Assembly (NCBI GenBank): GCA_019358945.1
Contig: JAHHIE010000014.1
Location: 1 to 64,000, forward strand
Direction of reading: 5' to 3'
DNA length: 64,000 nucleotides
Source: Stenomitos rutilans HA7619-LM2
GTDB lineage: Bacteria; Cyanobacteriota; Cyanobacteriia; Leptolyngbyales; Leptolyngbyaceae
Shown: piece after piece, positions 1-64,000 of the stretch
Layout: each line of letters opens with the position of its first letter
Numbering within the stretch: position 1 is the first letter of the stretch
The notes under the pieces: model-generated
What the model saw: only the letters and a program-made list of their open reading frames with translations
Told to the model about the DNA's origin: nothing
Database searches by the model: none
Program-made: the position numbers and the translations under genes

Positions 1-102
1 GAAAAGTTGCCGCTATATTTAGCTTTCTTTGAGTTTGTCCACAATACCAAAAAACGAGGCAAAGCCTTGCTCAGTGCTTTATTGGACACTCTTCTCCCTT
101 AA
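1..102 (+). pseudogene. 3' end of an unidentified ORF, possibly a transposase
   Basis: The window opens inside an open frame that codes for 33 residues and stops with TAA at 100-102. The tail is basic and hydrophobic (it contains FVHNTKKRGKALLSALL). I do not recognise the family. The tail resembles the C-terminus of an insertion-sequence transposase, and its position directly against a hydrolase gene that seems to lack its own beginning fits a mobile element end. This is inference only. The upstream part lies outside the window, so it could equally be the end of an ordinary intact gene. Confidence 0.35.
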
Positions 103-126
103 CTCCCTGAATTACCTATTGAGCCT

Positions 127-825
127 TTGCTTATTGATGCTCATTTAGCAGAGCCAACAGGCAGCGGCGTGTTTCCAGCCATCCTTGTGGTTCAAGAAAT
201 TTGGGGCGTGAATGCTCACATTCGCCACGTCACAGAACGCTTGGCGAGAGAAGGTTACGTGGCGATCGCACCTGCCATCTTTCAACGCAGCGCCCCTGGC
301 TTTGAAGGCAACTACGATGCCGATACGACAGTCCTTGGACGCAAATATAAGGATGCCACGACAGCCGATGAGTTATTGAGCGACATGCAAGCTGCGATCG
401 CCTATCTCAGAACACTCCCCAAAGTGAAAGGAGACGCGATCGGCGCGATCGGCTTCTGCTTTGGTGGGCACGTGGTCTACCTGGCAGCCACCCTGCCCGA
501 CATCAAAGCCACAGCTTCCTTCTATGGCGGCGGCATTGCTACCATGACACCTGGTGGTGGCGCACCCACAATCACTCGCACTTCAGATATTCACGGCACC
601 TTCTATGCCTTCTTTGGCACCGCCGATCCTCTCATTCCTGTCGAGCAAATTGATCAAATCGAAGCGGCCCTTCAGAAATGTCATATTGATCATCGCTTTT
701 TCCGCTATCTCACCGGACACGGCTTTTTCTGCGATCAACGCACCGATTACAGCCCCGAAGCTGCTGCCAATGCCTGGGATAAGGTGAAAGAATTGTTTGG
801 GCGAGTGTTGAAGGATGAGGGATGA
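127..825 (+). CDS. Dienelactone hydrolase family protein, N-terminus apparently shortened
   Basis: This is a cytosolic alpha/beta hydrolase of the dienelactone hydrolase family, which opens lactone or ester bonds. The nucleophile motif GFCFGGH (Cys) is near residue 110, the acidic residue lies in FGTADPLIP, and the histidine is in GHGFF. VVQEIWGVNAHIRHVTERLA is the typical N-terminal block. Family members usually have about 10-15 more residues before this block. Here the only start is TTG at 127, with no clear ribosome binding site, and the frame upstream runs straight into the TAA at 100-102. The 5' end may therefore have been replaced, and expression is uncertain. The family call is firm; the natural substrate is unknown. 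Confidence 0.8.
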   Translation: MLIDAHLAEPTGSGVFPAILVVQEIWGVNAHIRHVTERLAREGYVAIAPAIFQRSAPGFEGNYDADTTVLGRKYKDATTADELLSDMQAAIAYLRTLPKVKGDAIGAIGFCFGGHVVYLAATLPDIKATASFYGGGIATMTPGGGAPTITRTSDIHGTFYAFFGTADPLIPVEQIDQIEAALQKCHIDHRFFRYLTGHGFFCDQRTDYSPEAAANAWDKVKELFGRVLKDEG

Positions 826-841
826 AGGATGAAGGCTAAAG

Positions 842-932
842 CTGCCTACTCCCTACTTCCCCTTTTGCCTTCCGCCTCCTGCCTCCTGCCCACTTCCTCA
901 ACTCAAAACTTAAAACTCAAAACTTAAAACTC
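842..932. repeat. Heptamer tandem repeats (ACTCAAA/ACTTAAA) after a C-rich tract
   Basis: A pyrimidine-rich stretch (842-898) is followed by alternating ACTCAAA and ACTTAAA units from 901 to 932, about four and a half heptamers. Short tandemly repeated repetitive (STRR) heptamers of this kind are known from cyanobacterial intergenic DNA. The same unit occurs inside nagA at 49598-49632 in reverse orientation. Confidence 0.75.
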
Positions 933-981
933 CCTGACGCTGCGGATTATAGTAAGAAAGCTGACTACGATCGCGTCTCTC

Positions 982-1881
982 ATGGAAGCTAAACCAACTC
1001 GTCCAGCGAATGAGTCCTTTTCAATGGAGGACTTTGAGAAAGCGCTGGAGCACCATAACTATGAATTTCAGCCAGGGCAAATGATTTTGGGTAAAGCGGT
1101 CAATTACGAAATTGATGGCATTTACGTCGATATTGGTGCCAAGTCCCTTGCCTTTCTGCCCGCGAATGAAGCCAGTCTAAAAGGAGTGACCGACCCATCC
1201 GCGATCGTGCCCCTTCACGAAGAGCGCGAGTTTCTCATCATCCGCGAACAGGACGCCGATGGGCAAGTAACCCTTTCGCTGAAGCAACTAGAAATTAAGC
1301 AAGCCTGGGATCGCTTAGCCGAGGCGCAGGAGAGTAACCAGAGCTATCAAGTTAGGGTTACGGGGGTTAATAAGGGTGGCGTGACTGTCGATATCCAAGG
1401 GCTACGGGGGTTCATTCCGCGATCGCACCTGGTTGAGCGTGAAGATTTAGAAGCGCTTAAAGGCACCACCCTCAGCGCCAGTATTTTAGAACTTGACCAA
1501 ACCCGCGATAAGCTCGTGCTGTCTAACCGCCTTGCCACTCGCACTGCTAGCTTTAGCCAGCTCGAAATCGGTCAGTTGGTCGATGGCAAAGTTGCTAGCA
1601 TCAAACCCTTTGGGGTCTTCGTCGAATTTGGTGGCACCACTGGCCTGCTCCACATCAACCAGATCAGCAAAAACTACGTCCAGTCTCTAGCAGGTTTGTT
1701 TCAAGTGGGGCAACCCATCAAAGCGATCATTGCTGACCTTGACGAAGGCAGAGGCAGAATTTCTCTTTCCACCAAAGTGCTCGAAAACTTTCCTGGCGAA
1801 ATGCTGGAAAAACCAGCCGATGTCATGGCAGAAGCCGAAGCGCGTCAGGAACGAGCGAGAAAAACCATTCTGGGAGAGTGA
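982..1881 (+). CDS. 30S ribosomal protein S1 homologue, short three-domain cyanobacterial form
   Basis: It binds mRNA at the 30S ribosomal subunit and helps initiation. The 299-residue product has three S1 RNA-binding domains, at about residues 33-102, 120-185 and 195-263. The third contains GQLVDGKVASIKPFGVFVEF. Escherichia coli S1 has six domains, but cyanobacteria carry short S1 proteins of about 300-330 residues, and this one resembles the second cyanobacterial paralogue (Rps1b/Nbp1 type). The ATG at 982 begins MEAKPTRPANESFSMEDFEK. The gene is flanked on both sides by low-complexity repeats, so it is probably transcribed alone. Which of the two paralogues it is cannot be settled without the rest of the genome. 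Confidence 0.88.
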   Translation: MEAKPTRPANESFSMEDFEKALEHHNYEFQPGQMILGKAVNYEIDGIYVDIGAKSLAFLPANEASLKGVTDPSAIVPLHEEREFLIIREQDADGQVTLSLKQLEIKQAWDRLAEAQESNQSYQVRVTGVNKGGVTVDIQGLRGFIPRSHLVEREDLEALKGTTLSASILELDQTRDKLVLSNRLATRTASFSQLEIGQLVDGKVASIKPFGVFVEFGGTTGLLHINQISKNYVQSLAGLFQVGQPIKAIIADLDEGRGRISLSTKVLENFPGEMLEKPADVMAEAEARQERARKTILGE

Positions 1882-2060
1882 GGAGAGAGGGTACCGAGGA
1901 AGCGGGGGAGCAGAGGAAGCAGGAGGAGCGGAGGAAGGAAAGCTAAAAGCTCAAGGCTGACTATTAACCGTTCTACCAACTCAAAGCTTCTCCGACCTTC
2001 CTTGCTTCCCCGGCCTCCCCTGCTCCCTTCCTTCACCCTCACCCCTCACCCCTCTCCTCC
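1882..2060. repeat. Low-complexity purine then pyrimidine tract (STRR-like inverted arms)
   Basis: A G/A-rich arm (about 1882-1950) is followed by a C/T-rich arm (about 1992-2058). The arms are roughly complementary: for example GGGGGAGCAGAGGAAGC against GCTTCCCCGGCCTCCCC. Folded RNA could form a long imperfect hairpin between the S1 gene and the next gene. No protein is coded here. Confidence 0.6.
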
Positions 2061-2924
2061 ATGCTTACCGTCTGGGAACTCGATTTCTACTCTCGTCCGA
2101 TCGTGGATGAGAACAACAAAAAAGTGTGGGAAGTGCTGCTTTGCGAAAGTCCTTTGACGATCAATCATCAGCCAGAGTCGTTATTTCGCTATGCCGAATT
2201 TTGCTCCAGCGCTGAAGTGAACTCGGTGCGGTTGAAGAATATCATTGAAGCCGCGATCGCCCAGGCTCCCAACCGACCAGACAAAATTCGCTTCTTTCGG
2301 CAGGCAATGAATAACATGATTGCCAAAGCCTGCAAAGAACTCGACATTGAGGCACAGCTAAGTCAGCGGACGTTTGTACTCAACCAATGGCTCCAGCAAC
2401 GGTTACAGGAAGTCTACCCTGCTATGCCTGGGTTTCAGCCGGGGACCAATCCCTCGGTGAGCTTTGCCAAAACGCCGCCACAGCCATTACCCGATGCCTT
2501 GCTAGGAGAAAAATGGCAGTTTGTCACGCTGCCAGCCAGTGCGCTTGATGAGATGAATGAATGGGCGATCGACTTTGGTGAAGCCTTTCCGCTTGGCTTG
2601 GCAGCGCTTGCACCAGAGAGCCAGGTGCCAGGACTGTTGATTTTTTCGACGCGTGCCACACCCCTCGCGGCATGGATGTCAGGCTTAGAGGTAGCTGGGG
2701 TCAAGCTAGATAGTGACTACCCCACCCGCTTGTTGCTGGAGACAGGGTTGAGCGATCGCTGGAATCTTGCTAGTCTTGCCAATGCTCCGGCACAGAAGGA
2801 AGCACAGGCGTTTGAAGCGGCAAAGCAACAGGCGAATGGGGTACACTTCCTCGCGGTGCAAGCTGATCCCAACACGGAAGCCTTCGCTGGATTTTGGCTA
2901 TTACAGACGGTCAACTTAGCGTAA
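2061..2924 (+). CDS. Tab2/Atab2-family RNA-binding protein (DUF1092)
   Basis: The 287-residue protein matches the Tab2/Atab2 family. In green algae and plants, members bind the 5' region of photosystem mRNAs and promote translation of photosystem I and II proteins; cyanobacterial members are thought to act similarly. Recognisable blocks are VWELDFYSRPIVDENNKKVW at the start and RFFRQAMNNMIAKACKEL near residue 80, followed by SQRTFVLNQWLQQR. It has no membrane segment or signal peptide, so it is cytosolic. The ATG at 2061 sits just after a pyrimidine-rich repeat and has only a weak ribosome binding site. The family is clear; the RNA target in this organism is unknown. Confidence 0.88.
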   Translation: MLTVWELDFYSRPIVDENNKKVWEVLLCESPLTINHQPESLFRYAEFCSSAEVNSVRLKNIIEAAIAQAPNRPDKIRFFRQAMNNMIAKACKELDIEAQLSQRTFVLNQWLQQRLQEVYPAMPGFQPGTNPSVSFAKTPPQPLPDALLGEKWQFVTLPASALDEMNEWAIDFGEAFPLGLAALAPESQVPGLLIFSTRATPLAAWMSGLEVAGVKLDSDYPTRLLLETGLSDRWNLASLANAPAQKEAQAFEAAKQQANGVHFLAVQADPNTEAFAGFWLLQTVNLA

Positions 2925-3023
2925 AGTGATCCTTAGTGGTTGCATTCAGCCGCGCCTGCATCTCCATCTAGCTGAAAGCTGACTGTTGAAATCGTTGGCT
3001 TTTAGTGGTTAATTGCTAGACGA

Positions 3024-3051
3024 TGCTGACCGCTGATTGCTGACCGCTGAT
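3024..3051. repeat. Tandem duplication of a 14-mer
   Basis: TGCTGACCGCTGAT occurs twice head to tail (3024-3037 and 3038-3051) just upstream of the TldE-like gene. It lies within a stretch built of GCTGA-type words (2973-3053), typical of cyanobacterial simple repeats. Confidence 0.85.
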
Positions 3052-3074
3052 TCCTCCCTGTTCGCTCACACACT

Positions 3075-4400
3075 ATGGGTTCCGACGACTTGCAACACGA
3101 AACCTCAGCAGAGCAACTGCTGGAATTAGCTGCCAAGTCAGGGGCAGAAGCGGCAGAAGTCCTGCAATCGCGATCGCTGGCGTACCCTGTTTTTTTTGAA
3201 GCAAATCGGCTTAAACAATTAGAAAGCGCTCAGGCAGAAGGCACGGCGCTACGGCTCTGGCGGGGTGGTTGCCCCGGTTTGGCGGTTGCTTATGGTCCTG
3301 TTGAGCCACAGGCATTGGTCGATCGAGCCATTGCACTCAGCCAGTTAAATGATCCAGAAGCGATCGAACTGGCGAGTGCCGCTCGTACTCAGTACCCCGA
3401 TCTGGGAGAAGCCGTACCAGTAGAACAATTAGTTGCCTGGGGAAGAGAGGCGATCTCGGTCATCCGTAAGACAAACGCTGACTTGATCTGCACCGCTGAA
3501 TGGGAATGTGAAGCCGAAACAACCCGCCTGCTCAATTCCAACGGCCTGGATTGCGGCTACACCGACACAACCCTTAGCTGCTACCTCTCAGCAGAATGGG
3601 TGCGCGGTGATGATTTTCTCTGCATTTCAGATGGGCAAACGCAGCGGGGTAGCCTCGATCCGGTGGCCTTGGCGCAGCAAATTTTGCAGCGCTTAGAGTG
3701 GGCAAACGGCAACACGCAATCACCAACCGGACGGATGCCTATTTTATTTACCTCGAAGGCTGCCGATATGCTGTGGGGGACAGTACAGTCCGCACTCAGC
3801 GGCAAACAGGTTATTGAAGGAGCTTCTCCCTGGAGCGATCGCCTCAATGAACTGGTGACCTCCGAAGGCTTAACCCTGTCGCAACAGCCAGATGTAGGCC
3901 CCTTTAGCTGCCCTTTTGATGACGAAGGCACTCCCACACGCACCATCACCTTCATCGATCGCGGGGTGCTGCAACTTTTCTATACCGATTTCACCACAGG
4001 ACGATTGCTCGGTAGCGGCACGACAGGCAATGGCTTTCGCCCCGGCTTAGGCAGCTATCCCACACCTGGCCTTTTCAACATTTTGGTGGAGCCTGCGGGC
4101 AAGGCAGCGACAGGTAGATCGCTTCCAGATCTGATCGCCACACTCAATGATGGACTTATCATCGACCAGATGTTAGGCGGCGGAGCAGGCATATCGGGCG
4201 AATTTTCGATCAACGTTGACCTTGGCTACCGTGTGAAAAACGGCGAAGTGATCGGTCGTGTAAAAGATACGATGGTTTCCGGTAATGTCTACACAGCCTT
4301 GAAGCAGTTGCTTGCTCTCGGTGGCGATGCCGAATGGAACGGCTCCTGCTACACACCGTCCCTCATTGTGGACGGGCTTTCGGTAACTGGGCGAAGCTAA
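3075..4400 (+). CDS. TldD/PmbA (TldE) family protein
   Basis: The 441-residue protein belongs to the TldD/TldE (PmbA) family, cytosolic proteins that form a TldD-TldE protease heterodimer acting on unfolded or ribosomally made peptides. The C-terminal half has the family's glycine-rich core (GSGTTGNGFRPGLGSYP, then GGGAGISGEFSINVDLGYRV). I do not see the HExxxH zinc site of TldD subunits, so this is probably the TldE/PmbA-like partner with no active site of its own. A TldD gene is not in this window. The ATG at 3075 gives MGSDDLQHETSAEQLLELAA, the expected short N-terminus. Confidence 0.87.
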   Translation: MGSDDLQHETSAEQLLELAAKSGAEAAEVLQSRSLAYPVFFEANRLKQLESAQAEGTALRLWRGGCPGLAVAYGPVEPQALVDRAIALSQLNDPEAIELASAARTQYPDLGEAVPVEQLVAWGREAISVIRKTNADLICTAEWECEAETTRLLNSNGLDCGYTDTTLSCYLSAEWVRGDDFLCISDGQTQRGSLDPVALAQQILQRLEWANGNTQSPTGRMPILFTSKAADMLWGTVQSALSGKQVIEGASPWSDRLNELVTSEGLTLSQQPDVGPFSCPFDDEGTPTRTITFIDRGVLQLFYTDFTTGRLLGSGTTGNGFRPGLGSYPTPGLFNILVEPAGKAATGRSLPDLIATLNDGLIIDQMLGGGAGISGEFSINVDLGYRVKNGEVIGRVKDTMVSGNVYTALKQLLALGGDAEWNGSCYTPSLIVDGLSVTGRS

Positions 4401-4503
4401 GCTTTAAACTTTAGACTAGAAGCTATGGCTATCAGGCGGGCTGGTGCTTCAGCACCGAGAAGTCTCGACTTCAGTCTACTCACATTGAGTACAAAGCATA
4501 GGA

Positions 4504-6300
4504 ATGGTTATGAGCGTTGCAGGCATGTACATTCAACGGTGGCGTTATTGGCTCTTAGTGATCGCCGTGATCGTGACCGTCAGCACACTCTCTGCCTGCC
4601 AACCTCAAACCCTGAAGAGTCAGGCAGCACGCATTCCCCAACTGGTCATCAGCACCACTACAGATCCGAAAACCTTCAACTACGCACTCAACAACTCTGT
4701 GCCCAATGTCTTCTCTTTCACGTTTGATGGGTTGGTGGATGAGCACGGCATCACGGCAGACATTGTCCCGGCACTGGCGGAATCCTGGCAGATTTCAGCG
4801 GATAAAAAACACATTACGTTTACCCTGCGGGAAGGCATGAAATGGTCAGATGGGCAGCCACTCACGGCAGATGATGTGCTGTTCACATACAAGGATGTCT
4901 ACTTGAATGAAGCCATTCCTACAGATGTAAGAGACGGGCTGCGCATTGGCAATAAAAAGCTCCTTCCAGAGGTGAAAAAGCTAGACGATCGCCGCATTGA
5001 GTTCATTTTGCCCGAACCCTCTTCACCTTTTGTACGGGCCATGACCGCCAAGATTTTGCCTGCCCATCGCCTCCGTCAAACCGTCTTCACCAAAGGGTCA
5101 GATGGCAATCCCCGCTTCCTTACCACGTGGGGCACCGATACCCCGCCTGCTGATGTCGTCACAAACGGCCCCTACACGATCGAGAGCTACATCAACAGCC
5201 AACGCGTGGTCTACCGTCGAAATCCCTACTACTGGCGCAAGGGTGCTCAGGGCGAATCGCTGCCCTATATTGAGCGCATCATCTGGCAAGTGGTTGAGAA
5301 TAGTGACGGGCGCATGTTGCGGTTTCGCTCTGGCGATTTAGACATGGCTGGCTTGCGCCCCGAAGATTTCTCGCTGCTCAAGCGCGAGGAGCAGCGAGGA
5401 AAATTTGCCATTCTCAACGGAGGGCCAACCTCCGGGACAACCTTTATTGCGTTTAACTTAAACCGTGCCACCAATAAAGACGGGAAGCCATTTGTTGACT
5501 CCATCAAATCGAGTTGGTTCAACACAAAAGCATTTCGGCAAGCGGTAGCCTACGCCCTCGATCGCCAGAGCATTATCAACAACTTGTTTCGCGGCATTGG
5601 CGAACTACAAAACTCACCCATTTCGGTGCAAAGTCCCTACTTCTTATCGCCACAGCAGGGGTTGAAAGTCTATGAATACAATCCCAAAAAAGCGAAGGAA
5701 CTGCTGGTTGGTGCTGGCTTTAAGTACGATGCTAGAGGGCAACTGTTTGACGCAGAGAGTCACCGCGTTCGCTTTACGATGATTTTGCCCGCTGGAAGCC
5801 GCTCCAGTCAGCAGTTCGCGGCTCAAATGCAGCAAGACCTCAAGGCCATTGGCATTCAGCTTGACCTGAACCCAGTTGACTTTAACGTAATGGTGGAGAG
5901 TGTGGGTAATCGAAATTGGGAGTGCTACTTTATTAGCTACACAGGTGGCGTTGAACCCAATGATGGTTCCAACTACTGGGTGAGTTCTGGCACGTCACAC
6001 GACTTTAACCAGGGGCCAAACGTTGGTGCACCACCGATCAAAAACTGGGCCGTGTCTGATTGGGAACAGGACATCGATCGCTTATTCGTCGCTGGAGCCA
6101 GAGAATACGACGAGAACAAGCGCAAACAAATTTATGCCGACTTTCAGCGCATTGTTCAAGAGCAGCTACCCGTCATTCATCTGGTCACACCCACTGCTCT
6201 CTCCGCGATCCGCGATCGGGTCAAGGGAGTGCAGTTCTCTGGCCTAGACACCCGTGGCTCCCTCTGGAACGTCTACGAACTTAAAGTAGCTGATAACTAA
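4504..6300 (+). CDS. ABC transporter substrate-binding lipoprotein, peptide/opine family (SBP_bac_5)
   Basis: The 598-residue protein is an extracytoplasmic solute-binding protein of the DppA/OppA type. An N-terminal hydrophobic stretch (about residues 12-28) ends in the lipobox LSAC, so Cys is the likely lipidated first residue of the mature protein. Family blocks include VPALAESWQISADKKHITF, FTLREGMKWSDGQPLTADD and AFRQAVAYALDRQSIINNLF. Substrates of this family are usually peptides, but nickel or sugars are possible and cannot be told apart here. No permease or ATPase gene is adjacent, so its transporter is encoded elsewhere. ATG at 4504 was chosen because the signal peptide follows directly. 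Confidence 0.9.
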   Translation: MVMSVAGMYIQRWRYWLLVIAVIVTVSTLSACQPQTLKSQAARIPQLVISTTTDPKTFNYALNNSVPNVFSFTFDGLVDEHGITADIVPALAESWQISADKKHITFTLREGMKWSDGQPLTADDVLFTYKDVYLNEAIPTDVRDGLRIGNKKLLPEVKKLDDRRIEFILPEPSSPFVRAMTAKILPAHRLRQTVFTKGSDGNPRFLTTWGTDTPPADVVTNGPYTIESYINSQRVVYRRNPYYWRKGAQGESLPYIERIIWQVVENSDGRMLRFRSGDLDMAGLRPEDFSLLKREEQRGKFAILNGGPTSGTTFIAFNLNRATNKDGKPFVDSIKSSWFNTKAFRQAVAYALDRQSIINNLFRGIGELQNSPISVQSPYFLSPQQGLKVYEYNPKKAKELLVGAGFKYDARGQLFDAESHRVRFTMILPAGSRSSQQFAAQMQQDLKAIGIQLDLNPVDFNVMVESVGNRNWECYFISYTGGVEPNDGSNYWVSSGTSHDFNQGPNVGAPPIKNWAVSDWEQDIDRLFVAGAREYDENKRKQIYADFQRIVQEQLPVIHLVTPTALSAIRDRVKGVQFSGLDTRGSLWNVYELKVADN

Positions 6301-6338
6301 GAACAACTAAGCTTAATGCACCCTTGATTTAGGGTTGC

Positions 6339-6977
6339 TTAAGGACACCCTCTACCAGTGCTGGCATTGTAAGGGCCATCTTCTGTGCGAATAGCGCCCA
6401 AAATCGTTGCGACAATCACACAACGGTTAGTGGCTGTCCCTGTAGCGTTTCCGCGTGAGACGGTGATCACATACACTGAAGAATTTGTGAGCTGCGCTGA
6501 CGGCACCAAAGGAGGCATCGCAATAGCGCCATTGCCGTCAAAAATCAAACTAGGGAAACTGCTTGCAGGGTTTGATGTGGTGCCATTAACTGCCAGCTTT
6601 AATGTCCCCACATTCACATTACCGTTGCCCAGTAGAGTCCAGGCATTACTGCTACTGACAATTCCCACCGTATCCCGATTGCTAACATCCTCAGAATTAC
6701 TGGGAATGAAAGGAACATTAGCGATCCTGGGTTTACTGGGTGCACTCATATCAAACACCACCGCTCTCGGCGCACGAGTACTCCTAGCACTACTTTGCGC
6801 CACCCGAAGCGTCTGCACAATCTGTTCACGCGCAGCAGAAACCCGCTGACGGCTCAAAATCGTATCCCAGCCAGGAGCCGCGATTGCAAACAACACGCCA
6901 ATGACAATAATGACCACCAGCATCTCAATGAGGGTAAACCCCCCCATCGATCGCTTTAAGCGACTTCGCTGCTTCAT
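6339..6977 (-). CDS. Type IV pilin-like (GspH/FimT) pseudopilin, last gene of the hps cluster
   Basis: The 212-residue protein begins with a short basic leader and the prepilin motif GFTLIEML (Gly13, Phe14, Glu18), followed by a hydrophobic helix to about residue 33. PilD-type prepilin peptidase should cut after Gly13. The remainder is a GspH/FimT-like globular head. It is the fourth gene of the minus-strand hpsA-B-C unit, 28 bp after hpsC, and occupies the position of hpsD in Nostoc punctiforme. I infer a minor pseudopilin of the polysaccharide secretion apparatus used in gliding. Homology to HpsD was not verified, so the symbol is left empty. Confidence 0.82.
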   Translation of the reverse strand: MKQRSRLKRSMGGFTLIEMLVVIIVIGVLFAIAAPGWDTILSRQRVSAAREQIVQTLRVAQSSARSTRAPRAVVFDMSAPSKPRIANVPFIPSNSEDVSNRDTVGIVSSSNAWTLLGNGNVNVGTLKLAVNGTTSNPASSFPSLIFDGNGAIAMPPLVPSAQLTNSSVYVITVSRGNATGTATNRCVIVATILGAIRTEDGPYNASTGRGCP

Positions 6978-7005
6978 CGTCGTTCTCCTCCGGGTAGACA
7001 GACTA

Positions 7006-8112
7006 CTATTTAGGACTCTTGTTGATGATGCCGCGTGTCAGCACCCGCGTCTGCAACGGAAACGCCTGACTTTCAATGGCTCCGCTGGGTAGTGAGGTTC
7101 TCAACGGGAAGCCCGCTCGTCCCTGCACATTCCCAGCCAGGAATAACTGCACCTCCTGATTCACGCTCTGCTCCGCATCTGCTGCGCCATAGGTTTTTCC
7201 ACGGATGCACGCATAGAAGCTCCGGATATTGTTAAAAGGACTTTTAGGCGTAATTTTGCTGTTTGACGCACAAACAGGTATAACAGGCAAGAGTCCGTCA
7301 TCCACATAATCGACCAGCACAGCCGAGTTTGAAGTCAGTGTCGTGTCGGCTGGACGAGCTGTTTGGGCATTTGCCACAACCGCATTACCACCAGCATCGG
7401 TCGTCAACTGAAAAGGCCACTGCTGGAAGCTAGAGTTTGGTGATGACAATGGATCAACGTAGCCTGTATTGGTTTGTGATCCAGTCGTCGCAGTCCCTAT
7501 AAACTGAGGTAACTGATAACGCACAATCCGTGCTCGTCCCTGCCAGACATCCGTTGTGCTAGTGTCCTCGTAGAGGGCATACACCACCAGGGTATAACTT
7601 CTACCGGAAAGACACGGCACGCCCTGTACAGCGGCTGGCAAGGTTGTATCATCCAAGCTGGTTGCATTCGTCGCGCAGGCTTGCAGCAACCCTTGGGGCA
7701 GCGGATCGGCGCGCCAAAAGGCAAGTACAGGAATCGGCGTATAGGCGGTATTAGCTGTGCTTAGACCGGACGGGATGTAATTTAGTAACCCAGGACACTC
7801 TGTCGTGTAGTTAGTAGCGGTGATCGTTGCCGTGCCTTGGAGACAATCGCCATCATAGACAAACACCGCTTCTCGGAGTTCCTGGCTGATGTAATTCATG
7901 GCAGCCTGCATATCTCGCTGAGTTTCGCTGCGGGCTGAATCCCGCTGGTTCACGTCTACCAACTGCACCACTAGCGCAAGCAAGCTCACAGTAATAATGC
8001 CGCCGATGAACATTGCCACCAATAGCTCAATCAGGGTAAAGCCAGCCTGCTGCCGCTTTCTATAGGCAGCCCAGAGCCGTTTCAAACGCGCGATAACGTG
8101 TGGTCTAGCCAT
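7006..8112 (-). CDS. hpsC: Hormogonium polysaccharide secretion pseudopilin HpsC
   Basis: The 368-residue pseudopilin has the prepilin motif AGFTLIELLV at residues 23-32, with Glu at +5, then a transmembrane helix and a GspJ/PulJ-like head starting with RDMQAAMNYISQELREAVF. In Nostoc punctiforme HpsB-HpsD are pseudopilins needed for polysaccharide secretion and motility of hormogonia. A longer frame opens at 8190, but that would overlap hpsB. The ATG at 8112 is preferred because it follows a GGTGA ribosome binding site and leaves a 35-bp gap after hpsB. Confidence 0.87.
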   Translation of the reverse strand: MARPHVIARLKRLWAAYRKRQQAGFTLIELLVAMFIGGIITVSLLALVVQLVDVNQRDSARSETQRDMQAAMNYISQELREAVFVYDGDCLQGTATITATNYTTECPGLLNYIPSGLSTANTAYTPIPVLAFWRADPLPQGLLQACATNATSLDDTTLPAAVQGVPCLSGRSYTLVVYALYEDTSTTDVWQGRARIVRYQLPQFIGTATTGSQTNTGYVDPLSSPNSSFQQWPFQLTTDAGGNAVVANAQTARPADTTLTSNSAVLVDYVDDGLLPVIPVCASNSKITPKSPFNNIRSFYACIRGKTYGAADAEQSVNQEVQLFLAGNVQGRAGFPLRTSLPSGAIESQAFPLQTRVLTRGIINKSPK

Positions 8113-8147
8113 GATTTCACCGTTTAGCAGAGAATCGAGCTTGAAGA

Positions 8148-8957
8148 TCAATACGAACAGGCAGCAGTGGTGCCACCGTTCTGAATGCAAAGCTGACCGA
8201 GCGATCGACTGGAGTCGTTACGAGCCATTTTGGAGTAGAGGACTGCCATCGGTCGGCGCTTACCGCCCGCAATATCCAATGGCCCTGTCCCCATCCGAAG
8301 CGAGGCTTTCGTTGTATCGAGGGGCAGAAATGCCTGTGGTGGCGGATAGTAGGCATAAACCCGAACTCCCATCTCAAACGAGAATGGCACGCTGGTTGCT
8401 GTAATGGCAGGGGGCGTGGGGGCATACCCAGGTGTCCGGAAGACCTGCATCACGTACTCTGGTGTACAATCGCCATCCACATCTACCCGAATGAGGTCGG
8501 TCACGCCAACTGGAGTTGTGCCGGGATAGGTATTGCAGGAAGCTGTAGAGTAAAGCAGGCCACCTGTGGGGCTACCCGTCGCTGCGCCAAAGGAACTAAT
8601 ATTGCTGGCACTGTTAATGGCACCTGTAGTTCCCGGTAGGTCATTCAACGCGTAGGTACCACGTTCGACGAGGAGGCGCACTCGATCGAGTTCGCCCTGC
8701 GCCACCTGGTTTGCTTTTTCCACCTTACGAGATTGGATGCGGCTGGCGGTGGCAAGCATGATCGGGGGCGTGATAGCAACAACCGTCAACGTAATGATAA
8801 CGATCGCCACCAAGCATTCGATCAGCGTTAGCCCTTGCTCTGATGCCTGCGATCGACGACCTTGCTGATAGTTGCGGCTAGTGATGAGACCCAACGCGAT
8901 CGCAGGGCGCAAACCTCGCCTGCTAGACCCACTCAAATGGGTTGAACGAACATGCAT
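8148..8957 (-). CDS. hpsB: Hormogonium polysaccharide secretion pseudopilin HpsB
   Basis: The 269-residue protein has a long basic leader of about 42 residues, then the prepilin cleavage motif QGLTLIECLVAIVII (Gly42, Glu47) and a single membrane helix. The head region carries AQGELDRVRLLVERGTYAL, typical of HpsB. It is predicted to be processed by the prepilin peptidase and built into a pilus-like secretion machine with HpsC. It lies 36 bp after hpsA and reads in the same direction. ATG at 8957 gives the longest leader; a downstream start cannot be excluded. Confidence 0.86.
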   Translation of the reverse strand: MHVRSTHLSGSSRRGLRPAIALGLITSRNYQQGRRSQASEQGLTLIECLVAIVIITLTVVAITPPIMLATASRIQSRKVEKANQVAQGELDRVRLLVERGTYALNDLPGTTGAINSASNISSFGAATGSPTGGLLYSTASCNTYPGTTPVGVTDLIRVDVDGDCTPEYVMQVFRTPGYAPTPPAITATSVPFSFEMGVRVYAYYPPPQAFLPLDTTKASLRMGTGPLDIAGGKRRPMAVLYSKMARNDSSRSLGQLCIQNGGTTAACSY

Positions 8958-8993
8958 ATCAGGATGCTCCAGAACGGGTAGACGACGGCAGAA

Positions 8994-11900
8994 CTAAGAT
9001 GGACATTTGGCATCAGGGAAGAGAGCATTCGGTAGGGCAAGGCAGAGGTTCCGAATATACGGATCGTTGGCGGCAGGCTCCTGGTAGAACTCGTTGCGAT
9101 CTTTCGTCGCTGTGACAAAGCGTGCTGCTGCTGGCCCCGCAGGAGACTTCTGCAACGCAACATCGTATCCCCAAAGACGGGCAGGCGGGCTATAGTACGA
9201 AATCCGCTCGTTGCCTGATGTTGGCGTGGTACCAGGCTCCCAGACCTGTTGGTCAAAGGGCCCCGTAGCGTAGTTGCTAAAGCTGAGCTGCAAGAAGGAA
9301 CCAGCAAACCAGAGCCGATCCCAATCTTCCAGGAACCGAGGGAAGTTGTGTAACCCCCCGTAGGACTGGCCGTTTTTAGAGGGAATCAGACCGCTAACCA
9401 CAATCGTGTTAACGCGAGTATTCTCAGCATTTGGCCTAGTTCGATCAGTGCTTGCAATGTTGTAGTAAGCACCATTCACTGGCGCACTGGAGTAAGGGGT
9501 AGGTGCTAGCGGCTTACCGCTCAAAGGAGACGAACCAGTCGTGATAGCTGGCAAGATAAGGGTGTTTGGTGTCCGCGCAGTGGTTTGCACTTGCAGCGCC
9601 AACCCCTCACCATTCCGCGACACCTTGATAGGCGTAAAGATATCGTAGGGGTTTTCCCGTTGCCAGCCCCAGTTGCCACCCGTACCGCCTGGAAGATCAA
9701 CGCTCGGACGGTTTTGGTTTAGGAAGCTGGTAATGCCACCGTTCGTGCAGCCGCGTCCATAGAGGGCACTTGTATTCACCGTTGTCGTTGTGTAAACGCT
9801 GGCTCCCCCACTGTTGCCGGTACTGACTCGGTACGGATAGTAGCCTGTCGGGAAGTTAAAGCCGGAGTCTGTTTTTGTCCGTCCCTCATAGGTGTTGGCA
9901 CTGAGCGAAGCGCCACTGCTACCCGCTGTCATGAAACTATCGAGGGCACTGCCATCACAGAAGGTATCAGAGATAATTGAAATGGCATCTGCCAGCAGCT
10001 CAGACGGTCGCCAACGATCGCCATCTCGATCGGCAAAGTCATTTTCGCGGGTTTGACGATTGTAAAAGTCGGTCTCGCTGTAGCTTCCGTTCGGTAGTTG
10101 CTCTTTAAACTCTTCCAGCCGGGGTGCAGTGTTGTCATCTTCACCGCCTGACTGATGGAGATTAAAGTTCCCCATGATGTAAAGCGGATTATCGGTAAAG
10201 AAGGAGAGCCCACGAATGTTATCTTGAGCCGGAACGTTAGTACTGGAATGGCGCTTAAGCTGAGACCCGTTGCGTAAACGGAAGCCATAGGGACGACGAT
10301 CGGGGTCAGGCACCCCATCAACCTGCTTCAACGATACCTCTGTACCCGTGACAACAGCGGGATCGGCTGGCGAATTGGGGTTGGTGACGTTGGTATATGT
10401 GCCAGAGGCAGGACGATTGATCGCATCTTCCCGCACGGCATCTTCCCGGAAGGCGTACACAATGCCACTGATGGGCAACCAGACCTCACTAGAGGCACCA
10501 CCCGCCAACGTTGCAGTGGAGCTAATTTTTGTGCGGCGCAACATCCCCAGGTCAATGTCGGTCACTCGCACTGGCATCCATTCCCGTCCGTTGAACAGTG
10601 CTCGATCAAGGAACGGAATCACCGCTGTCGTTCCGGTTACCGCCGTACCATTGGGTGCTGTAATCCGGTTTGGTGGCGTGTTTTGCACGGGTGGGCTGGC
10701 TGGCAGAGTCGTAATGGGCAACTGCCAGGTGTTGTTGTTTGTGATCGAGAAGGGGTTGCTAAAGCCTGTGGACGGCAACTTGCGAGGCTTGAGCGCCAGC
10801 CTTGCAACCGATAGATCGGCAAGCGGATTGCCAAACGTCTTGTATTGGTAAGCGAGTGTATTTGCACTCTTCAGATCCTTGAATTTGATCGGATCAATGA
10901 CCGTAGTCGTTGAGGGATCCATATCAACGACATACCCAAAGTCTTCCCCCTTCGCAATAATGGGTGGTGTTAAGGTATCGACAGGCTTGTAGACAACCGA
11001 TGCGTTTGCTGTATTAATGTACGGGTCAGTAATGTAGGGTTCTGCCCAGGGCTGTAGTGCAGCTGGAAGAATGTTGCTGGCAGAGACAGTCGGGGGGGTT
11101 CCAATAAACGTAGAGGCAACCAGCGGGTAGGAAAGTTGCCCATCCGGTTGTCGATGGTCAACATCATCTTCCCAGTTTGTGGCAGCAGCACCGCTATTAT
11201 CCTTACTATTACCAATGCCAACGCCATCCGCAGGGATAGCAGTTCCTAGCGTTGCTGGCGGTACCGGAACTGTAACGCCACCGATGTCTTCAACGGCACC
11301 TTTATGTCCATGCTCCACCTCTGGGAAGAGGTAATAGAGCGAGGGCCACTTTGGTGCAATGGAAGCAGCTAAATAAGGATAGCCATTGTCATTGATCGAT
11401 GGAGCTGCCGTATAAGGTTTGGTAGGATCGTCATACTTGTTCAGGTTCGTTTGAAGAGCTGATGGGCCTACTTTAAAAGCAAAAGCAGAGGTCAGGCTGA
11501 GGCTAAGGATTGTCTTGCGCTGTGTGTCTTGGGAGTAGATAGAAACTGCACCTAGACTACCGTCTACCTTCGGAATATAGTTCAGCAACGCACCAGGCGA
11601 ATTTGGAGTGACAAAATTTCCAGCAACATTTCCTGCCTCAAGACCATTTCGAGCCGGAAACCCAACATCACCAGGGTAGTCGCGCACGGCACCTGGAGGA
11701 ATCACGGTGCCGCACAATCTAGACAGTGCTAACCGCGAAATCGAAACGGTTGGATCTGCTTCAAAAAAGGTTGGTGCGCCTGGAGTGGCATTCACAGGCT
11801 GAGCAAGCGCTCTCACGCCCTGTGCGCCCGTTTGCTTGCCGATCGTGTCATTAATGGCAAACAGGTTTGGATCGCACGCCGATGACCACAGGTTCAATTT

Positions 11901-14900
11901 GCCCTGGATCTGCGCGACATAAGGGTTGTAGTTCCAGGTATTGGCAGCGGGGGAGGGGCGGAAGCCAAAGGTGCGATCGCGACGAGCTTGGAAATAGGTG
12001 AAGATTAGTTCGGCAAGGCGATAGCGAGGATCGTTGTTCGGGTTAATGCTAGGGTTGGAAGCCGCGATGTATTCCCGCAGTTTACCGAGATAGGCCTCTG
12101 CAGGGACACGATCGTAGTCCCGCGCATCGTAGTTAGCCGCCGTAAAGGTACCGTTTGGATCATAGTTGTAAGTCGCCAAGCGCCCTTTTGGCAGAACTTC
12201 AAAGTTATTTGCCGATTCATTGACCGACCCATCCATCAGCTTGTACAGGTCGCCAACCAGCGTGGTCATAATGGGCGACCCCTGACCCGGACGAACAATA
12301 TCGTTTTTGAAGTTAGATGGATCAAAGCGCTGCACGCGATCGACGTTGTACGCCAACATCCCAAGCGTGCAGGAAGCGGTGTGGAGATAGGTTTTGTCTG
12401 CGATACTGAGGCTGCCATAGCCAACCGCATTCAAGCGCGCGAGCGTCCGTCGCAGATTAGAGAAATTCCCCCACATGGAGAATTCTGGATCAGGGTGGAT
12501 CTGGCCTGCCTCTTGTGTGGGCGGAAAGGCTCCTGTCTGGTCATCACTAATATGGTCGCCTGCAAACTGTGCCAAGTTTTGCAGCGCAATGCGGAGCGGA
12601 CTGCTGGCATTGGCAATATCGGTCAAGAACGTTTCTTTGTCGCCACCAGGGGAATCAAACTCCCAACCGTCGGTGCCACGACCATTGAAGAAATCGGTAA
12701 GGAGAGCGGTGTCGATCGTGCTGGGAGTGTTGTTATTGGCAGGGTTTGTGTTTGTTGCCGTGCTGTCCACAAACACGGAGGGTACAAAGTTCAGTGATTG
12801 CTGGAGCGTGAGCGGAGAACCGGGATGCACCACGCTTGCTGTACAGGCAACCGGGTAGTCTTTATCCACATCAAAGTGGTAAACCGCTGTGCTTTGCACC
12901 GCCGATAGATTGTCACGCAACGCCCGACGCTGACGCGCCTCGTGGCTGATGTTGGCTGGTGAATGAGGCGGATAGAGTGGATCACCCTCGTTGTCGCTGA
13001 TGTCTGGGTCGATCGTGCTAGGGTCGGTTGAGCTAACGAACGCATTAGCAGCGGTACGGGCACGTAATTGACGATAGTCGTTGTCACCGATCGTGTAGGC
13101 CGTATTGGTGCCTGAAGGCAACGTCGGTGCAGGTGCAGGATTTTGTAAGTAGAGTTGCTCGGCTGCATCAGTGGTCACTGAAGCGGGTCGATCTTGTGGT
13201 GTAACCCATCCAAACGGATTGCCTAGTTCTAAACGCTGCCCCACCAAAATCCGCAAACCCTGGAAGCGTGCGCGGCGTTCCCAGTAACCATCCAAACCCA
13301 CGTTGGGAGTATCACTGGGCTTCGTTGCGTTTGAGTCGTCCTGGGCTGTCAGGGTCGAGGCAGCGGTGACGGGAATGGCCGATGATGTCGAAACATCGTC
13401 CGTGGGTGAAATCAAGTCACCACTCGTCTTCCCACCAGCAATCTTCACCTGATCGCTATATTTCTGCTTTGGACCGTAGCGATCGTCGGCTCGATAAGTG
13501 TCATCAACATAGGGTGCAGTTTCAGTGCGGTTAAAGATCCGCTTTTTCAGCGTGCTGGAGTCGTAAGCTGCCCGGTGAATGCTGCGATTATTAGTGTTGG
13601 CTCTAGATTTATAGCTGTTGTCTGTTTGAATCTTCTCCGGGTCAATGGACACGTTAAAGGGATCGCTACCACTAACCGAGTGAGTACTGTTATTCAGCGT
13701 CTGTTTGCTGCTAGCCGCGTTAAAGTTTTGGTTCCAAATATAAACAAGGCTGCCGCCACCGTAATTATTGGAGCTGACCAACCCACTGACCACCTGCCCC
13801 TGAAAATCTTGTCCGTTGTTCGCAGTGGGAGTAACATCGGTGACGGTAATTTCAGATGAAGATTCGTACCACAGGCATGAGTAGGGAGAGCTAATGAGGT
13901 AAGCGCTGAAGCTGCCGCCACCGATAATCAGGTTGCCTTCCGTGTGCATGGCACCATTCCATTGAAATGGTGGACCTGGGAAAATCTCCAGGTCATTGCG
14001 GAACCAGGCTCCCCATTTGTTGCCCCGGTTCAATACCCGGTCTTGCTGAAACTCCAACGTGGCAAAATTGCTTGAGCCGCCCTTAGCGACGTTATCAGGC
14101 AACACGAACGCATCTACCTGGAAGTTTCGACGCAGAGTAGCGGTATTTGTGTTGTCTTGATACCAGCCACTTTCAACGCTAGAACCACTACTAGAAGCAC
14201 CCCGACACCCTGCTGCGCTGGGAGAGTTGCTCAGTGGGCCTGTACGAGCGTAAGGCACGGGCGATCGGTCAGTACCCGCAATCCCTTTGGCTTTGTCTGA
14301 ATCACTCAAAGCTACGAGCCGCTGCCAACCCTGAGTGACGTTTGTTCCGGTTCCTGTGTTTGGTGGAATCGTCAGGGAGATCGAGTAGGCGATCGTGGCA
14401 TCAAAGTTGCCATCGCCATCCGTATCTGCCCGAAAGCCCCAAGCGTTGTCGGGCGTACCATCACCATTGCTGTCGAGCCGTCCACCCCAATTTTTCTCAT
14501 CGGGTAATGTGTAGGGATCGTTACCACCAAGAAGCAGTTGCGCCGCTTTTTGGCCGTTAATCATGGTGGTGCCATCGTTCAGCAGCATAGAGGCTAGAAA
14601 GTCGGATGACGGCACGCCACCAGGAAACCGACTATCTTTCGTGGAGTCGAAGAGAAATTCGACTTTGGCGCGGGCACGATCGATCGCAGGGGTTGCCGCG
14701 TTGTAAATCACACGGTTCTGCGTTTCATTGATGGTACGCGCACTGGTGTTAAAGGCACGATAGCTCAGGGCACCGGCCGTTAAAGACACCACCAAGATGA
14801 GTAACACGGTGGTTGGTAACACAAAGCCCGCGGCGGGTCGCGTTCTGCGATTGACAATCAGGGCAGCTCGCAACAGCCATGCAACGAGTGCTCGACTCAT

Positions 14901-14969
14901 GTTTCGGGAGAGGCGGGCAATTTGCCTAAAAAGAGTTTGGACAGCCCTGGCTAATTTACGGTCTGACAT
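8994..14969 (-). CDS. hpsA: Hormogonium polysaccharide biosynthesis protein HpsA
   Basis: This very large protein (1991 residues) matches HpsA, a surface or secreted protein needed for the hormogonium sheath polysaccharide and gliding in Nostoc punctiforme. It has a basic leader of about 47 residues, then a pilin-like helix starting GFVLPTTVLLILVV, where the residue five places after the cleavage point is Thr rather than the usual Glu. The block YNAATPAIDRARAKVEFLFD follows. The rest is Asn/Thr/Pro/Gly-rich, with few cysteines, as expected for an exported protein. It is the first gene of the hpsA-hpsB-hpsC-gspH unit. The ATG at 14969 has AGGAAG upstream. Its exact biochemical role is not known. 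Confidence 0.88.
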   Translation of the reverse strand: MSDRKLARAVQTLFRQIARLSRNMSRALVAWLLRAALIVNRRTRPAAGFVLPTTVLLILVVSLTAGALSYRAFNTSARTINETQNRVIYNAATPAIDRARAKVEFLFDSTKDSRFPGGVPSSDFLASMLLNDGTTMINGQKAAQLLLGGNDPYTLPDEKNWGGRLDSNGDGTPDNAWGFRADTDGDGNFDATIAYSISLTIPPNTGTGTNVTQGWQRLVALSDSDKAKGIAGTDRSPVPYARTGPLSNSPSAAGCRGASSSGSSVESGWYQDNTNTATLRRNFQVDAFVLPDNVAKGGSSNFATLEFQQDRVLNRGNKWGAWFRNDLEIFPGPPFQWNGAMHTEGNLIIGGGSFSAYLISSPYSCLWYESSSEITVTDVTPTANNGQDFQGQVVSGLVSSNNYGGGSLVYIWNQNFNAASSKQTLNNSTHSVSGSDPFNVSIDPEKIQTDNSYKSRANTNNRSIHRAAYDSSTLKKRIFNRTETAPYVDDTYRADDRYGPKQKYSDQVKIAGGKTSGDLISPTDDVSTSSAIPVTAASTLTAQDDSNATKPSDTPNVGLDGYWERRARFQGLRILVGQRLELGNPFGWVTPQDRPASVTTDAAEQLYLQNPAPAPTLPSGTNTAYTIGDNDYRQLRARTAANAFVSSTDPSTIDPDISDNEGDPLYPPHSPANISHEARQRRALRDNLSAVQSTAVYHFDVDKDYPVACTASVVHPGSPLTLQQSLNFVPSVFVDSTATNTNPANNNTPSTIDTALLTDFFNGRGTDGWEFDSPGGDKETFLTDIANASSPLRIALQNLAQFAGDHISDDQTGAFPPTQEAGQIHPDPEFSMWGNFSNLRRTLARLNAVGYGSLSIADKTYLHTASCTLGMLAYNVDRVQRFDPSNFKNDIVRPGQGSPIMTTLVGDLYKLMDGSVNESANNFEVLPKGRLATYNYDPNGTFTAANYDARDYDRVPAEAYLGKLREYIAASNPSINPNNDPRYRLAELIFTYFQARRDRTFGFRPSPAANTWNYNPYVAQIQGKLNLWSSACDPNLFAINDTIGKQTGAQGVRALAQPVNATPGAPTFFEADPTVSISRLALSRLCGTVIPPGAVRDYPGDVGFPARNGLEAGNVAGNFVTPNSPGALLNYIPKVDGSLGAVSIYSQDTQRKTILSLSLTSAFAFKVGPSALQTNLNKYDDPTKPYTAAPSINDNGYPYLAASIAPKWPSLYYLFPEVEHGHKGAVEDIGGVTVPVPPATLGTAIPADGVGIGNSKDNSGAAATNWEDDVDHRQPDGQLSYPLVASTFIGTPPTVSASNILPAALQPWAEPYITDPYINTANASVVYKPVDTLTPPIIAKGEDFGYVVDMDPSTTTVIDPIKFKDLKSANTLAYQYKTFGNPLADLSVARLALKPRKLPSTGFSNPFSITNNNTWQLPITTLPASPPVQNTPPNRITAPNGTAVTGTTAVIPFLDRALFNGREWMPVRVTDIDLGMLRRTKISSTATLAGGASSEVWLPISGIVYAFREDAVREDAINRPASGTYTNVTNPNSPADPAVVTGTEVSLKQVDGVPDPDRRPYGFRLRNGSQLKRHSSTNVPAQDNIRGLSFFTDNPLYIMGNFNLHQSGGEDDNTAPRLEEFKEQLPNGSYSETDFYNRQTRENDFADRDGDRWRPSELLADAISIISDTFCDGSALDSFMTAGSSGASLSANTYEGRTKTDSGFNFPTGYYPYRVSTGNSGGASVYTTTTVNTSALYGRGCTNGGITSFLNQNRPSVDLPGGTGGNWGWQRENPYDIFTPIKVSRNGEGLALQVQTTARTPNTLILPAITTGSSPLSGKPLAPTPYSSAPVNGAYYNIASTDRTRPNAENTRVNTIVVSGLIPSKNGQSYGGLHNFPRFLEDWDRLWFAGSFLQLSFSNYATGPFDQQVWEPGTTPTSGNERISYYSPPARLWGYDVALQKSPAGPAAARFVTATKDRNEFYQEPAANDPYIRNLCLALPNALFPDAKCPS

Positions 14970-15068
14970 GATAGCTGCTTCCTGCGACGACGGCGAGAGA
15001 TTTGTAGACTGAACTCACAAAGTGATCAAATGGGCACTACAGAAGGCAGAGGGAGGATGCTCTGCAAC

Positions 15069-15097
15069 GGTATAACAAGATAGTTGTGTTAGTTAAA
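15069..15097 (-). promoter_or_regulatory. Candidate promoter of the hps cluster
   Basis: On the minus strand TTTAAC (15092-15097) and TATACC (15069-15074) are separated by 17 bp, about 100 bp upstream of the hpsA start codon. Spacing is ideal but both hexamers are only moderate matches. Hps genes in other cyanobacteria depend on alternative sigma factors, so the true start may differ. Confidence 0.3.
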
Positions 15098-15561
15098 CGC
15101 TTACTAAATTCTGCTCGTTTCTGATGTAGATGCTCACTGTGCTAACAGTTCAAACAGCCTGTAATCAACCGGGAAGCCACGAGTCCAAACACGACGAAAA
15201 GCAGTTATGAATCAGCAAATTAACGGAGAGGCGGAGGGCTACCGATGAGCGGAAAGCCAAATCCTGCGTACTTTGCTGTAAGCCACAGTAAAGTCTACTG
15301 TCTTACAGGGATTGCTGCGCAGGTTGCCGCTTCACAAAAACTTTACCAATTCGGTACAGAGAGATGCACCAATAGTACCCATCCAACCGCCCGAAGCGAT
15401 CGTTCACCGCAAACATTTTTTGGCATCTTGCAACAAGTTAAAATTCCTTCCTAAAAAGATTTCATAATAGCAAGAATCGGGCAACCAAGAGAGGCCACCC
15501 GACGCATTTATTCATGTTCTTTACGAACAGTACTCATTGTGTGAGTGGCCTGCCAGCAACT
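15098..15561. other. Gene-free region between hpsA and rpmB with two hairpins
   Basis: No convincing gene is seen. A bulged hairpin lies at 15276-15308 (CTGTAAG plus ACAGTA paired with TACTGT plus CTTACAG). Just downstream of rpmB, around 15491-15553, AGGCCAC and GTGGCCT could pair around an inner TGTTC/GAACA hairpin. Neither has a strong U-run, so neither is a clear terminator. A 69-codon frame at 15245 has a good GGAGGG site but looks random in composition. Confidence 0.5.
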
Positions 15562-15798
15562 CTAAAAATGATTTAGGTTGATGCCTGCTTCTCTGGCAAA
15601 AACAGCCAGGCTTTTGTGTTCAAGGGTTTTAATTGCTTTTGTAGAAAGCCGTAGTTTCACCCAGCGGTTGCCCTCAGCCCACCAAACACGCTTCCACTGC
15701 AAATTGACTTCTTGCAGCTTCTTGGTTCGACGGTGGGAGTGAGAAACCGCATAGGCGTTGTTTGCCTTCTTGCCGGTAAGTTGACATTGACGAGCCAT
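15562..15798 (-). CDS. rpmB: 50S ribosomal protein L28
   Basis: The 78-residue basic protein matches L28, a structural protein of the large ribosomal subunit. It starts [20 protein letters not shown] and ends with the usual [20 protein letters not shown] region. The frame is open for 18 codons upstream, but ATG at 15798 has GGAG eight bases before it and matches the normal L28 start. The gene is probably monocistronic: the next minus-strand gene upstream, htpG, is about 220 bp away across a repeat-rich gap. Confidence 0.96.
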
Positions 15799-16021
15799 AG
15801 CAATCTCCGAGGTGTGCGCTGTGACCAACACTTTGTATAGAGTGACCAGCATTCTATCTTACACAACAATTTGGCTATGCACAACGACTACATCAGTACG
15901 AGTTCGGACAGTCAATAGTTTGGGATCGAAGAAGTTGCAGGAGGGGAGAGGGAGTGGGGTAGAAGTTTTGAGTTTGCTTCCTCTGCTCTCCTTACTCCCT
16001 CAGCTTCCCTCACTCTTAACC

Positions 16022-18166
16022 TTAAGAGGCGGTGCGATCGGTCAACTTGGTCAAAACTGCATTCGATCGCTCAACAAACGCTTGCATACCTTCCGCGTCA
16101 AAGCCCTTCTGCGCCATGAGTGCCAGATCGTAGACGTGATGACAAATCAGGTCTGCCAGTTCCGCAGAGGGTGATTGGCCTTCGCTTTGAATGATGGCTC
16201 CCTGACTGAGGCTCACGAGATTCTGAATGAGCGGGTGAGAGGTGTTAACCAGAAGAATATGCTCTTCGGGAAACTGTACGGCTTGCTGTTGCATGAGTGC
16301 AGTCATCTCCTGCATCCGCCGCAAATGTTCTGGCAAGAGCACCATCGCTGGTGGTACGCCCTTCGCATCGCTAGACTTGAGCGCTTCGGTACGAACGGTG
16401 AGCTTGGGTTTGTTGAGCGCTTTTTGGAAGAGTTCTTTGATGCGATCGCTCCGAGTTTGATTTGTGGTCGGGTCAACAATATCGGCAGGCTTGTCTTTGT
16501 CGATCAAGGTATCATCCAAATCTGCATCCACCCGCGAGAATTTCACGTCGGGATGCTCACGCTCTAAGAAGCTGACAAAGTGGCTATCGATGAATGAGTC
16601 CATAAAGAGGACTTCTAGCCCTTGCTGTTTGTGAAGCTCTACGTAGGTCGTTTGTGCCACTTCATCGGTGCAGTAGAACACGCGATTGGGGTGATGCTCT
16701 TTGTTGCGCTCCAAGTATTCTTTGAGGGTTGTGTAGGGTGTGGGATGTGGGGTATGGGGTGTGGGGTCAGAGGTGGAAGGGTTTACGTCTTGCCATGCAT
16801 CGCCTTCTGCCGATTGAACCTCAACTTTTGGCGCTTCAGTTTTTGGTATGTCAGACCCCTCACTTCTCTCACCTCTCACCTCACCCAATTTTGCAGTGGT
16901 GCGGTAGATCAGAATATCTTCGACCTGTTTCTTAAATTTATCGTCGTTGATGGAGCCAAACTTGACGAAGGTACCGAGGTCTTGCCAGCAGCGGATATAT
17001 TCGTCGCGGTTGTCGCGGTAGAGTTCTTTGAGGCGATCGCCCACTTTCTTGGCAACGTAGTCGGCAATGCGGCGGACGGTGCGATCGTTCTGTAGGAAGC
17101 TGCGGGAGACGTTGAGCGGAATATCCACACTGTCGATGACCCCACGCAGAGGCAGCAAAAACTTGGGAATGACTTCTTCGCAGTTGTCGCTGACGAATAC
17201 CTGGTTACAGAAAAGTTTGATTTGTCCCTTGGTGGTGTCAACGTCGGGCTTGAGTTTGGGGAAGTAGAGAATGCCGTTGACGACAAATGGGTAATCCGTG
17301 TTGAGGTGTACCCAAAGTAATGGCTCCTCCTGGAACGGATACAGGTAGCGATAGAACTCCAGGTAGTCCTCTGACGTGAGCGAACTGGGAGATTCTTTCC
17401 AGGGAGCCTTCTGACGATTGATCTGTTCGGGCGCTTTGATTTCGGGGGTTTTACTTTCTGCCGGAGCTTCCGTAGCTGTGTCAGCAGTCGATTCTGTCGT
17501 CGCTTCGGGAGCAGTAGCCTCTGGAGCAGCTTCGATGACTTCTAGTTTGATCGGAACGGGCAGAAAGTCGCAGTAGGTCTTGATCAGCTGCCGAATGCGA
17601 TATGGCTCCAGGTATTCCTGTTCTTCGTCCTGGAGGAAAAGTGTCACTGTGGTACCACGATCGCTCCGGGTCGTTGAGGCACTCAGCTCAAACTCGGTAG
17701 AACCATCGCAAGACCAATGTACAGGCTCGGCCTCTGCTTTGTAGGAAAGGGTGTCAATCTCGACTCGTTGCGCCACCATGAAGGACGAGTAGAACCCTAG
17801 CCCAAAGTGACCGATGATTTGCTGATCGCCAGCCGCTTTGTACTTTTCGACAAATGATTCGGCACTGGAAAAGGCAACCTGGTTAATGTATTGCTTTACT
17901 TCATCCGCCGTCATGCCGATACCCGTGTCGGAAACAGCCAGGGTTTTCTGAGCCTTGTCGATCGTGATGACAACTTCAGGTTCGCCCAGATCGCCAGCTA
18001 ATTCGCCCGAATAGGACACCATTTTGAGCTTTTGGATCGCATCGACGGCGTTAGAGACAAGCTCTCTCAGAAAAATTTCGTGGTCTGAGTAGAGCCATTT
18101 CTTGATAATGGGGAAAATATTCTCAGTATGAATACTGATATTGCCCTTTTCGAGAACGGTCGTCAT
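16022..18166 (-). CDS. htpG: Chaperone protein HtpG (Hsp90)
   Basis: The cytosolic ATP-dependent Hsp90 chaperone folds and protects client proteins under heat or oxidative stress. At 714 residues it is longer than usual. The N-terminal GHKL ATPase is clear (ELVSNAVDAIQKL, DTGIGMT, IGHFGLGFYSSFMV). The middle domain has ETPLLWVHLNTD-like and NVSRSFLQND motifs, and the C-terminal dimerisation domain follows. Two inserts stand out: an acidic Ala/Thr/Glu/Pro-rich linker at about residues 210-245, and a stretch at about 425-475 that partly consists of translated heptamer repeats (VRGERSEGSD and PTPHTPHPTPY). The frame stays open, so the protein is probably functional. Confidence 0.95.
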   Translation of the reverse strand: MTTVLEKGNISIHTENIFPIIKKWLYSDHEIFLRELVSNAVDAIQKLKMVSYSGELAGDLGEPEVVITIDKAQKTLAVSDTGIGMTADEVKQYINQVAFSSAESFVEKYKAAGDQQIIGHFGLGFYSSFMVAQRVEIDTLSYKAEAEPVHWSCDGSTEFELSASTTRSDRGTTVTLFLQDEEQEYLEPYRIRQLIKTYCDFLPVPIKLEVIEAAPEATAPEATTESTADTATEAPAESKTPEIKAPEQINRQKAPWKESPSSLTSEDYLEFYRYLYPFQEEPLLWVHLNTDYPFVVNGILYFPKLKPDVDTTKGQIKLFCNQVFVSDNCEEVIPKFLLPLRGVIDSVDIPLNVSRSFLQNDRTVRRIADYVAKKVGDRLKELYRDNRDEYIRCWQDLGTFVKFGSINDDKFKKQVEDILIYRTTAKLGEVRGERSEGSDIPKTEAPKVEVQSAEGDAWQDVNPSTSDPTPHTPHPTPYTTLKEYLERNKEHHPNRVFYCTDEVAQTTYVELHKQQGLEVLFMDSFIDSHFVSFLEREHPDVKFSRVDADLDDTLIDKDKPADIVDPTTNQTRSDRIKELFQKALNKPKLTVRTEALKSSDAKGVPPAMVLLPEHLRRMQEMTALMQQQAVQFPEEHILLVNTSHPLIQNLVSLSQGAIIQSEGQSPSAELADLICHHVYDLALMAQKGFDAEGMQAFVERSNAVLTKLTDRTAS
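16732..16766. repeat. Five G-rich heptamers inside htpG
   Basis: Five consecutive 7-mers of the form TGTGGGG (TGTAGGG, TGTGGGA, TGTGGGG, TATGGGG, TGTGGGG) lie inside the htpG reading frame and are translated on the minus strand as PTPHTPHPTPY. Tandem heptamers of this sort are normally intergenic. Confidence 0.85.
16856..16886. repeat. CTCACCT-type heptamers inside htpG
   Basis: CCCCTCA, CTTCTCT, CACCTCT and CACCTCA follow one another inside htpG and are translated on the minus strand as part of EVRGERSEGSD. It is a second heptamer block, about 90 bp from the G-rich one. Confidence 0.75.
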
Positions 18167-18483
18167 AGGTGATACTCCAAGTTTCTCTAGCGGATTGAAC
18201 GCAGCAGATTGATGACGGAAGGAAGAGACACCAGCGTTAACTGGCTAATTGCTTTCGATTGTACTGAGAGGTTCGTCTGACTTGCAGATGCGGATTTCCC
18301 TACCTGAGGAGAGATGAGGAAGCAGGGGGAAATGGGGAAGCAGGGGGAGAGTTGTGAGTTTTGAGTTGATGGAGCGGTCAGCCGTCAGTCTGAGAGTTGT
18401 GAGTTTTAAAATTCAGAATTCAGGAGTCAGTTTTTTTAGCCTTTTTCCTTCTACCTTTTCCTTCCGCCCTTTGCCTCCTGCCT
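18167..18483. other. Gene-free region between tsaD and htpG, rich in simple repeats
   Basis: The stretch holds AGCAGGGGG-type words (18310-18350) and GAGTTTTGAGTT/GAGTTGTGAGTTTT words (18352-18405). It then continues as a pyrimidine-rich tract up to the tsaD stop. The htpG promoter must lie in the first 100 bp, but no clear hexamers were found. Confidence 0.5.
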
Positions 18484-19533
18484 TTATAAGGAATGGGTGT
18501 AAAGCTGCATGACATCGGCGATCGCCATGCGGGACTGAGCACCTAACGTTAAGGGCGAGGTATGTCCCCGGTTGAGATGATCGGCAGCGGCGCAAGCAAT
18601 CATAGCGGCATTATCGGTACAAAATTGCAGGGGAGGAAAAAGAACGCGCAGGTTGTATGGCTGAGCGGCGGCTTTGAGATGTTGCCGTAAGCCGCTGTTG
18701 GCAGCAACCCCACCACCAACGACGATCGTATTCAGTCCATAATCGAGGGCACAGGCGATCGTACGTTTGGTTAAGGCTTTGGCAACGGTCTCCTGAAAGC
18801 TAGCAGCAATGTCGTCTACAGGGAGCAATTCAGTTTCCTGTTCGAGCTTTTGGGTGAGCCTGAGTACGGCTGTTTTTAAGCCGCTAAAACTGGAATCGTA
18901 GCGATGAAAGCCGCCTGTCGGTAATGAGACTTGTCCTTCTGGTAACGGAAAGGCTTTGGGGTTGCCTTGTTGAGCGAGGCGATCGATCACGGGGCCACCG
19001 GGATAGCCCAGGTTCATTAATCGTGCCACTTTATCAAAGGCTTCGCCGACAGCATCATCGCGGGTTTGTCCTAACGTTTCGTAGTAACCACAATCTTTGA
19101 CGTAAATCAGGCTTGTGTGACCACCGGAGACGAGTAAACACAGAAAAGGGGGCTGTAAATCACTTGCAGTTAAGTAAGAAGCGTAGATGTGTCCTTCGAG
19201 GTGATGCACGCCAATGAGCGGCTTTTGGTGCAGCAGTGCTAGCGTTTTAGCGGTGGTTAGCCCGACGAGCAAGGCACCCACCAAACCGGGCGTGCAGGTA
19301 GCGGCAATCCCATCAACGCCAGCCCAATCGAGGGCAGCATCTTGAAGCGCTTGGTCGATCGCGGCATTAACAATTTCCACATGCTGTCGCGATGCCACTT
19401 CAGGCACGATGCCACCATAGGGCTGATGAACTGCAATCTGAGACGAAACAACACTACTTAAAACTTCACGATCGTTGACGATCGCCACGGCTGTTTCGTC
19501 ACAACTTGTTTCAATCGCCAAAACCGTCACCAT
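18484..19533 (-). CDS. tsaD: tRNA N6-adenosine threonylcarbamoyltransferase TsaD
   Basis: It transfers the threonylcarbamoyl group from threonylcarbamoyl-AMP to adenosine 37 of tRNAs that read ANN codons, working with TsaB and TsaE in the cytosol. The 349-residue length is standard. The start [19 protein letters not shown] contains the ASKHA nucleotide-binding motif. The metal-binding histidines lie in [12 protein letters not shown] (residues about 109-120). [11 protein letters not shown] and [11 protein letters not shown] are also conserved. It lies about 320 bp upstream of htpG on the same strand, across a repeat-rich gap, and is probably transcribed separately. ATG at 19533 is the normal family start. 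Confidence 0.97.
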
Positions 19534-19729
19534 TTGCTGGTACCTTTTTGAAGGTATAAACTGCCTCTTGTAGCTTAGACTGCATCAGGGGTCGCTTCAA
19601 ACGGCACGATGCTATCTCTAGTAAACCGACCGTTGCAAGACCTCTAACCTGTTTGACCAAGCGGTTTGTGCGAAAAGATTTGTGTTTTGTTTTGTGCGTT
19701 TTGTAATTTTAAAGAAGGGAAACAATTCC

Positions 19730-20215
19730 ATGCAACGGTTGTTTGCTCTAGTGCTCGTCGTAATGCTCTGGTTCGGGTTTGTCTCCATCCCGCCAGCTCA
19801 GGCTTCTAACCTAACACCTTGTAAAGATTCTGCTGCGTTTGCCCAGCGAGCGAAGGATTCAGTCAGTGCGACCGCAAAACAGCGGTTCGACTTTTACGCT
19901 AATTCTGGCGTTCTGTGTGGCGAAGAAGGACTACCTCACCTAGTGGTTGATCCAACCGCCGCTCATGCAGGTGAATTCGCTATTCCAAGTATTCTTTTCC
20001 TCTACATTGCTGGCTGGATTGGTTGGGTCGGTCGTGCTTACCTCCAAGCAGTCAAGAAAGGCTCGTCTCCTGAACAAGATGAAATTATCATCAACGTTCC
20101 ACTGGCGCTGAAATATGCGCTCTCTGGTTTTGCTTGGCCTTTGGCAGCAATCAAGGAGTTTACGACGGGTGAACTGACCGCGAAAGATGACGAAATTCCC
20201 GTTTCTGTTCGCTAG
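19730..20215 (+). CDS. psaF: Photosystem I reaction centre subunit III (PsaF)
   Basis: PsaF is a thylakoid membrane subunit of photosystem I that faces the lumen near the plastocyanin/cytochrome c6 docking side. The 161-residue precursor has a signal peptide ending in PPAQA (residues 21-25). The mature protein starts near SNLTPCKDS, and two cysteines (about 31 and 61) can form the usual disulphide. The membrane helix is around [21 protein letters not shown]. The frame is open 16 codons upstream, but ATG at 19730 has AAGAAGGGAA before it and gives the signal peptide, so it is preferred. psaJ follows 150 bp later. Confidence 0.97.
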
Positions 20216-20365
20216 TTTAGCCTCTCTGTTTGGACATGAAAAGGGAGTGACGCATTCGGTAACCGTTCGATCGGTGCAATTTGCGTCCTTCACCTCATCG
20301 CCAATGTTCGCAGCGAAGTGGTCGTAAATTGAGAGTCGAATTTTCAGTCTTCAGGAGAACACTTT

Positions 20366-20494
20366 ATGCAGTATTTCATCAAGTATCTTTCAACCGCTCC
20401 TGTGATCCTGACCGCATGGTTGGTGATTACCGCAGGCATTCTCATTGAGTTCAATCGCTTCTTCCCAGACTTATTGTTCCACCCGATGCCATAA
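20366..20494 (+). CDS. psaJ: Photosystem I subunit IX (PsaJ)
   Basis: The 42-residue protein has one membrane helix (about residues 8-29) and the family signature [20 protein letters not shown] with [18 protein letters not shown] at the end. PsaJ sits beside PsaF at the edge of photosystem I and stabilises it. The start ATG at 20366 follows a CAGGAG ribosome binding site. It lies directly after psaF, as in most cyanobacteria, and is followed by a strong terminator. Confidence 0.97.
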
Positions 20495-20540
20495 GCAGTC
20501 TATGGAACGATCGTGCATGGATCTAAAGTCTATGTCGATC

Positions 20541-20582
20541 AAAACAGAGGGTGCGATCGCCGACGATCGCACCCTCTGTTTT
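20541..20582 (+). terminator. Intrinsic terminator of psaF-psaJ
   Basis: A 19-bp perfect stem (20541-20559 with 20564-20582), loop CCGA, whose arms end in AAAA and TTTT. It lies 46 bp after the psaJ stop. HIP1-like GCGATCG is embedded in the stem. Confidence 0.85.
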
Positions 20583-20737
20583 AGGCGTAACCAGAAGCTA
20601 GCTGCTCGAAAAACAAATGCATGCAGCACAACACACCGGGATGATACTTCGGTCTAAAATTTGGAGTAGTAATCTTTGAGTGAGCAACACCTGACTTTGA
20701 TAGGATCGTTGCGATCGCTAGGGGAGTGAGAAGACTG

Positions 20738-21289
20738 ATGACAACCCGTAAGCCTGAGCAGCAGGCAAGCAGTAGCAAGCCAACACCATTGAGTCAACGG
20801 GCGGCGATCGCACCCAAAAGTGCCGTCATACCCTCTTTAGCACCCCAATTTGCTTATGCTGCTGGCGATCCACAGGAGGGCAATCTGGCAACACCTATCA
20901 ATAGTTCCAGGCTCACCCGGTGGTTCATCAATCAGCTCCCTGCCTATCGTTCAGGAGTATCTCCGTTTCAACGAGGGCTACAGATTGGCCTTTCACACGG
21001 GTTTTGGCTTTTAGGGCCGTTCGTGGCATTGGGGCCTTTGCGCGATACAGGGTTAGCAATCTTTGCAGGGCTGCTTTCGACGATTGGGGTAATTATCATT
21101 GCAGTGCTAGCGCTCTCGGTTTATGCCGAAAGTTCGCCTCCACCCCCGATCGCAACACTCACGACACCCCAGCCGCCTTCTGAGTTGGGTAAGCCTCAAG
21201 GCTGGCAGGAACTTGCTCACGGTTTTCTATTTGGTGGCCTTAGTGGGGCTGTTTTTGCTGCCGTCTTACTGCTGGTTTACAGACTATAA
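20738..21289 (+). CDS. psaL: Photosystem I reaction centre subunit XI (PsaL), extended form
   Basis: PsaL links photosystem I monomers into trimers or tetramers in the thylakoid membrane. The family core begins AGDPQEGNLATPINSS at about residue 47, followed by three membrane helices. Two features are unusual. About 45 residues precede the core, with no alternative start codon in between. A proline-rich insert (SPPPPIATLTTPQPPSELGK, about 133-152) lies between helices 2 and 3. ATG at 20738 has AGGGGAGTGAG before it. The gene follows psaF-psaJ instead of pairing with psaI. This order, with a loop insert, has been linked to tetrameric photosystem I in Chroococcidiopsis-like cyanobacteria. Confidence 0.93.
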   Translation: MTTRKPEQQASSSKPTPLSQRAAIAPKSAVIPSLAPQFAYAAGDPQEGNLATPINSSRLTRWFINQLPAYRSGVSPFQRGLQIGLSHGFWLLGPFVALGPLRDTGLAIFAGLLSTIGVIIIAVLALSVYAESSPPPPIATLTTPQPPSELGKPQGWQELAHGFLFGGLSGAVFAAVLLLVYRL

Positions 21290-21317
21290 GCCTGAGAGTG
21301 AGCCAATAATTACGCAG

Positions 21318-21394
21318 TTTGACCAAAACCTCGGAGGTTTAAGCCACTACGTGAGTCCCGCTGCCGATGCTTGGTAAAACTTCCGAGGTTTGCG
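21318..21394. repeat. Hairpin repeat family 1, copy A (psaL/gmk 3' ends)
   Basis: It starts TTTGACCAAAACCTCGGAGG and ends AACTTCCGAGGTTTGCG. The outer arms pair almost perfectly, and each arm also forms a small self-hairpin. It sits between the convergent ends of psaL and gmk and could terminate both. Related copies lie at 39123-39201 and, inverted, at 54229-54297. Confidence 0.8.
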
Positions 21395-21409
21395 ATCAAG
21401 TCGATCGAG

Positions 21410-21979
21410 CTAGCAGGCGGCTGTAGCAAATAATGTTTCCTCAATGCGATCGAGCGCTTTAGCAAAATCATCGTTGACTATGCAAATATCAAACTCATCA
21501 GCGGCTTCAATCTCAGTCCGGGCGCTTTGAAGGCGACGAGCGATCGCGTCCTCACTATCTTGCGCTCGACTCCGAATGCGGTATTCCAACTCTAGCAAAG
21601 ATGGCGGCAGGATAAAGATTTGCCGCGCATCAGGAAAGGTTTTGCGGATTTGGCGTGCGCCTTGCAGTTCAATTTCTAAAATGACCCGCCTACCATCACG
21701 AATTTGTTCTTCAACGGCGTGGCGAGGGGTGCCGTAGAGATTGCCCGCAAACTCTGCCCATTCCAGCAACTCACCATTGCTAGCCATCCGCTCAAACGCG
21801 GTACGGGTGACAAAGTAGTAATTTTTGCCATCGATTTCGCCAGGACGAGGCGATCGCGTGGTCACTGACACGGAAAGATACAAATCTGGATGACGCTGAA
21901 TGAGCGATCGCAGGAGCGTACCCTTGCCAACTCCACTGGGTCCTGTCAACACAATCAATGCGCCCATATAGCTTTCCAT
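21410..21979 (-). CDS. gmk: Guanylate kinase
   Basis: It phosphorylates GMP to GDP with ATP in the cytosol, feeding GTP and dGTP synthesis. The 189-residue length fits. The P-loop is GPSGVGKGT, and the GMP-binding region contains [18 protein letters not shown]. The frame opens at 22009, but ATG at 21979 ([16 protein letters not shown]) or 21967 (MGALIVL) are the likely starts; GAGAG precedes the first. It lies downstream of remA on the same strand, a pairing conserved in cyanobacteria and Firmicutes. Confidence 0.95.
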
Positions 21980-22192
21980 ACTCTCAGTGACAATAAACGT
22001 CAGTAGCAATGATGACCATCAACCGCTAAGTTAATAATTCTTTATTTTCAACTACAGATCATATTCTGGCAACACATCCGTAAAGTTTTAAATACTGGTC
22101 ACAAAGGCGAGCCGTCTTTGAGCATTGAGAAAGGCTACTGGGCAGATGCCTAATAAAACGGTGGTCTAGCTTCAGACCCCTGTGCTTGTGAC

Positions 22193-22453
22193 TTATTCAC
22201 TATGAGTGTCTTTACTTACAATGAATCGATTGGCGACCGTCTCTGGTTGAATGGCTGACAGAATAACATGCCCAGAGTCTGTGATGATCACGGCTCGTGT
22301 TCGACGACCATAGGTGGCATCAATCAACTGCTTGCTGTCGCGCGCGTCACTGATGATACGCTTGATGGGTGCGGATTCTGGGCTTACGATGGCAATTACC
22401 CTGCTTGCAGAGACGATATTGCCAAACCCGATATTGATGAGCTTAATGTCCAT
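22193..22453 (-). CDS. RemA-like regulator (DUF370)
   Basis: The 86-residue protein matches DUF370, whose Bacillus member RemA is a DNA-binding activator of matrix genes. It starts [20 protein letters not shown] and includes [14 protein letters not shown] and [18 protein letters not shown], which are strongly conserved. Thirteen upstream codons are open, but ATG at 22453 matches the family start. It is followed by gmk about 210 bp later on the same strand. Its role in cyanobacteria is not established; a role in extracellular matrix control would fit the polysaccharide genes nearby but is only a guess. Confidence 0.9.
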
Positions 22454-22610
22454 AAGGACTAAAGTCAGGGGTAGGAGGGCAAATGATCGCAACCTAGTCT
22501 TCTATCCTAGTTCACAAAAAAAGTGCGTCACCAGGTCAAATTGCTGAAAGTTGATTGGCTCGATCGCCTCCTTCCGTCAGGTTTACGTTCCCCCTTACAC
22601 CTCACCTCTC

Positions 22611-24359
22611 TTGCAACCCGTTGATTTTACTGCCCTCACTGCGATCGGCGCAGAACTGCGAGCCGCATGGTTGCCTGCCCGTTTAGAACAGGTTTACCAG
22701 CGCGATCGTCATACCGTGTATTTGGGCTTACGCACCTTCAAGCAACGTGCCTGGTTATTGCTTTCCTGGCATCCTCAGGCGGCACGGCTATGTATCAGCA
22801 GTGCTCCACCACGGACTCCCGATACCTTTACCTTTAGCCAGCAGTTGAAGCATCAGTTAGGCAACCTGGCTCTCGTGTCGATCGCGCCGATCGCACCGTG
22901 GGAACGTGTTCTTGATCTCCAATTTGCACAGCGTCCGGGAGAGCCAGCGCTATGGCATCTCTATGTCGAAGTGATGGGGAAGTACAGCAATGTGGTGCTG
23001 GCGAATCAGGATCACCAGATTGTAACCGCCGCCCATCAGGTCAGCGCTCAACAATCGAGCGTGCGCCCTATTCAAACAGGAGATCCCTACGAACTGCCCC
23101 CACCCCTGACCGATTCCACACCGACCTTGACTGAACCGTTCGATCGCTGGCAGGAGCGGGTGGGCCTCGTCCCTGGCCCTCTACGACGCACATTGCAGAA
23201 GACCTATCGAGGGCTGAGTTCGGCGCTGACCCTATCGCTGCTTCAGGCTGCAGAGCTTAGCCCAGAGCAATCTACCACCAGCCTCAGCGCCGACGATTGG
23301 CAACGGTTGTTCCAGCACTGGCAAGAGTGGCTGCAAGCGTTGACCAATGAGACCTTTCAACCCGGATGGACGACTGATGGCTACACGGTGCTGGGGTGGG
23401 GCATGACACAAACCGTCGATTGCGTCCAGTCCCTCATCGATCGTTACTACACTCAACAGCTAGAACAGCAAGCATTTGTTCAACTCCGTCACCAACTTAC
23501 GCAGAAACTCCACACCATTCTGGCAAAGCTGCGCGTGAAAGCAACTGTCTTTCAAACGCGGTTGGAGCAGTCGGATGGAGCCGATCGCTATCGTGAGCAA
23601 GCTGACCTGCTGATGGCGAATCTGCATCACTGGCAGTCCGGCATGACAACCATTACGTTACCCGACTTTACGACTGAGCAGCCTGTCACCATTCCCCTTA
23701 ACCCCGAAAAGAATGCCGTCCAAAATGCACAAGCGTTCTATAAGCACCATCAAAAGCTGAAGCGCGCCCGGAACGCGATCGCGCCGTTGCTGACAGACGT
23801 CAATGCCGAAATTCACTATTTAGAGCAAGTCGAAGCGGCGATCGTGGAACTGGATACTTACCAGATGGCTGAAGACCTGAACACTTTGGATGAAATTCGT
23901 GATGAGCTGATTCAACAGCAGTATTTGCATGACCCAGAGTACCGCAACGCGAACCTGACGCCAAAAGATACGCAAAGCCATCCCTACCGCTATACAACAC
24001 CCAATGGACTTGAGGTGCTTGTGGGGCGAAATAACCGTCAGAACGATCAACTCACGTTCCGAACGGCGGGAGACTACGACCTGTGGTTTCATACGCAGGA
24101 AATTCCCGGTAGCCACGTCTTGCTGCGCTTAAAGCCAGGGATGGTACCAGATGCGATCGATCTGCAGTGTGCGGCGAACCTGGCAGCATACTACAGCCGT
24201 GCGCGTCAAAGTGAGCAGGTGTCTGTTATCTACACGGAACCGAAGTATGTCTACAAACCCAAAGGTGCTAAGCCAGGGATGACCGTTTACAAACACGAGC
24301 GAACTCTCTGGGCACAGCCTCGTCTGGGAGAACACGGTAGGCAGCCAGGTAAGACGTGA
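22611..24359 (+). CDS. NFACT family protein (RqcH/Rqc2 homologue)
   Basis: In bacteria, RqcH binds stalled 50S subunits and adds alanine tails to unfinished proteins so that they are degraded. The protein has an NFACT-N domain (about residues 1-130), a coiled-coil middle and the NFACT-R domain at the end with DYDLWFHTQEIPGSHVLLRL. Length is about 582 residues. The frame opens at TTG 22551, but relatives begin MQPVDFTxL, which corresponds to TTG at 22611; I prefer that start although its ribosome binding site is poor. Older annotations call it fibronectin-binding protein A, which is probably misleading here. Confidence 0.9.
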   Translation: MQPVDFTALTAIGAELRAAWLPARLEQVYQRDRHTVYLGLRTFKQRAWLLLSWHPQAARLCISSAPPRTPDTFTFSQQLKHQLGNLALVSIAPIAPWERVLDLQFAQRPGEPALWHLYVEVMGKYSNVVLANQDHQIVTAAHQVSAQQSSVRPIQTGDPYELPPPLTDSTPTLTEPFDRWQERVGLVPGPLRRTLQKTYRGLSSALTLSLLQAAELSPEQSTTSLSADDWQRLFQHWQEWLQALTNETFQPGWTTDGYTVLGWGMTQTVDCVQSLIDRYYTQQLEQQAFVQLRHQLTQKLHTILAKLRVKATVFQTRLEQSDGADRYREQADLLMANLHHWQSGMTTITLPDFTTEQPVTIPLNPEKNAVQNAQAFYKHHQKLKRARNAIAPLLTDVNAEIHYLEQVEAAIVELDTYQMAEDLNTLDEIRDELIQQQYLHDPEYRNANLTPKDTQSHPYRYTTPNGLEVLVGRNNRQNDQLTFRTAGDYDLWFHTQEIPGSHVLLRLKPGMVPDAIDLQCAANLAAYYSRARQSEQVSVIYTEPKYVYKPKGAKPGMTVYKHERTLWAQPRLGEHGRQPGKT

Positions 24360-24514
24360 GGAGTGAGGAGCGAAACGCCAAGAGAAGTTGTGCTTTGGAG
24401 CTTTGAGCCTTCCCCTCCCAGATGTAGAAGCTAACATTATCGATCACACCACCTTATGGAAGGTTTAAAGTCAGAAAACGTGAATTTTTATAAAAAAATG
24501 TTTGTGTATCTTGC
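24360..24514. other. Gene-free stretch before the candidate small RNA
   Basis: No gene is seen. The last 40 bases are A/T-rich (24480-24500) and probably belong to the promoter of the transcript described at 24527. Confidence 0.5.
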
Positions 24515-24520
24515 TACAAT
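24515..24520 (+). promoter_or_regulatory. -10 box (TACAAT) of candidate small RNA
   Basis: TACAAT is a good sigma-70 -10 box and predicts a start near 24527. No strong -35 box stands out; A/T-rich DNA upstream (24483-24500) could help. Confidence 0.45.
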
Positions 24521-24526
24521 GAAGCC

Positions 24527-24649
24527 GAAACGAGGGAATACTAAAAATTAGTAACCCGCTGTACGTTTGGGAACGCGCAGCTTGTTTCCTCCAATTCGAG
24601 AGAGCAACGTATTCGATTGTTGGACCAGCCCTTGCGCTGGTCTTTTTTT
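24527..24649 (+). ncRNA. Candidate small RNA with three stem-loops
   Basis: The roughly 123-nt interval has no good reading frame but has structure. TACTAA (24539-24544) pairs with TTAGTA (24548-24553). GGGAAC (24569-24574) pairs with GTTTCC (24584-24589). A final 7-bp stem is followed by seven T residues. A -10 box lies just upstream. The genes on both sides are more than 160 bp away. I cannot match it securely to 6S RNA, Yfr1 or Yfr2; Yfr2-like RNAs are worth testing. A leader of the downstream glycosyltransferase is less likely because the terminator lies about 250 bp before that gene. Confidence 0.55.
24623..24649 (+). terminator. Intrinsic terminator of the candidate small RNA
   Basis: GACCAGC (24623-24629) pairs with GCTGGTC (24636-24642), followed by TTTTTTT (24643-24649). 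A textbook Rho-independent terminator. Confidence 0.85.
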
Positions 24650-24900
24650 ATGGCACTAGAATCAGGCTGCTTCATAATCCCAAGTTGATTTTCAAATGCC
24701 CTACACGGCTGGTTTGAGCAATCAGAAGTCAGAAGGCGTTATAACTCTTGGCTGCTGACGCTTGGCTTCTAACTCCATGCCCAAGCCATCTGCCACCAGC
24801 ACTCATTAAAACGGTATAACCAGTGGCGATCGCCGCTGTAGTTTATAGTGACACCAGGCCAATAGAGTTCAGTCTTTAAACAGAGTGCAGGTGAGCGGCT

Positions 24901-26049
24901 GTGGCATTGAAGTATGCGCTGGTGCATGAATGGCTCACGCCACTAGCAACCGGTGGTTCCGAACTGGTTGTGCAGGAGATTCTTAAGGGTGTGGATGCCG
25001 ATGTCTATACACTCATTGACTTTGAATCGACGAACCCTGAGAGCTACCTCTTTAAACGCACGATCGGCACCACGTTTTTACAGCACTTTCCCTTCGCCCG
25101 TAAGGGTGTGCAGAAGTATTTACCCTTCTTGCCGCTGGCGATCGAGCAGCTTGATCTACGAGGCTACGATGTCATTCTTTCGTCCTCTCATGCCGTTGCT
25201 AAAGGCGTTTTAACCAGCGCGAATCAATTACACGTGTGCTATTGTCATGCACCCATGCGCTACGCGTGGGATATGACCTTTGACTATTTACGCAGCAGTA
25301 CTGCTGGCAGGGGCATGCAGGGATGGCTCACCCGGTATCTGCTCCACGGATTGCGCCAATGGGATGTACTGTCGGCAAATCGGGTCGATTATTTCATTGC
25401 CAACTCGCACCATACAGCGCGGCGGATCTGGCGTTGCTACCGCCGTCCTGCTGAGGTCATCTATCCACCTGTAAATACTGAGAGATTTGGCTTTCAGCCG
25501 CAAAAGCAGGATTTTTACGTGACCATTTCGCGCTTGGTAAGCTACAAAAAAATTTCGCTTATTGTCAAAGCGTTTAACCAGTTGGGCTACCCCTTAGTTG
25601 TGATTGGTGAAGGGCCAGAACTTAAGCAAATTCAGCAGCTTGCTCGATCGAATGTGCAGGTGCTGGGCTGGCAGGCCGATGCGGTTGTTGAGCAATATGT
25701 GGCGCAGGCAAAAGCGTTTGTTTACGCGGCTTTTGAGGATTTCGGCATTGCGCCTGTAGAGGCCCAAGCCTGTGGCACTCCCGTCATTGCCTATGGGCTT
25801 GGGGGAACTTTGGAGACGGTGCGGGATGTCAAACAATATGGTGAGACAGGTACAGGCTTGCTGTTTTATGAGCAGACGGAGTCGGCAATCGTAAATGCCG
25901 TACAAACGTTTGAAACGTATCAAAAAATACTAAACCCAGAAGTCATCCGATCGCACGCGCTCTCCTTTAGCCCTAGTGTTTTTCAAGAGCGTTATCAACG
26001 CTTTCTGGAACGCTGTTACAAGGAATTTCAGGAACGCATCTCACCTTAA
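24901..26049 (+). CDS. Glycosyltransferase family 4 protein
   Basis: The 382-residue enzyme has the GT-B fold of family 4 glycosyltransferases, which move a sugar from a nucleotide sugar to a growing polysaccharide. The N-terminal domain carries YALVHEWLTPLATGGSELVV. The C-terminal donor-binding domain has YVTISRLVSYKKISLIVKAF, VVIGEGPELKQIQQL and the EDFGIAPVEAQACGTPVIAY motif with the key glutamates. It has no membrane segment and acts at the inner face of the membrane. The start is GTG at 24901 with AGGTGAG upstream. The sugar-phosphate transferase gene follows 225 bp later, so both probably act in exopolysaccharide assembly. Confidence 0.92.
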   Translation: MALKYALVHEWLTPLATGGSELVVQEILKGVDADVYTLIDFESTNPESYLFKRTIGTTFLQHFPFARKGVQKYLPFLPLAIEQLDLRGYDVILSSSHAVAKGVLTSANQLHVCYCHAPMRYAWDMTFDYLRSSTAGRGMQGWLTRYLLHGLRQWDVLSANRVDYFIANSHHTARRIWRCYRRPAEVIYPPVNTERFGFQPQKQDFYVTISRLVSYKKISLIVKAFNQLGYPLVVIGEGPELKQIQQLARSNVQVLGWQADAVVEQYVAQAKAFVYAAFEDFGIAPVEAQACGTPVIAYGLGGTLETVRDVKQYGETGTGLLFYEQTESAIVNAVQTFETYQKILNPEVIRSHALSFSPSVFQERYQRFLERCYKEFQERISP

Positions 26050-26274
26050 AGCGAAACAACAAGCGGTAGAAAGCAGAAGCAAGCAAAACGCTTACAGGCT
26101 GGGCTGTCGCTATCTTATTTGATGCTTGATTGATGCTGCTCTTCAGTTTGTAATGCGATCGTCTATTTTTGCGATCGTGCCAGTTTTTCAACTGAATTAG
26201 CGGCAAAAACTATGTAGATAGGGTGAGTGGCTTTATGATGAGGAGTGTGTGGTGTGGATGTGTGAAGGAGTAAA

Positions 26275-26979
26275 ATGACTGCCGAAAGCCAATTAATCTC
26301 TGGCAAAACAATTCGTGCATTCTTAAAACGTGGGTTTGTGCCACTGTTTGAGTATGCCTTGGATGGAGCGTTTGCTAAACGGCTGTTTGATGTTGCATTT
26401 TCCCTGACGATTCTGATCGTGTTTGCCCCGGTTTACCTGCTGCTGATTGTTCTCATTGCGCTTAGCTCTCGTGGCCCCATCTTTTACATTCAAAAGCGCG
26501 TTGGCAGGAACTATAAACCTTTCGGCTGTATCAAATTCAGAACGATGGTGCGAAATGCCGATGAGGTACTGATGGAAATGATGGAAACCTCGCCAGGTTT
26601 GCGTCAGGAGTTCAAAAGCAATTTTAAGCTGCGTCGTGACCCCCGCATTACTCGTATCGGGCGCTTTTTGCGCATTACGAGTCTGGACGAATTTCCGCAG
26701 TTCCTGAACGTGCTGAAGGGCGACATGAGTGTAGTAGGTCCTCGTCCAGTAGTCACGGAAGAGCTGGAACGATACGGCAACGCTGCCGATCGGGTGTTCA
26801 GCATTCGACCAGGTATCACTGGATTGTGGCAAGTCTCAGGACGGAATGATATTCCGTATCCTAGACGGGTTCAGATCGATGTCTACTACGTCAATTTCCG
26901 CAGCTTTTTAATGGACTTGTGGATTGTCTCTAGAACGATCGGCGTCATTCTTTTCCCAAAAGACAATGGAGCCTACTGA
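26275..26979 (+). CDS. Sugar-phosphate transferase, undecaprenyl-phosphate type (WbaP/EpsL family)
   Basis: The 234-residue membrane enzyme starts polysaccharide repeat units by moving a sugar-phosphate from a nucleotide sugar onto undecaprenyl phosphate. One hydrophobic segment lies at about residues 40-62 after [10 protein letters not shown]. The catalytic block contains [10 protein letters not shown], the [20 protein letters not shown] run and GPRPVV. It is the short form, without the N-terminal multi-helix domain of WbaP. ATG at 26275 has GAAGGAG upstream. With the glycosyltransferase before it, it may feed the exopolysaccharide secreted with the hps system; that link is inference. Confidence 0.92.
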
Positions 26980-27120
26980 TCATTGAGAGTCTGAATCACT
27001 AAGAGCCTAAAGGTATCTCAGTGCGTTGGCGTTGGCGATGATCTCGCTACCGCAAGCAACTTTGTGACTGTCAAACTTAAAGTAGAGGCACCATAGAGCT
27101 CATTAGTGAACGCTGTTTAA

Positions 27121-29775
27121 ATGCCGTTTTCAACTGCCTTCAAATCGATCGCGCTCCTGCTGACCCCCAAGCGGTTAGCCATTCTTGAGGCTATTCTGAT
27201 TGGTTTGGTCGCGGCACTGGCAGCCGTGCTCTTGAAGCAGAGCATTCATTGGTTAGGCGGTTGGCGGCTTAAAGAAGCGCTCATACTTCCTGTATGGCTG
27301 CTGATACCAACGCTCGGGCTAGGCGGGGGTCTTTTAGTCGGTTTTTTGGTCAACCGTGTAGCACCGGAGGCGTTTGGGAGTGGCGTGCCGCAAGTGAAGG
27401 CAGCGTTAGCGTACTTGCCGATTCCACTCAACTTGCGCGTTGCGGTGGTTAAGTTAGTGAGTACAACGCTTGCTCTGGGTTCTGGGTTTGCATTGGGGCG
27501 CGAGGGGCCTACTATTCAAATTGGGGCCGCGCTGGCAGCCCAGTTGAGCCGCTGGGTGCCTGCATCGCCTGAGCATCAGCGTCAACTGATTGCCGCAGGA
27601 GCCGCTGCGGGGTTAGCGGCTAGTTTTGATGCACCGATCGCAGGTGTAATGTTTGTCATCGAAGAGTTGCTCCAGGACTTCTCTCATCTGACCCTGGGTA
27701 CTGCCATTCTGGCCTCGTTTATTGGTGGGGTGACCTCTCGTGTTTTAGCAGGACCAAACCTGCATTTGGGCGTTAACCCGCTGAACTACCACACCAGCTT
27801 TTCGCTGCTAGAAATTCCTTTTTTTCTGGTGTTGGGTTTACTGACAGGGGTTTTGTCCACGGTGTTTAATCACGGCATTCTAAATAGCATTCGATGGAGC
27901 CGACGCCACTTGCGGATCAGCCCGATGTGGCGGATTGGGCTGGCAGGTCTAGTAACGGGAACTGCGATCGCCTTTTTGCCTGTATCCTTTCGAGATAGCT
28001 ATACGCTGGAGGTCTTTCTTACCAGTGGTCAGGCAGATTGGCGCATGGCTGCTTTTGCCTTCGTGGTGCAGTTTGGCTTGACGATGGTTGCCTGTGGGGT
28101 AGAGGTGCCAGGGGGGTTGTTTGTACCTAGCATGATTTTGGGTGCTTCTCTGGGGCATCTGGTGGGTTTAGCGAATCACGCTGTACTGGGTGGTGATCCC
28201 GTACTTTATGCTCTAGCAGGAATGGGTGCCTTTTTGGGAGCATCCGCTAGAGTCCCGATTACGGCGATCGTCATCGTCTTTGAAATCACCACAAACTTCG
28301 ATTTGGTGCTGCCGTTGATGATCAGCGCGGTGACGGCTTATTTAATTGCAGAGCGGCTGTTTCCAGAATCGATCTATACACATTTGCTAGAGCTAAAGGG
28401 CCTTCACATTGAACCAGCCGTTGTACAGGATGGTCTTTGGGCAAGGTTGACAGCGGCTGATGTGATGCAGCAGAAAGTCGAAACCCTGAGCAGTCAGATG
28501 ACGTTAGATGAAGTCGTACAAGCCTTTGCGCGATCGCACCATCGCGGCTTTCCGGTCGTGGATGACAGTCGGTTAGTGGGCATTGTCACCCTAACCGACT
28601 TAGACAAAGTGACGCAGCGACAGCTTCCTGGTACGGCTGTGCTGAAAGAGATTATGACCCCGCAACCTATTACCGTCAGCCCTCCCGATACGCTGAGCCA
28701 CGTGCTTTACCTCCTGTCGCGCTATAAGCTGTCTCGTCTGCCAGTCACTGACCACCGCAAACTGGTTGGGATTATTACCCGCAGCGACATTCTACGGGCT
28801 GAGTCTGACCAGCTACGCGGAGGCGATCGCCTGGGTTCACGGGTAGAACCGTCTTACGTCGTCTATCAAACGCGTGCACCCGCCACGGGTCGAGGTCGCA
28901 TCCTGTTGCCGCTCAGCAATCCTCAAACGGCAACGCGAATGCTCAAGCTTGCCTTTGCGATTGCACAGGAGCGTCATTACGAAGTTGAGTGTTTGCAGGT
29001 GATTCCTGTACCGCGTCACAGTTCGCCAGCCGAAGTGCCTGTAAACACAACCTTAAGTCGTCGCCTCTTGAAACAAGCCGTCAGGCAAGGGATGGCGAAC
29101 CGCGTTCCGGTGCATACCCAAATCCGAGCAGCTCAAAGCATTGATCAGGCGATTCTAGAGACGATTGCCGATCGCCACATCGATCTGCTGCTGATGGGCT
29201 GGAAAGGCAAGACCTCTACACCTGGCCGCATCTTTGGCGATGTAGTCGATACGATGATTCGGCAAGCCAGTTGCGACGTTGTGCTCGTAAAACTCACGGA
29301 AAGCTATGTCACCACTCCAGTACACAGCTCAGATACAGCCTTACCCAATGAAGACAAAGATCATACTCCAGCCTTAAATCGCTGGCTACTGCCGCTGGCG
29401 GGTGGCCCCAATTCGCAACATGCACTTAAGCTGCTGCCAGCCCTGGTAACTCTCAGTCAGAAGCCTGAAATTCGCCTCTGCCAAGTCTTTCCGCCCTCTA
29501 AAAGCCAGCCTAGCGAGGACTTGCTAGAAGAAGACGCGCGGTTTCTCCGGCAGCGGCTGCAAACCAATGTGGTCACGCTACCTGTCTGTGCAAATTCTGT
29601 TTCAGATGCCGTAGTTGATATGGCTCAGAAGGATCAGTGCGATGTGATTGTGCTGGGTGCCAGCCGGGAAGGCATGCTCCAACAAGCCATTCAAGGAAAT
29701 ATTCCTGAAATCATTGCTCGCGATTGTGACTGCACTGTAATTCTGGTCAGAAAAGCTATCGTTACTGGAACTTAG
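27121..29775 (+). CDS. ClC chloride channel/transporter with CBS pair and two USP domains
   Basis: The 884-residue membrane protein has a ClC core at residues 1-420, with GSGVPQVKAAL, GREGPTIQIG and GGLFVPSMILGA selectivity motifs. GREGP carries Glu at the gating position, usual for a chloride/proton exchanger. Two CBS domains follow (about 440-565), beginning ADVMQQKVETLSS. Two universal-stress-protein domains come next, at about 585-725 (DRHIDLLLMGWKGK) and 755-880 (CDVIVLGASREGM). CBS and USP domains often bind adenine nucleotides, so transport may respond to cell energy. It appears to be a single-gene unit. Confidence 0.93.
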   Translation: MPFSTAFKSIALLLTPKRLAILEAILIGLVAALAAVLLKQSIHWLGGWRLKEALILPVWLLIPTLGLGGGLLVGFLVNRVAPEAFGSGVPQVKAALAYLPIPLNLRVAVVKLVSTTLALGSGFALGREGPTIQIGAALAAQLSRWVPASPEHQRQLIAAGAAAGLAASFDAPIAGVMFVIEELLQDFSHLTLGTAILASFIGGVTSRVLAGPNLHLGVNPLNYHTSFSLLEIPFFLVLGLLTGVLSTVFNHGILNSIRWSRRHLRISPMWRIGLAGLVTGTAIAFLPVSFRDSYTLEVFLTSGQADWRMAAFAFVVQFGLTMVACGVEVPGGLFVPSMILGASLGHLVGLANHAVLGGDPVLYALAGMGAFLGASARVPITAIVIVFEITTNFDLVLPLMISAVTAYLIAERLFPESIYTHLLELKGLHIEPAVVQDGLWARLTAADVMQQKVETLSSQMTLDEVVQAFARSHHRGFPVVDDSRLVGIVTLTDLDKVTQRQLPGTAVLKEIMTPQPITVSPPDTLSHVLYLLSRYKLSRLPVTDHRKLVGIITRSDILRAESDQLRGGDRLGSRVEPSYVVYQTRAPATGRGRILLPLSNPQTATRMLKLAFAIAQERHYEVECLQVIPVPRHSSPAEVPVNTTLSRRLLKQAVRQGMANRVPVHTQIRAAQSIDQAILETIADRHIDLLLMGWKGKTSTPGRIFGDVVDTMIRQASCDVVLVKLTESYVTTPVHSSDTALPNEDKDHTPALNRWLLPLAGGPNSQHALKLLPALVTLSQKPEIRLCQVFPPSKSQPSEDLLEEDARFLRQRLQTNVVTLPVCANSVSDAVVDMAQKDQCDVIVLGASREGMLQQAIQGNIPEIIARDCDCTVILVRKAIVTGT

Positions 29776-29875
29776 CGCCTACTCGGAAGGAGAAACCGTC
29801 GTTTAAAGGCCCGTTTCAAGCAATGCGATCGCGCGCAGCAGCCAATCTCCATGAACCCATACCCAAAACAGCTCA

Positions 29876-30268
29876 TTACATCCAAAGCGCTTTAATCCCT
29901 TTCGTTGGCAGAGACTCAGTGGACAAAGGAGAGCCTAATCCACAGGGCGTAGTGCAATTAAAGCTAGATTCGGCGGTGGCTCGATCATCCACTATCTGAG
30001 CATTTGTCACAGTCTCAGGGCATCGATCCTCTGCTGAAGCATCTGTCTGTGCCGATTCCTGCATGGCAACAAGGGTTTTTTGTTGCCAAACCATAATATC
30101 CTCAAAACTTTTCCACGTGGGAGAAAACGGTGGGATCGCCACACTGCAAGCTGTCCACTCACCCTGAACGGCTACGTTAAGCTGCTGGCAATGCCCTCCA
30201 CGTCGTCCTTCCGGCTCATAGTAACGACAGCGCCGACAAACGGACGTTTGAGAATGAGAGGTTTTCAT
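29876..30268 (-). CDS. Small four-cysteine protein, conserved in cyanobacteria
   Basis: The 130-residue protein has four cysteines near the N-terminus (C11, C14, C27, C41), set in CRRCRYYEPEGRRGGHCQQL and GEWTACSVAIPPF. The spacing suggests a zinc or iron-sulphur site. The rest is acidic and Ser/Thr-rich, without clear fold, signal peptide or membrane segment. I recall similar N-termini in cyanobacterial hypothetical proteins but know no function. It is convergent with the ClC gene, and about 900 bp without genes lie upstream of it. ATG at 30268 is followed by a short polar leader. Confidence 0.7.
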   Translation of the reverse strand: MKTSHSQTSVCRRCRYYEPEGRRGGHCQQLNVAVQGEWTACSVAIPPFSPTWKSFEDIMVWQQKTLVAMQESAQTDASAEDRCPETVTNAQIVDDRATAESSFNCTTPCGLGSPLSTESLPTKGIKALWM

Positions 30269-31188
30269 AAAAGGAGAGATCTGAAAATGTTATTAAACTC
30301 ATTCTGAAGTCAACCATTTCTCTAAACTTGGACTTTAAAGCTCTAAAGACTTGATGCTGCGCCTATTTAAGCGATCTGAAGCACAAACAGTCTTTTAGAT
30401 TGTCTTCATTTTTATGAAATCAAGAGCAACATCTTTAACAGTGGCTTCGCACCAAATGCTTTACAGAGGTCTGTATTGGCCGCAAAAAATGCAGGGATCA
30501 AGCCAATTCGCCTTTAGTGTTCTACTTTAAGCAGCAGGTTGCTTGACTACATTAACGAGGCAAACCGTCAGTTAACTACCATAAATCCGAGAACTTGTCA
30601 TCTGCTTTAAGAGGATGACAGAAAAGTTTCAAAGACTCTTCATTGCCCACTCAATCCTCCAATGCTAGAAGGCTTAAACGTTAAGATGCCCCTGGCATTA
30701 AGGGTTAAAGGTGCGGTTTGAGCAGGCACTTATAGCGTTTGAGACATCCTCTAACTGCAACAAAGCTTGATTTAATCTGCTGCAAAAAGCGCAGCCCCGG
30801 TTCAAGAAACCGCCTTCGCCAACAGAACCTTAACTAACATCTTGCACCACTTGCAACAAACGCCGTGCAATAGATTGTGGGCTAATGGTACTAAGTCCAC
30901 CTCAGTGGACTGAAAGCCATCTAGGCGAATCGTTGGTCCACTACCCTTCGGGAAGGCAAAGCCTACAGTGAACTTGACGTACCCCTATTAGCTCGTTCGC
31001 AGCGCGTTTCCGTAGCTTTAGCTTCCCGCAGCATGATTTTTAGCTCAGGGTGAGTCAATGCGATCGCCGAGAAGCTTGGAAGATGCCTTCTTGAGAATGG
31101 TGCAAGCTCTAAGTTAACCAGGTTCTCTGAGTGATTTATCCATTCATTGTGAGTTAGAAAGGATTACGATGTTGGTGAGCGTTGACTC
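30269..31188. other. 920-bp gene-free region with decayed dispersed repeats
   Basis: No convincing gene, tRNA or known RNA was found on either strand. Visible structures are TGTCATC/GATGACA (about 30597-30620) and AGTCCAC-CTCA-GTGGACT (30894-30911). From 30945 to 31035 there are words typical of cyanobacterial dispersed repeats, such as CCCTTCGGGAAGGCAAAGCC and CCGTAGCTTTAGCTTCCCGC. Promoters of the four-cysteine gene should lie at the left edge. Confidence 0.5.
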
Positions 31189-31746
31189 CTACCATTGTTT
31201 CGCTGCGCAAAGAGAGCACATTGACCAGCGCTTTAGTTCGCCAGGTGGCGAGGGGCACTGGCACCGAGGACAACAGGGCATATTTTCGGCACGCGATCGC
31301 ATGAGAGCACGCCAATGCTGAAAGGCCAGCAGCGGATCGGTGAGTGTCTCAGGCCGTTGCGGCCCAACCGACCGAGTTGTCTTAGCTACACGGCTGGGGT
31401 GCTGCTGCCAGAGTTGGGCTTGTAAATCAGTGTTGAACGTCGATCGAGGGGATTCTTGCCATTGCGCGCTGGAAAACCGAATATCAACCAGAGACAACGA
31501 AAGAATGGCATTCAGCTTGGTCAAAATACGTTGACGCTCAAACACCAAATTTTGGGACCAGGCAGAGCTTGACGTTGCCACTCGCAGCACGTCGTTGTAG
31601 ATCGAGAGTGGCCGTGTCTGCACAGCGACAATTGGGCCAACCGCTTCAACCCAGGCTCGGAGCAGCCGCTGGGACTGATGCTGGCCGTGTGATCGGTAGC
31701 GATCGTCCAACTGACCCAGAACGTGATCGATAGATTTAAAGGACAT
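31189..31746 (-). CDS. DUF721/DciA-like protein with a C-terminal cysteine motif
   Basis: The 185-residue protein has the DUF721 domain in its first 100 residues (RLLRAWVEAVGPIVAVQTRP, then VATSSSAWSQNLVFERQRIL). DciA proteins of this family recruit and load the replicative helicase DnaB in bacteria without DnaC. The C-terminal tail contains CPRCQCPSPPGELKRWSMCS and further Cys, with two CxxC pairs about 16 residues apart, a likely zinc-binding knuckle not present in the classical DciA core. No other replication gene is adjacent. The family call is good; the helicase-loading role is inferred. Confidence 0.8.
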   Translation of the reverse strand: MSFKSIDHVLGQLDDRYRSHGQHQSQRLLRAWVEAVGPIVAVQTRPLSIYNDVLRVATSSSAWSQNLVFERQRILTKLNAILSLSLVDIRFSSAQWQESPRSTFNTDLQAQLWQQHPSRVAKTTRSVGPQRPETLTDPLLAFQHWRALMRSRAENMPCCPRCQCPSPPGELKRWSMCSLCAAKQW

Positions 31747-32037
31747 AGCATCAATAAAACCATGAAAGAGGTGCAGGAGCGCGTAAAAAAGTGTATAACG
31801 TTAGCTCAGCATCTGGCTCAAAAAATGGTCGATCAGTAATGCTGGACGGCAAAGCATCTACTACTATTTAAGGGCAGGTTTAGTCAGGCATGTTGCCCCG
31901 CGAGTCAGTGATGACAAACGGCTACACCACGGCAAGCTTAGTCCGCTGGTTTAAAATTCAGTTTATTGAGTTCGCGATCGTCAAGCGGTTCCGCTTCACA
32001 CACCAGGTTTAATCAGCGTCTTCGTAGGAGGTGCGTA

Positions 32038-33354
32038 ATGCGTCAAAGTTCCAGAGTCGAACCATCGAACCCATCATCTCCAGTCGTTGGGCTGCATCCC
32101 CTGCTTAGTCACGCTTTGGCGAATTTAGATATTCAGCTAGAAGATGAGTTAGTGCGGTATAGACGGCAGCGAACCGGGGTCAAACGCACAGCATCTCAGG
32201 CTGGCCGCAAACAGCCCCTGCAGCAGCTTGATTTAATTGCAGTGGCAGCAACGGGCACCCAAACTGATGTGGCCCCTCAGCCCGCACCAGCACTGGAAGA
32301 ACGCCTAGCTGGTGTCGCTAAGCCACCGATCGCGCCAGATGCCTATAAGCCCATACCTGCATTCACCGCTCAATCACAACCGCTGGAAGCACCGATCGCT
32401 GTAAGGACAGGCGACCACCCACTGGCTCACCCCAATGCGGCCGAAACCGCCGCACGAGCCGCAGATGCAGACAATGTGCATGCCCTCGCTCAAGCAAATG
32501 CTCGTAACCTGGACGATTATCTAGAATCTTCGGAGGAGTTGCTTCGCAGTCTTGCCGATGAGCAGGCCGAAGTTCAGGCCGAGCGAAGCTTCATGCAAAG
32601 CTTACTCACCCCACTGGGGTTAGGTTCAATGCTGCTGCTGCTGCTCTCTAGCGCGATGTTTGGCTACGTTATTATGAATCCTTCGAGCCTCAGTTGGCTA
32701 GCCGTGCAGCATCGTGGCACCGATTCATCTCCAGGGCAGACTACAGGCACAGCAGCCATAGCACCTCAACCAGATTTAGCCAAGCGTGAACTTCCAGAGC
32801 TGAACTTAAACAATCTCGGCACTGTGAACGTTAGCCCTGGCACTGCTGCTTCGCCCAGATCAGTTAAACCTAGCAACAAACCAGCGATCGCAACGGCCAA
32901 ACCATTAGGCAGCAGTCCATCCACCGCCAATCAACCCAACATTGGTCAGTCCAGCAACGAAGCCTCGTCCACACCAGCCCAAGCGCCCATCGCAACCGCG
33001 CCATCTAGCCCTAGCAGACCCTCTTCTATGCTGCCTGCAAGACCACAGCAAGCCGCTATTCCCCGGTTACTCCCCAGCAGAGCACCGGCCCTCCCTAGCC
33101 GTCCGGCTCCTAGCAGTGCACCAGCAAGTAATGGCGATTCAAGCTCCTACCAATACAAAGTAGGTATTCCCTTTGAAAACGACCAAACCCTGGAAAATGC
33201 CCGCAAAGTCGTGCCTGATGCCTTTGTGCGCACCCTACCCGACGGCAGAACGATCGTTCAGGTTGGTGCAGCCCGCAGCGAGTCTGAAGTGAAGTCGAGT
33301 ATCGAAGGACTCCGCGATCGGGGACTCCCATCTGCCGAAGTCTATAAACGGTAG
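32038..33354 (+). CDS. Single-pass membrane protein with SPOR-like C-terminus, function unknown
   Basis: The 438-residue protein has a cytosolic N-terminal part with the conserved-looking block LHPLLSHALANLDIQLEDEL (residues 19-38) and an acidic helical segment before the membrane. One transmembrane helix lies at about residues 191-213. A Pro/Ser/Ala-rich linker follows, and the last 75 residues resemble a SPOR peptidoglycan-binding domain (KVGIPFENDQTLENARKVVP, RTIVQVGAARSESEVKSSI). The frame opens at 31966, but ATG at 32038 has AGGAGGT upstream and is clearly preferred. The PspA-type gene follows 162 bp later, suggesting a shared envelope role. Confidence 0.65.
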   Translation: MRQSSRVEPSNPSSPVVGLHPLLSHALANLDIQLEDELVRYRRQRTGVKRTASQAGRKQPLQQLDLIAVAATGTQTDVAPQPAPALEERLAGVAKPPIAPDAYKPIPAFTAQSQPLEAPIAVRTGDHPLAHPNAAETAARAADADNVHALAQANARNLDDYLESSEELLRSLADEQAEVQAERSFMQSLLTPLGLGSMLLLLLSSAMFGYVIMNPSSLSWLAVQHRGTDSSPGQTTGTAAIAPQPDLAKRELPELNLNNLGTVNVSPGTAASPRSVKPSNKPAIATAKPLGSSPSTANQPNIGQSSNEASSTPAQAPIATAPSSPSRPSSMLPARPQQAAIPRLLPSRAPALPSRPAPSSAPASNGDSSSYQYKVGIPFENDQTLENARKVVPDAFVRTLPDGRTIVQVGAARSESEVKSSIEGLRDRGLPSAEVYKR

Positions 33355-33516
33355 GACGTAGGAACCGAAAAGGTACGGTAGGATTGAAGGACGTTTTCAG
33401 TTCAAGGTGAGAGCTTTTGAGCTTGGCGGCCTCACTGAAGCTTGAAAACGTCGCTGAGTCAGACTCAAAACTCAACTTGAACGATCTTCAACCTTGACCT
33501 ATCACCGGAGAGCATC

Positions 33517-34269
33517 ATGGGACTTTTCGATCGAATCATGCGGGTGATTCGTGCCAACCTAAACAGCTTGGTGAGCGGTGCTGAAGATCCAGAGAAAATT
33601 CTGGAACAAGCGGTGATGGATATGCAGGAGGAGTTAATCCAACTGCGGCAGGCTGTCGCGCAGGCGATCGCGACCCAAAAGCGCACCGAGCGACAGTGTT
33701 CTCAGGCGCAAACGACGGCAGATGAATGGTATCGTCGGGCGCAACTGGCACTGCAAAAAGGCGATGAAGGCTTGGCACGCGAAGCCCTCACGCGCCGCAA
33801 ATCCTACCAGGATACCGCTGAGGCTATGCGATCGCAGATTGAGCAGCAGTCCACCATCGTGACGCAACTCCGGCAAAACATGATGAAACTGGAAAGCAAA
33901 ATCTCCGAGGCCAAAACCAAGAAAGATTTGTATATTGCCAGAGCGCGATCAGCGAAAGCCTCTCAGCAAATTAACGATATGATGGGGCGGGTAGGCACTG
34001 GAGGCGCGATCGCAGCTTTTGAGCGCATGGAAGAAAAAGTGTTGCAGCTCGAAGCCCAATCCGAAGCCGTCGCTGAACTAGGGACTGACGATCTGGAGAA
34101 GCGCATTGCAGCCCTTGGTGAAGCCGATGAAGTTGAAGCCGAACTCGCTGCCATGAGAAATCAGATGACAGGAGGCCCTTCAGCCGCACAGTTGCCAGGC
34201 GGCCCAACGCCAGCCAGCGACGCTGATCAAGAACTTGAAACACTACGTCAGCAAATTAGAGAACCTTAA
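33517..34269 (+). CDS. PspA/IM30 (Vipp1) family protein
   Basis: The 250-residue, mostly alpha-helical protein belongs to the PspA/Vipp1 family, ESCRT-III-like proteins that polymerise on and protect membranes. It starts MGLFDRIMRVIRANLNSLVS, the amphipathic helix that binds lipids, then long coiled coils with high Glu/Gln/Lys content. The C-terminal region (after about 215) is Gly/Pro-rich and then ends in QELETLRQQIREP, so whether it counts as PspA or Vipp1 is not clear from one sequence. It follows the membrane protein gene at 32038 and may be co-transcribed. Confidence 0.92.
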   Translation: MGLFDRIMRVIRANLNSLVSGAEDPEKILEQAVMDMQEELIQLRQAVAQAIATQKRTERQCSQAQTTADEWYRRAQLALQKGDEGLAREALTRRKSYQDTAEAMRSQIEQQSTIVTQLRQNMMKLESKISEAKTKKDLYIARARSAKASQQINDMMGRVGTGGAIAAFERMEEKVLQLEAQSEAVAELGTDDLEKRIAALGEADEVEAELAAMRNQMTGGPSAAQLPGGPTPASDADQELETLRQQIREP

Positions 34270-34536
34270 GATTAGCGGCAATTAGCTGGCAGAGCGGTTG
34301 TGCTCTAGAGGCTGTCATCAATTACTCATACACATGACTTGCAGCAAGGGTTCCAGCCCCTAGCCTTGTTTATGAGGACGGGCGCGGTAAGGCTAATACT
34401 CAAGGTTTTTGAGCTTCATTAATGACGCGCCCTGAGTGTTTGATCAATATCGCATCTTACAGGCGCTTAAACGATCGTGTGTCAACCCACTCTGTTATGG
34501 GCATCCTAAAGGCAGATTAGTGCTGAAGGAAAGGGA

Positions 34537-35481
34537 ATGCACATGGTGGCAGTGAGTACAAAGTATCGGTTGGTGACGAGAAGTGACTTTGATGGGCTTG
34601 TCTGTGCCGTTCTACTGAAGGAACTGGACATTATTGACGACATCAAATTTGTCCATCCCAAAGATATGCAAGACGGCAAAATTGAGATTACAGAAAACGA
34701 CATTACAACCAATCTGCCCTACGTTGAAACGGCGCACTTAGTCTTTGATCATCACTCTAGCGAAACAATCCGCAATCAACGTCCCAAGCAAAACTACATT
34801 ATCGATCCCAACGCCCCCTCTGCCGCTAGAGTTGTCTATGAACATTTTGGTGGGCAGCAGCAATTTCCCAACCTTTCAACGCAGATGATGACCGCTGTTG
34901 ATAAGGCAGATTCAGCTCAATTTTCAGCAGAAGAAATCCTTAATCCAACGGATTGGACATTACTGAATTTTTTGATGGATGCCAGGACAGGGCTAGGACG
35001 TTTCAAAGAATTTCGAGTCTCAAACTACACCTTAATGATGCAGTTGATTGAAAGCTGTAAAACGCAGTCGATCAACGAAATTCTTGCCTTACCCGATGTC
35101 CAAGAACGAGTCAATTTGTACTTTGAACAAGAATCCCGCTTCAAGGCACAAATTCAAGCCTGTGCCACCGTGCATAATAATCTCGTTGTCCTTGATCTAC
35201 GGAACGAGGAAGTCATTTACGCAGGCAATCGCTTCATGATCTATGCCCTTTTTCCACAATGCAATATCTCGATTCATCTGATGTGGGGACGTCAACAGCA
35301 AAACACTGTGTTTGCGACCGGAAAATCCATTTTCAACCGCACTTCCAACACCAACATTGGTGCACTCATGCTGAAGTATGGCGGCGGCGGACATGCAAAC
35401 GCAGGCACCTGCCAAGTAGACAATGATCAGGCAGAAGACACGCTAAAAGAGCTGGTGGCTCAAATTACAGCAGACGGCTAA
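34537..35481 (+). CDS. DHH family phosphoesterase (exopolyphosphatase-like)
   Basis: The 314-residue cytosolic protein has the DHH domain motifs RSDFDGLVCAVLLKEL (residues about 15-30) and VFDHHSSETIRN, which bind two metal ions, and a DHHA1 domain ending with GGGGHANAGTC. Family members hydrolyse phosphodiester or phosphoanhydride bonds in short RNA, pAp, cyclic dinucleotides or polyphosphate; the exact substrate cannot be read from sequence. ATG at 34537 follows AAGGAAAGGG. Its stop is only 5 bp from the stop of the convergent AI-2E-type gene. Confidence 0.88.
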   Translation: MHMVAVSTKYRLVTRSDFDGLVCAVLLKELDIIDDIKFVHPKDMQDGKIEITENDITTNLPYVETAHLVFDHHSSETIRNQRPKQNYIIDPNAPSAARVVYEHFGGQQQFPNLSTQMMTAVDKADSAQFSAEEILNPTDWTLLNFLMDARTGLGRFKEFRVSNYTLMMQLIESCKTQSINEILALPDVQERVNLYFEQESRFKAQIQACATVHNNLVVLDLRNEEVIYAGNRFMIYALFPQCNISIHLMWGRQQQNTVFATGKSIFNRTSNTNIGALMLKYGGGGHANAGTCQVDNDQAEDTLKELVAQITADG

Positions 35482-35486
35482 CCAGA

Positions 35487-36740
35487 TTAACTCTTTAGCG
35501 TCGGGACATCACTCGCGATCGACGACTCTTTCAATGTTCCTTCTGCATGAGAAGAGTCAAGATGCGCGATCGCGTCTGGCGTACGCGTGGGTATGCCATC
35601 ACCCTTGTTTGGCGGACTCTCTGAATGGCTGTGCAACCGTGCTGCCAATGCGCCTCTAGACGAACGCACGGCAACGAGAATATCTTTCACGACGACAGCG
35701 CTGGGTACGGCGACGATCACACCCAACAGCCCACCCACACGAGCACCTGTCAAAATGGAAACAAAGATCCAGACGGGGTTCAGCCCTGTAACGCTGCCTA
35801 AAACGCGCGGTGCCACCAGATTTTCTAAGATCTGCTGCACAATCAGCGAGGCAGCTAGCACCTTTACGCCCAGGCCAATATCACGCAAGGCAACGAGCAA
35901 CGTGACGAGCGCAATGCCTACAGAACCGCCAAAGGGGACAAGCGCCATCGTGCCGATCGTCAACCCAAACAGCAACCCAAACGGCACTGCCAACCATAAG
36001 AAGATCAGGGTCAGAATCGACCCCATACAGGTTGAGAGAATAAACTGGCTCAAAAAGTAGTTTTGAAAGCTGAGTCGCAGCGTTTCCGAAAACGGCTTTT
36101 GGACTTTAATTGGCAACCATCCAACCAGGCTATCCCAAAGCAAGTCGCCATTTTGTAAGAGATAAAACGTCAGTACCAGGGTTAGCAGCACATCCAAAAG
36201 GCTGGTCACCGTAAAAACAGCCACGCTCAATGCCTGAGCCGCAATGAGTTGCAGTTGGCTCTTGAGGCGATCGTTCACCTGTTCCGCAAGCAGGCTTAAA
36301 TCAAGCGGCAAGTTTGTACCCTCAAGCTGCTGGTTTAACAGAGTAAGCTGTCGTTGCCCAGAGTCAAACCATTCTGGTAGTCGTGCGACCAACTGACGAG
36401 CCTGATCCAACGCACTTGGCAGCAGCGTAATGCCACCCGCCAGCAAGATCGATAGCGCCAGCAAGAAAACCACGATCGCCGCTCTCCCACGGGGCATACC
36501 CTGTCGCTGCATCACGCTGACAGGATAGTTGAGAAGAAAAGCAATGAGCGACGCTGCTACCAGAATGACAATCAAAGAATGGAAGTAATCTGCGATCGCC
36601 GAAACCGCCCAACCATTCAGCACCAGTAGTGGAGCGGCCAACATCACTAGCAGCGCCTTTGCCACAGGGGACAAGGTTTCCCACCACAGCCGCAAACGCC
36701 CTTTATGCACATCATGAGCTTCAGTTTGGTGTTCCGACAT
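35487..36740 (-). CDS. AI-2E family transporter (PerM-like)
   Basis: The 417-residue inner-membrane protein has about eight hydrophobic segments and the family pattern with a long loop after the first three helices (LARLPEWFDSGQRQLTLLNQ) and the C-terminal FGLLFGLTIGTMALVPFGGS block. Members export the signal AI-2, sodium ions or other small molecules; most cyanobacterial members are uncharacterised. The C-terminal tail beyond about residue 355 is hydrophilic. GTG at 36746 is possible but ATG at 36740 (MSEHQTEAH) is preferred. Confidence 0.88.
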   Translation of the reverse strand: MSEHQTEAHDVHKGRLRLWWETLSPVAKALLVMLAAPLLVLNGWAVSAIADYFHSLIVILVAASLIAFLLNYPVSVMQRQGMPRGRAAIVVFLLALSILLAGGITLLPSALDQARQLVARLPEWFDSGQRQLTLLNQQLEGTNLPLDLSLLAEQVNDRLKSQLQLIAAQALSVAVFTVTSLLDVLLTLVLTFYLLQNGDLLWDSLVGWLPIKVQKPFSETLRLSFQNYFLSQFILSTCMGSILTLIFLWLAVPFGLLFGLTIGTMALVPFGGSVGIALVTLLVALRDIGLGVKVLAASLIVQQILENLVAPRVLGSVTGLNPVWIFVSILTGARVGGLLGVIVAVPSAVVVKDILVAVRSSRGALAARLHSHSESPPNKGDGIPTRTPDAIAHLDSSHAEGTLKESSIASDVPTLKS

Positions 36741-36801
36741 GGGCACCCGTTGTTCTTGACCCTACAGCTTCTACCCTACACCCTGCTCTCTACTGGCACC
36801 C

Positions 36802-37293
36802 CTACCGATAGTTAGTAAATTGCAGCGCGACAGGTAGTTCTTCCTGCTTCAAGCGTTGCATGACCGCCTGTAGGTCATCTTTTGACTTGGCGCTGACACG
36901 CACGGCATCGCCTTGAATGGATCCCTGCACTTTATTGAACTCATCTCGAATGAGCTTAGTAATTTTTTTCGCGATCTCCTGACTGATGCCCTTGCGCAAG
37001 GTGATTTCTTGTCGCACCCGGTTGCCACTCGATGATTCAACCTTGCCGTAGTCAAAAATCTTCAGCGACAGATTGCGCTTAGCCGCTTTCATTTGCAGCA
37101 GGGTATGAATCGCATCCAGGGTAAATTCGCTGTCAGTACTGACTGTAATCGTGGTTTCGCCCAGCTCAAGGGTTGTTTTGGTATCTTTAAGGTCGTAACG
37201 GCTCTGAATCTCTCGCGTGGTTTGATCGATCGCATTCACGAGTTCTTGTCGATCGAACTCACTTACGACATCAAAAGAAAAGGATGCAGCCAT
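36802..37293 (-). CDS. YajQ family nucleotide-binding protein
   Basis: The 163-residue cytosolic protein matches the YajQ (UPF0234) family, start to end: [36 protein letters not shown] and QVTLRKGI-like [20 protein letters not shown]. Two members bind cyclic di-GMP and act on transcription factors in other bacteria; others have been linked to RNA or tRNA binding. No specific role can be assigned here. The gene stands alone between the AI-2E-type gene and the alpha/beta hydrolase. Confidence 0.95.
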
Positions 37294-37461
37294 AGGGGGT
37301 TAGACTCTAATCGTTGGATTCAAACGTTGGATGCAAAACGTGCTGGATTTAAAGTGGGGTTTCGCTTGCTGCCTGAGTCCCTTAGTCTATAACCTACCGT
37401 CCATTGTCTCAAGTCCACCTCCAATCGTCGTGGCACTGATCGTCGCAGTACTTAAACAGAC

Positions 37462-38343
37462 GTGTCCAAATTATCTGCCCACCGCTTGTCCCACCAGGGA
37501 ACTCTGCCAAACTCTAAACGATGGCTAACACGTGCAGCAGTTTGTGTCAGCGGTTATGTTACCGTTTGCGGTTTACTGTGGTGGCAACAGCAACACTTAA
37601 TCTTCTGGCCGTCGCACAAGCTGGAACATACACCGAGTCTTTACAACCTTCGCTATCAAGACGTTTGGCTACCAATCACAGCTAGCAATGGCAGTATTGA
37701 GCGGATTCATGGCTGGTGGATTCCAGCGGCACAAGCAAAGGCTCCAGTGCTACTGTACTTTCACCACAATGCCATCAATATTGGAGCCAACGTGAGTCAG
37801 GCTCAAAAATTCCAGCAGTTAGGCTGTTCAGTGTTGCTAATTGACTATCGCGGCTTTGGGCTAAGTGAAGGCAGCTTTCCAACAGAGTCACAACTGTATG
37901 AAGATGCTCAAGCGGCCTGGGTTTACTTGACGCGCGATCGCCAGGTGCCAGCAAAACAAATTTTTATTTATGGTCATTCAGTGGGTGGAGCCGTTGCCAT
38001 TGACTTGGCTACCAAACATCCAGAGGCAGGCGCACTTATTGTGCAAAGCTCCTTCACTAGCCTACGCGATATGACTAAGCGTTTTGGGCTGTTCTGGGTG
38101 TTGCCGATTGACCTGATTTTGCGTCAGCGCTTTGATTCCTTACAGAAAATTAAATCACTCAGAATGCCACTTCTGATCATTCACGGTACGGCTGACCCAC
38201 AAATTCCAGCCGCAATGGGCCAAGCGTTGTATGACGCTGCTCCTGATCCGAAGCAGATTCTGATCATTCCCAAAGCTGGGCATGACAACAATATGTCCGA
38301 TCAGTACTACCAAGTGGTCAAGCAATTTATTGCAGCCATGTAG
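37462..38343 (+). CDS. Alpha/beta hydrolase (ABHD13/Bem46-like), membrane-anchored
   Basis: The 293-residue protein has an N-terminal hydrophobic segment (about residues 24-42) that should anchor it in the membrane, then an alpha/beta hydrolase fold. The catalytic serine lies in GHSVGG (about residue 170), the acidic residue in HGTADPQIP and the histidine in AGHDNN. The oxyanion region is FHHNAINIGANVSQ. This architecture resembles ABHD13/Bem46 proteins, whose substrates are unknown. The start is GTG at 37462; no good ribosome binding site is seen, and a start further in is possible. Confidence 0.85.
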   Translation: MSKLSAHRLSHQGTLPNSKRWLTRAAVCVSGYVTVCGLLWWQQQHLIFWPSHKLEHTPSLYNLRYQDVWLPITASNGSIERIHGWWIPAAQAKAPVLLYFHHNAINIGANVSQAQKFQQLGCSVLLIDYRGFGLSEGSFPTESQLYEDAQAAWVYLTRDRQVPAKQIFIYGHSVGGAVAIDLATKHPEAGALIVQSSFTSLRDMTKRFGLFWVLPIDLILRQRFDSLQKIKSLRMPLLIIHGTADPQIPAAMGQALYDAAPDPKQILIIPKAGHDNNMSDQYYQVVKQFIAAM

Positions 38344-38551
38344 CAGACAACCAGTAAGCAAAAATTAAAGAGCTATGCTCCTCCGCAAGCGTGATGCTCA
38401 GCCTGATACTTCTTGCTACATTATTTGTAGTTTAGTGCCGATTTGCTTACACAAAAATGTGACAAATGTAAAGCATTTTCGCTTCGTTTGTCGCCGCAAA
38501 CTGGTTTGAACGCTAAGCTAGAGACACAAAGCACTGACAGGAGTACCAGTC

Positions 38552-38887
38552 ATGTTTAAGGCGATCGCCGCTTTCAGTACGGTGATGATTCTGACCAGCG
38601 CAGCCTTGCCGACATTTGCCCAAACCAAACCAATGGGTTCAGCCGCCGCTCTTGATGGTCTTCAAGAGCGGTCTGTGGCGAGACCTTCCTCAAACGCACC
38701 CGTTTCTTCCTCTCCTCAGCGAAGTACTGATGTTCCTGCTGGCAGTGAGAAAGGGTTTCAGTTAAACCAAAAGGTGCAGTTCGTCATCAGCCCAGAGCGC
38801 GGTACGAGTCAGGTTGGTGTTTACCCGGCCGACGACCCCTCGTCAGGCAATAGAGTGCAGGTGCTTTATCAGCTTAATCAGCAGTAA
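38552..38887 (+). CDS. Small secreted protein, unknown function
   Basis: The 111-residue protein has a clean signal peptide (MFKAIAAFSTVMILTSAALP, cleavage probably after TFA at about residue 23). The mature 88 residues are Ser/Pro/Gln-rich with no cysteine. The C-terminal part (FQLNQKVQFVISPERGTSQ onwards) may form a small beta-rich domain. ATG at 38552 is preceded by a GACAGGAG ribosome binding site. No relatives are recognised. It is convergent with the response-regulator gene. Confidence 0.7.
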   Translation: MFKAIAAFSTVMILTSAALPTFAQTKPMGSAAALDGLQERSVARPSSNAPVSSSPQRSTDVPAGSEKGFQLNQKVQFVISPERGTSQVGVYPADDPSSGNRVQVLYQLNQQ

Positions 38888-39207
38888 GTCCATTCTATAC
38901 AGTGGTTCTTGATGGTTAAGCCCCAGTTCTTTGAGAACGGATATGGGGTTTAGGGCTTCGACGTGAGCGCTCAGCCGAATGGTGTTGGGTGTGGTGAACG
39001 CACGTAAAACGGCTGTAGGTGAAGCGTAAAACGCATTAAAAAGTGTGTTGCCTCTGGAATTGTGATCCACAGAGACAATGTGCTGTTGCCTACAATCTTT
39101 GCTTAATTTCACATGTCTTAACTTTGACCAAAGGCTCGGAAGTTTAAGCGAGTACGTTTGATGACGTGCCTGATATTTGATTAAAACCTCTGAGGTTTGC
39201 GTCAGTT
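38888..39207. other. Gene-free region with hairpins and repeat copy B
   Basis: The stretch lies between two convergent genes. AGCCCCA and TGGGGTTT around 38920-38950 can pair around GTTCTTTGAGAAC. The repeat described at 39123-39201 occupies the right end. An apparent reading frame on the minus strand here looks random. Confidence 0.5.
39123..39201. repeat. Hairpin repeat family 1, copy B
   Basis: It shares TTTGACCAAA, then TCGGA-GTTTAAGC and AGTACGT with copy A, and ends AAAACCTCTGAGGTTTGCG. It lies 7 bp from the response-regulator stop, between convergent genes, the same setting as copy A. Confidence 0.8.
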
Positions 39208-39753
39208 CTATTTCAGCTTTTGCTTGATAAACGCAAGGATTTGCGTCATCTGTCGCTTCAGACCGTCAATTTCGGCCTGCATTTTGGCAATCTTTTCATT
39301 CAATGCCTGCACATCGTCTGAGGGGGCTGCCGCCGCCCCTGATGCTGCTGGAGCAGATGCGACCATTGCGGGACGACGCTTGGCTTTTGCCATAGCGGTT
39401 TTGATGGCATCAATGAGTTCCTTCTGGTCAAAGGGCTTCTGGACAAACTCGAAATACTCAAACGGCTCTTGAAGCTTTTCCGTCACTTCTTCCTTGCGGC
39501 CAGACATCAGTACTAGCGGAATGGCCTGCAAGTCTTGCTGGATCTGAATCTGCTGATACACCTCCCAACCGCTGAGCCGAGGCAGCAAGAAATCTAACAT
39601 GATCAGGTTGGGACGCTCTTGGCGGATCAGGTTAAGCCCCTGAACGCCATCTTTTGCCTCCAGGACTTCAAAGTTACCCTTTGGCAACATGTCTCGAACC
39701 ATGTTGCGGATGACGTTGCTGTCATCAATGACCAGGATCTTGTGACTTGCCAC
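39208..39753 (-). CDS. Single-domain response regulator with C-terminal coiled coil
   Basis: The 181-residue protein has a CheY-like receiver domain (1-123): acidic pair in VIDDSN, phosphoacceptor Asp in MLDFLLPRLSG (about residue 54), Ser in LMSGRKEE and Lys in VQKPFD. An Ala-rich linker (about 125-150) leads to a short heptad coiled coil (LNEKIAKMQAEIDGLKRQM) that probably makes it dimeric or binds a partner. There is no DNA-binding domain, so it acts by protein contacts. GTG at 39753 is preceded by AGAGGAG. No histidine kinase gene is near. Confidence 0.9.
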   Translation of the reverse strand: MASHKILVIDDSNVIRNMVRDMLPKGNFEVLEAKDGVQGLNLIRQERPNLIMLDFLLPRLSGWEVYQQIQIQQDLQAIPLVLMSGRKEEVTEKLQEPFEYFEFVQKPFDQKELIDAIKTAMAKAKRRPAMVASAPAASGAAAAPSDDVQALNEKIAKMQAEIDGLKRQMTQILAFIKQKLK

Positions 39754-40100
39754 TACTGAACTCCTCTGGTAGAGACTGCAAGGTTAGCGAGTAAGGTGAA
39801 AGGTCGCATTGACGATGACACGGCTCAATCTCGCTGAGAGGATGAAACTCTAAGCTAAAGCCCTGGTCAATAAACCAAGGATGGAGACTTAGATAGTAAC
39901 AACTAAACGACGAGCTGTACTCAAGATTAGACGGTAATCCTGCCGCAGCACGATCTAGTTTAGCCTCAACAGAGCAGAATTGCGTCTGTTAAAGCCGTGA
40001 CCCGATCGCAAACTGACAGCCGATCTTCTCTAAATCCTTGAGAGGCATCCTTTAGAATTTGAGAAAGCGATGCTGTGTTCATCGTAGTGTGCCCAACTTT
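39754..40100. other. Gene-free region between the response regulator and lipA
   Basis: The divergent intergenic region must hold promoters for both genes. I see no strong -10/-35 pair, repeat or hairpin. Confidence 0.4.
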
Positions 40101-41030
40101 ATGTCGGCTGAAACAACCTCTTTTGATTCTGTGTCGTCCCATCGCCCTTTAGTGAGTGAAGGACTTCCAGAATGGCTAAAACGTCCAGTCGGTAAAGCAA
40201 GTGAGCTTTCAACCGTACAGCGGATTATTAAACAGCGTCAAATTCATACGATCTGTGAGGAGGGGCGCTGTCCCAACCGAGGTGAATGTTATGCCCAAAA
40301 AACTGCGACCTTCTTGTTGATGGGGCCAACCTGTACCCGATCGTGCGGCTTTTGCCAGGTGGATAAGGGGCACGCGCCCATGCCTCTTGACCCAGAGGAG
40401 CCGCAGAAAGTAGCAGAATCTGTCAGCCTCCTGGGATTGCGCTACGTGGTACTCACGTCCGTTACCCGCGATGATTTGCCTGATCAGGGCGCACGGTGGT
40501 TTGCCCAGACGATCGCCGCGATTCGCCAGCACAATCCCAAAGCGCAAATCGAAGTGTTGACTCCAGATTTCTGGGGGGGACGAGAAGGGGGTACCCCTGA
40601 TGATCTGCAAAAGGCGCGAGTGGCAACGGTTGTGCAGGCACATCCCGCTTGCTATAACCACAACCTGGAAACAGTGAGACGGCTTCAGGAGCCAGTACGA
40701 CGTGGTGCCAAATACGAGCGATCGCTGCGGGTGCTGAAGTTGGTCAAGGCTCTAAATCCTACAATGCCAACTAAATCAGGGTTGATGTTGGGGTTGGGTG
40801 AAACGGAAGCAGAGGTGCTAGAGGCATTGGCTGACTTACGTGCCGCTGGCTGCGATCGCCTCACGTTGGGGCAATACATGCGCCCATCGTTAGAGCATTT
40901 GCCTGTGCACAAGTATTGGACACCGATGGAGTTCGATCGGCTGGGAGCGCTAGCCCGTGCGATAGGATTTGCCCATGTGCGATCAGGCCCGTTAGTCCGT
41001 AGCTCCTACCATGCAGGAGAAGCCAACTGA
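40101..41030 (+). CDS. lipA: Lipoyl synthase
   Basis: It inserts two sulphur atoms into protein-bound octanoyl groups to make lipoate for 2-oxoacid dehydrogenases and the glycine cleavage system, acting in the cytosol as a radical SAM enzyme. The 309-residue protein has the auxiliary cluster motif [12 protein letters not shown] and the radical SAM motif CTRSCGFC, and ends near the conserved RSSYHAGE. Cyanobacteria often have two LipA copies; this one resembles the standard type. The frame is open upstream, but ATG at 40101 ([10 protein letters not shown]) is preferred. psaX follows on the same strand. Confidence 0.96.
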
Positions 41031-41207
41031 CGTTGAGGGTGCGGGGAAAGTCGTCGCGCGCTGCAATTGCTCGCTCAAACGTACAGGTTTATCTCTTTAG
41101 GTACTACTGCATCCTGACTCTCGGACGTTAAGATTCGTCCAGTGATATTACCAATGTGCGACATTCTTTGGTATTTCTTAAACAGTTGATCTCTAAGGAG
41201 TCTCTTT

Positions 41208-41351
41208 ATGACTGCACAGGCTAAGAAACAAGGACCACCTGTCACCAAAACAGGAAATCCTCCCTATCCCTTCCGTACTTTTTGGGCGCTACTGCTGCTG
41301 GGAATCAATTTTCTGGTAGCCGCGATCTACGGAGGCTATTTAAATATTTAG
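41208..41351 (+). CDS. psaX: Photosystem I subunit PsaX
   Basis: The 47-residue protein has a polar N-terminus and one membrane helix, and matches PsaX: NPPYPFRTFWALLLLGINFL corresponds to the family pattern PPYxFRTxWAxLLLxxNFLVAA. PsaX is a peripheral one-helix subunit found in some cyanobacterial photosystem I complexes, such as that of Thermosynechococcus, where it binds a chlorophyll. ATG at 41208 follows a strong CTAAGGAG site. It is separate from the psaF-psaJ-psaL group. Its small size makes it easy to miss. Confidence 0.88.
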   Translation: MTAQAKKQGPPVTKTGNPPYPFRTFWALLLLGINFLVAAIYGGYLNI

Positions 41352-41359
41352 CGTGTGCG

Positions 41360-41486
41360 GCTTCGTTTGTAGCTTGCTCTGAGTTTTTTGTAATTGTGAA
41401 TTGGGGCTTAAAACCAAAGTGAATGTGAAGTGACTTTGTTTTAGCGCCAGCCGCGTCAATGACGAATTGTAGGCTACAAACGAAGC
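41360..41486. repeat. 127-bp element with perfect 14-bp terminal inverted repeats
   Basis: GCTTCGTTTGTAGC (41360-41373) is repeated exactly as its reverse complement (41473-41486). The interior has no gene. No target duplication is clear at the ends. It lies between the psaX stop and the stop of the convergent permease gene, so it could be a bidirectional terminator or a small non-autonomous mobile element. Confidence 0.7.
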
Positions 41487-41500
41487 ACCATCAATGGGCT

Positions 41501-42373
41501 TCAAAGGGTTCCTCTAAAAATGCCCTGAGGGCGAAAGAGCAACACTAGTAACATAATGACCAGAGCGACACCAAGCTTGTACTCGGTTGGTAGCCAGTAG
41601 GTGCTCACTTCTTGGGCAATGCCGATGATGATCGCGCCTGCGATCGCTCCATAGGGATTGCCAATGCCGCCCAGAATGACGGCTGCGAACAATGGCAAGA
41701 TGAGAAACCAGCCCATGTTGGGGCGTACCGCTTCGACTAAACCCAACATGCTGCCGCTGAGCGCCGTTAAGCCACCTGCAATCATCCACGTCCAAATGAC
41801 AACGCGATCAACGTTAATACCTGTGACACGGGCTAGATCGATGTCATCTGCCACGGCTCGCATCGCTTTGCCAATCCGCGTGTTTTGCAACAGATAGTGT
41901 AGTGCCGCGATCGCCACAACTGCCAGCACAGTCACGACAATATCGTAATAGGCAATGCGTAACCCAAATATCGGTAGCGCTTCAGAAACGGGCAGGTTAT
42001 AGCTCTGGTTGCCGCCACCCCAAACCAGAATGATGCCGTTCCGTAGAAAGAGCGCTAGCCCGATCGAAATGATTACCAGCGTCGTGGAACTGGCTCGTCG
42101 CACACGCATCGGTGACCAAATCACCTTTTCGCTCACCAGCACAGCAACCACAGTCATGGCTGCTCCTACTAGCATGGCTAGCCAAATATTGACCCCGGCA
42201 GTATTGACCACCAGTGTTAGGTAAGCGCCCAGAGTCATAAAGTCACCGTGGGCAAAGTTAGAAAGGCGTAGAATGCCGTAGGTCAGTGTCAAGCCGATCG
42301 CGGCTAGGGCAATAATGCTGCCGACCGCTAGACCATTAACCACCAGTTGAGCAAGTTGAAGATCCATCAGCAT
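41501..42373 (-). CDS. Branched-chain amino acid ABC transporter permease (LivH family)
   Basis: The roughly 290-residue membrane protein has about eight hydrophobic segments and matches LivH-type permeases: VNGLAVGSIIALAAIGLTLT, YGILRLSNFAHGDFMTLGAY and GLVEAVRPNMGWFLILPLFA. In cyanobacteria such permeases serve neutral/branched-chain amino acid uptake (Nat-I/N-I type) or urea (UrtB). The second permease, ATPases and binding protein are not adjacent, so the substrate is undecided. The frame is open to 42430; ATG at 42373 or 42367 is likely, neither with a strong ribosome binding site. Confidence 0.88.
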   Translation of the reverse strand: MLMDLQLAQLVVNGLAVGSIIALAAIGLTLTYGILRLSNFAHGDFMTLGAYLTLVVNTAGVNIWLAMLVGAAMTVVAVLVSEKVIWSPMRVRRASSTTLVIISIGLALFLRNGIILVWGGGNQSYNLPVSEALPIFGLRIAYYDIVVTVLAVVAIAALHYLLQNTRIGKAMRAVADDIDLARVTGINVDRVVIWTWMIAGGLTALSGSMLGLVEAVRPNMGWFLILPLFAAVILGGIGNPYGAIAGAIIIGIAQEVSTYWLPTEYKLGVALVIMLLVLLFRPQGIFRGTL

Positions 42374-42569
42374 TTGTTGAGGCGATCGCTTTTGATTGTG
42401 CAGGATAACAGCAACCTTTGGGAAGCGCACGACCCTCTATTTTCTGCTGAGCCTGACTTGCCGCGAGGATTCAGAAGTCAGGAGCCAGAAGTCAGAATGG
42501 CTTGCCTCTCCTAACGTTTAGCTCCTGACTATTTATCTGTAACTCACTGCTGTGGACGTTTTGCAGCGG

Positions 42570-43388
42570 CTATTTTTTCTTCTTTTTCTTGCCCTTTGGC
42601 GCTTTAGGCTGAGCCGCTTTGCTAAAGCCTTGAGGTTTGGGTGGTTTCAGTGCGTCGAGTTTTTCGATGATTTGCCGTATTTCATCCAGTCCAGGTGGCA
42701 TCTTCGGCTTCAGCGCTTCAGGGGCAAAGTCTGACTCTTGCTTGAGTCCCAGTTCGACCTGGATGGAAGCCCAGGTGCCTACCATAAATTCATCGACGGC
42801 TTCAGCCGCAAACGCTTGCTCAATGAGCGGTGCTGCTTCGACTGCCTTTAAATCGAGCAAGTCACCAATCAGAATCGTGTTGAGATCGACATCGTTTTCA
42901 GCAAACGCCTCTAGCTGCTGTAGCATCGGCGCAACGCAAGCATCACGGTTCTCTGGGTGCGATCGTGCGATGTCTAGCAGGCAGTCAACAGCTGTATTGC
43001 GTCCCCAGGTTTCGTGTGAGGTATCGGTCAGGTAATCTACTAGTGTTGGAATGGCGGCTGGCCCCAGCATGGCGTACACTTTGGGCATTTCTTCGGTGAC
43101 CCAGTCGCTATCATGCTCTGCAAAAAGCTGAGTTAGTGGAGCGATCGCCGCTTCGGCATGCAGTTGCCCTAGTGCTCGCCAAGCGTGAATGGGTGCCCAA
43201 ACCTCTAGCCGATCGCTTTCTAGCTCCCAAAGCGTGCGATCGGTTGCCATGCGAATGAGTTCCGACACATCGTCTGCCGTCAGGCCAACGGTTTCAGGAT
43301 AATTGTGCCAATCACGTAAATCCATCTCATGGCAATCCCCATAGGTCAGCAGCTTTGCCACCGGATTGCTGTAAGTGTTAAGGCTCAT
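42570..43388 (-). CDS. HEAT-like repeat protein (DUF1186-like)
   Basis: The 272-residue protein consists of helical repeats of HEAT type: HAWRALGQLHAEAAIAPLTQ, MLGPAAIPTLVDYLTD and LLDLKAVEAAPLIEQAF. The end is a Lys-rich tail (KAPKGKKKKKK), which could bind nucleic acid or acidic lipid. The N-terminal block LRDWHNYPETVGLTADDVSE resembles DUF1186-type proteins. It has no signal peptide or membrane segment, and no function is known to me. It has no operon partner. Confidence 0.72.
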   Translation of the reverse strand: MSLNTYSNPVAKLLTYGDCHEMDLRDWHNYPETVGLTADDVSELIRMATDRTLWELESDRLEVWAPIHAWRALGQLHAEAAIAPLTQLFAEHDSDWVTEEMPKVYAMLGPAAIPTLVDYLTDTSHETWGRNTAVDCLLDIARSHPENRDACVAPMLQQLEAFAENDVDLNTILIGDLLDLKAVEAAPLIEQAFAAEAVDEFMVGTWASIQVELGLKQESDFAPEALKPKMPPGLDEIRQIIEKLDALKPPKPQGFSKAAQPKAPKGKKKKKK

Positions 43389-43929
43389 AAAATCATTAGC
43401 TTGCGTTCTCGCTGACTCGCTTGCATTTTAGACCTGCAATGTCCTAGGGCATGCTTTAAAACCCTCGAAAGCCTCCCACCCCCAATTCTGGAGGCTTCCA
43501 AACAGGCTTCAAAGTCCCCCAAGATTGGGGGCTTAAAGCCCTTTGGGCATACAAGAAAAGGGAGCAGAAGCTTCAGCAACGAAGCGATTAGGAGCTCTAA
43601 AACACAGCCTAGCTAGCAGATGAGTTTTCCTAGTGACTTCTTACGACTAGTACACTGTATATCAAAATCATGCGCAGTTTTCAGGTTCAGGACGGCAAGC
43701 AGCCGTAACTGTGAAGGCATAGAGCTAAAGCTTTTAGACCTTCAACTCTATGCCTCCTTTTGTGGGATTAACCTTGTGTAGAGCAACCCTCAATTATGCG
43801 TGTGATGAAGGAGCTTTGTGAAGAAGAATTTCAAAAGCCCCCTTCTCACAATCGCAGTAAGAACCGTCCCAGGGCTATATATGATCCTTCAGGTGCGCTT
43901 ACTGATTTGAGTTGTAACAAACCTTCGCC
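43389..43929. other. Gene-free region with dispersed hairpin repeats
   Basis: 43470-43560 contains repeat-like DNA with CCCCCAA-GA-TTGGGGG (43516-43531) and several GGCTTCAAA/GGCTTAAAG words. At 43715-43755 a perfect 10-bp stem (AGGCATAGAG with CTCTATGCCT) encloses an inner CTAAA/TTTAG hairpin and is followed by CCTTTTG. It could terminate a short plus-strand transcript. Small frames here on both strands look random. Confidence 0.55.
43715..43760 (+). terminator. Possible terminator hairpin in a gene-free region
   Basis: A 10-bp perfect stem (43715-43724 with 43746-43755) is followed by CCTTTT. The U-run is short. What is transcribed into it is unclear; a start near TGTATA-like DNA around 43655 is only a guess. 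Confidence 0.35.
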
Positions 43930-44550
43930 TTACCAAAGTGCACGCACGCCGCCATTAGAGGGTTGTTGCTGTGAAGTATCACCTGACGTACTTGACCCTG
44001 AATTTGTGTCAGATTGCGTGCTTGGTTGAGGAGACGATTGGTAGCTCCCTTGAGGTGCTGTCTGATTTTGTTGCGTGGTCGAGCCGTTGCCTTGGTTTTG
44101 CTCGACTTGCTGGCTGGAATTGCCACCTGTAGTTGCGCCTGGTTGGTTTGCGCCTGGTTGGTTAACACTTGGCTGATTGCTGCTATCAGGCGATGTATTG
44201 ACGCGGTTAGGATTGCTCTGGTCGCGTCCTTCTACACGGTCAGCATTGGGTGGATTGGTCGATGGGTCAGGATTGGTGGGGGCTGCACCGTTCTGTCCAC
44301 CCGTTCGATCGTTGTTTTGCTGTGTAGTTGAACTGCTGCTGGGGACCCGATTCAAGTCCTCTCCACCGTTGGTAGTGCCAGCGTCTCTACCGCCTGGATT
44401 GGTTGGCTTAACCGTTGAAGGCACGTCTTGACTTGTATTTGCGGGAGACTGCTGTGAAAAGCCGGGAAGGCCAATCAAAACGCTCAAACTGGTGACACTT
44501 AAGATACCAGTCGCTTTCACGAGTAGAGTTCTAACGTTGGTTCTGTTCAT
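43930..44550 (-). CDS. Low-complexity secreted protein rich in Asn, Gln, Ser and Thr
   Basis: The 206-residue protein has an N-terminal signal peptide (basic start, hydrophobic segment about residues 12-32, likely cleavage near GFS/QQ). The rest is built of Asn/Gln/Ser/Thr/Pro/Gly with small repeats such as NQPGANQPGA and NQPSVNQ. It has no cysteines and is probably disordered outside the cell. It ends GGVRALW. Such composition suits an extracellular or cell-wall linker, but no family is recognised. The length of real protein is uncertain because reading frames in such DNA are often long by chance; codon use and the signal peptide favour it. Confidence 0.6.
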   Translation of the reverse strand: MNRTNVRTLLVKATGILSVTSLSVLIGLPGFSQQSPANTSQDVPSTVKPTNPGGRDAGTTNGGEDLNRVPSSSSTTQQNNDRTGGQNGAAPTNPDPSTNPPNADRVEGRDQSNPNRVNTSPDSSNQPSVNQPGANQPGATTGGNSSQQVEQNQGNGSTTQQNQTAPQGSYQSSPQPSTQSDTNSGSSTSGDTSQQQPSNGGVRALW

Positions 44551-44797
44551 TTGTTTCTCCTATGGGCTTTATCTAAAACACGCGATCGGCTACTTCAGGC
44601 GTTTAACCAAACGCTTACCACCTACATTCGTGGCACCTTTTGACACAAGCAACCGAAGTCCGGTCGCACATCTGAGCAAGTAATTAACGGTTGTTCCTTA
44701 CTTGCTAAAGGTTAAAAGTCCTTGCACACTTATTTCTCTGTCTTAGGGATAAGTCCCTACTGCGTCGATCGAGGTAAAAGAGTATGCCAAAAAAAGT

Positions 44798-45181
44798 TTA
44801 CTGAAGGCTCCACGCCGCGAGCGCGATGCAGCCCCACCCAACTAAAAACGCCGTTCCTCCGAGGGGTGTAATGGCACCTAACCATTTGATACCTGTGAGG
44901 CTGAGCGCATAGAGGCTACCAGAGAAAATGGCCGTACCAGCAATAAAGGCATATCCTGCAACGCTTAGTGTTGTCGGTGCGCTTTCGGCTCGGCTTAAAA
45001 GTACGGCCACCAAAAACAGCGCTAGGGCGTGATACATCTGGTAACGAGCAGCCGTTTCAAAGATGTCCAGGGCACGTTCTGTCAAACGCTCTTTCAACGC
45101 ATGGGAGGCAAAGGCTCCAGCAGCAACGGCAAGCCCTGCGAGTACAGCCGCAATGGTCAGAAAGACGCGAGTTAAAAGCAT
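44798..45181 (-). CDS. DUF423 (YgdD-like) membrane protein
   Basis: The 127-residue protein has four hydrophobic segments and matches DUF423: AAVLAGLAVAAGAFASHALK near the start and the QMYHALALFLVAVLL and GTAIFSGSLYALSLTG blocks. It is an inner-membrane protein of unknown function, widespread in bacteria. ATG at 45181. It stands between the secreted low-complexity gene and the L7/L12-domain gene, all on the minus strand with gaps of 80 bp or more. Confidence 0.93.
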   Translation of the reverse strand: MLLTRVFLTIAAVLAGLAVAAGAFASHALKERLTERALDIFETAARYQMYHALALFLVAVLLSRAESAPTTLSVAGYAFIAGTAIFSGSLYALSLTGIKWLGAITPLGGTAFLVGWGCIALAAWSLQ

Positions 45182-45261
45182 TTTGGGCCTCGAAAAGGGT
45201 GAGGGGTGAGGAGTGAGTGGTCAGGGGTCAGCATGCTGCATGCAGTTGTTTTTCTGCCTTC

Positions 45262-46230
45262 TTAATTTTCGATCACCATAACAACGGCACCGATCGACTC
45301 CAGTTGCTTTTTGCATTGTTGTGCGATCGCATCACTCACGCCTGTTTGCAGGGGTATTGGTGCCGCTTCCACCAAATCTTTGGCTTCTTTGAGTCCTATT
45401 CCAGTCAGTTCTCGCACAATTTTGATGGCAGCAATTTTGTGTACACCTGGTACAGCCTCTAAGATGACATCAAAGGTACCCTGAGCAGAAAGCGGTAGAC
45501 TGGCGGCTCGCTGTTGAGGCAAGACCGCTCTCGGTTGCATGGTGCTGATGCTCACCGCAGCGCCGATCGCCTCTAGTTGTTCTTTGCACTGTTGTGCAAC
45601 CGCTTCACTAACACTTGTTGTCAGCGGTGTCGGTGCTGCTTCTACCAAGTCCTTCACGTCTTTGTAGCCTAGTCCAGTCAGTTCGCGCACCACCTTCATG
45701 GCAGCAATTTTGTGCACGTCTGGTACAGCTTCTAAAATGACATCAAAGTGGCCGTAAGCAGCGATCGGCTGACCAGGGATAACCCGCTTCGCTTTCGGCT
45801 GAGTGTTGCTGTTGCCAGGAAGGTTTACGCCGCCAAGATTGAAGCGGTGAAACATATTACCTTCGTCATCCACATCAAAGTTGGCGCTAAACTCTCTGGC
45901 TCGTTCATCCAAGTATGCCTTCGCCAATTCGCCCGTGAGTCCTGTTTCCATCGCAAAACTCAGGGGCGTAATGCGTCCGTCTCCCTGCTTGAGCAGTTTG
46001 AAGAATATAGACTGGAGGCGATCATGCTCTTCCCGAGCACTTCGACGCCGACCGCTCAGAACCAGCCAACTACCTAGCGCGCTAGGCGGTATTCCAAATA
46101 GGCAGAGTGCTGCTGTAATATCTCCCTTGTCAGTCGTTTTTGGGTTCGCTAACTCAGCCACCGCAAGAAGGACGATCGGGACACCAATGCCTAGCAATAC
46201 ACCCGCCGCTAATTTCGTAATGAGCTTCAT
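45262..46230 (-). CDS. Membrane protein with two tandem ribosomal L7/L12-type C-terminal domains
   Basis: The 322-residue protein starts with two hydrophobic segments (about residues 7-28 and 38-58), then a helical region with a PDZ-unlike conserved stretch ([20 protein letters not shown]) around residue 90. Two copies of the L7/L12 C-terminal domain follow at about 160-233 and 249-322. Each copy has [15 protein letters not shown], [20 protein letters not shown] and a final hydrophobic strand. The copies are very similar to each other, so the duplication looks fairly recent. L7/L12 domains normally contact translation factors on the ribosome; here they are membrane-linked. No function is known to me. 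Confidence 0.85.
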
Positions 46231-46329
46231 AGACCCAAGACCAGACCTAATGATGCCGCGATCTTAGCTTTTAGAAAGTCTAAAGTCTAAAGTATGAATG
46301 CTAAAAAATTATCCTTTAGACTTTATCCT

Positions 46330-47022
46330 TCATTCTTTTTCCCGTGTGACTTCCAATAGGCGCGAGAAGTAGAAGCTCGTTTTGGTCATCGCATTGCGCT
46401 GCACTGTCCAGCCTTGGCTTTCGAGAATTTTCACGACATCGGCTTCGCGGTGCAGGTAGGCGCGAGTGGCTTTGCTGGGGCCAGGAAAGAAATCGCCAAT
46501 CTTTTTTAGCAAGCTATAGGCAAGGGTCTTGGGTGCAAAGCTGAGGATGAGGCGTGACTCTGCTAACGAACCGAGGTGAGAAATCATCGCGGCGGCTTTG
46601 TCTTGAGGATAATGGATCAGCACATCCAGGCAGACGACAGTGTGATAGTGACCGCTTAACGTCTCCAAATCCTGTACTGCAAAGGTTGGATTAGTAGATT
46701 GTCCCAGTGTTGCCTGGGCGCGTTCCTTCGCTTCGCCCACCATCTTCTCAGAAATGTCGCTGGCAAAAACCGTTGCGCCTGCTTCTGCCAGCGGAATGCT
46801 GAGACTGCCGACCCCACAGCCTGCATCGCAAATCGACAGTTGCGCCAGGTTGCCGTCTGCCTGCAACCAACTCAGTACTGTATCAACGGTTTGCTGGTGT
46901 CCTGTACGAATGTCGAGCTGTACTTTGTTAACTTCACCATCGCCATAGATTCTGCGCCAGCGATCGAACCCAGTGGCATTAAAGTACTCACGAACAACAG
47001 TCTTATCGTCAACAGCAGGCAT
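46330..47022 (-). CDS. chlM: Magnesium protoporphyrin IX methyltransferase
   Basis: It methylates magnesium protoporphyrin IX on the C13 propionate using SAM, an early step of chlorophyll synthesis, near the thylakoid or plasma membrane. The 230-residue protein has the SAM-binding motif DAGCGVGSLSIPLAEAGATV (around residue 67), and a start region VREYFNATGFDRWRRIYGDG typical of ChlM/BchM. CLDVLIHYPQDKA is also diagnostic. No other chlorophyll gene is adjacent in this window. Confidence 0.95.
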   Translation of the reverse strand: MPAVDDKTVVREYFNATGFDRWRRIYGDGEVNKVQLDIRTGHQQTVDTVLSWLQADGNLAQLSICDAGCGVGSLSIPLAEAGATVFASDISEKMVGEAKERAQATLGQSTNPTFAVQDLETLSGHYHTVVCLDVLIHYPQDKAAAMISHLGSLAESRLILSFAPKTLAYSLLKKIGDFFPGPSKATRAYLHREADVVKILESQGWTVQRNAMTKTSFYFSRLLEVTREKE

Positions 47023-47126
47023 AGGTTTGGCTTACATGATTTTGCTCACAGCTTCATCCTATTACTGTGCGGGACGGAAACCAAGAGGGGAGTAGGGAGT
47101 GGGTAGTGGAGAGGCATGATTTTCTC

Positions 47127-47930
47127 CTAACGTTCCAGCATCATGCGCTCAACGAGCGATCGCCAAATGCGATCAGGAAGCAACGTGTGTAGCAGTAGAA
47201 AAAGCTCACCATGCGGGGAATACCGGAGGCGATCGCTGCGATCGGTAGCTGCTCGATAAATCGCTTTGGCAACGCTGTCTGGTTCTGGCAAGGTGTCGTT
47301 AATTCGAGTCATAAATTGCTTCACCTGATTGATCATCTGGTTATATTCAGGATGAATCGCCCAATTAACGCCCTGGTGGATGAAGTTTGTTTTGATGCCA
47401 CCCGGTTCGATCAGCTTGACTCGAATGCCAAAGGGCTTTAGCTCAAAACGCATGGACTCAGAAAGCCCCTCTACTGCCCATTTTGTCCCGTGATAGGAGG
47501 CTGTCATCGGAAACCCAATGCGACCGCCAATGGAGGCAACGTTGATGATGGTGCCATGCCGCTGCTGTCGAAAGAGAGGCAGAACTGCTTGCATTGTAGA
47601 AACTAATCCAAACACATTTGTTTGAAACTGTTGCTGCAATTGCTCAGAGGTCACGCCTTCTAGTGGTCCCATCAAGGCGTAACCAGCGTTATTCACTAGC
47701 ACATCAATGCGTCCAAACTGCCTGAGCGTCTCCTGTATTGCTGTCTCTACCGTGTCTGGTTTTGTAAGATCTAGTGGGGGACAAATGACCTTTGGATCTG
47801 TTGCCCAATGACCCGCTTTTGCTGGTGAACGCATCGTAGCGGAGACACGCCACCTTTTTTGGAGAAAATACTTTGCGGTTGCTTCCCCAATACCACTAGA
47901 AGCACCTGTAATTAAAACTGTATTGGTCAT
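47127..47930 (-). CDS. SDR family oxidoreductase
   Basis: The 267-residue NAD(P)-dependent short-chain dehydrogenase has the cofactor motif TGASSGIGEATAKYF, the NNAGYAL motif and the catalytic Ser in NVASIGG with YHGTK (Tyr and Lys). The substrate is unknown. It overlaps the NTF2-like gene upstream by 4 bp (ATGA), so the two are translated together from the MerR-type promoter at 48376-48407. The pair may detoxify a small molecule sensed by the MerR protein; that is inference. Confidence 0.93.
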   Translation of the reverse strand: MTNTVLITGASSGIGEATAKYFLQKRWRVSATMRSPAKAGHWATDPKVICPPLDLTKPDTVETAIQETLRQFGRIDVLVNNAGYALMGPLEGVTSEQLQQQFQTNVFGLVSTMQAVLPLFRQQRHGTIINVASIGGRIGFPMTASYHGTKWAVEGLSESMRFELKPFGIRVKLIEPGGIKTNFIHQGVNWAIHPEYNQMINQVKQFMTRINDTLPEPDSVAKAIYRAATDRSDRLRYSPHGELFLLLHTLLPDRIWRSLVERMMLER

Positions 47931-48334
47931 CCGAGTTTGACTCCAAATGTGATGGCATAGGTAACGGGATTGGCGTACTCAGCAATGTGAAAAATTTTGC
48001 TGTCTCGTAGTTCAAATTTGAACAGGTAAACGTTTTTGTACGGCGCACTGGTAGCAGTGACAAAATCGCCGATCGCTTCAAAAAACACAGTATTGTTATC
48101 ATTCGCAACACTGATTGTTGGGTTGGTAAACCGCACTTGCGCCATATGCGTAAACACCTGCTGAAGATAACTAAGCACAGCATCCTCGCCGTCAAACTGC
48201 ACTTCAGGGATAGCGCTACCATTAAAGGTCAGCGGTTGTACTAAAGAGACTTGAGCATCAAGCAATGCAGATAGTCCATCCAGATCTTTTTGCTGAACGG
48301 CATCTAGAAAGCGTTCAACGATCGACTGATTCAT
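47927..48334 (-). CDS. NTF2-like/SnoaL-type protein
   Basis: The 135-residue protein has the cone-shaped NTF2-like fold, as judged by VERFLDAVQQKDLDGLSALL at the start and EAIGDFVTATSAPYKNVYLF later. Members include ketosteroid isomerases, SnoaL cyclases and non-enzymatic binding proteins; catalytic residues are not clear here. It is the first gene of a two-gene operon with the SDR gene, with which it overlaps by 4 bp. ATG at 48334 lies about 35 bp after the predicted transcription start. Confidence 0.85.
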   Translation of the reverse strand: MNQSIVERFLDAVQQKDLDGLSALLDAQVSLVQPLTFNGSAIPEVQFDGEDAVLSYLQQVFTHMAQVRFTNPTISVANDNNTVFFEAIGDFVTATSAPYKNVYLFKFELRDSKIFHIAEYANPVTYAITFGVKLG

Positions 48335-48375
48335 GGCACTGTCATTCCCACAAGAGAAAGTTTTTGATTACCAAA

Positions 48376-48407
48376 ACCATAACCTGTGGAGTATACTCCA
48401 CAGTCAA
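48376..48407 (-). promoter_or_regulatory. MerR-type operator/promoter of the NTF2-SDR operon
   Basis: On the minus strand -35 TTGACT (48402-48407) and -10 TATGGT (48376-48381) are 19-20 bp apart, longer than normal. The perfect 20-bp palindrome CTGTGGAGTATACTCCACAG (48384-48403) fills the spacer. MerR-family activators bind such spacers and untwist the DNA. The merR-like gene starts 30 bp away in the other direction. Confidence 0.85.
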
Positions 48408-48436
48408 GTGGGTGCTAGACGCTTTAGGGAGTGACA

Positions 48437-48805
48437 ATGTTAATCGGCGAGTTGGCAAAGAAAACAGGGCTATCAAAGGACACTGTCCGCTTTTATGAAA
48501 AGCTAGGGTTGATTGAGGCGACAACTCGACAGGCTGGCACGAGAGCGTATCTGGAGTTCAGTCCAGAAATGTTAGAGCGGCTTGTTCTCATCACGCAGGG
48601 AAAATCGCTAGGATTCACACTCAACGAGATTAAACATTTGATTGAAACGTGGGGAACGGTTTCGATGCCGATGACTGAAAAGCTGAATGTAATCGATCGC
48701 AAGCTCGACGAGATTACAGCGAAAATGCAGCAACTTGAAGAAATTAAGTCCTACTTGACTGCCAAGCGTAACCGAATCACTCAAGAATCAGGTGATGATC
48801 AGTAG
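48437..48805 (+). CDS. MerR family transcriptional regulator
   Basis: The 122-residue regulator has a winged-helix N-terminus (MLIGELAKKTGLSKDTVRFY) and a C-terminal dimerisation helix. Metal-type MerR proteins have cysteines after the long helix; this one has none, so it probably senses an organic compound or redox state. It is transcribed divergently from the NTF2-SDR operon and faces a MerR-type operator in the 100-bp gap. GTG at 48431 is possible, but ATG at 48437 has AGGGAG five bases before it and gives the usual MerR start. Confidence 0.92.
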   Translation: MLIGELAKKTGLSKDTVRFYEKLGLIEATTRQAGTRAYLEFSPEMLERLVLITQGKSLGFTLNEIKHLIETWGTVSMPMTEKLNVIDRKLDEITAKMQQLEEIKSYLTAKRNRITQESGDDQ

Positions 48806-48831
48806 GGACATGGAATTGCCGTGCTCTTGCT

Positions 48832-49995
48832 TCATAATCTTTGCCAGATGAGTTCTCCATCGTCTGACTGATGCCATCGCAGAAGGTTGGCGGGTTGTCC
48901 GATGTAGTCAGTAGGCAAGCCGATCACGCGACGAGGAGCAATGGTAGCAAGGGCGATCGCCTGTTCGGCATTGCAAATACCCCATTTCACCAGATTTTGC
49001 GCTCCAACCAGGAGCGATAGCGTTGTCCCAGATAGAGTGCCATCGGGTAAATGAGCCGTCCCGTGTTTGACTTCGATCTGGCGTGTATCCCAGGGGTAGA
49101 TACCATCGGGTAATCCTAACGGGGAGAGGGCATCGCTGACCAGGAAAACACCGCGATCGTACTCGCTCGATCGCAGCAGAATATCCATCATGGTGGGTGA
49201 AACGTGACGACCATCGGCAATCAGTCCACAGGAGACGTTGGGATGGACGATCGCTGCGCCCAGCAAGCCCGGTTCACGATGATGCAGTCCCGGCATGGCA
49301 TTGAAGGCGTGTGTCACCATCGTTGCGCCCTGGTCAAAGGCTTGCTGTGCTTGAGTTGCCGTTGCTTGCGAATGTCCCAAACTGACAGTAATGCCGAGCG
49401 ATCGCAAATACGGAATCACCGTGCCCGTCGTATCGAGTTCGGGAGCCAAAGTCATCACTTTAACAATGCTGGCATAGTCACCGAGGATGCGCTTGATGGT
49501 ATCGATCGTCAGTGGTAGCAGATGTTCAGCGGGATGTGCGCCACGTTTTGCAGGGTTAAGGCAGGGGCCTTCGAGGTGAACGCCGAGGCTTTGGGAGGAG
49601 TTTTGAGTTCTAAGTTTTGAGTTTTGAGTTAAGACATTGCTGACAGTAGAGAGCGATCGCTGGATGTTTTCGATAGAGGTGGTGACGATCGTGGGTAGAA
49701 AGCCATCCACGCCTTGCTGCCAGAGGAATTGGGCGATCGCTTCCAGTTTGTCGCTGTTGTCTGCATTCAAGTCGGGAAAGGCGAGACCTAACGCGCCGTT
49801 AATTTGCAAATCGATACCGCCGAGTGAGAGCCAATCGCCTGCAATGTCAATTTGTTCAGCATCGAAGGATTGTGGCGAGGTCATTGGAGGCATAGGCGCG
49901 ATCGCTTGAATCGTCTGTTGTTTGATCGAGATTTGCTGTAGCCCGACATAACCAGGTAAACGGGCATTGAGCAGTTCAAGCTGTTGGTAAGCCAT
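48832..49995 (-). CDS. nagA: N-acetylglucosamine-6-phosphate deacetylase
   Basis: It removes the acetyl group from N-acetylglucosamine-6-phosphate, feeding amino sugars into glycolysis or wall recycling. The 387-residue amidohydrolase has HLEGPCLNPAKRGAHP (around residue 145; the metal ligand Glu), LGHSQATATQA and GLIADGRHVSP motifs. A stretch before the metal site, LTQNSKLRTQNSS, is the in-frame translation of a heptamer repeat at 49598-49632 that relatives lack. The frame is open to 50019, but ATG at 49995 (MAYQQLELLNARL) is preferred. No other nag gene is near. Confidence 0.92.
   Translation of the reverse strand: MAYQQLELLNARLPGYVGLQQISIKQQTIQAIAPMPPMTSPQSFDAEQIDIAGDWLSLGGIDLQINGALGLAFPDLNADNSDKLEAIAQFLWQQGVDGFLPTIVTTSIENIQRSLSTVSNVLTQNSKLRTQNSSQSLGVHLEGPCLNPAKRGAHPAEHLLPLTIDTIKRILGDYASIVKVMTLAPELDTTGTVIPYLRSLGITVSLGHSQATATQAQQAFDQGATMVTHAFNAMPGLHHREPGLLGAAIVHPNVSCGLIADGRHVSPTMMDILLRSSEYDRGVFLVSDALSPLGLPDGIYPWDTRQIEVKHGTAHLPDGTLSGTTLSLLVGAQNLVKWGICNAEQAIALATIAPRRVIGLPTDYIGQPANLLRWHQSDDGELIWQRL
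49598..49632. repeat. Five heptamers (GAGTTTT type) inside nagA
   Basis: GAGTTTT, GAGTTCT, AAGTTTT, GAGTTTT and GAGTTAA run consecutively inside the nagA frame. Read on the minus strand they are ACTCAAA/ACTTAAA-type units like those at 901-932. Confidence 0.85.
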
Positions 49996-50061
49996 AAGAA
50001 GGCACCGATGGCGGGTCAAGCACAGGTTGCCTGATAGCCAGGGAAGATGTCAACAAATTGT

Positions 50062-50090
50062 TTGACATTAAACAGTTTGTAGTGTAATAA
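50062..50090 (+). promoter_or_regulatory. Strong sigma-70 promoter of the secreted-protein gene at 50168
   Basis: TTGACA (50062-50067), a 17-bp spacer and TAATAA (50085-50090). Predicted start about 50097, giving a leader of about 70 nt. This is among the best promoters in the window. Confidence 0.75.
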
Positions 50091-50167
50091 TAAATTCATC
50101 GACAGTTTAGATAAATACTAAGCGAACGCCGATAATCTTATCTCTGACCACTATCAGGAGGTTGACC

Positions 50168-50518
50168 ATGAAACGCTTCATTCTTGCTGGTTTAACCACA
50201 TTGGCTCTCTGTGCTGCAATGGTTTCGACGGCAAATGCTGATCCAACGGCTTACAACCCGTACCCTGCTGTTAACGCTGCAAACGATCGCGTTCCCCCAT
50301 CTGATCTTGTTTCAATGGCGCAACGGGGCTACTTGAAGCCGCAAGGTATTCCGGGCTATCTCGGCTTGGCTTCGGCTTATACACTGGGTCAAATTGGTGC
50401 GAAAGAAGTGGTACAAGGCGCAGTAACGGCTCAATTGCTGCCTGCTGAAGCCGTGAATGACCAGGGTTATCTAAACCTGGTGGATGCTCAACTGCAATCG
50501 CAGGTTAGAGTGCGCTAA
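50168..50518 (+). CDS. Small secreted protein, unknown function
   Basis: The 116-residue protein has a signal peptide (MKRFILAGLTTLALCAAMVS, cleavage probably after NA/DP at about residue 24). The mature part begins DPTAYNPYPAVN and contains QRGYLKPQGIPGYLGLASAY. No cysteines remain. ATG at 50168 has the very strong CAGGAGG site and a strong promoter and terminator, so it is probably highly expressed. No characterised family is recognised; similar small exported proteins occur in cyanobacteria. Confidence 0.75.
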   Translation: MKRFILAGLTTLALCAAMVSTANADPTAYNPYPAVNAANDRVPPSDLVSMAQRGYLKPQGIPGYLGLASAYTLGQIGAKEVVQGAVTAQLLPAEAVNDQGYLNLVDAQLQSQVRVR

Positions 50519-50525
50519 AGAAAAC

Positions 50526-50577
50526 AGACCGCCGATTTCTTCAAGAAATCAGCGGTCTAAGAGAAATCGGCGGTTTA
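50526..50577. terminator. Hairpin repeat family 2, copy 1 (terminator)
   Basis: AGACCGCCGATTTCT pairs with AGAAATCAGCGGTCT (50526-50558) with one mismatch. An extra half copy (AGAAATCGGCGGTTT) follows and runs into the stop of the convergent NmrA-like gene. It probably terminates the gene at 50168 and perhaps both genes. A related hairpin lies at 51949-51981. Confidence 0.75.
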
Positions 50578-51441
50578 ACCACCTGCGTTGACCGCGCCAG
50601 AGTGTCTTAGCCATTCAGAGAAGGAAAGCATGGCTGCGTCTTTTGACGTTGCAGCAAAATCAACATCACACCCGCCTTCCCCAATAAAGCGAAAGAGCGG
50701 TACTCCTTGTGACCAAACTTGAGCCAGGGCATTGAGGGGTATCGATGTCGCACTGCATTTACGCCCTGTAGCGTTGCTCCAAGCTGTTGCCATTTCGTCC
50801 ATTGTGATCGCATCGCCAACAATTTCAATTGCCTGACCAAGATAGGTCTGAGGCTTAGAAAAGGCTGACGCAGCAACTTTAGCAATATCGATGACAGAAA
50901 CCATCTGAAGTTTACGATCGAGCGGAAATGGAATGGACAGGCTCAATTGATCAGCCTCTAAACGTACTGGGAAATAGGTCGTTAAATTCTCCATGAAAAA
51001 CACAGGACGCAAGATGGTTGCAGGCAGTGATAGCTCCGCAATGCGTTCTTCAATGGCTCGTTTTGAACCTAATCCGACGAGACCTTTGGCGCGATCGATG
51101 ACAGCAGACGCATAGATAAAATGCTGTACTTGTGTTGTCCAGGCAGCATCAGCAACCGCAATGCCCCAGCGTGCTTGACCAACATCTCCCGCTGTAGTGA
51201 GAGCCGGTTGAACGCTGTAAACCCCATAGGCATTTTCTAACGCCTTAACGAGTGAGGCAAAATCATCAAAGTCAGCCGTCACAAGCTCGGCACCCAGTTC
51301 TGCAAGTGCCTGGGCTTTTGCAGTTGTGGCATCGCGCGCGATCGCCCGAACGCGCCATCCCTCCTGTAAAAGCTGTTTAGCAACTGCATTTCCTTGGGTT
51401 CCAGTGGCACCAAACACAGCAATGATCTTGTCAGAGTTCAT
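50575..51441 (-). CDS. NmrA/NAD(P)-binding family protein
   Basis: The 288-residue protein has the Rossmann motif FGATGTQGNAVAKQLL (residues 10-25) and resembles NmrA-like and atypical SDR proteins that bind NAD(P) without the usual Tyr-Lys pair. Members sense redox state or reduce quinones and small aldehydes. It is divergent from the HxlR regulator gene at 51531 with about 90 bp between, so it is probably the target of that regulator. ATG at 51441. Confidence 0.9.
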   Translation of the reverse strand: MNSDKIIAVFGATGTQGNAVAKQLLQEGWRVRAIARDATTAKAQALAELGAELVTADFDDFASLVKALENAYGVYSVQPALTTAGDVGQARWGIAVADAAWTTQVQHFIYASAVIDRAKGLVGLGSKRAIEERIAELSLPATILRPVFFMENLTTYFPVRLEADQLSLSIPFPLDRKLQMVSVIDIAKVAASAFSKPQTYLGQAIEIVGDAITMDEMATAWSNATGRKCSATSIPLNALAQVWSQGVPLFRFIGEGGCDVDFAATSKDAAMLSFSEWLRHSGAVNAGG

Positions 51442-51530
51442 CAGAATTACTCCACTGACGTGTTGACATCCAGTAGCGTAAGTTGATAAGAACTAAGAAA
51501 CAAGTACGCACTTTTTAGTAACCATGCTTT

Positions 51531-51932
51531 ATGGTCAACTCAACAGAAAAGCGAATGGCCGACCTCTTTGCCGAAGCTTGTCCATCTCGTCACTTACTCA
51601 CGCTGATTGCTGACAAGTGGAGCCTGCTGATCATGTTTGCCTTAAAAGACAAACCACGTCGCAACAATGAACTGCTTCGACAAATCGAGGGCATTTCTCA
51701 AAAGATGTTGACGCAAACGCTACGAAGTTTAGAGGGTTACGGCTTGGTGAAGCGTCAGGCGTTTCAGGTCGTGCCGCCGCATGTGGAGTATGAGCTGACA
51801 CCGTTGGGGCAGTCACTCGGCAAAGCGCTCAAGTCTTTGGATCAGTGGCTGGTTGAGAACACCGATCAGGTGATGATTGCACGCGCTGAGTTGGTTGATG
51901 AAGCACACGTTCCGCTTGAACTCAAGCACTGA
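51531..51932 (+). CDS. HxlR family transcriptional regulator
   Basis: The 133-residue winged-helix protein has the family signature CPSRHLLTLIADKWSLLIMF with the conserved Cys (about residue 13), then RQIEGISQKMLTQTLRSLEG and YELTPLGQSL. HxlR proteins often respond to aldehydes or electrophiles through that Cys, and usually control a neighbouring oxidoreductase. The gene faces the NmrA-like gene. The gap contains AAGTACGCACTTTTTAGTAA (51501-51520), a plausible operator since it resembles the AGTAC-type sites of this family. ATG at 51531. Confidence 0.92.
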   Translation: MVNSTEKRMADLFAEACPSRHLLTLIADKWSLLIMFALKDKPRRNNELLRQIEGISQKMLTQTLRSLEGYGLVKRQAFQVVPPHVEYELTPLGQSLGKALKSLDQWLVENTDQVMIARAELVDEAHVPLELKH

Positions 51933-51948
51933 TGGCTGACGACAACTC

Positions 51949-51981
51949 AGACCTCTGATTTCTTGAAGAAATCGGAGGTCT
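51949..51981 (+). terminator. Hairpin repeat family 2, copy 2 (terminator of the HxlR gene)
   Basis: AGACCTCTGATTTCT pairs with AGAAATCGGAGGTCT around a short loop and is followed by TTGTTT. It lies 17 bp after the HxlR stop and upstream of the prolyl oligopeptidase start. Confidence 0.75.
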
Positions 51982-52046
51982 TGTTTGAGCCTGATTTGCT
52001 AGGCTGGGCAAACGGTGCAACCGTCGCGATCGTCCTGAGAACGTCT

Positions 52047-54227
52047 ATGAGATTGCCTGTGAAAAGACGCGGTTTGCTGGCAGTGGCGATCGCGCTCTCC
52101 CTTTTGATCTGTCACTATGGACAAAGTTGCTCCTCATCCATTGCCATGACTGCCCCCAACCAAACCCCCAGCCAAACATTTGCCTATCCTCAGCCCCACC
52201 CGGCGAATCAGGTCGATGACTATCACGGTACAAAGGTCGCTGACCCGTATCGCTGGCTTGAAGATCCCGATTCTGATGAAACAAAAGCCTGGGTTGAAGC
52301 TGAGAACAAAGTGACGCTTGGACTGTTGGAAACTATTCCAGCGCGCGATCGACTCAAGCAGCGCCTCACCGAACTGTGGAACTACGAAAAATACGGCATT
52401 CCCTTTAAGCAAGGCGACCGTTACTTTTATTTCAAAAACGACGGCTTGCAAAACCAGAGCGTTCTCTACACGCTCAAGTCTCTGGACGATGAACCTGTTG
52501 TGTTGCTTGACCCCAACACCCTTTCTGAAGATGGCACTGTGGCGCTATCAGGATTAGCCGTAAGTGAAAACGGACAACACCTCGCCTATGGCTTGTCTAC
52601 TTCTGGATCTGATTGGCAAGAGTGGAAGGTGCGCGAGGTAGAGGGCGGGAACGATTTGGACGATCGTGTGCAGTGGGTCAAGTTTTCTGGCGCAGCGTGG
52701 ACGCATGACGGCAAGGGCTTTTTCTACTCCCGCTACGACGAGCCCAACGAAAAATCGAAGCTTGAAGACGTTAACTATTTTCAGAAGCTTTACTACCATC
52801 GCCTCGGCACACCGCAAAGCGACGATACCCTGATTTACGAACGCCCTGATCAGAAAGATTGGGGTTTCGGTGGGGGCGTGAGTGAAGATGGACGCTTCTT
52901 AATCATTTCCGTCTGGCTAGGCACCGATCCACGCAATCTGGTGTTCTACAAGGATCTGTCCGCTCCGAATGCGCCGATCGTTGAACTCATCAACACCTTT
53001 GAAGCCAGCTATAACTTCATCGACAACGAGGGCGATCGCTTCTGGTTCAGCACCGATCTGGAGGCACCGCGCAGTCGCGTGATTGCGATTGATACGAAAC
53101 AGCCCGATCGCAACCACTGGCAAGAAGTCATTCCCCAGGTCGCCGAGACTCTCGAAGGCGTGGGCATTCTCAACAACCAGTTTGTCGCCTCTTACCTGAA
53201 AGATGCCCACAGCCAGGTGAAGCTCTTTGACCTGAACGGCACACCCATTCGTGAAGTCGAATTTCCCGGACTTGGTTCGGTTGGCGGTTTTGGCGGCAAA
53301 CGGCACGATACAGAAACCTTCTACAGCTTTACCAGCTTCACCACACCTCCTACCATTTATCGCTACGACCTGGTCAAAAACGAACGTCGCCTCTTCCGCA
53401 AACCAAACGTAGACTTCAACCCGGACAACTACGAGACAAAGCAAGTCTTCTACGCCAGCAAAGATGGCACGCAAATTCCCATGTTCATCGTTCACAAAAA
53501 GGGACTGGTGCTGGATGGGACGAATCCCACGTATCTTTACGGCTACGGTGGCTTTGGCGTTTCCCTCACGCCCAGCTTTTCCGTGAGCGCTCTCGTCTGG
53601 TTAGAAAGGGGCGGCATTTTCGCGCAGCCAAACCTTCGTGGCGGTGGTGAATATGGTGAAGACTGGCATCAGGCAGGCACCAAGCTGAAGAAGCAAAATG
53701 TGTTTGATGATTTTATCGCGGCGGCAGAGTGGTTGATTGACCACAAGTATACGTCGCCGAAAAAACTGGCGATCGCAGGCGGCAGTAATGGCGGTTTGCT
53801 CGTCGGTGCCTGCATGACCCAACGCCCCGATCTCTTTGGTGCAGCGTTACCCGCTGTTGGTGTGCTGGATATGCTGCGGTTCCACAAGTTCACGATCGGC
53901 TGGGCCTGGATTTCCGAATACGGCACACCCGAAGATGCCGACGAGTTCAAAGCACTCTACGCCTACTCGCCATTGCACAGCCTCAAACCGGGCACGACCT
54001 ATCCTGCGACGCTCATTACGACGGCTGACCACGACGATCGCGTCGTTCCCGCCCACAGCTTCAAGTTTGCTGCCGCTCTGCAAACCGCACACAAAGGCGA
54101 AGCCCCTGTCATGATCCGCATTGAAACCAAAGCAGGACATGGCGCAGGCAAACCCACTGCCAAAATCATTGAAGAAAGCGCCGACAAATGGGCATTTTTG
54201 GTGAAGGTATTGGCGCTTCCTGAGTGA
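52047..54227 (+). CDS. Prolyl oligopeptidase family serine peptidase (S9A), exported
   Basis: The 726-residue enzyme cuts short peptides after proline. After a signal-like N-terminus (MRLPVKRRGLLAVAIALSLL), the beta-propeller domain begins around TFAYPQPHPANQVDDYHGTK and ends near residue 420. The hydrolase domain has Ser in GGSNGGLLVG, Asp in HDDRVVPAHS and His in AGHGAGK. GGGEYGEDWHQAGTKLKKQN is the usual family block. The frame opens at 51963 inside a terminator hairpin, so ATG at 52047 is preferred. A short copy of its 3' end survives at 55034-55085. Confidence 0.93.
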   Translation: MRLPVKRRGLLAVAIALSLLICHYGQSCSSSIAMTAPNQTPSQTFAYPQPHPANQVDDYHGTKVADPYRWLEDPDSDETKAWVEAENKVTLGLLETIPARDRLKQRLTELWNYEKYGIPFKQGDRYFYFKNDGLQNQSVLYTLKSLDDEPVVLLDPNTLSEDGTVALSGLAVSENGQHLAYGLSTSGSDWQEWKVREVEGGNDLDDRVQWVKFSGAAWTHDGKGFFYSRYDEPNEKSKLEDVNYFQKLYYHRLGTPQSDDTLIYERPDQKDWGFGGGVSEDGRFLIISVWLGTDPRNLVFYKDLSAPNAPIVELINTFEASYNFIDNEGDRFWFSTDLEAPRSRVIAIDTKQPDRNHWQEVIPQVAETLEGVGILNNQFVASYLKDAHSQVKLFDLNGTPIREVEFPGLGSVGGFGGKRHDTETFYSFTSFTTPPTIYRYDLVKNERRLFRKPNVDFNPDNYETKQVFYASKDGTQIPMFIVHKKGLVLDGTNPTYLYGYGGFGVSLTPSFSVSALVWLERGGIFAQPNLRGGGEYGEDWHQAGTKLKKQNVFDDFIAAAEWLIDHKYTSPKKLAIAGGSNGGLLVGACMTQRPDLFGAALPAVGVLDMLRFHKFTIGWAWISEYGTPEDADEFKALYAYSPLHSLKPGTTYPATLITTADHDDRVVPAHSFKFAAALQTAHKGEAPVMIRIETKAGHGAGKPTAKIIEESADKWAFLVKVLALPE

Positions 54228-54228
54228 C

Positions 54229-54297
54229 ACAAACCTCGGAGGTTTGACTAGCCGTTGAGTCTATAACCAAGCTTGACACTTAAACTTCCGAGGTTCT
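54229..54297. repeat. Hairpin repeat family 1, copy C (inverted)
   Basis: CAAACCTCGGAGGTTTG starts 1 bp after the prolyl oligopeptidase stop, and CTTAAACTTCCGAGGTT lies at its far end. The reverse complement matches copies A and B. It probably terminates the peptidase gene. Confidence 0.75.
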
Positions 54298-54385
54298 GGC
54301 AAGCGGTTTTGCAGTACGATCGTCCCAAGATGGTTAGCGGTCGATCGCGCACTTACCATGCTGTACCTAGAGCAGGCACCAAATT

Positions 54386-54928
54386 GTGAGCGAAATATAT
54401 CTGGCAGATTTTAATGCGTGGATTGCTCAAACAACTCAATTGCTACAAGAGCAGCGCTGGCAAGATGTTGACTTAAAGCACCTCATCGAAGAGGTTGAAG
54501 ACTTGGGCAAGAGTGAACAACGAGCCATTGCCAGTCAACTCATACCGATTTAAAGAATGACGGCTACAGATCAATCGGTGGGTAGGGGCAAGGCAATGCC
54601 TTGCCCCTACAGGATGTGTCGCATTTTCAATTCAAATTGGTATCACTCGTCTTTTACTACATCTGCTCAAGTGGCAATATCAACCGCAACGTCGATCGGA
54701 TAGTTGGCTAGATTCCATCACGGATGCTCGGACTCAAATTGCACTGGCGATCGAAGACAGCCTTAGCCTCAATGACTATCCCGCAGAACAACTCGAAGCG
54801 AGCTACCAACGTGCCCGTCGCCAAGCCGCGAAGCAGACTAGTATCGAGCTTTCGTTTTTTCCAAGTACCTGCCCCTATGCGATCGAGCTAGCATTGGCAG
54901 AAGACTGGCTACCAGAGGATGAGTAACC
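54386..54928 (+). pseudogene. DUF29 family gene, broken by a 100-bp insertion and a 2-bp frameshift
   Basis: The first half, from GTG at 54386, reads YLADFNAWIAQTTQLLQEQR and LKHLIEEVEDLGKSEQRAIA, typical of DUF29, a small protein family common in cyanobacteria and of unknown function. The frame is interrupted at 54543 by an insertion with an in-frame stop. It resumes at 54645 as TRLLLHLLKWQYQPQRRSDS and runs to FPSTCPYAIELALA. An extra AG near 54900-54903 shifts the frame again: the expected end DWLPEDE with TAA at 54926-54928 lies in another frame. Removing the insertion and one of its TCA copies restores the first frame. The gene is not functional as sequenced. Confidence 0.85.
54543..54642. 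mobile_element. 100-bp MITE-like insertion in the DUF29 gene
   Basis: The element begins TACCGATTTAAAG and ends with TTCAAATTGGTA, imperfect inverted repeats. It is flanked by the direct repeat TCA (54540-54542 and 54643-54645). An interior perfect palindrome, GTAGGGGCAAGGC-AAT-GCCTTGCCCCTAC in three parts, spans 54582-54610. It has no coding capacity, so it would be moved by a transposase from elsewhere. Confidence 0.85.
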
Positions 54929-54998
54929 AGCGGGCAGAACGCCTCGCAGAATATGTCCGATCGCTCGGCCTTGATCCAGACAATCTGCCAGAGTAGGA
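54929..54998 (+). pseudogene. Fossil 3' end of a Uma2-family gene
   Basis: The DNA codes for QRAERLAEYVRSLGLDPDNL with TAG at 54996-54998, nearly identical to the C-terminus of the intact Uma2 gene ending at 59825. The DNA match continues a little past the stop (GAGTAGGAA-GGGCGATCGC). Only this tail remains, and it is joined to the end of the DUF29 remnant. Confidence 0.8.
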
Positions 54999-55033
54999 AG
55001 GGGCGATCGCATTTCACCCGCAGCTTTAAATAC

Positions 55034-55085
55034 AATCATTGAGAAAAGCGCCGATAAATGGGCGTTTTTGGTGAAGGTGTTGGCG
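55034..55085 (+). pseudogene. Fossil copy of the prolyl oligopeptidase 3' end
   Basis: The 52 bases match 54164-54215 (end of the prolyl oligopeptidase gene) with about five differences: AATCATTGAGAAAAGCGCCG here against AATCATTGAAGAAAGCGCCG there. The rest of the copied gene is gone. It shows that the peptidase locus was once duplicated downstream. Confidence 0.8.
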
Positions 55086-55120
55086 ATCGCAAAAGATAAG
55101 TGCCAAGACAGAAACTTCTA

Positions 55121-55271
55121 CCTCAGACACGAGGATTTTCAGATTGGTTCCCCTGAAGGTAAATCCCCAGGGGACTTGCGCTCCCCCAGGGGAATTCGAA
55201 TCGGTCAGAGAATAAGCATTTATACTTATGAAAATAGAGGTTTATGCACCTCTGATACGAGGATTTTCAGA
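55121..55271. repeat. 23-bp direct repeats in a gene-free region
   Basis: CCTC-GA-ACGAGGATTTTCAGA occurs at 55121-55143 and 55249-55271 with two differences. Between them, 55150-55200 has CCCCTG/CAGGGG words that can fold back on each other. No gene is convincing here; an open frame over it looks random. The whole stretch 54999-55390 otherwise holds only the fossil at 55034. Confidence 0.6.
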
Positions 55272-55390
55272 CATAACGATCGCGTTCAGCGGACACAGAC
55301 AACCTTTGCCGCTTAACGAAAAGATCTAGGATGTTCCGCTGCAACACGGTTGTTAGACAGTACGGCGCGGCTCACCGCTTCTTCATACTC

Positions 55391-55780
55391 CTACCACGAC
55401 GATTGACCAATCTCAATCAGAACTCCATCTAAATCTCGAACATAAGCAACTGTTTGTCCCCAAGGTTTAACCTTGGGCTTCTCATAAGCAGTTGCGCCTG
55501 CCTCCACCGCTGTTGAGAAAGCAGTAGTAACATCATCAGTTTCAAAGCAAAGCTCAATTCCAGGCGGTAGATTTAACAAACTATTTTCCTGGAAGCCTGG
55601 GGTAAGATTGGCTCTCACAGGTTCACTGGAAGCGAAATGAAGCACGGCTTCCCCCAATTCCATTTCGGCAAACTGTCCACTTTCATGAATGAATCGTTTC
55701 TTCATCCCAAACGCTTTCTCATAGAAAGCAACGGATTGAGGGACATCTTTGACAAATAAACTGGTGTGGGCAAATTTCAT
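55391..55780 (-). CDS. VOC family protein (glyoxalase/bleomycin-resistance fold)
   Basis: The 129-residue protein has the paired beta-alpha-beta-beta-beta modules of the VOC superfamily: FAHTSLFVKDVPQSVAFYEK at the start and AYVRDLDGVLIEIGQ at the end. His near the start and Glu in LIEI are possible metal ligands, as in glyoxalase I-type enzymes. The substrate is unknown. The frame is open upstream, but ATG at 55780 (MKFAHTSLF) is preferred. It is divergent from the AraC-type gene at 55892, which probably controls it. Confidence 0.92.
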   Translation of the reverse strand: MKFAHTSLFVKDVPQSVAFYEKAFGMKKRFIHESGQFAEMELGEAVLHFASSEPVRANLTPGFQENSLLNLPPGIELCFETDDVTTAFSTAVEAGATAYEKPKVKPWGQTVAYVRDLDGVLIEIGQSSW

Positions 55781-55891
55781 CGGGCTTGCTCCTAGAGGGT
55801 AACAGCCAAACAATTTGTACAATACAGAGTAGAATTGCGGATGGTCAATGCCTAAACGTCCTCATTTTTTAACCAATCGTCCAGAAAATTC

Positions 55892-56863
55892 ATGCTACTT
55901 CCCGATGCCTTGACCGATATCCTGCAATCGATCCACTTGCAGAGCACAATTTTGGGTACGGCTCTCTTCACAGCCCCTTGGAGTGTTCGAATTCCTGACG
56001 ACGATCATGATGAAGCTACAATTCACGTCGTGATGCAGGGGCAATGCTGGTTATTCCTTGAGTTGCGATCGCAACTGATTCATCTAGAGGCGGGAGATTT
56101 GGTTGTTTTGCTTCAAGGTCAAGAACACATTCTTTGCGATGATCCTGCAAGTCCTACAGTAAACCTTGAAGCGGTCATTGCCCGCAAACCCGACCCTGGT
56201 TATAAGCAGCTTGCTTATGGCGGCGGTGGTTCACTCTCTCAACTCGTATCAGGAACCTTCAAGTTTCGAGGAGATCGCACTCACAATCCGCTTTTATTAG
56301 CCCTGCCAGAATTTATCCATGTGAAAAACGAAACGGGTCAACTGATTCCCTGGCTTGAAACCACATTACAATTCATTGCCTCTGAAATTGAAATTAATCA
56401 ACTTGGCTGTCAATGTGTTCTTTCTCGTCTTGCAGATGTGCTATTTATTCAAGCAGTTCGAGCTTATGTTGCAGAACTCCCAGTAAATCAAGCAAACTGG
56501 CTACGTGCCTTAACAGACATCGAGATTGGTATGGCTTTATCCCTTATCCACCATTACCCTAACCGTGCTTGGACGGTTGCCTCACTCGCTGAACAACTTT
56601 CAATGTCTCGTTCTACTTTTGCGGAGCGATTTAATCAGTTAGTGGGTCAGCCACCTGTGCAGTACTTGACAACTTGGCGAATGGTTAAAGCAGCAGAACT
56701 ATTGCGAGAAAGCCAATTTAGAATTCGAGAGATCGGTGCTCAGGTAGGCTACACATCCGAAGTTTCTTTCAGTAAAGCATTTAAGAAATGGGCAGGAACG
56801 GCCCCAGGAGTCTATCGCCGGACGTATTACGCACAAAACCACATTGAAAGTAGTGCTGTCTAA
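55892..56863 (+). CDS. AraC family regulator with cupin-type N-terminal domain
   Basis: The 323-residue regulator has an N-terminal cupin-like sensing domain (AraC_binding_2/cupin_6 type; VMQGQCWLFLELRSQLIHLE and EAGDLVVLLQGQEHILC) and two helix-turn-helix motifs at the end (AWTVASLAEQLSMSRSTFAE and IREIGAQVGYTSEVSFSKAF). It should bind DNA near the divergent VOC gene in the 111-bp gap. ATG at 55892. Confidence 0.92.
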   Translation: MLLPDALTDILQSIHLQSTILGTALFTAPWSVRIPDDDHDEATIHVVMQGQCWLFLELRSQLIHLEAGDLVVLLQGQEHILCDDPASPTVNLEAVIARKPDPGYKQLAYGGGGSLSQLVSGTFKFRGDRTHNPLLLALPEFIHVKNETGQLIPWLETTLQFIASEIEINQLGCQCVLSRLADVLFIQAVRAYVAELPVNQANWLRALTDIEIGMALSLIHHYPNRAWTVASLAEQLSMSRSTFAERFNQLVGQPPVQYLTTWRMVKAAELLRESQFRIREIGAQVGYTSEVSFSKAFKKWAGTAPGVYRRTYYAQNHIESSAV

Positions 56864-56959
56864 CGTCGCTGTTGAGCGGTTGCTAGCAAGCTCTGGTTCG
56901 ATACCCAAGATCTTTCGCCAATCCGCTCCAACAGAATTGTTCGACTGCGCGTTGGCTCT

Positions 56960-57670
56960 CTACTGACCTAGATAGTGTGTCTCGATCGCCTCTTCTGCAA
57001 TCTGCCCATCAACTTTACCAACCTTGTAAACTTTAGCGTGAGAGCGTGAACTGACTGCACAAGCAAACTCGCCATCAACAAAATGTGCAGCGGCTCCGTC
57101 ATCCGCCGCATAGCCACTGATGATCTTATCCTCACTCAATAATTTATGCAGAGAGGGTCGTCGCTCAACTTCCCCATCGTAGTGAGGACAAAAACTTCCT
57201 CGAATAATTCCCAAACATGCTAACACCCTGAACTGACCAGGAACTGAATCTGTACTACATTGCTCAAACCAGCAGTTTGCGCCTGCACTGATACCTGCTA
57301 AAACTGTGCCGTTCTCATAAGCTTTGCGTAGAAAATTATCCAACTTCCATTCGCGCCACAACGCGACCATACTTTTCGTATTGCCTCCACCCACGTAGAT
57401 AACATCTTGCTCCATCAGGAAGGATTCGAGATCTGCTATCTCAGGATGAAACAATGAAAGATGGCTAAGCTTTGCGTCCAACTGTGTAAATGCTTTGAAG
57501 AACCTGAAAGTATACCGAACCGCATCATCTGTGGCATGAGGTAGGAAACATACAGATGGTTTGGCTTTCCGAGCTTGCTTGATGATGTATTGATCAAGTA
57601 GTGGATTTTCAGGTTCCATTGAGAAACCGCCGCCACCCATTGCTATTACTTGACGCTTAATCCCTGTCAT
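56960..57670 (-). CDS. Peptidase E-like protein (S51 family)
   Basis: The 236-residue protein resembles peptidase E, an aspartyl dipeptidase with a Ser nucleophile. The nucleophile lies in AGISAGANCWF (about residue 130), and IYVGGGNTKSMVALWREW and SGYAADDGAAAHFVDGEFA are the expected surrounding blocks. A cyanophycinase (also S51) is a remote alternative, but length and motif fit peptidase E better. ATG at 57670; TTG at 57673 precedes it. Confidence 0.88.
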   Translation of the reverse strand: MTGIKRQVIAMGGGGFSMEPENPLLDQYIIKQARKAKPSVCFLPHATDDAVRYTFRFFKAFTQLDAKLSHLSLFHPEIADLESFLMEQDVIYVGGGNTKSMVALWREWKLDNFLRKAYENGTVLAGISAGANCWFEQCSTDSVPGQFRVLACLGIIRGSFCPHYDGEVERRPSLHKLLSEDKIISGYAADDGAAAHFVDGEFACAVSSRSHAKVYKVGKVDGQIAEEAIETHYLGQ

Positions 57671-58288
57671 CAAAATTACTCGTTAGTAGAATTATAACTT
57701 GAATGTACCACCCATAGAAAACTTTCAAACGCTGTCGTCACCAATAACCTAAGCAGTCGAACTATTAATAGATGGAAACTTTCCGCCTAAGATCCCAAAT
57801 TGGATGGATAGGCAGAAACTTTCCGCCTATCTCTCCTAGCTTACTGGACTAGAACTGGCATAAATCACCGTTCAGTTATAGTCTGCAACCCCGATTCTCT
57901 CGTTTCTGTTAGCTCCTACGCATAGGCTGAAAAGCCGATTCTTTCGCTGCACTTCTGCGGGATGCAGCAATAAAGCATAAACAAGAAACACTGTGCTTGT
58001 TTCCTTCAGCGATAGCTATCACCGTCTTTCATCAGCAATTTTCGTAGCCGCAATCTCCAATACAATCGCCTCTCCTATCGATTGGGTTAACACCAGAAAA
58101 CCCAACATTAGCTCTTTTTAAGACTAAATTGTGCGATCGCCCTCCTCTCTCTTACCGTTCAATTGCCTGTGATCGGAAAGAGCGCGATCGCTGTGAGTCA
58201 GTAAAGCCATGCGATCGCCGCTCCATCTCTTACAGTACACAGCGGCTGCGATCGCTTACTATTTATGTAATAAGCAGTTGTTAGTCCT
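57671..58288. other. Gene-free region with repeats, upstream of the toxin-antitoxin pair
   Basis: GAAACTTTCCGCCTA occurs twice (57775-57789 and 57815-57829), the second within the hairpin GATAGGC...GCCTATC (57807-57831). GCGATCG words are dense from 58130 to 58260. No gene is convincing. Confidence 0.55.
58130..58175. repeat. Direct repeat, left copy, flanking the DUF433/DUF5615 pair
   Basis: Starts TGTGCGATCG, then CCTCCTCTCTCTTACC and ends CTGTGATCG. It matches 58991-59037 with about five differences and one single-base gap. Confidence 0.8.
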
Positions 58289-58621
58289 ATGACTCTAGTA
58301 CCTACCCTTGCAAAGCAGTATATAGAGCAGCGAGACCAGGGATATTGGGTCGAAGGAACACGCATTTCCCTTGATTCAATTGTTTATGCTTTCTTGAATG
58401 GTGAGTCTCCTGAAAGCATTGCTCAAAACTTCCCACTGCTCTCGCTGGAGCAAGTTTATGGTGCCATCACCTTCTATCTGGCTAACCGAGAAATAATTGA
58501 TGCTTATTTAGAAGACGGTGAAGCAGAGTTTCAACAGTTGCAACAGTCTTTTAGGGAAAAGAGTCCACTTTTGTACCAAAAATTGAAAGTTGCTCAAGCC
58601 CAGAAGCAAAATGCAGTATGA
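58289..58621 (+). CDS. DUF433 antitoxin-like protein
   Basis: The 110-residue protein has a DUF433 helix-turn-helix core (ISLDSIVYAFLNGESPESIA, then FPLLSLEQVYGAITFYLANR). DUF433 proteins commonly act as antitoxins that repress their own operon and neutralise a PIN-like toxin. It overlaps the DUF5615 gene by 4 bp (ATGA), indicating translational coupling. ATG at 58289. Confidence 0.88.
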   Translation: MTLVPTLAKQYIEQRDQGYWVEGTRISLDSIVYAFLNGESPESIAQNFPLLSLEQVYGAITFYLANREIIDAYLEDGEAEFQQLQQSFREKSPLLYQKLKVAQAQKQNAV

Positions 58622-58971
58622 CGAGGGTTCGATTTCAAGCTGATGCCGACCTCAAACAAGCAATCGTCACTGGCACAATCCGCAGGCAACCTAACCTGGA
58701 CTTTCAGTCAGCCAATGAAGCAGGGCTTGAAGGTATAAAAGATCCAGACGTTTTAGCCATTGCAGCACGAGATGGCAGGGTGCTTGTCACGCACGATCGC
58801 AAAACTATGCCGACTGAGTTTGGTCAGTTCATTTTTTCGCAACCGAGTGCTGGCGTTCTGATTGTTTCCCAAAGTCTCCCTATCAGCGAAGTGGTTGACG
58901 CACTCATTCTAGTGTGGGAAGCATCTACTGCCGAGGAATGGATCAATCAGCTCATGTCTCTTCCATTTTGA
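58618..58971 (+). CDS. DUF5615 PIN-like toxin
   Basis: The 117-residue protein has the DUF5615 PIN-like fold: an N-terminal acidic residue in RFQADADLKQAI, then DPDVLAIAARDGRVLVTHDR with the Asp of a metal site. PIN-type toxins cut RNA. It follows DUF433 with a 4-bp overlap, so both are probably one transcript and a toxin-antitoxin pair. Its activity is inferred from family and context. Confidence 0.88.
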   Translation: MTRVRFQADADLKQAIVTGTIRRQPNLDFQSANEAGLEGIKDPDVLAIAARDGRVLVTHDRKTMPTEFGQFIFSQPSAGVLIVSQSLPISEVVDALILVWEASTAEEWINQLMSLPF

Positions 58972-58990
58972 AGTCCACGGAAGTTTTACT

Positions 58991-59037
58991 GTGCGATCGT
59001 CCTCCTCTCTCTTACCATTCAAACCGTCTGTGATCGC
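58991..59037. repeat. Direct repeat, right copy, flanking the DUF433/DUF5615 pair
   Basis: Starts TGTGCGATCG then TCCTCCTCTCTCTTACC, ends CTGTGATCG. It lies 20 bp after the toxin stop and matches 58130-58175. Confidence 0.8.
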
Positions 59038-59078
59038 TCTATTACAATAAAGGTGTATCGGGAATCCTTACTATTCCT

Positions 59079-59825
59079 ATGGTTTCACACCCCCTGGACA
59101 TCACCACCCTACCCAGCACCGAAGAGCTACCGTGCTCGGATGATATCCCTGTGGATAACGAGGATCAGAACTTACTGCCCAATCTATTACTATTCTCCCT
59201 GGCACTGCTCTGGTCAGATCGCATGGATTGGTATTTTGGCGTGGATATGGCGGTGTATCATACCACCGGGATCAGCCCTAAGGTGCCTGTCGTACCCGAT
59301 GCCTTTTTGAGCCTGGGCGTTGAGCGTAAAAAGGGAGGCAAGTCACGCCGTAGCTACGCGACCTGGGAAGAAAATAATACCCCACCTATTTTGGTGTTAG
59401 AGATGGTGTCGCACCGTCCAAATGATGAGTACGACAAGAAACTCGAACTCTATGCCCGGTTAGGGGTACTCTACTACGTGGTCTACAACCCAGAGTTTTG
59501 GCAACGCGACCGCCACCAACCCTTTGAGGTCTATCGGCTGGAGGGAGACACCTATCGGCTGCAAATCGGTGAACCGTACTGGATGCCAGAGATTGGGTTA
59601 GGTCTTGGTCGAGGGCGGCAGGTCATTGGCGGCATTGAGCAAGAAGTGTTGCTCTGGCACGATGCACAGGGGCAGACTTATCCCATGCCGGGGCAACGAA
59701 TGCAAGAGATCCAAAGTCAACTCATTGCCCAACGCCAGCGCACCGAAGCAGAACGCCAGCGGGCGGAACGTCTGGCGGAGTATGTGCGATCGCTCGGTGT
59801 TGATCCAGACAACTTACCGGAGTAG
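59079..59825 (+). CDS. Uma2 family protein (PD-(D/E)XK nuclease-like, DUF820)
   Basis: The 248-residue protein matches Uma2/DUF820, extremely numerous in cyanobacteria and restriction-endonuclease-like. The core runs VVPDAFLSLGVERKKGGKSR and PILVLEMVSHRPNDEYDKKL, with catalytic-type acidic residues and Lys around residues 115-120. The end is a Glu/Arg-rich coiled coil (QRTEAERQRAERLAEYVRSL). Function and targets are unknown. It overlaps the stop of the convergent methyltransferase gene by 12 bp. A fossil of a relative's tail lies at 54929-54998. Confidence 0.9.
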   Translation: MVSHPLDITTLPSTEELPCSDDIPVDNEDQNLLPNLLLFSLALLWSDRMDWYFGVDMAVYHTTGISPKVPVVPDAFLSLGVERKKGGKSRRSYATWEENNTPPILVLEMVSHRPNDEYDKKLELYARLGVLYYVVYNPEFWQRDRHQPFEVYRLEGDTYRLQIGEPYWMPEIGLGLGRGRQVIGGIEQEVLLWHDAQGQTYPMPGQRMQEIQSQLIAQRQRTEAERQRAERLAEYVRSLGVDPDNLPE

Positions 59826-60494
59826 GAAAGAGCGATCGCGTTCCTTTACTGATTTGACCAACCCGATCGCGATGAAAGTGTACTGATACCCATACCATTC
59901 TACTGTTCTTTCGTTGCAGGGAGGAATGTCTGAGCTGGATAGCAATTTAAAGCCGTGCTGTTGGGCAAGGGCGATCGCTGTCTGCACCTCTTCGGACGAG
60001 AAAATGCTCCAGGATAAGCCAAAGGGTTTGATGGCTGAATCGACCGGAATTTTCTCCTGCCAATAGTCTGTTGTGATGAACAAAATGCCGTTGGGTTTGA
60101 GGATGCGGTAGGTTTCCTGGAAGAAACGCTTTAGATCTACACCATGTTCAACAACAGAAATACTGACGGCACAATCAAAGGACTGCTCTGGGAAGGGTGT
60201 AGCGATCAGATCTCCCTGGTGAAGTTGGTACGGACGATCGCCGGATGACGGTTGAATCGTTAAATCAATCCCATGTAGTTGTTGAAACCCCAGGGCCGCG
60301 AGAAATTCTAACGTACAGCAATCTCCACAACCGAGATCAATGATGGGGCAGTGGCGATCGCTCTGCGCTAGGCGTTGGGCAAGTAGCCACTGATCCCAAT
60401 TTTTCTCTACTGTAAGGTGAGTTGGCAGTTCTCGGTTACGGAGCGCTTGAGTTGCAAGCTCAACCTCTTGCAGGGTTTGTAGAACCTGAATCAC
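59814..60494 (-). CDS. Class I SAM-dependent methyltransferase
   Basis: The 226-residue protein has the SAM motif IDLGCGDCCTLEFLAALGFQ (about residues 53-72), then ISVVEHGVDLKRFFQETYRI and ILKPNGILFITTDYW, typical of Methyltransf_11-type enzymes. The substrate is unknown. The start is GTG at 60494 and a later start is possible. Its last 12 bp overlap the end of the convergent Uma2 gene. Confidence 0.88.
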   Translation of the reverse strand: MIQVLQTLQEVELATQALRNRELPTHLTVEKNWDQWLLAQRLAQSDRHCPIIDLGCGDCCTLEFLAALGFQQLHGIDLTIQPSSGDRPYQLHQGDLIATPFPEQSFDCAVSISVVEHGVDLKRFFQETYRILKPNGILFITTDYWQEKIPVDSAIKPFGLSWSIFSSEEVQTAIALAQQHGFKLLSSSDIPPCNERTVEWYGYQYTFIAIGLVKSVKERDRSFLLR

Positions 60495-60610
60495 AGCGGC
60501 ATTCCTAGCTCGATGGTGTCCAAAGCGTAATGGGTTTTAAGCTCTTCATGGGGTCACTTATGCGGGGTAACGTTGAAACAATTGCTCCAAACGAATGGGT
60601 AGCTCCAACC

Positions 60611-61147
60611 CTACTCGCGCTGTAACACAAAGAAGAACGGTTGTTCCATACCCTTTAAGTCCATGACGCTAAACACTGTACTAGCATCAACTTTGCGAAA
60701 GATATCGTGAATGGGTAGAGCGTCATAAATCATCGTCGCACTCTCCTTACCACGGTAATTGGTCAGGCGAAGCCGTGCACACGATCGACTCGTGGTAAAC
60801 AACGGTAGGGATAGCTGAAGAGCCCGTCCTACAACTTCTGACTTTGGAATAGGTAGACGATCGAGCCAACGGACTACTGGCAGCATCCAGACCGGATCAA
60901 CGCTTGCTGTGCCGCCACTTATCGCTTTAAACACGAGCGGATGGACATGCTCAGCGTCATCAAAGCGCTTGCCGTGCCATTGAAACGCCTCAAGTACGCC
61001 ATCGAGTGGGTGATCGGTAGGAAAGCTCGTACCTTTCCATGAGCCAATCATAAAGTTGATATCGGCGCGATCGAGGCTGTCGAAAATGTCCCACGTCTCA
61101 GCCGTGCTTACTTTGCCGACAGCAACTGCTTCAGAAAATGTCTTCAC
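60611..61147 (-). CDS. GXWXG/DUF4334 domain protein
   Basis: The 178-residue protein has an N-terminal GXWXG domain (FMIGSWKGTSFPTDHPLDGV contains G-W-G) and a DUF4334 C-terminal domain (RLTNYRGKESATMIYDALPI, then VFSVMDLKG). Family members occur in bacteria and fungi; they may bind a small lipophilic ligand, but no function is proven. GTG at 61147 is the start. It has no operon partner. Confidence 0.88.
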   Translation of the reverse strand: MKTFSEAVAVGKVSTAETWDIFDSLDRADINFMIGSWKGTSFPTDHPLDGVLEAFQWHGKRFDDAEHVHPLVFKAISGGTASVDPVWMLPVVRWLDRLPIPKSEVVGRALQLSLPLFTTSRSCARLRLTNYRGKESATMIYDALPIHDIFRKVDASTVFSVMDLKGMEQPFFFVLQRE

Positions 61148-61274
61148 ACGTAGTCTCCATGTGCAAAGTGTCTTGGGAGCTCATTATAGTGAACAGAATC
61201 TTTCCGCAACAGAATCTTTCGGTACAAAGTCAACACGGTGGTACATTAGCCATAGCCGTCGATCGCTGATTACA

Positions 61275-63074
61275 TTACGCCTGATTCAGCAACACCGAAA
61301 TCGTGTTGGAACCATTATTTGCCACGACTAAATCGAGTTGACCATCGCCATTGAAATCGCCCACACCAAGACCCAACGGATCTTTCCCCACCGTGTAATT
61401 CAGCGCCGTCTGGAAGGTGCCATCGCCATTCCCCAGTAGTACCGAGACGGTGCCAGAGGACGCATTCGTCACTGCGAGGTCGAGCTTGCCATCGCCATTC
61501 AAATCGCCTGCACTGATATCAAAGGGAAGGCTACCGACGGCATAGCTGACTGCCGTTTGAAACGTACCATTCCCGTTTCCCAACAACACCGAAACCGTTT
61601 GGGCACCAGGATTTGTGACTGCCAGGTCAAGCGTACCGTCGTTATTGAAATCATTCACACTGAGTTCGCCTGGGCTGCTGCCTGCCACATAGTCAACCGC
61701 CGTTTGAAAGGTGCCATCTCCTTTCCCTAGTAGCACCGAAACGGTATTAGCTGTTGTGCCATTGTTTGCCACTACTAAATCAAGCTTGCCGTCACCGTTC
61801 AAATCGCTTGAAGTAACACCAAAGGGGACACTTCCTACGGCATAGTTGACCGCTGGTTGAAAGGTGCCATCCCCCTTTCCTAACGACACCGACACCCTAT
61901 TGGAACTGGCCGTCACTGCCAAGTCTGGCTTGCCGTCGCCGTTAAAATCACTGGTATTGATACCTGCGAAGTTTGCGCCTGTAGCATGGTTAATTGCTGC
62001 CTGGAAGGTGCCATCCCCGTTCCCCAGTAGCACCGAGACGTTGTTAGAGATGATGTTTGTCACTGCCAGATCTGGCTTACCATCACCATTAAAGTCACTG
62101 GTGCTAATACCAGATGGAACCCTTCCTACAGCATAGTTAACCACTGGTTGAAAGGTGCCGTTTCCATTTCCTAGTAGTACCGAAACCGTGTCGGTGCTAC
62201 GGTTTGTGACGGCTACGTCAAGCTTACCATCGCCATTGAGGTCGATCGCGCTAAGACCATAGGGGAAGCTTCCTGCGGGATCATTAACCGCTGGAGCAAA
62301 GAGGGAAAACGTGCCGCTACCGACAATCTGCCAGTTTTGATCAGGTACTGGGGTAGTCAACACGGCGTTTGCCAGAGAGGTGCTATGCATCAACCAGATG
62401 GCATTCTCCCCGGTCGCCTGGTTGCGCCACACCAGGTCAGAATTGCCGTCCTGGTTAAAGTCACCTGTGGCTTGAATCTGCCAGATCGGGTCTACTACCT
62501 CATCAATAATCACACCACTGATAAGAGAAGTCCCATTCATCAGCCAGATCGCATTCTCCCCTGTGGTCTGGTTGCGCCACACCAGGTCAGAATTTCTGTC
62601 GTTGTTAAAGTCACCCGTGCCTACAATCTGCCAGTTTTGATCCGCGATCGGTGTTGTGTACATACCGCTAGAGAGAGAGGTATCATTCATCAGCCAGATC
62701 GCATTCTCCCCTGTGCTCCCATTCCGCCACACCAGATCAGAGTTGCCGTCCTGATTGAAGTCGCCGACTCCCACAATGTGCCAGTTCAAATCTGCTACTG
62801 GAGTGATGAACACGCCGCTGGAGAGAGACGCTTCACTCATGAGCCAGATGGCATTTTCCCCTGTGACCTCGTTTCGCCATACCAGATCGGAGCTGCCATC
62901 CTGATTGAAGTCGCCCGCTCCAGCTAGTTTCCAGTTTGAATCTGGTACGGCGGTTGTAAATCTTCCAACCTCTAGAGTGGTGCCATTCATGAGCCAGATG
63001 GCATTCTCTCCGGTCAGTGGATTTCTGAAAAGCAAGTTCTGTCCTAAGTCAAGACTGGTATTGGTAGCAGGCAT
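61275..63074 (-). CDS. FG-GAP/VCBS repeat protein
   Basis: The 599-residue protein has two halves. The N-terminal half repeats GENAIWLMN-like units about six times, each followed by GDFNQDGSSDLVWRN-like blocks. The C-terminal half repeats SDLNGDGKLDLAVTN-like blocks alternating with VSVLLGNGDGTFQ. DxDxDG-type loops bind calcium in such beta-propeller proteins. It is probably a surface or secreted protein, although no signal peptide is visible at MPATNTSLDLGQN. ATG at 63074. A relative ends at 63459. Confidence 0.85.
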   Translation of the reverse strand: MPATNTSLDLGQNLLFRNPLTGENAIWLMNGTTLEVGRFTTAVPDSNWKLAGAGDFNQDGSSDLVWRNEVTGENAIWLMSEASLSSGVFITPVADLNWHIVGVGDFNQDGNSDLVWRNGSTGENAIWLMNDTSLSSGMYTTPIADQNWQIVGTGDFNNDRNSDLVWRNQTTGENAIWLMNGTSLISGVIIDEVVDPIWQIQATGDFNQDGNSDLVWRNQATGENAIWLMHSTSLANAVLTTPVPDQNWQIVGSGTFSLFAPAVNDPAGSFPYGLSAIDLNGDGKLDVAVTNRSTDTVSVLLGNGNGTFQPVVNYAVGRVPSGISTSDFNGDGKPDLAVTNIISNNVSVLLGNGDGTFQAAINHATGANFAGINTSDFNGDGKPDLAVTASSNRVSVSLGKGDGTFQPAVNYAVGSVPFGVTSSDLNGDGKLDLVVANNGTTANTVSVLLGKGDGTFQTAVDYVAGSSPGELSVNDFNNDGTLDLAVTNPGAQTVSVLLGNGNGTFQTAVSYAVGSLPFDISAGDLNGDGKLDLAVTNASSGTVSVLLGNGDGTFQTALNYTVGKDPLGLGVGDFNGDGQLDLVVANNGSNTISVLLNQA

Positions 63075-63458
63075 AGAGTAGCGTCTCCTGAAATCTAAGT
63101 CTTGGGGCTAAAGATCTGAGCAAAGAAGCGGAAGTCACTGTGGCGAGGTTGAGACTTGAGCAAGTTTGCATTCAGGTATCGACCAGTTAAGCACCAGACC
63201 CTTTTCATTTCCTTGCTACGGGACTGAATACAAGACACGTCATACCCGTTACGGAGATTTGCGCTATACCATCAAAACGAGTGCGGCCCTCGTCTTCCGT
63301 CTAACGTTTCTCAGCATTTGCCCAGCGACTGATTCAACGTTCAAGCGGTGCAATACGAATGCTCTGACAGACGATCGCATCGTATCGAACCACAATGGCA
63401 GTGCAATCATTGCATTGAGCAATATGAAGGCGAGGCGCGATCGCTTCACACTCTTGCG
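63075..63458. other. Gene-free region between two FG-GAP genes
   Basis: No gene is convincing on either strand. It lies upstream of the FG-GAP gene at 61275-63074 and downstream of the one that enters from the right edge, so it should contain a promoter and a terminator, but neither is clear. Confidence 0.4.
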
Positions 63459-64000
63459 TCACGACTGGTTCAACGACACCACTACACTTCTGAGGGTTGG
63501 CAGCGTTTCAGTCATAGCTAAGTCGATCTTGCCATCGCGATTGAAATCACCAGCAACGATACCAAAGAGACTGGTTGCTGCCTGATAGTTGATTGCCGCT
63601 TGGAAGGTGCCATTGCCATTTCCCAATAGCACTGACAAAACGGGGTAACTCTCATTCGCCACAGTTAAGTCGATCTTGCCATCGCGATCGAAATCGCCAA
63701 TGACAACACTGCGTGGACGACTTCCTACCGCATAGCTTACCACTGCTCGAAAGGTACCAGTGCCAGTCCCCAGTAGCACCGACACCGTGTTGGAGTTCAA
63801 GTTCGTCACAACTAAGTCCGTCTTACCATCCACATTGAAATCGCCTGTAGTCACACCAAAAGGAGTATTTCCCGCCGCGTAGTTCACCGCTGTTTGAAAG
63901 GTGCCAGTCCCAGTCCCCAACAGCACCGACACTGTGTTGGAGTCGAAATTCGTTACGACTAAGTCCGTCTTGCCATCCACATTGAAATCGCCCGCAACAA
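63459..64000 (-). CDS. FG-GAP repeat protein, cut by the right edge of the window
   Basis: The stop is at 63459. The frame is open to position 64000, so the true start lies outside. The visible 180 residues contain about four repeats (GDFNVDGKTDLVVTN, NSNTVSVLLGTGTGTF), each alternating with VNYAAG-like stretches, of the same kind as the gene at 61275-63074. The last repeats end LFGIVAGDFNRDGKIDLAMT and a short tail, VVVSLNQS. Tandem FG-GAP genes suggest duplication. Confidence 0.85.
   Translation of the reverse strand, partial: VAGDFNVDGKTDLVVTNFDSNTVSVLLGTGTGTFQTAVNYAAGNTPFGVTTGDFNVDGKTDLVVTNLNSNTVSVLLGTGTGTFRAVVSYAVGSRPRSVVIGDFDRDGKIDLTVANESYPVLSVLLGNGNGTFQAAINYQAATSLFGIVAGDFNRDGKIDLAMTETLPTLRSVVVSLNQS

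Follow-up and report, generated by a model that had tools for sequence, protein, structure and literature searches.

The window analysed here is a stretch of 64,000 nucleotides from Stenomitos rutilans HA7619-LM2. It contains a predicted small RNA (sRNA) gene on the forward strand, flanked by genes for NFACT and a glycosyltransferase. A preliminary description, made from the sequence alone, had proposed a stand-alone element with a TACAAT −10 box, an interval of roughly 123 nucleotides with stem-loops, a strong intrinsic terminator and no explanatory open frame, and each of these points was confirmed. The −10 box occupies 24515-24520, the predicted RNA spans 123 nucleotides (24527-24649) with its U tract ending at 24649, and the terminator stem at 24622-24643 was reported by the scan. 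In addition to the terminator, the minimum free energy (MFE) fold contains a 5' hairpin and a central hairpin. The transcript holds no ATG, and the longest frame that any start codon opens in it has 27 codons. The start at 24527 was set by homology, 7 nucleotides past the −10 box, and fits the homologues L114, L119, and L120 from a genus that we infer to be of the Nostoc type. The fold energy of the RNA is −39.7 kcal/mol (z = −3.1), a value equalled by 1 of 200 shuffles, and the 1.6-kb region around the sRNA holds 4 terminator-like sites compared with 1.6 expected. The promoter was not reported by the sigma-70 scan, and no standard −35 box was seen. These sequence features support a conserved small RNA gene that stands on its own, complete with promoter, hairpins, and terminator. 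A psaL gene (PF02605) is found further upstream, at 20726-21286, some 3.2 kb from the sRNA. The elements of the locus are as follows.

24480-24499, + strand: conserved upstream element of the GTGAA-TTTT-AT-ACAAAA type, a possible second-regulator site (homologues compared by eye)
24503-24518, + strand: NtcA-type site TGTG-N8-TACA, overlapping the −10 box (motif in homologues; published NsrR1 arrangement)
24515-24520, + strand: −10 box TACAAT (conserved in homologues)
24527-24649, + strand: predicted NsrR1-type sRNA, 123 nucleotides (blastn, alignment, covariance model)
24539-24553, + strand: 5' hairpin (MFE fold; the flanking G-run/CCC pairs are helix 1 of the covariation count)
24558-24581, + strand: central hairpin, holding the most conserved stretch UUUGGGAACGCGCAG (alignment, fold, helix 2)
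24589-24593, + strand: CUCCA, predicted partner of the nblA Shine-Dalgarno sequence TGGAG at −11 to −7 (pairing analysis)
24598-24604, + strand: GAGAGAG, predicted partner of nblA CTCTCTC at −23 to −17 (pairing analysis)
24605-24609, + strand: CAACG, equivalent of the nblA-contacting ACAACG (C63/C66) in Nostoc NsrR1 (alignments; positions from PMC6166021)
24609-24615, + strand: GUAUUCG, co-varying block, predicted partner of nblA CGAATAC at −31 to −25 (pairing analysis)
24622-24649, + strand: intrinsic terminator, stem 24622-24643 plus U tract (scan; helix 3)

Blastn returned a single match to the sRNA in each of 23 genomes out of 58, the window's own genome included. In the alignment of the 23 homologues, a nearly invariant UGGGAACGCGCAG hairpin is followed by UUCCUCCA, GAGAGAACAACG, and the terminator. 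A covariance model of the 23, built without Nostoc-type sequences, matched 92 of the 388 genomes of the class at E ≤ 0.01, again including the genome of the window; the Nostoc-type family (f32) was matched weakly, in 4 genomes with E values of 0.005-0.01. Elainella saxicola E1 (Oculatellaceae), which we take to be non-heterocystous, was among the sRNA matches with an E value of 1.3e-10. The match in Cyanobacteria bacterium FACHB-63, which NCBI leaves unclassified, coincides in place and score with a member of the window's family. One further genome (G199) apparently carries two sRNA copies (C489:1524-1604 and C688:28-112), which may be an artefact of its fragmented assembly. A wider model, R2, was built from 11 of the 23 sequences and 20 more distant matches, two Nostoc-type sequences among them. 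It lists 155 of 388 genomes at E ≤ 0.3; chance may account for the weak matches. In the family of G332 it matched 32 of 63 genomes at E ≤ 0.1, many of them weakly, and in 18 genomes of other families it matched 2 at E ≤ 0.5. An R2 match in Synechocystis salina (E 1.1) was discarded as a chance match inside what is, judging from its translation, presumably a glycine-cleavage gene.

Covariation in relatives, which the preliminary description had put forward as a check, was found at 8 of 18 pairs as two-sided changes, compared with 3.9 in shuffled alignments, and none of 500 shuffles equalled it. The count was based on the fold of the window's own RNA, and 92.3% of the paired cells in the 23-sequence alignment can pair. 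Because 6 of the 8 two-sided changes fall in the terminator (6 of the 7 stem pairs counted there), the covariation lends modest support to the other helices.

The promoter reads GTG-TATCTTGC-TAC, with TAC lying within TACAAT, so that the motif GTRN8TAC is present at 24504-24517. Of 43 homologues, 39 carry this motif over their −10 box, 22 among the 23 close ones and 17 among the 20 distant ones; by chance it occurs in 145 of 20000 random 35-nucleotide windows. Because the −10 box served as anchor and was picked as a TACAAT-like match, which partly builds in the TAC half of the site, a fairer yardstick was taken from the window itself, where 4 of 33 TACA(A/C)T hexamers, the one of the sRNA included, have GTR 8 nucleotides before them. 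In the Nostoc-type genus an NtcA-type site lies on the −10 box in all 13 genomes. Control by RpaB through an HLR1 element was also considered; its upstream half-site was a poor fit by eye, and it was abandoned in favour of the NtcA site. Further upstream, at 24480-24499 of the window and in homologues, lies a second conserved element of the GTGAAGTTT-ATGACAAAA type, which in L010 includes the 9-bp inverted repeat TGTCATGAA...TTCATGACA. This element may bind the second regulator suspected in the NsrR1 paper (PMC6166021).

The preliminary description had held that, from the sequence alone, the RNA could not be matched with confidence to a known cyanobacterial RNA and had suggested an Rfam search. 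No Rfam family reached its gathering score in the window, the best sub-threshold match scoring 24.1 bits where 50 are needed; with no match at gathering score in Rfam release 15, the family is therefore missed by routine annotation. In the literature, promoter site, length, residues, and target fit the published NsrR1. According to PMC6166021 and PMC7281752, NsrR1 of Nostoc sp. PCC 7120 is 112 nucleotides long (locus 2050703-2050814), with U51, C63, and C66 as the mutated residues. In PMC6166021, an NtcA motif GTRN8TAC overlaps its −10 box, nblA guanines −18 and −21 stand opposite C63 and C66, and homologues are reported from heterocystous strains and from two closely related unicellular strains, with none further away. 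The other published target is all1871.

The comparison with NsrR1 was made by these published properties: length, residues, promoter site, and target. The sRNA is present in 13 of 13 genomes of the Nostoc-type genus, with lengths of 110-113 nucleotides when the start is fixed 7 nucleotides past the −10 box. U51, C63, and C66 are all present in 3 of the 13 RNAs (L114, L119, and L120), a match that was sought after the published residues were known. L119 and L120 have the published length of 112 nucleotides, and L114 has 113. The other 10 RNAs lack one or more of the residues, a mismatch that amounts to one or two nucleotides in length. The nblA leaders of Nostoc-type genomes have G at −18 in 4 of 4 cases and G at −21 in 3 of 4; the exception, with A at −21, is leader L139 from the genome of L119 itself. 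The residue mismatch in 10 of 13 homologues, together with the A at −21 of one leader, lowers confidence in the NsrR1 reading. With that reservation, we consider the RNA very probably the NsrR1 homologue of S. rutilans HA7619-LM2, a predicted trans-acting antisense sRNA.

Like NsrR1 of Nostoc sp. PCC 7120, it has an NtcA site over the −10 box, a single short transcript with a terminator, a conserved core and, by the pairing computed here, the nblA leader near the Shine-Dalgarno sequence as target. The contact itself differs: the RNAs of the window's family would contact nblA via CUCCA, GAGAGAG, and often a third block, whereas Nostoc NsrR1, as described, uses the ACAACG stretch at 58-67. The Nostoc type also shows no 5' G-run hairpin of the kind visible in the window's RNA, and the present RNA, unlike the reported range of NsrR1, extends further, for example to E. 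saxicola E1. NsiR4, as described in PMC6166021, is likewise an NtcA-controlled sRNA in a nitrogen feed-forward loop, but it is induced, not repressed, under nitrogen stress and has another target.

The nblA gene sits elsewhere in the genome (G000:C93), and three blocks of the sRNA are complementary to its leader. CUCCA (sRNA positions 63-67) pairs with nblA −11 to −7, GAGAGAG (72-78) with −23 to −17, and GUAUUCG (83-89) with −31 to −25. In G010, the nblA leader has CTCTCTCATATTGGAG before the start codon, complementary to CUCCAAUAUGAGAG of the sRNA. The third block and its partner vary together between genomes, as GUAUUUGU/ACAAATAC, GUAUUCUG/CAGAATAC, ACGUAGAU/ATCTACGT, and UGUUUUGA/TCAAAACA; the block is absent in G010, G021, G030, and G006.

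The nblA tests used one leader per genome in 20 genomes, and 30 of 43 nblA rows were fetched, leaving out 13. By energy-based scoring, the window's own nblA was not separated from background, with 70 of 300 shuffles and 175 of 400 random windows equalling it. This scoring was uninformative because weak helices chain over long loops. Scores of local complementarity were adopted after both energy scores, so that the positive statistics given here were chosen after two negative ones. With them, the pairing of the sRNA with its own nblA leader was equalled by 3 of 1000 random windows. Cognate pairs were compared with permuted ones, in permutations that ignore the tree of the genomes, and none of 5000 was as good in 16 genomes and 40 of 5000 in the window's own genus of 7. 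For the third block, run lengths of the true pairs summed to 96 compared with 67.8 in permuted pairs, a sum reached by 0 of 20000 permutations (16 genomes), 2 of 5040 in the own genus, and 1 of 20000 when each of 8 genera was represented by a single genome. Another score for this block gave 0 of 20000 and 8 of 5040. Pairing with nblA was weak in some genomes, being equalled by 27 of 300 windows in G005, 29 of 300 in G407, 10 of 300 in G401, and 7 of 300 in G002. Ten further leaders (L142-L151), scored by energy alone, gave no clear pairing.

A search with the complement of 18 nucleotides of the sRNA in 3 genomes returned 19 matches, compared with 4 for the reversed control; 3 of the 19 were the sRNA itself. 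Among the remaining 16, three nblA genes, one per genome, were alone in lying 4-6 nucleotides before the ATG of a recognised gene. Six of the 13 non-nblA matches lay no more than 60 nucleotides from some start codon belonging to a 40-codon frame. Taken as sequence evidence, these results point to the nblA leader as most likely the target in the window's family, with a contact that covers the Shine-Dalgarno sequence itself.

An NsrR1-family sRNA could have another gene as its main target here, with nblA pairing secondary. The highly conserved UUUGGGAACGC loop (24566-24576) takes no part in the nblA pairing, which makes other targets or a protein partner likely, and the loop probably has a partner other than nblA. 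On the other side, the nblA pairing co-varies between genomes, and in 3 genomes no gene but nblA gave a clear match at its start site, although one 18-nucleotide stretch alone was searched. We regard a different main target as rather unlikely, at a probability well short of that of nblA. Much less credible is the reading of the sRNA as merely the 3' untranslated region of the NFACT transcript. The NFACT gene does lie upstream on the same strand at 19 of 23 homologous loci, and the glycosyltransferase neighbour at 14 of 23. The conserved part is, against this, directly preceded by a promoter with a conserved regulatory site, and at the other 4 loci no NFACT match was obtained within the roughly 1.5 kb of flank that was fetched. 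At the Nostoc-type loci, neither NFACT nor the glycosyltransferase was matched (13 of 13).

A divergent form of PsrR1, an sRNA of high-light conditions that represses genes for photosystem I and phycobilisomes, was considered. In the literature, PsrR1 is regulated by RpaB and blocks translation starts; it is a cyanobacterial trans-acting sRNA like the present one, of similar length (131 nucleotides) and layout and of wide cyanobacterial distribution. The two RNAs have, in contrast, no detectable sequence relation, and PsrR1 (RF02701) coexists with the present RNA at separate loci in the same genomes. In G133, PsrR1 is on C105 and the present RNA on C24; in G153, they are at C1:2073710 and C1:1120684, respectively. 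RF02701 gave no match in the window or at L001, L010, L109, and L121, and R2 none at four PsrR1 loci tried. The interval beside hoxH in S. salina is PsrR1 (RF02701, 68.6 bits) and lacks the core of the present RNA; blastn with this interval found matches in 9 of 194 genomes at E ≤ 0.05, three of which (G095, G133, and G153) were confirmed by Rfam. In the window's own genome no PsrR1 was found by blastn, an insensitive search. A HEARO RNA (RF02033, 152 bits) occupies L101:1013-1232, some 250 bases away from PsrR1 and on the other strand. PsrR1 identity was rejected on the differing Synechocystis locus, the Rfam results, and the coexistence of both RNAs, and we give it the lowest probability of the readings weighed here.

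For the preferred NsrR1 reading, a model can be drawn from Nostoc, where, according to PMC6166021, NsrR1 is expressed with enough nitrogen, is partly repressed by NtcA on starvation, and blocks nblA translation. The nblA product dismantles the light-harvesting antenna (phycobilisomes) when nitrogen runs short. With sufficient nitrogen, the sRNA would be made, pair with the nblA mRNA leader, and cover the Shine-Dalgarno sequence; little NblA would be made, and phycobilisomes would stay intact. Under nitrogen starvation, NtcA would occupy the site over the −10 box and lower the sRNA while nblA is induced. The conservation, the promoter site, the published-residue match in Nostoc types, and the co-varying nblA pairing were computed here; NtcA repression, the translation block, and the direction of regulation, taken over from the Nostoc work, most likely apply as well.

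A putative NsrR1-type RNA outside the reported range, with an apparently shifted nblA contact, would be new; a literature search found no title dealing with NsrR1 beyond the heterocystous strains, although this does not prove that none is in print. On balance we lean toward an NsrR1-nblA circuit much older than heterocysts, an ancestral nitrogen-status switch in which co-evolution of sRNA and leader would have moved the contact along the sRNA, from the Shine-Dalgarno sequence and upstream blocks here to ACAACG in Nostoc. If NsrR1 also controls nblA in other lineages, it would be a general means of restraining phycobilisome breakdown after transcription, and aligned sRNA-nblA pairs would offer a natural record of joint change in an sRNA and its target.
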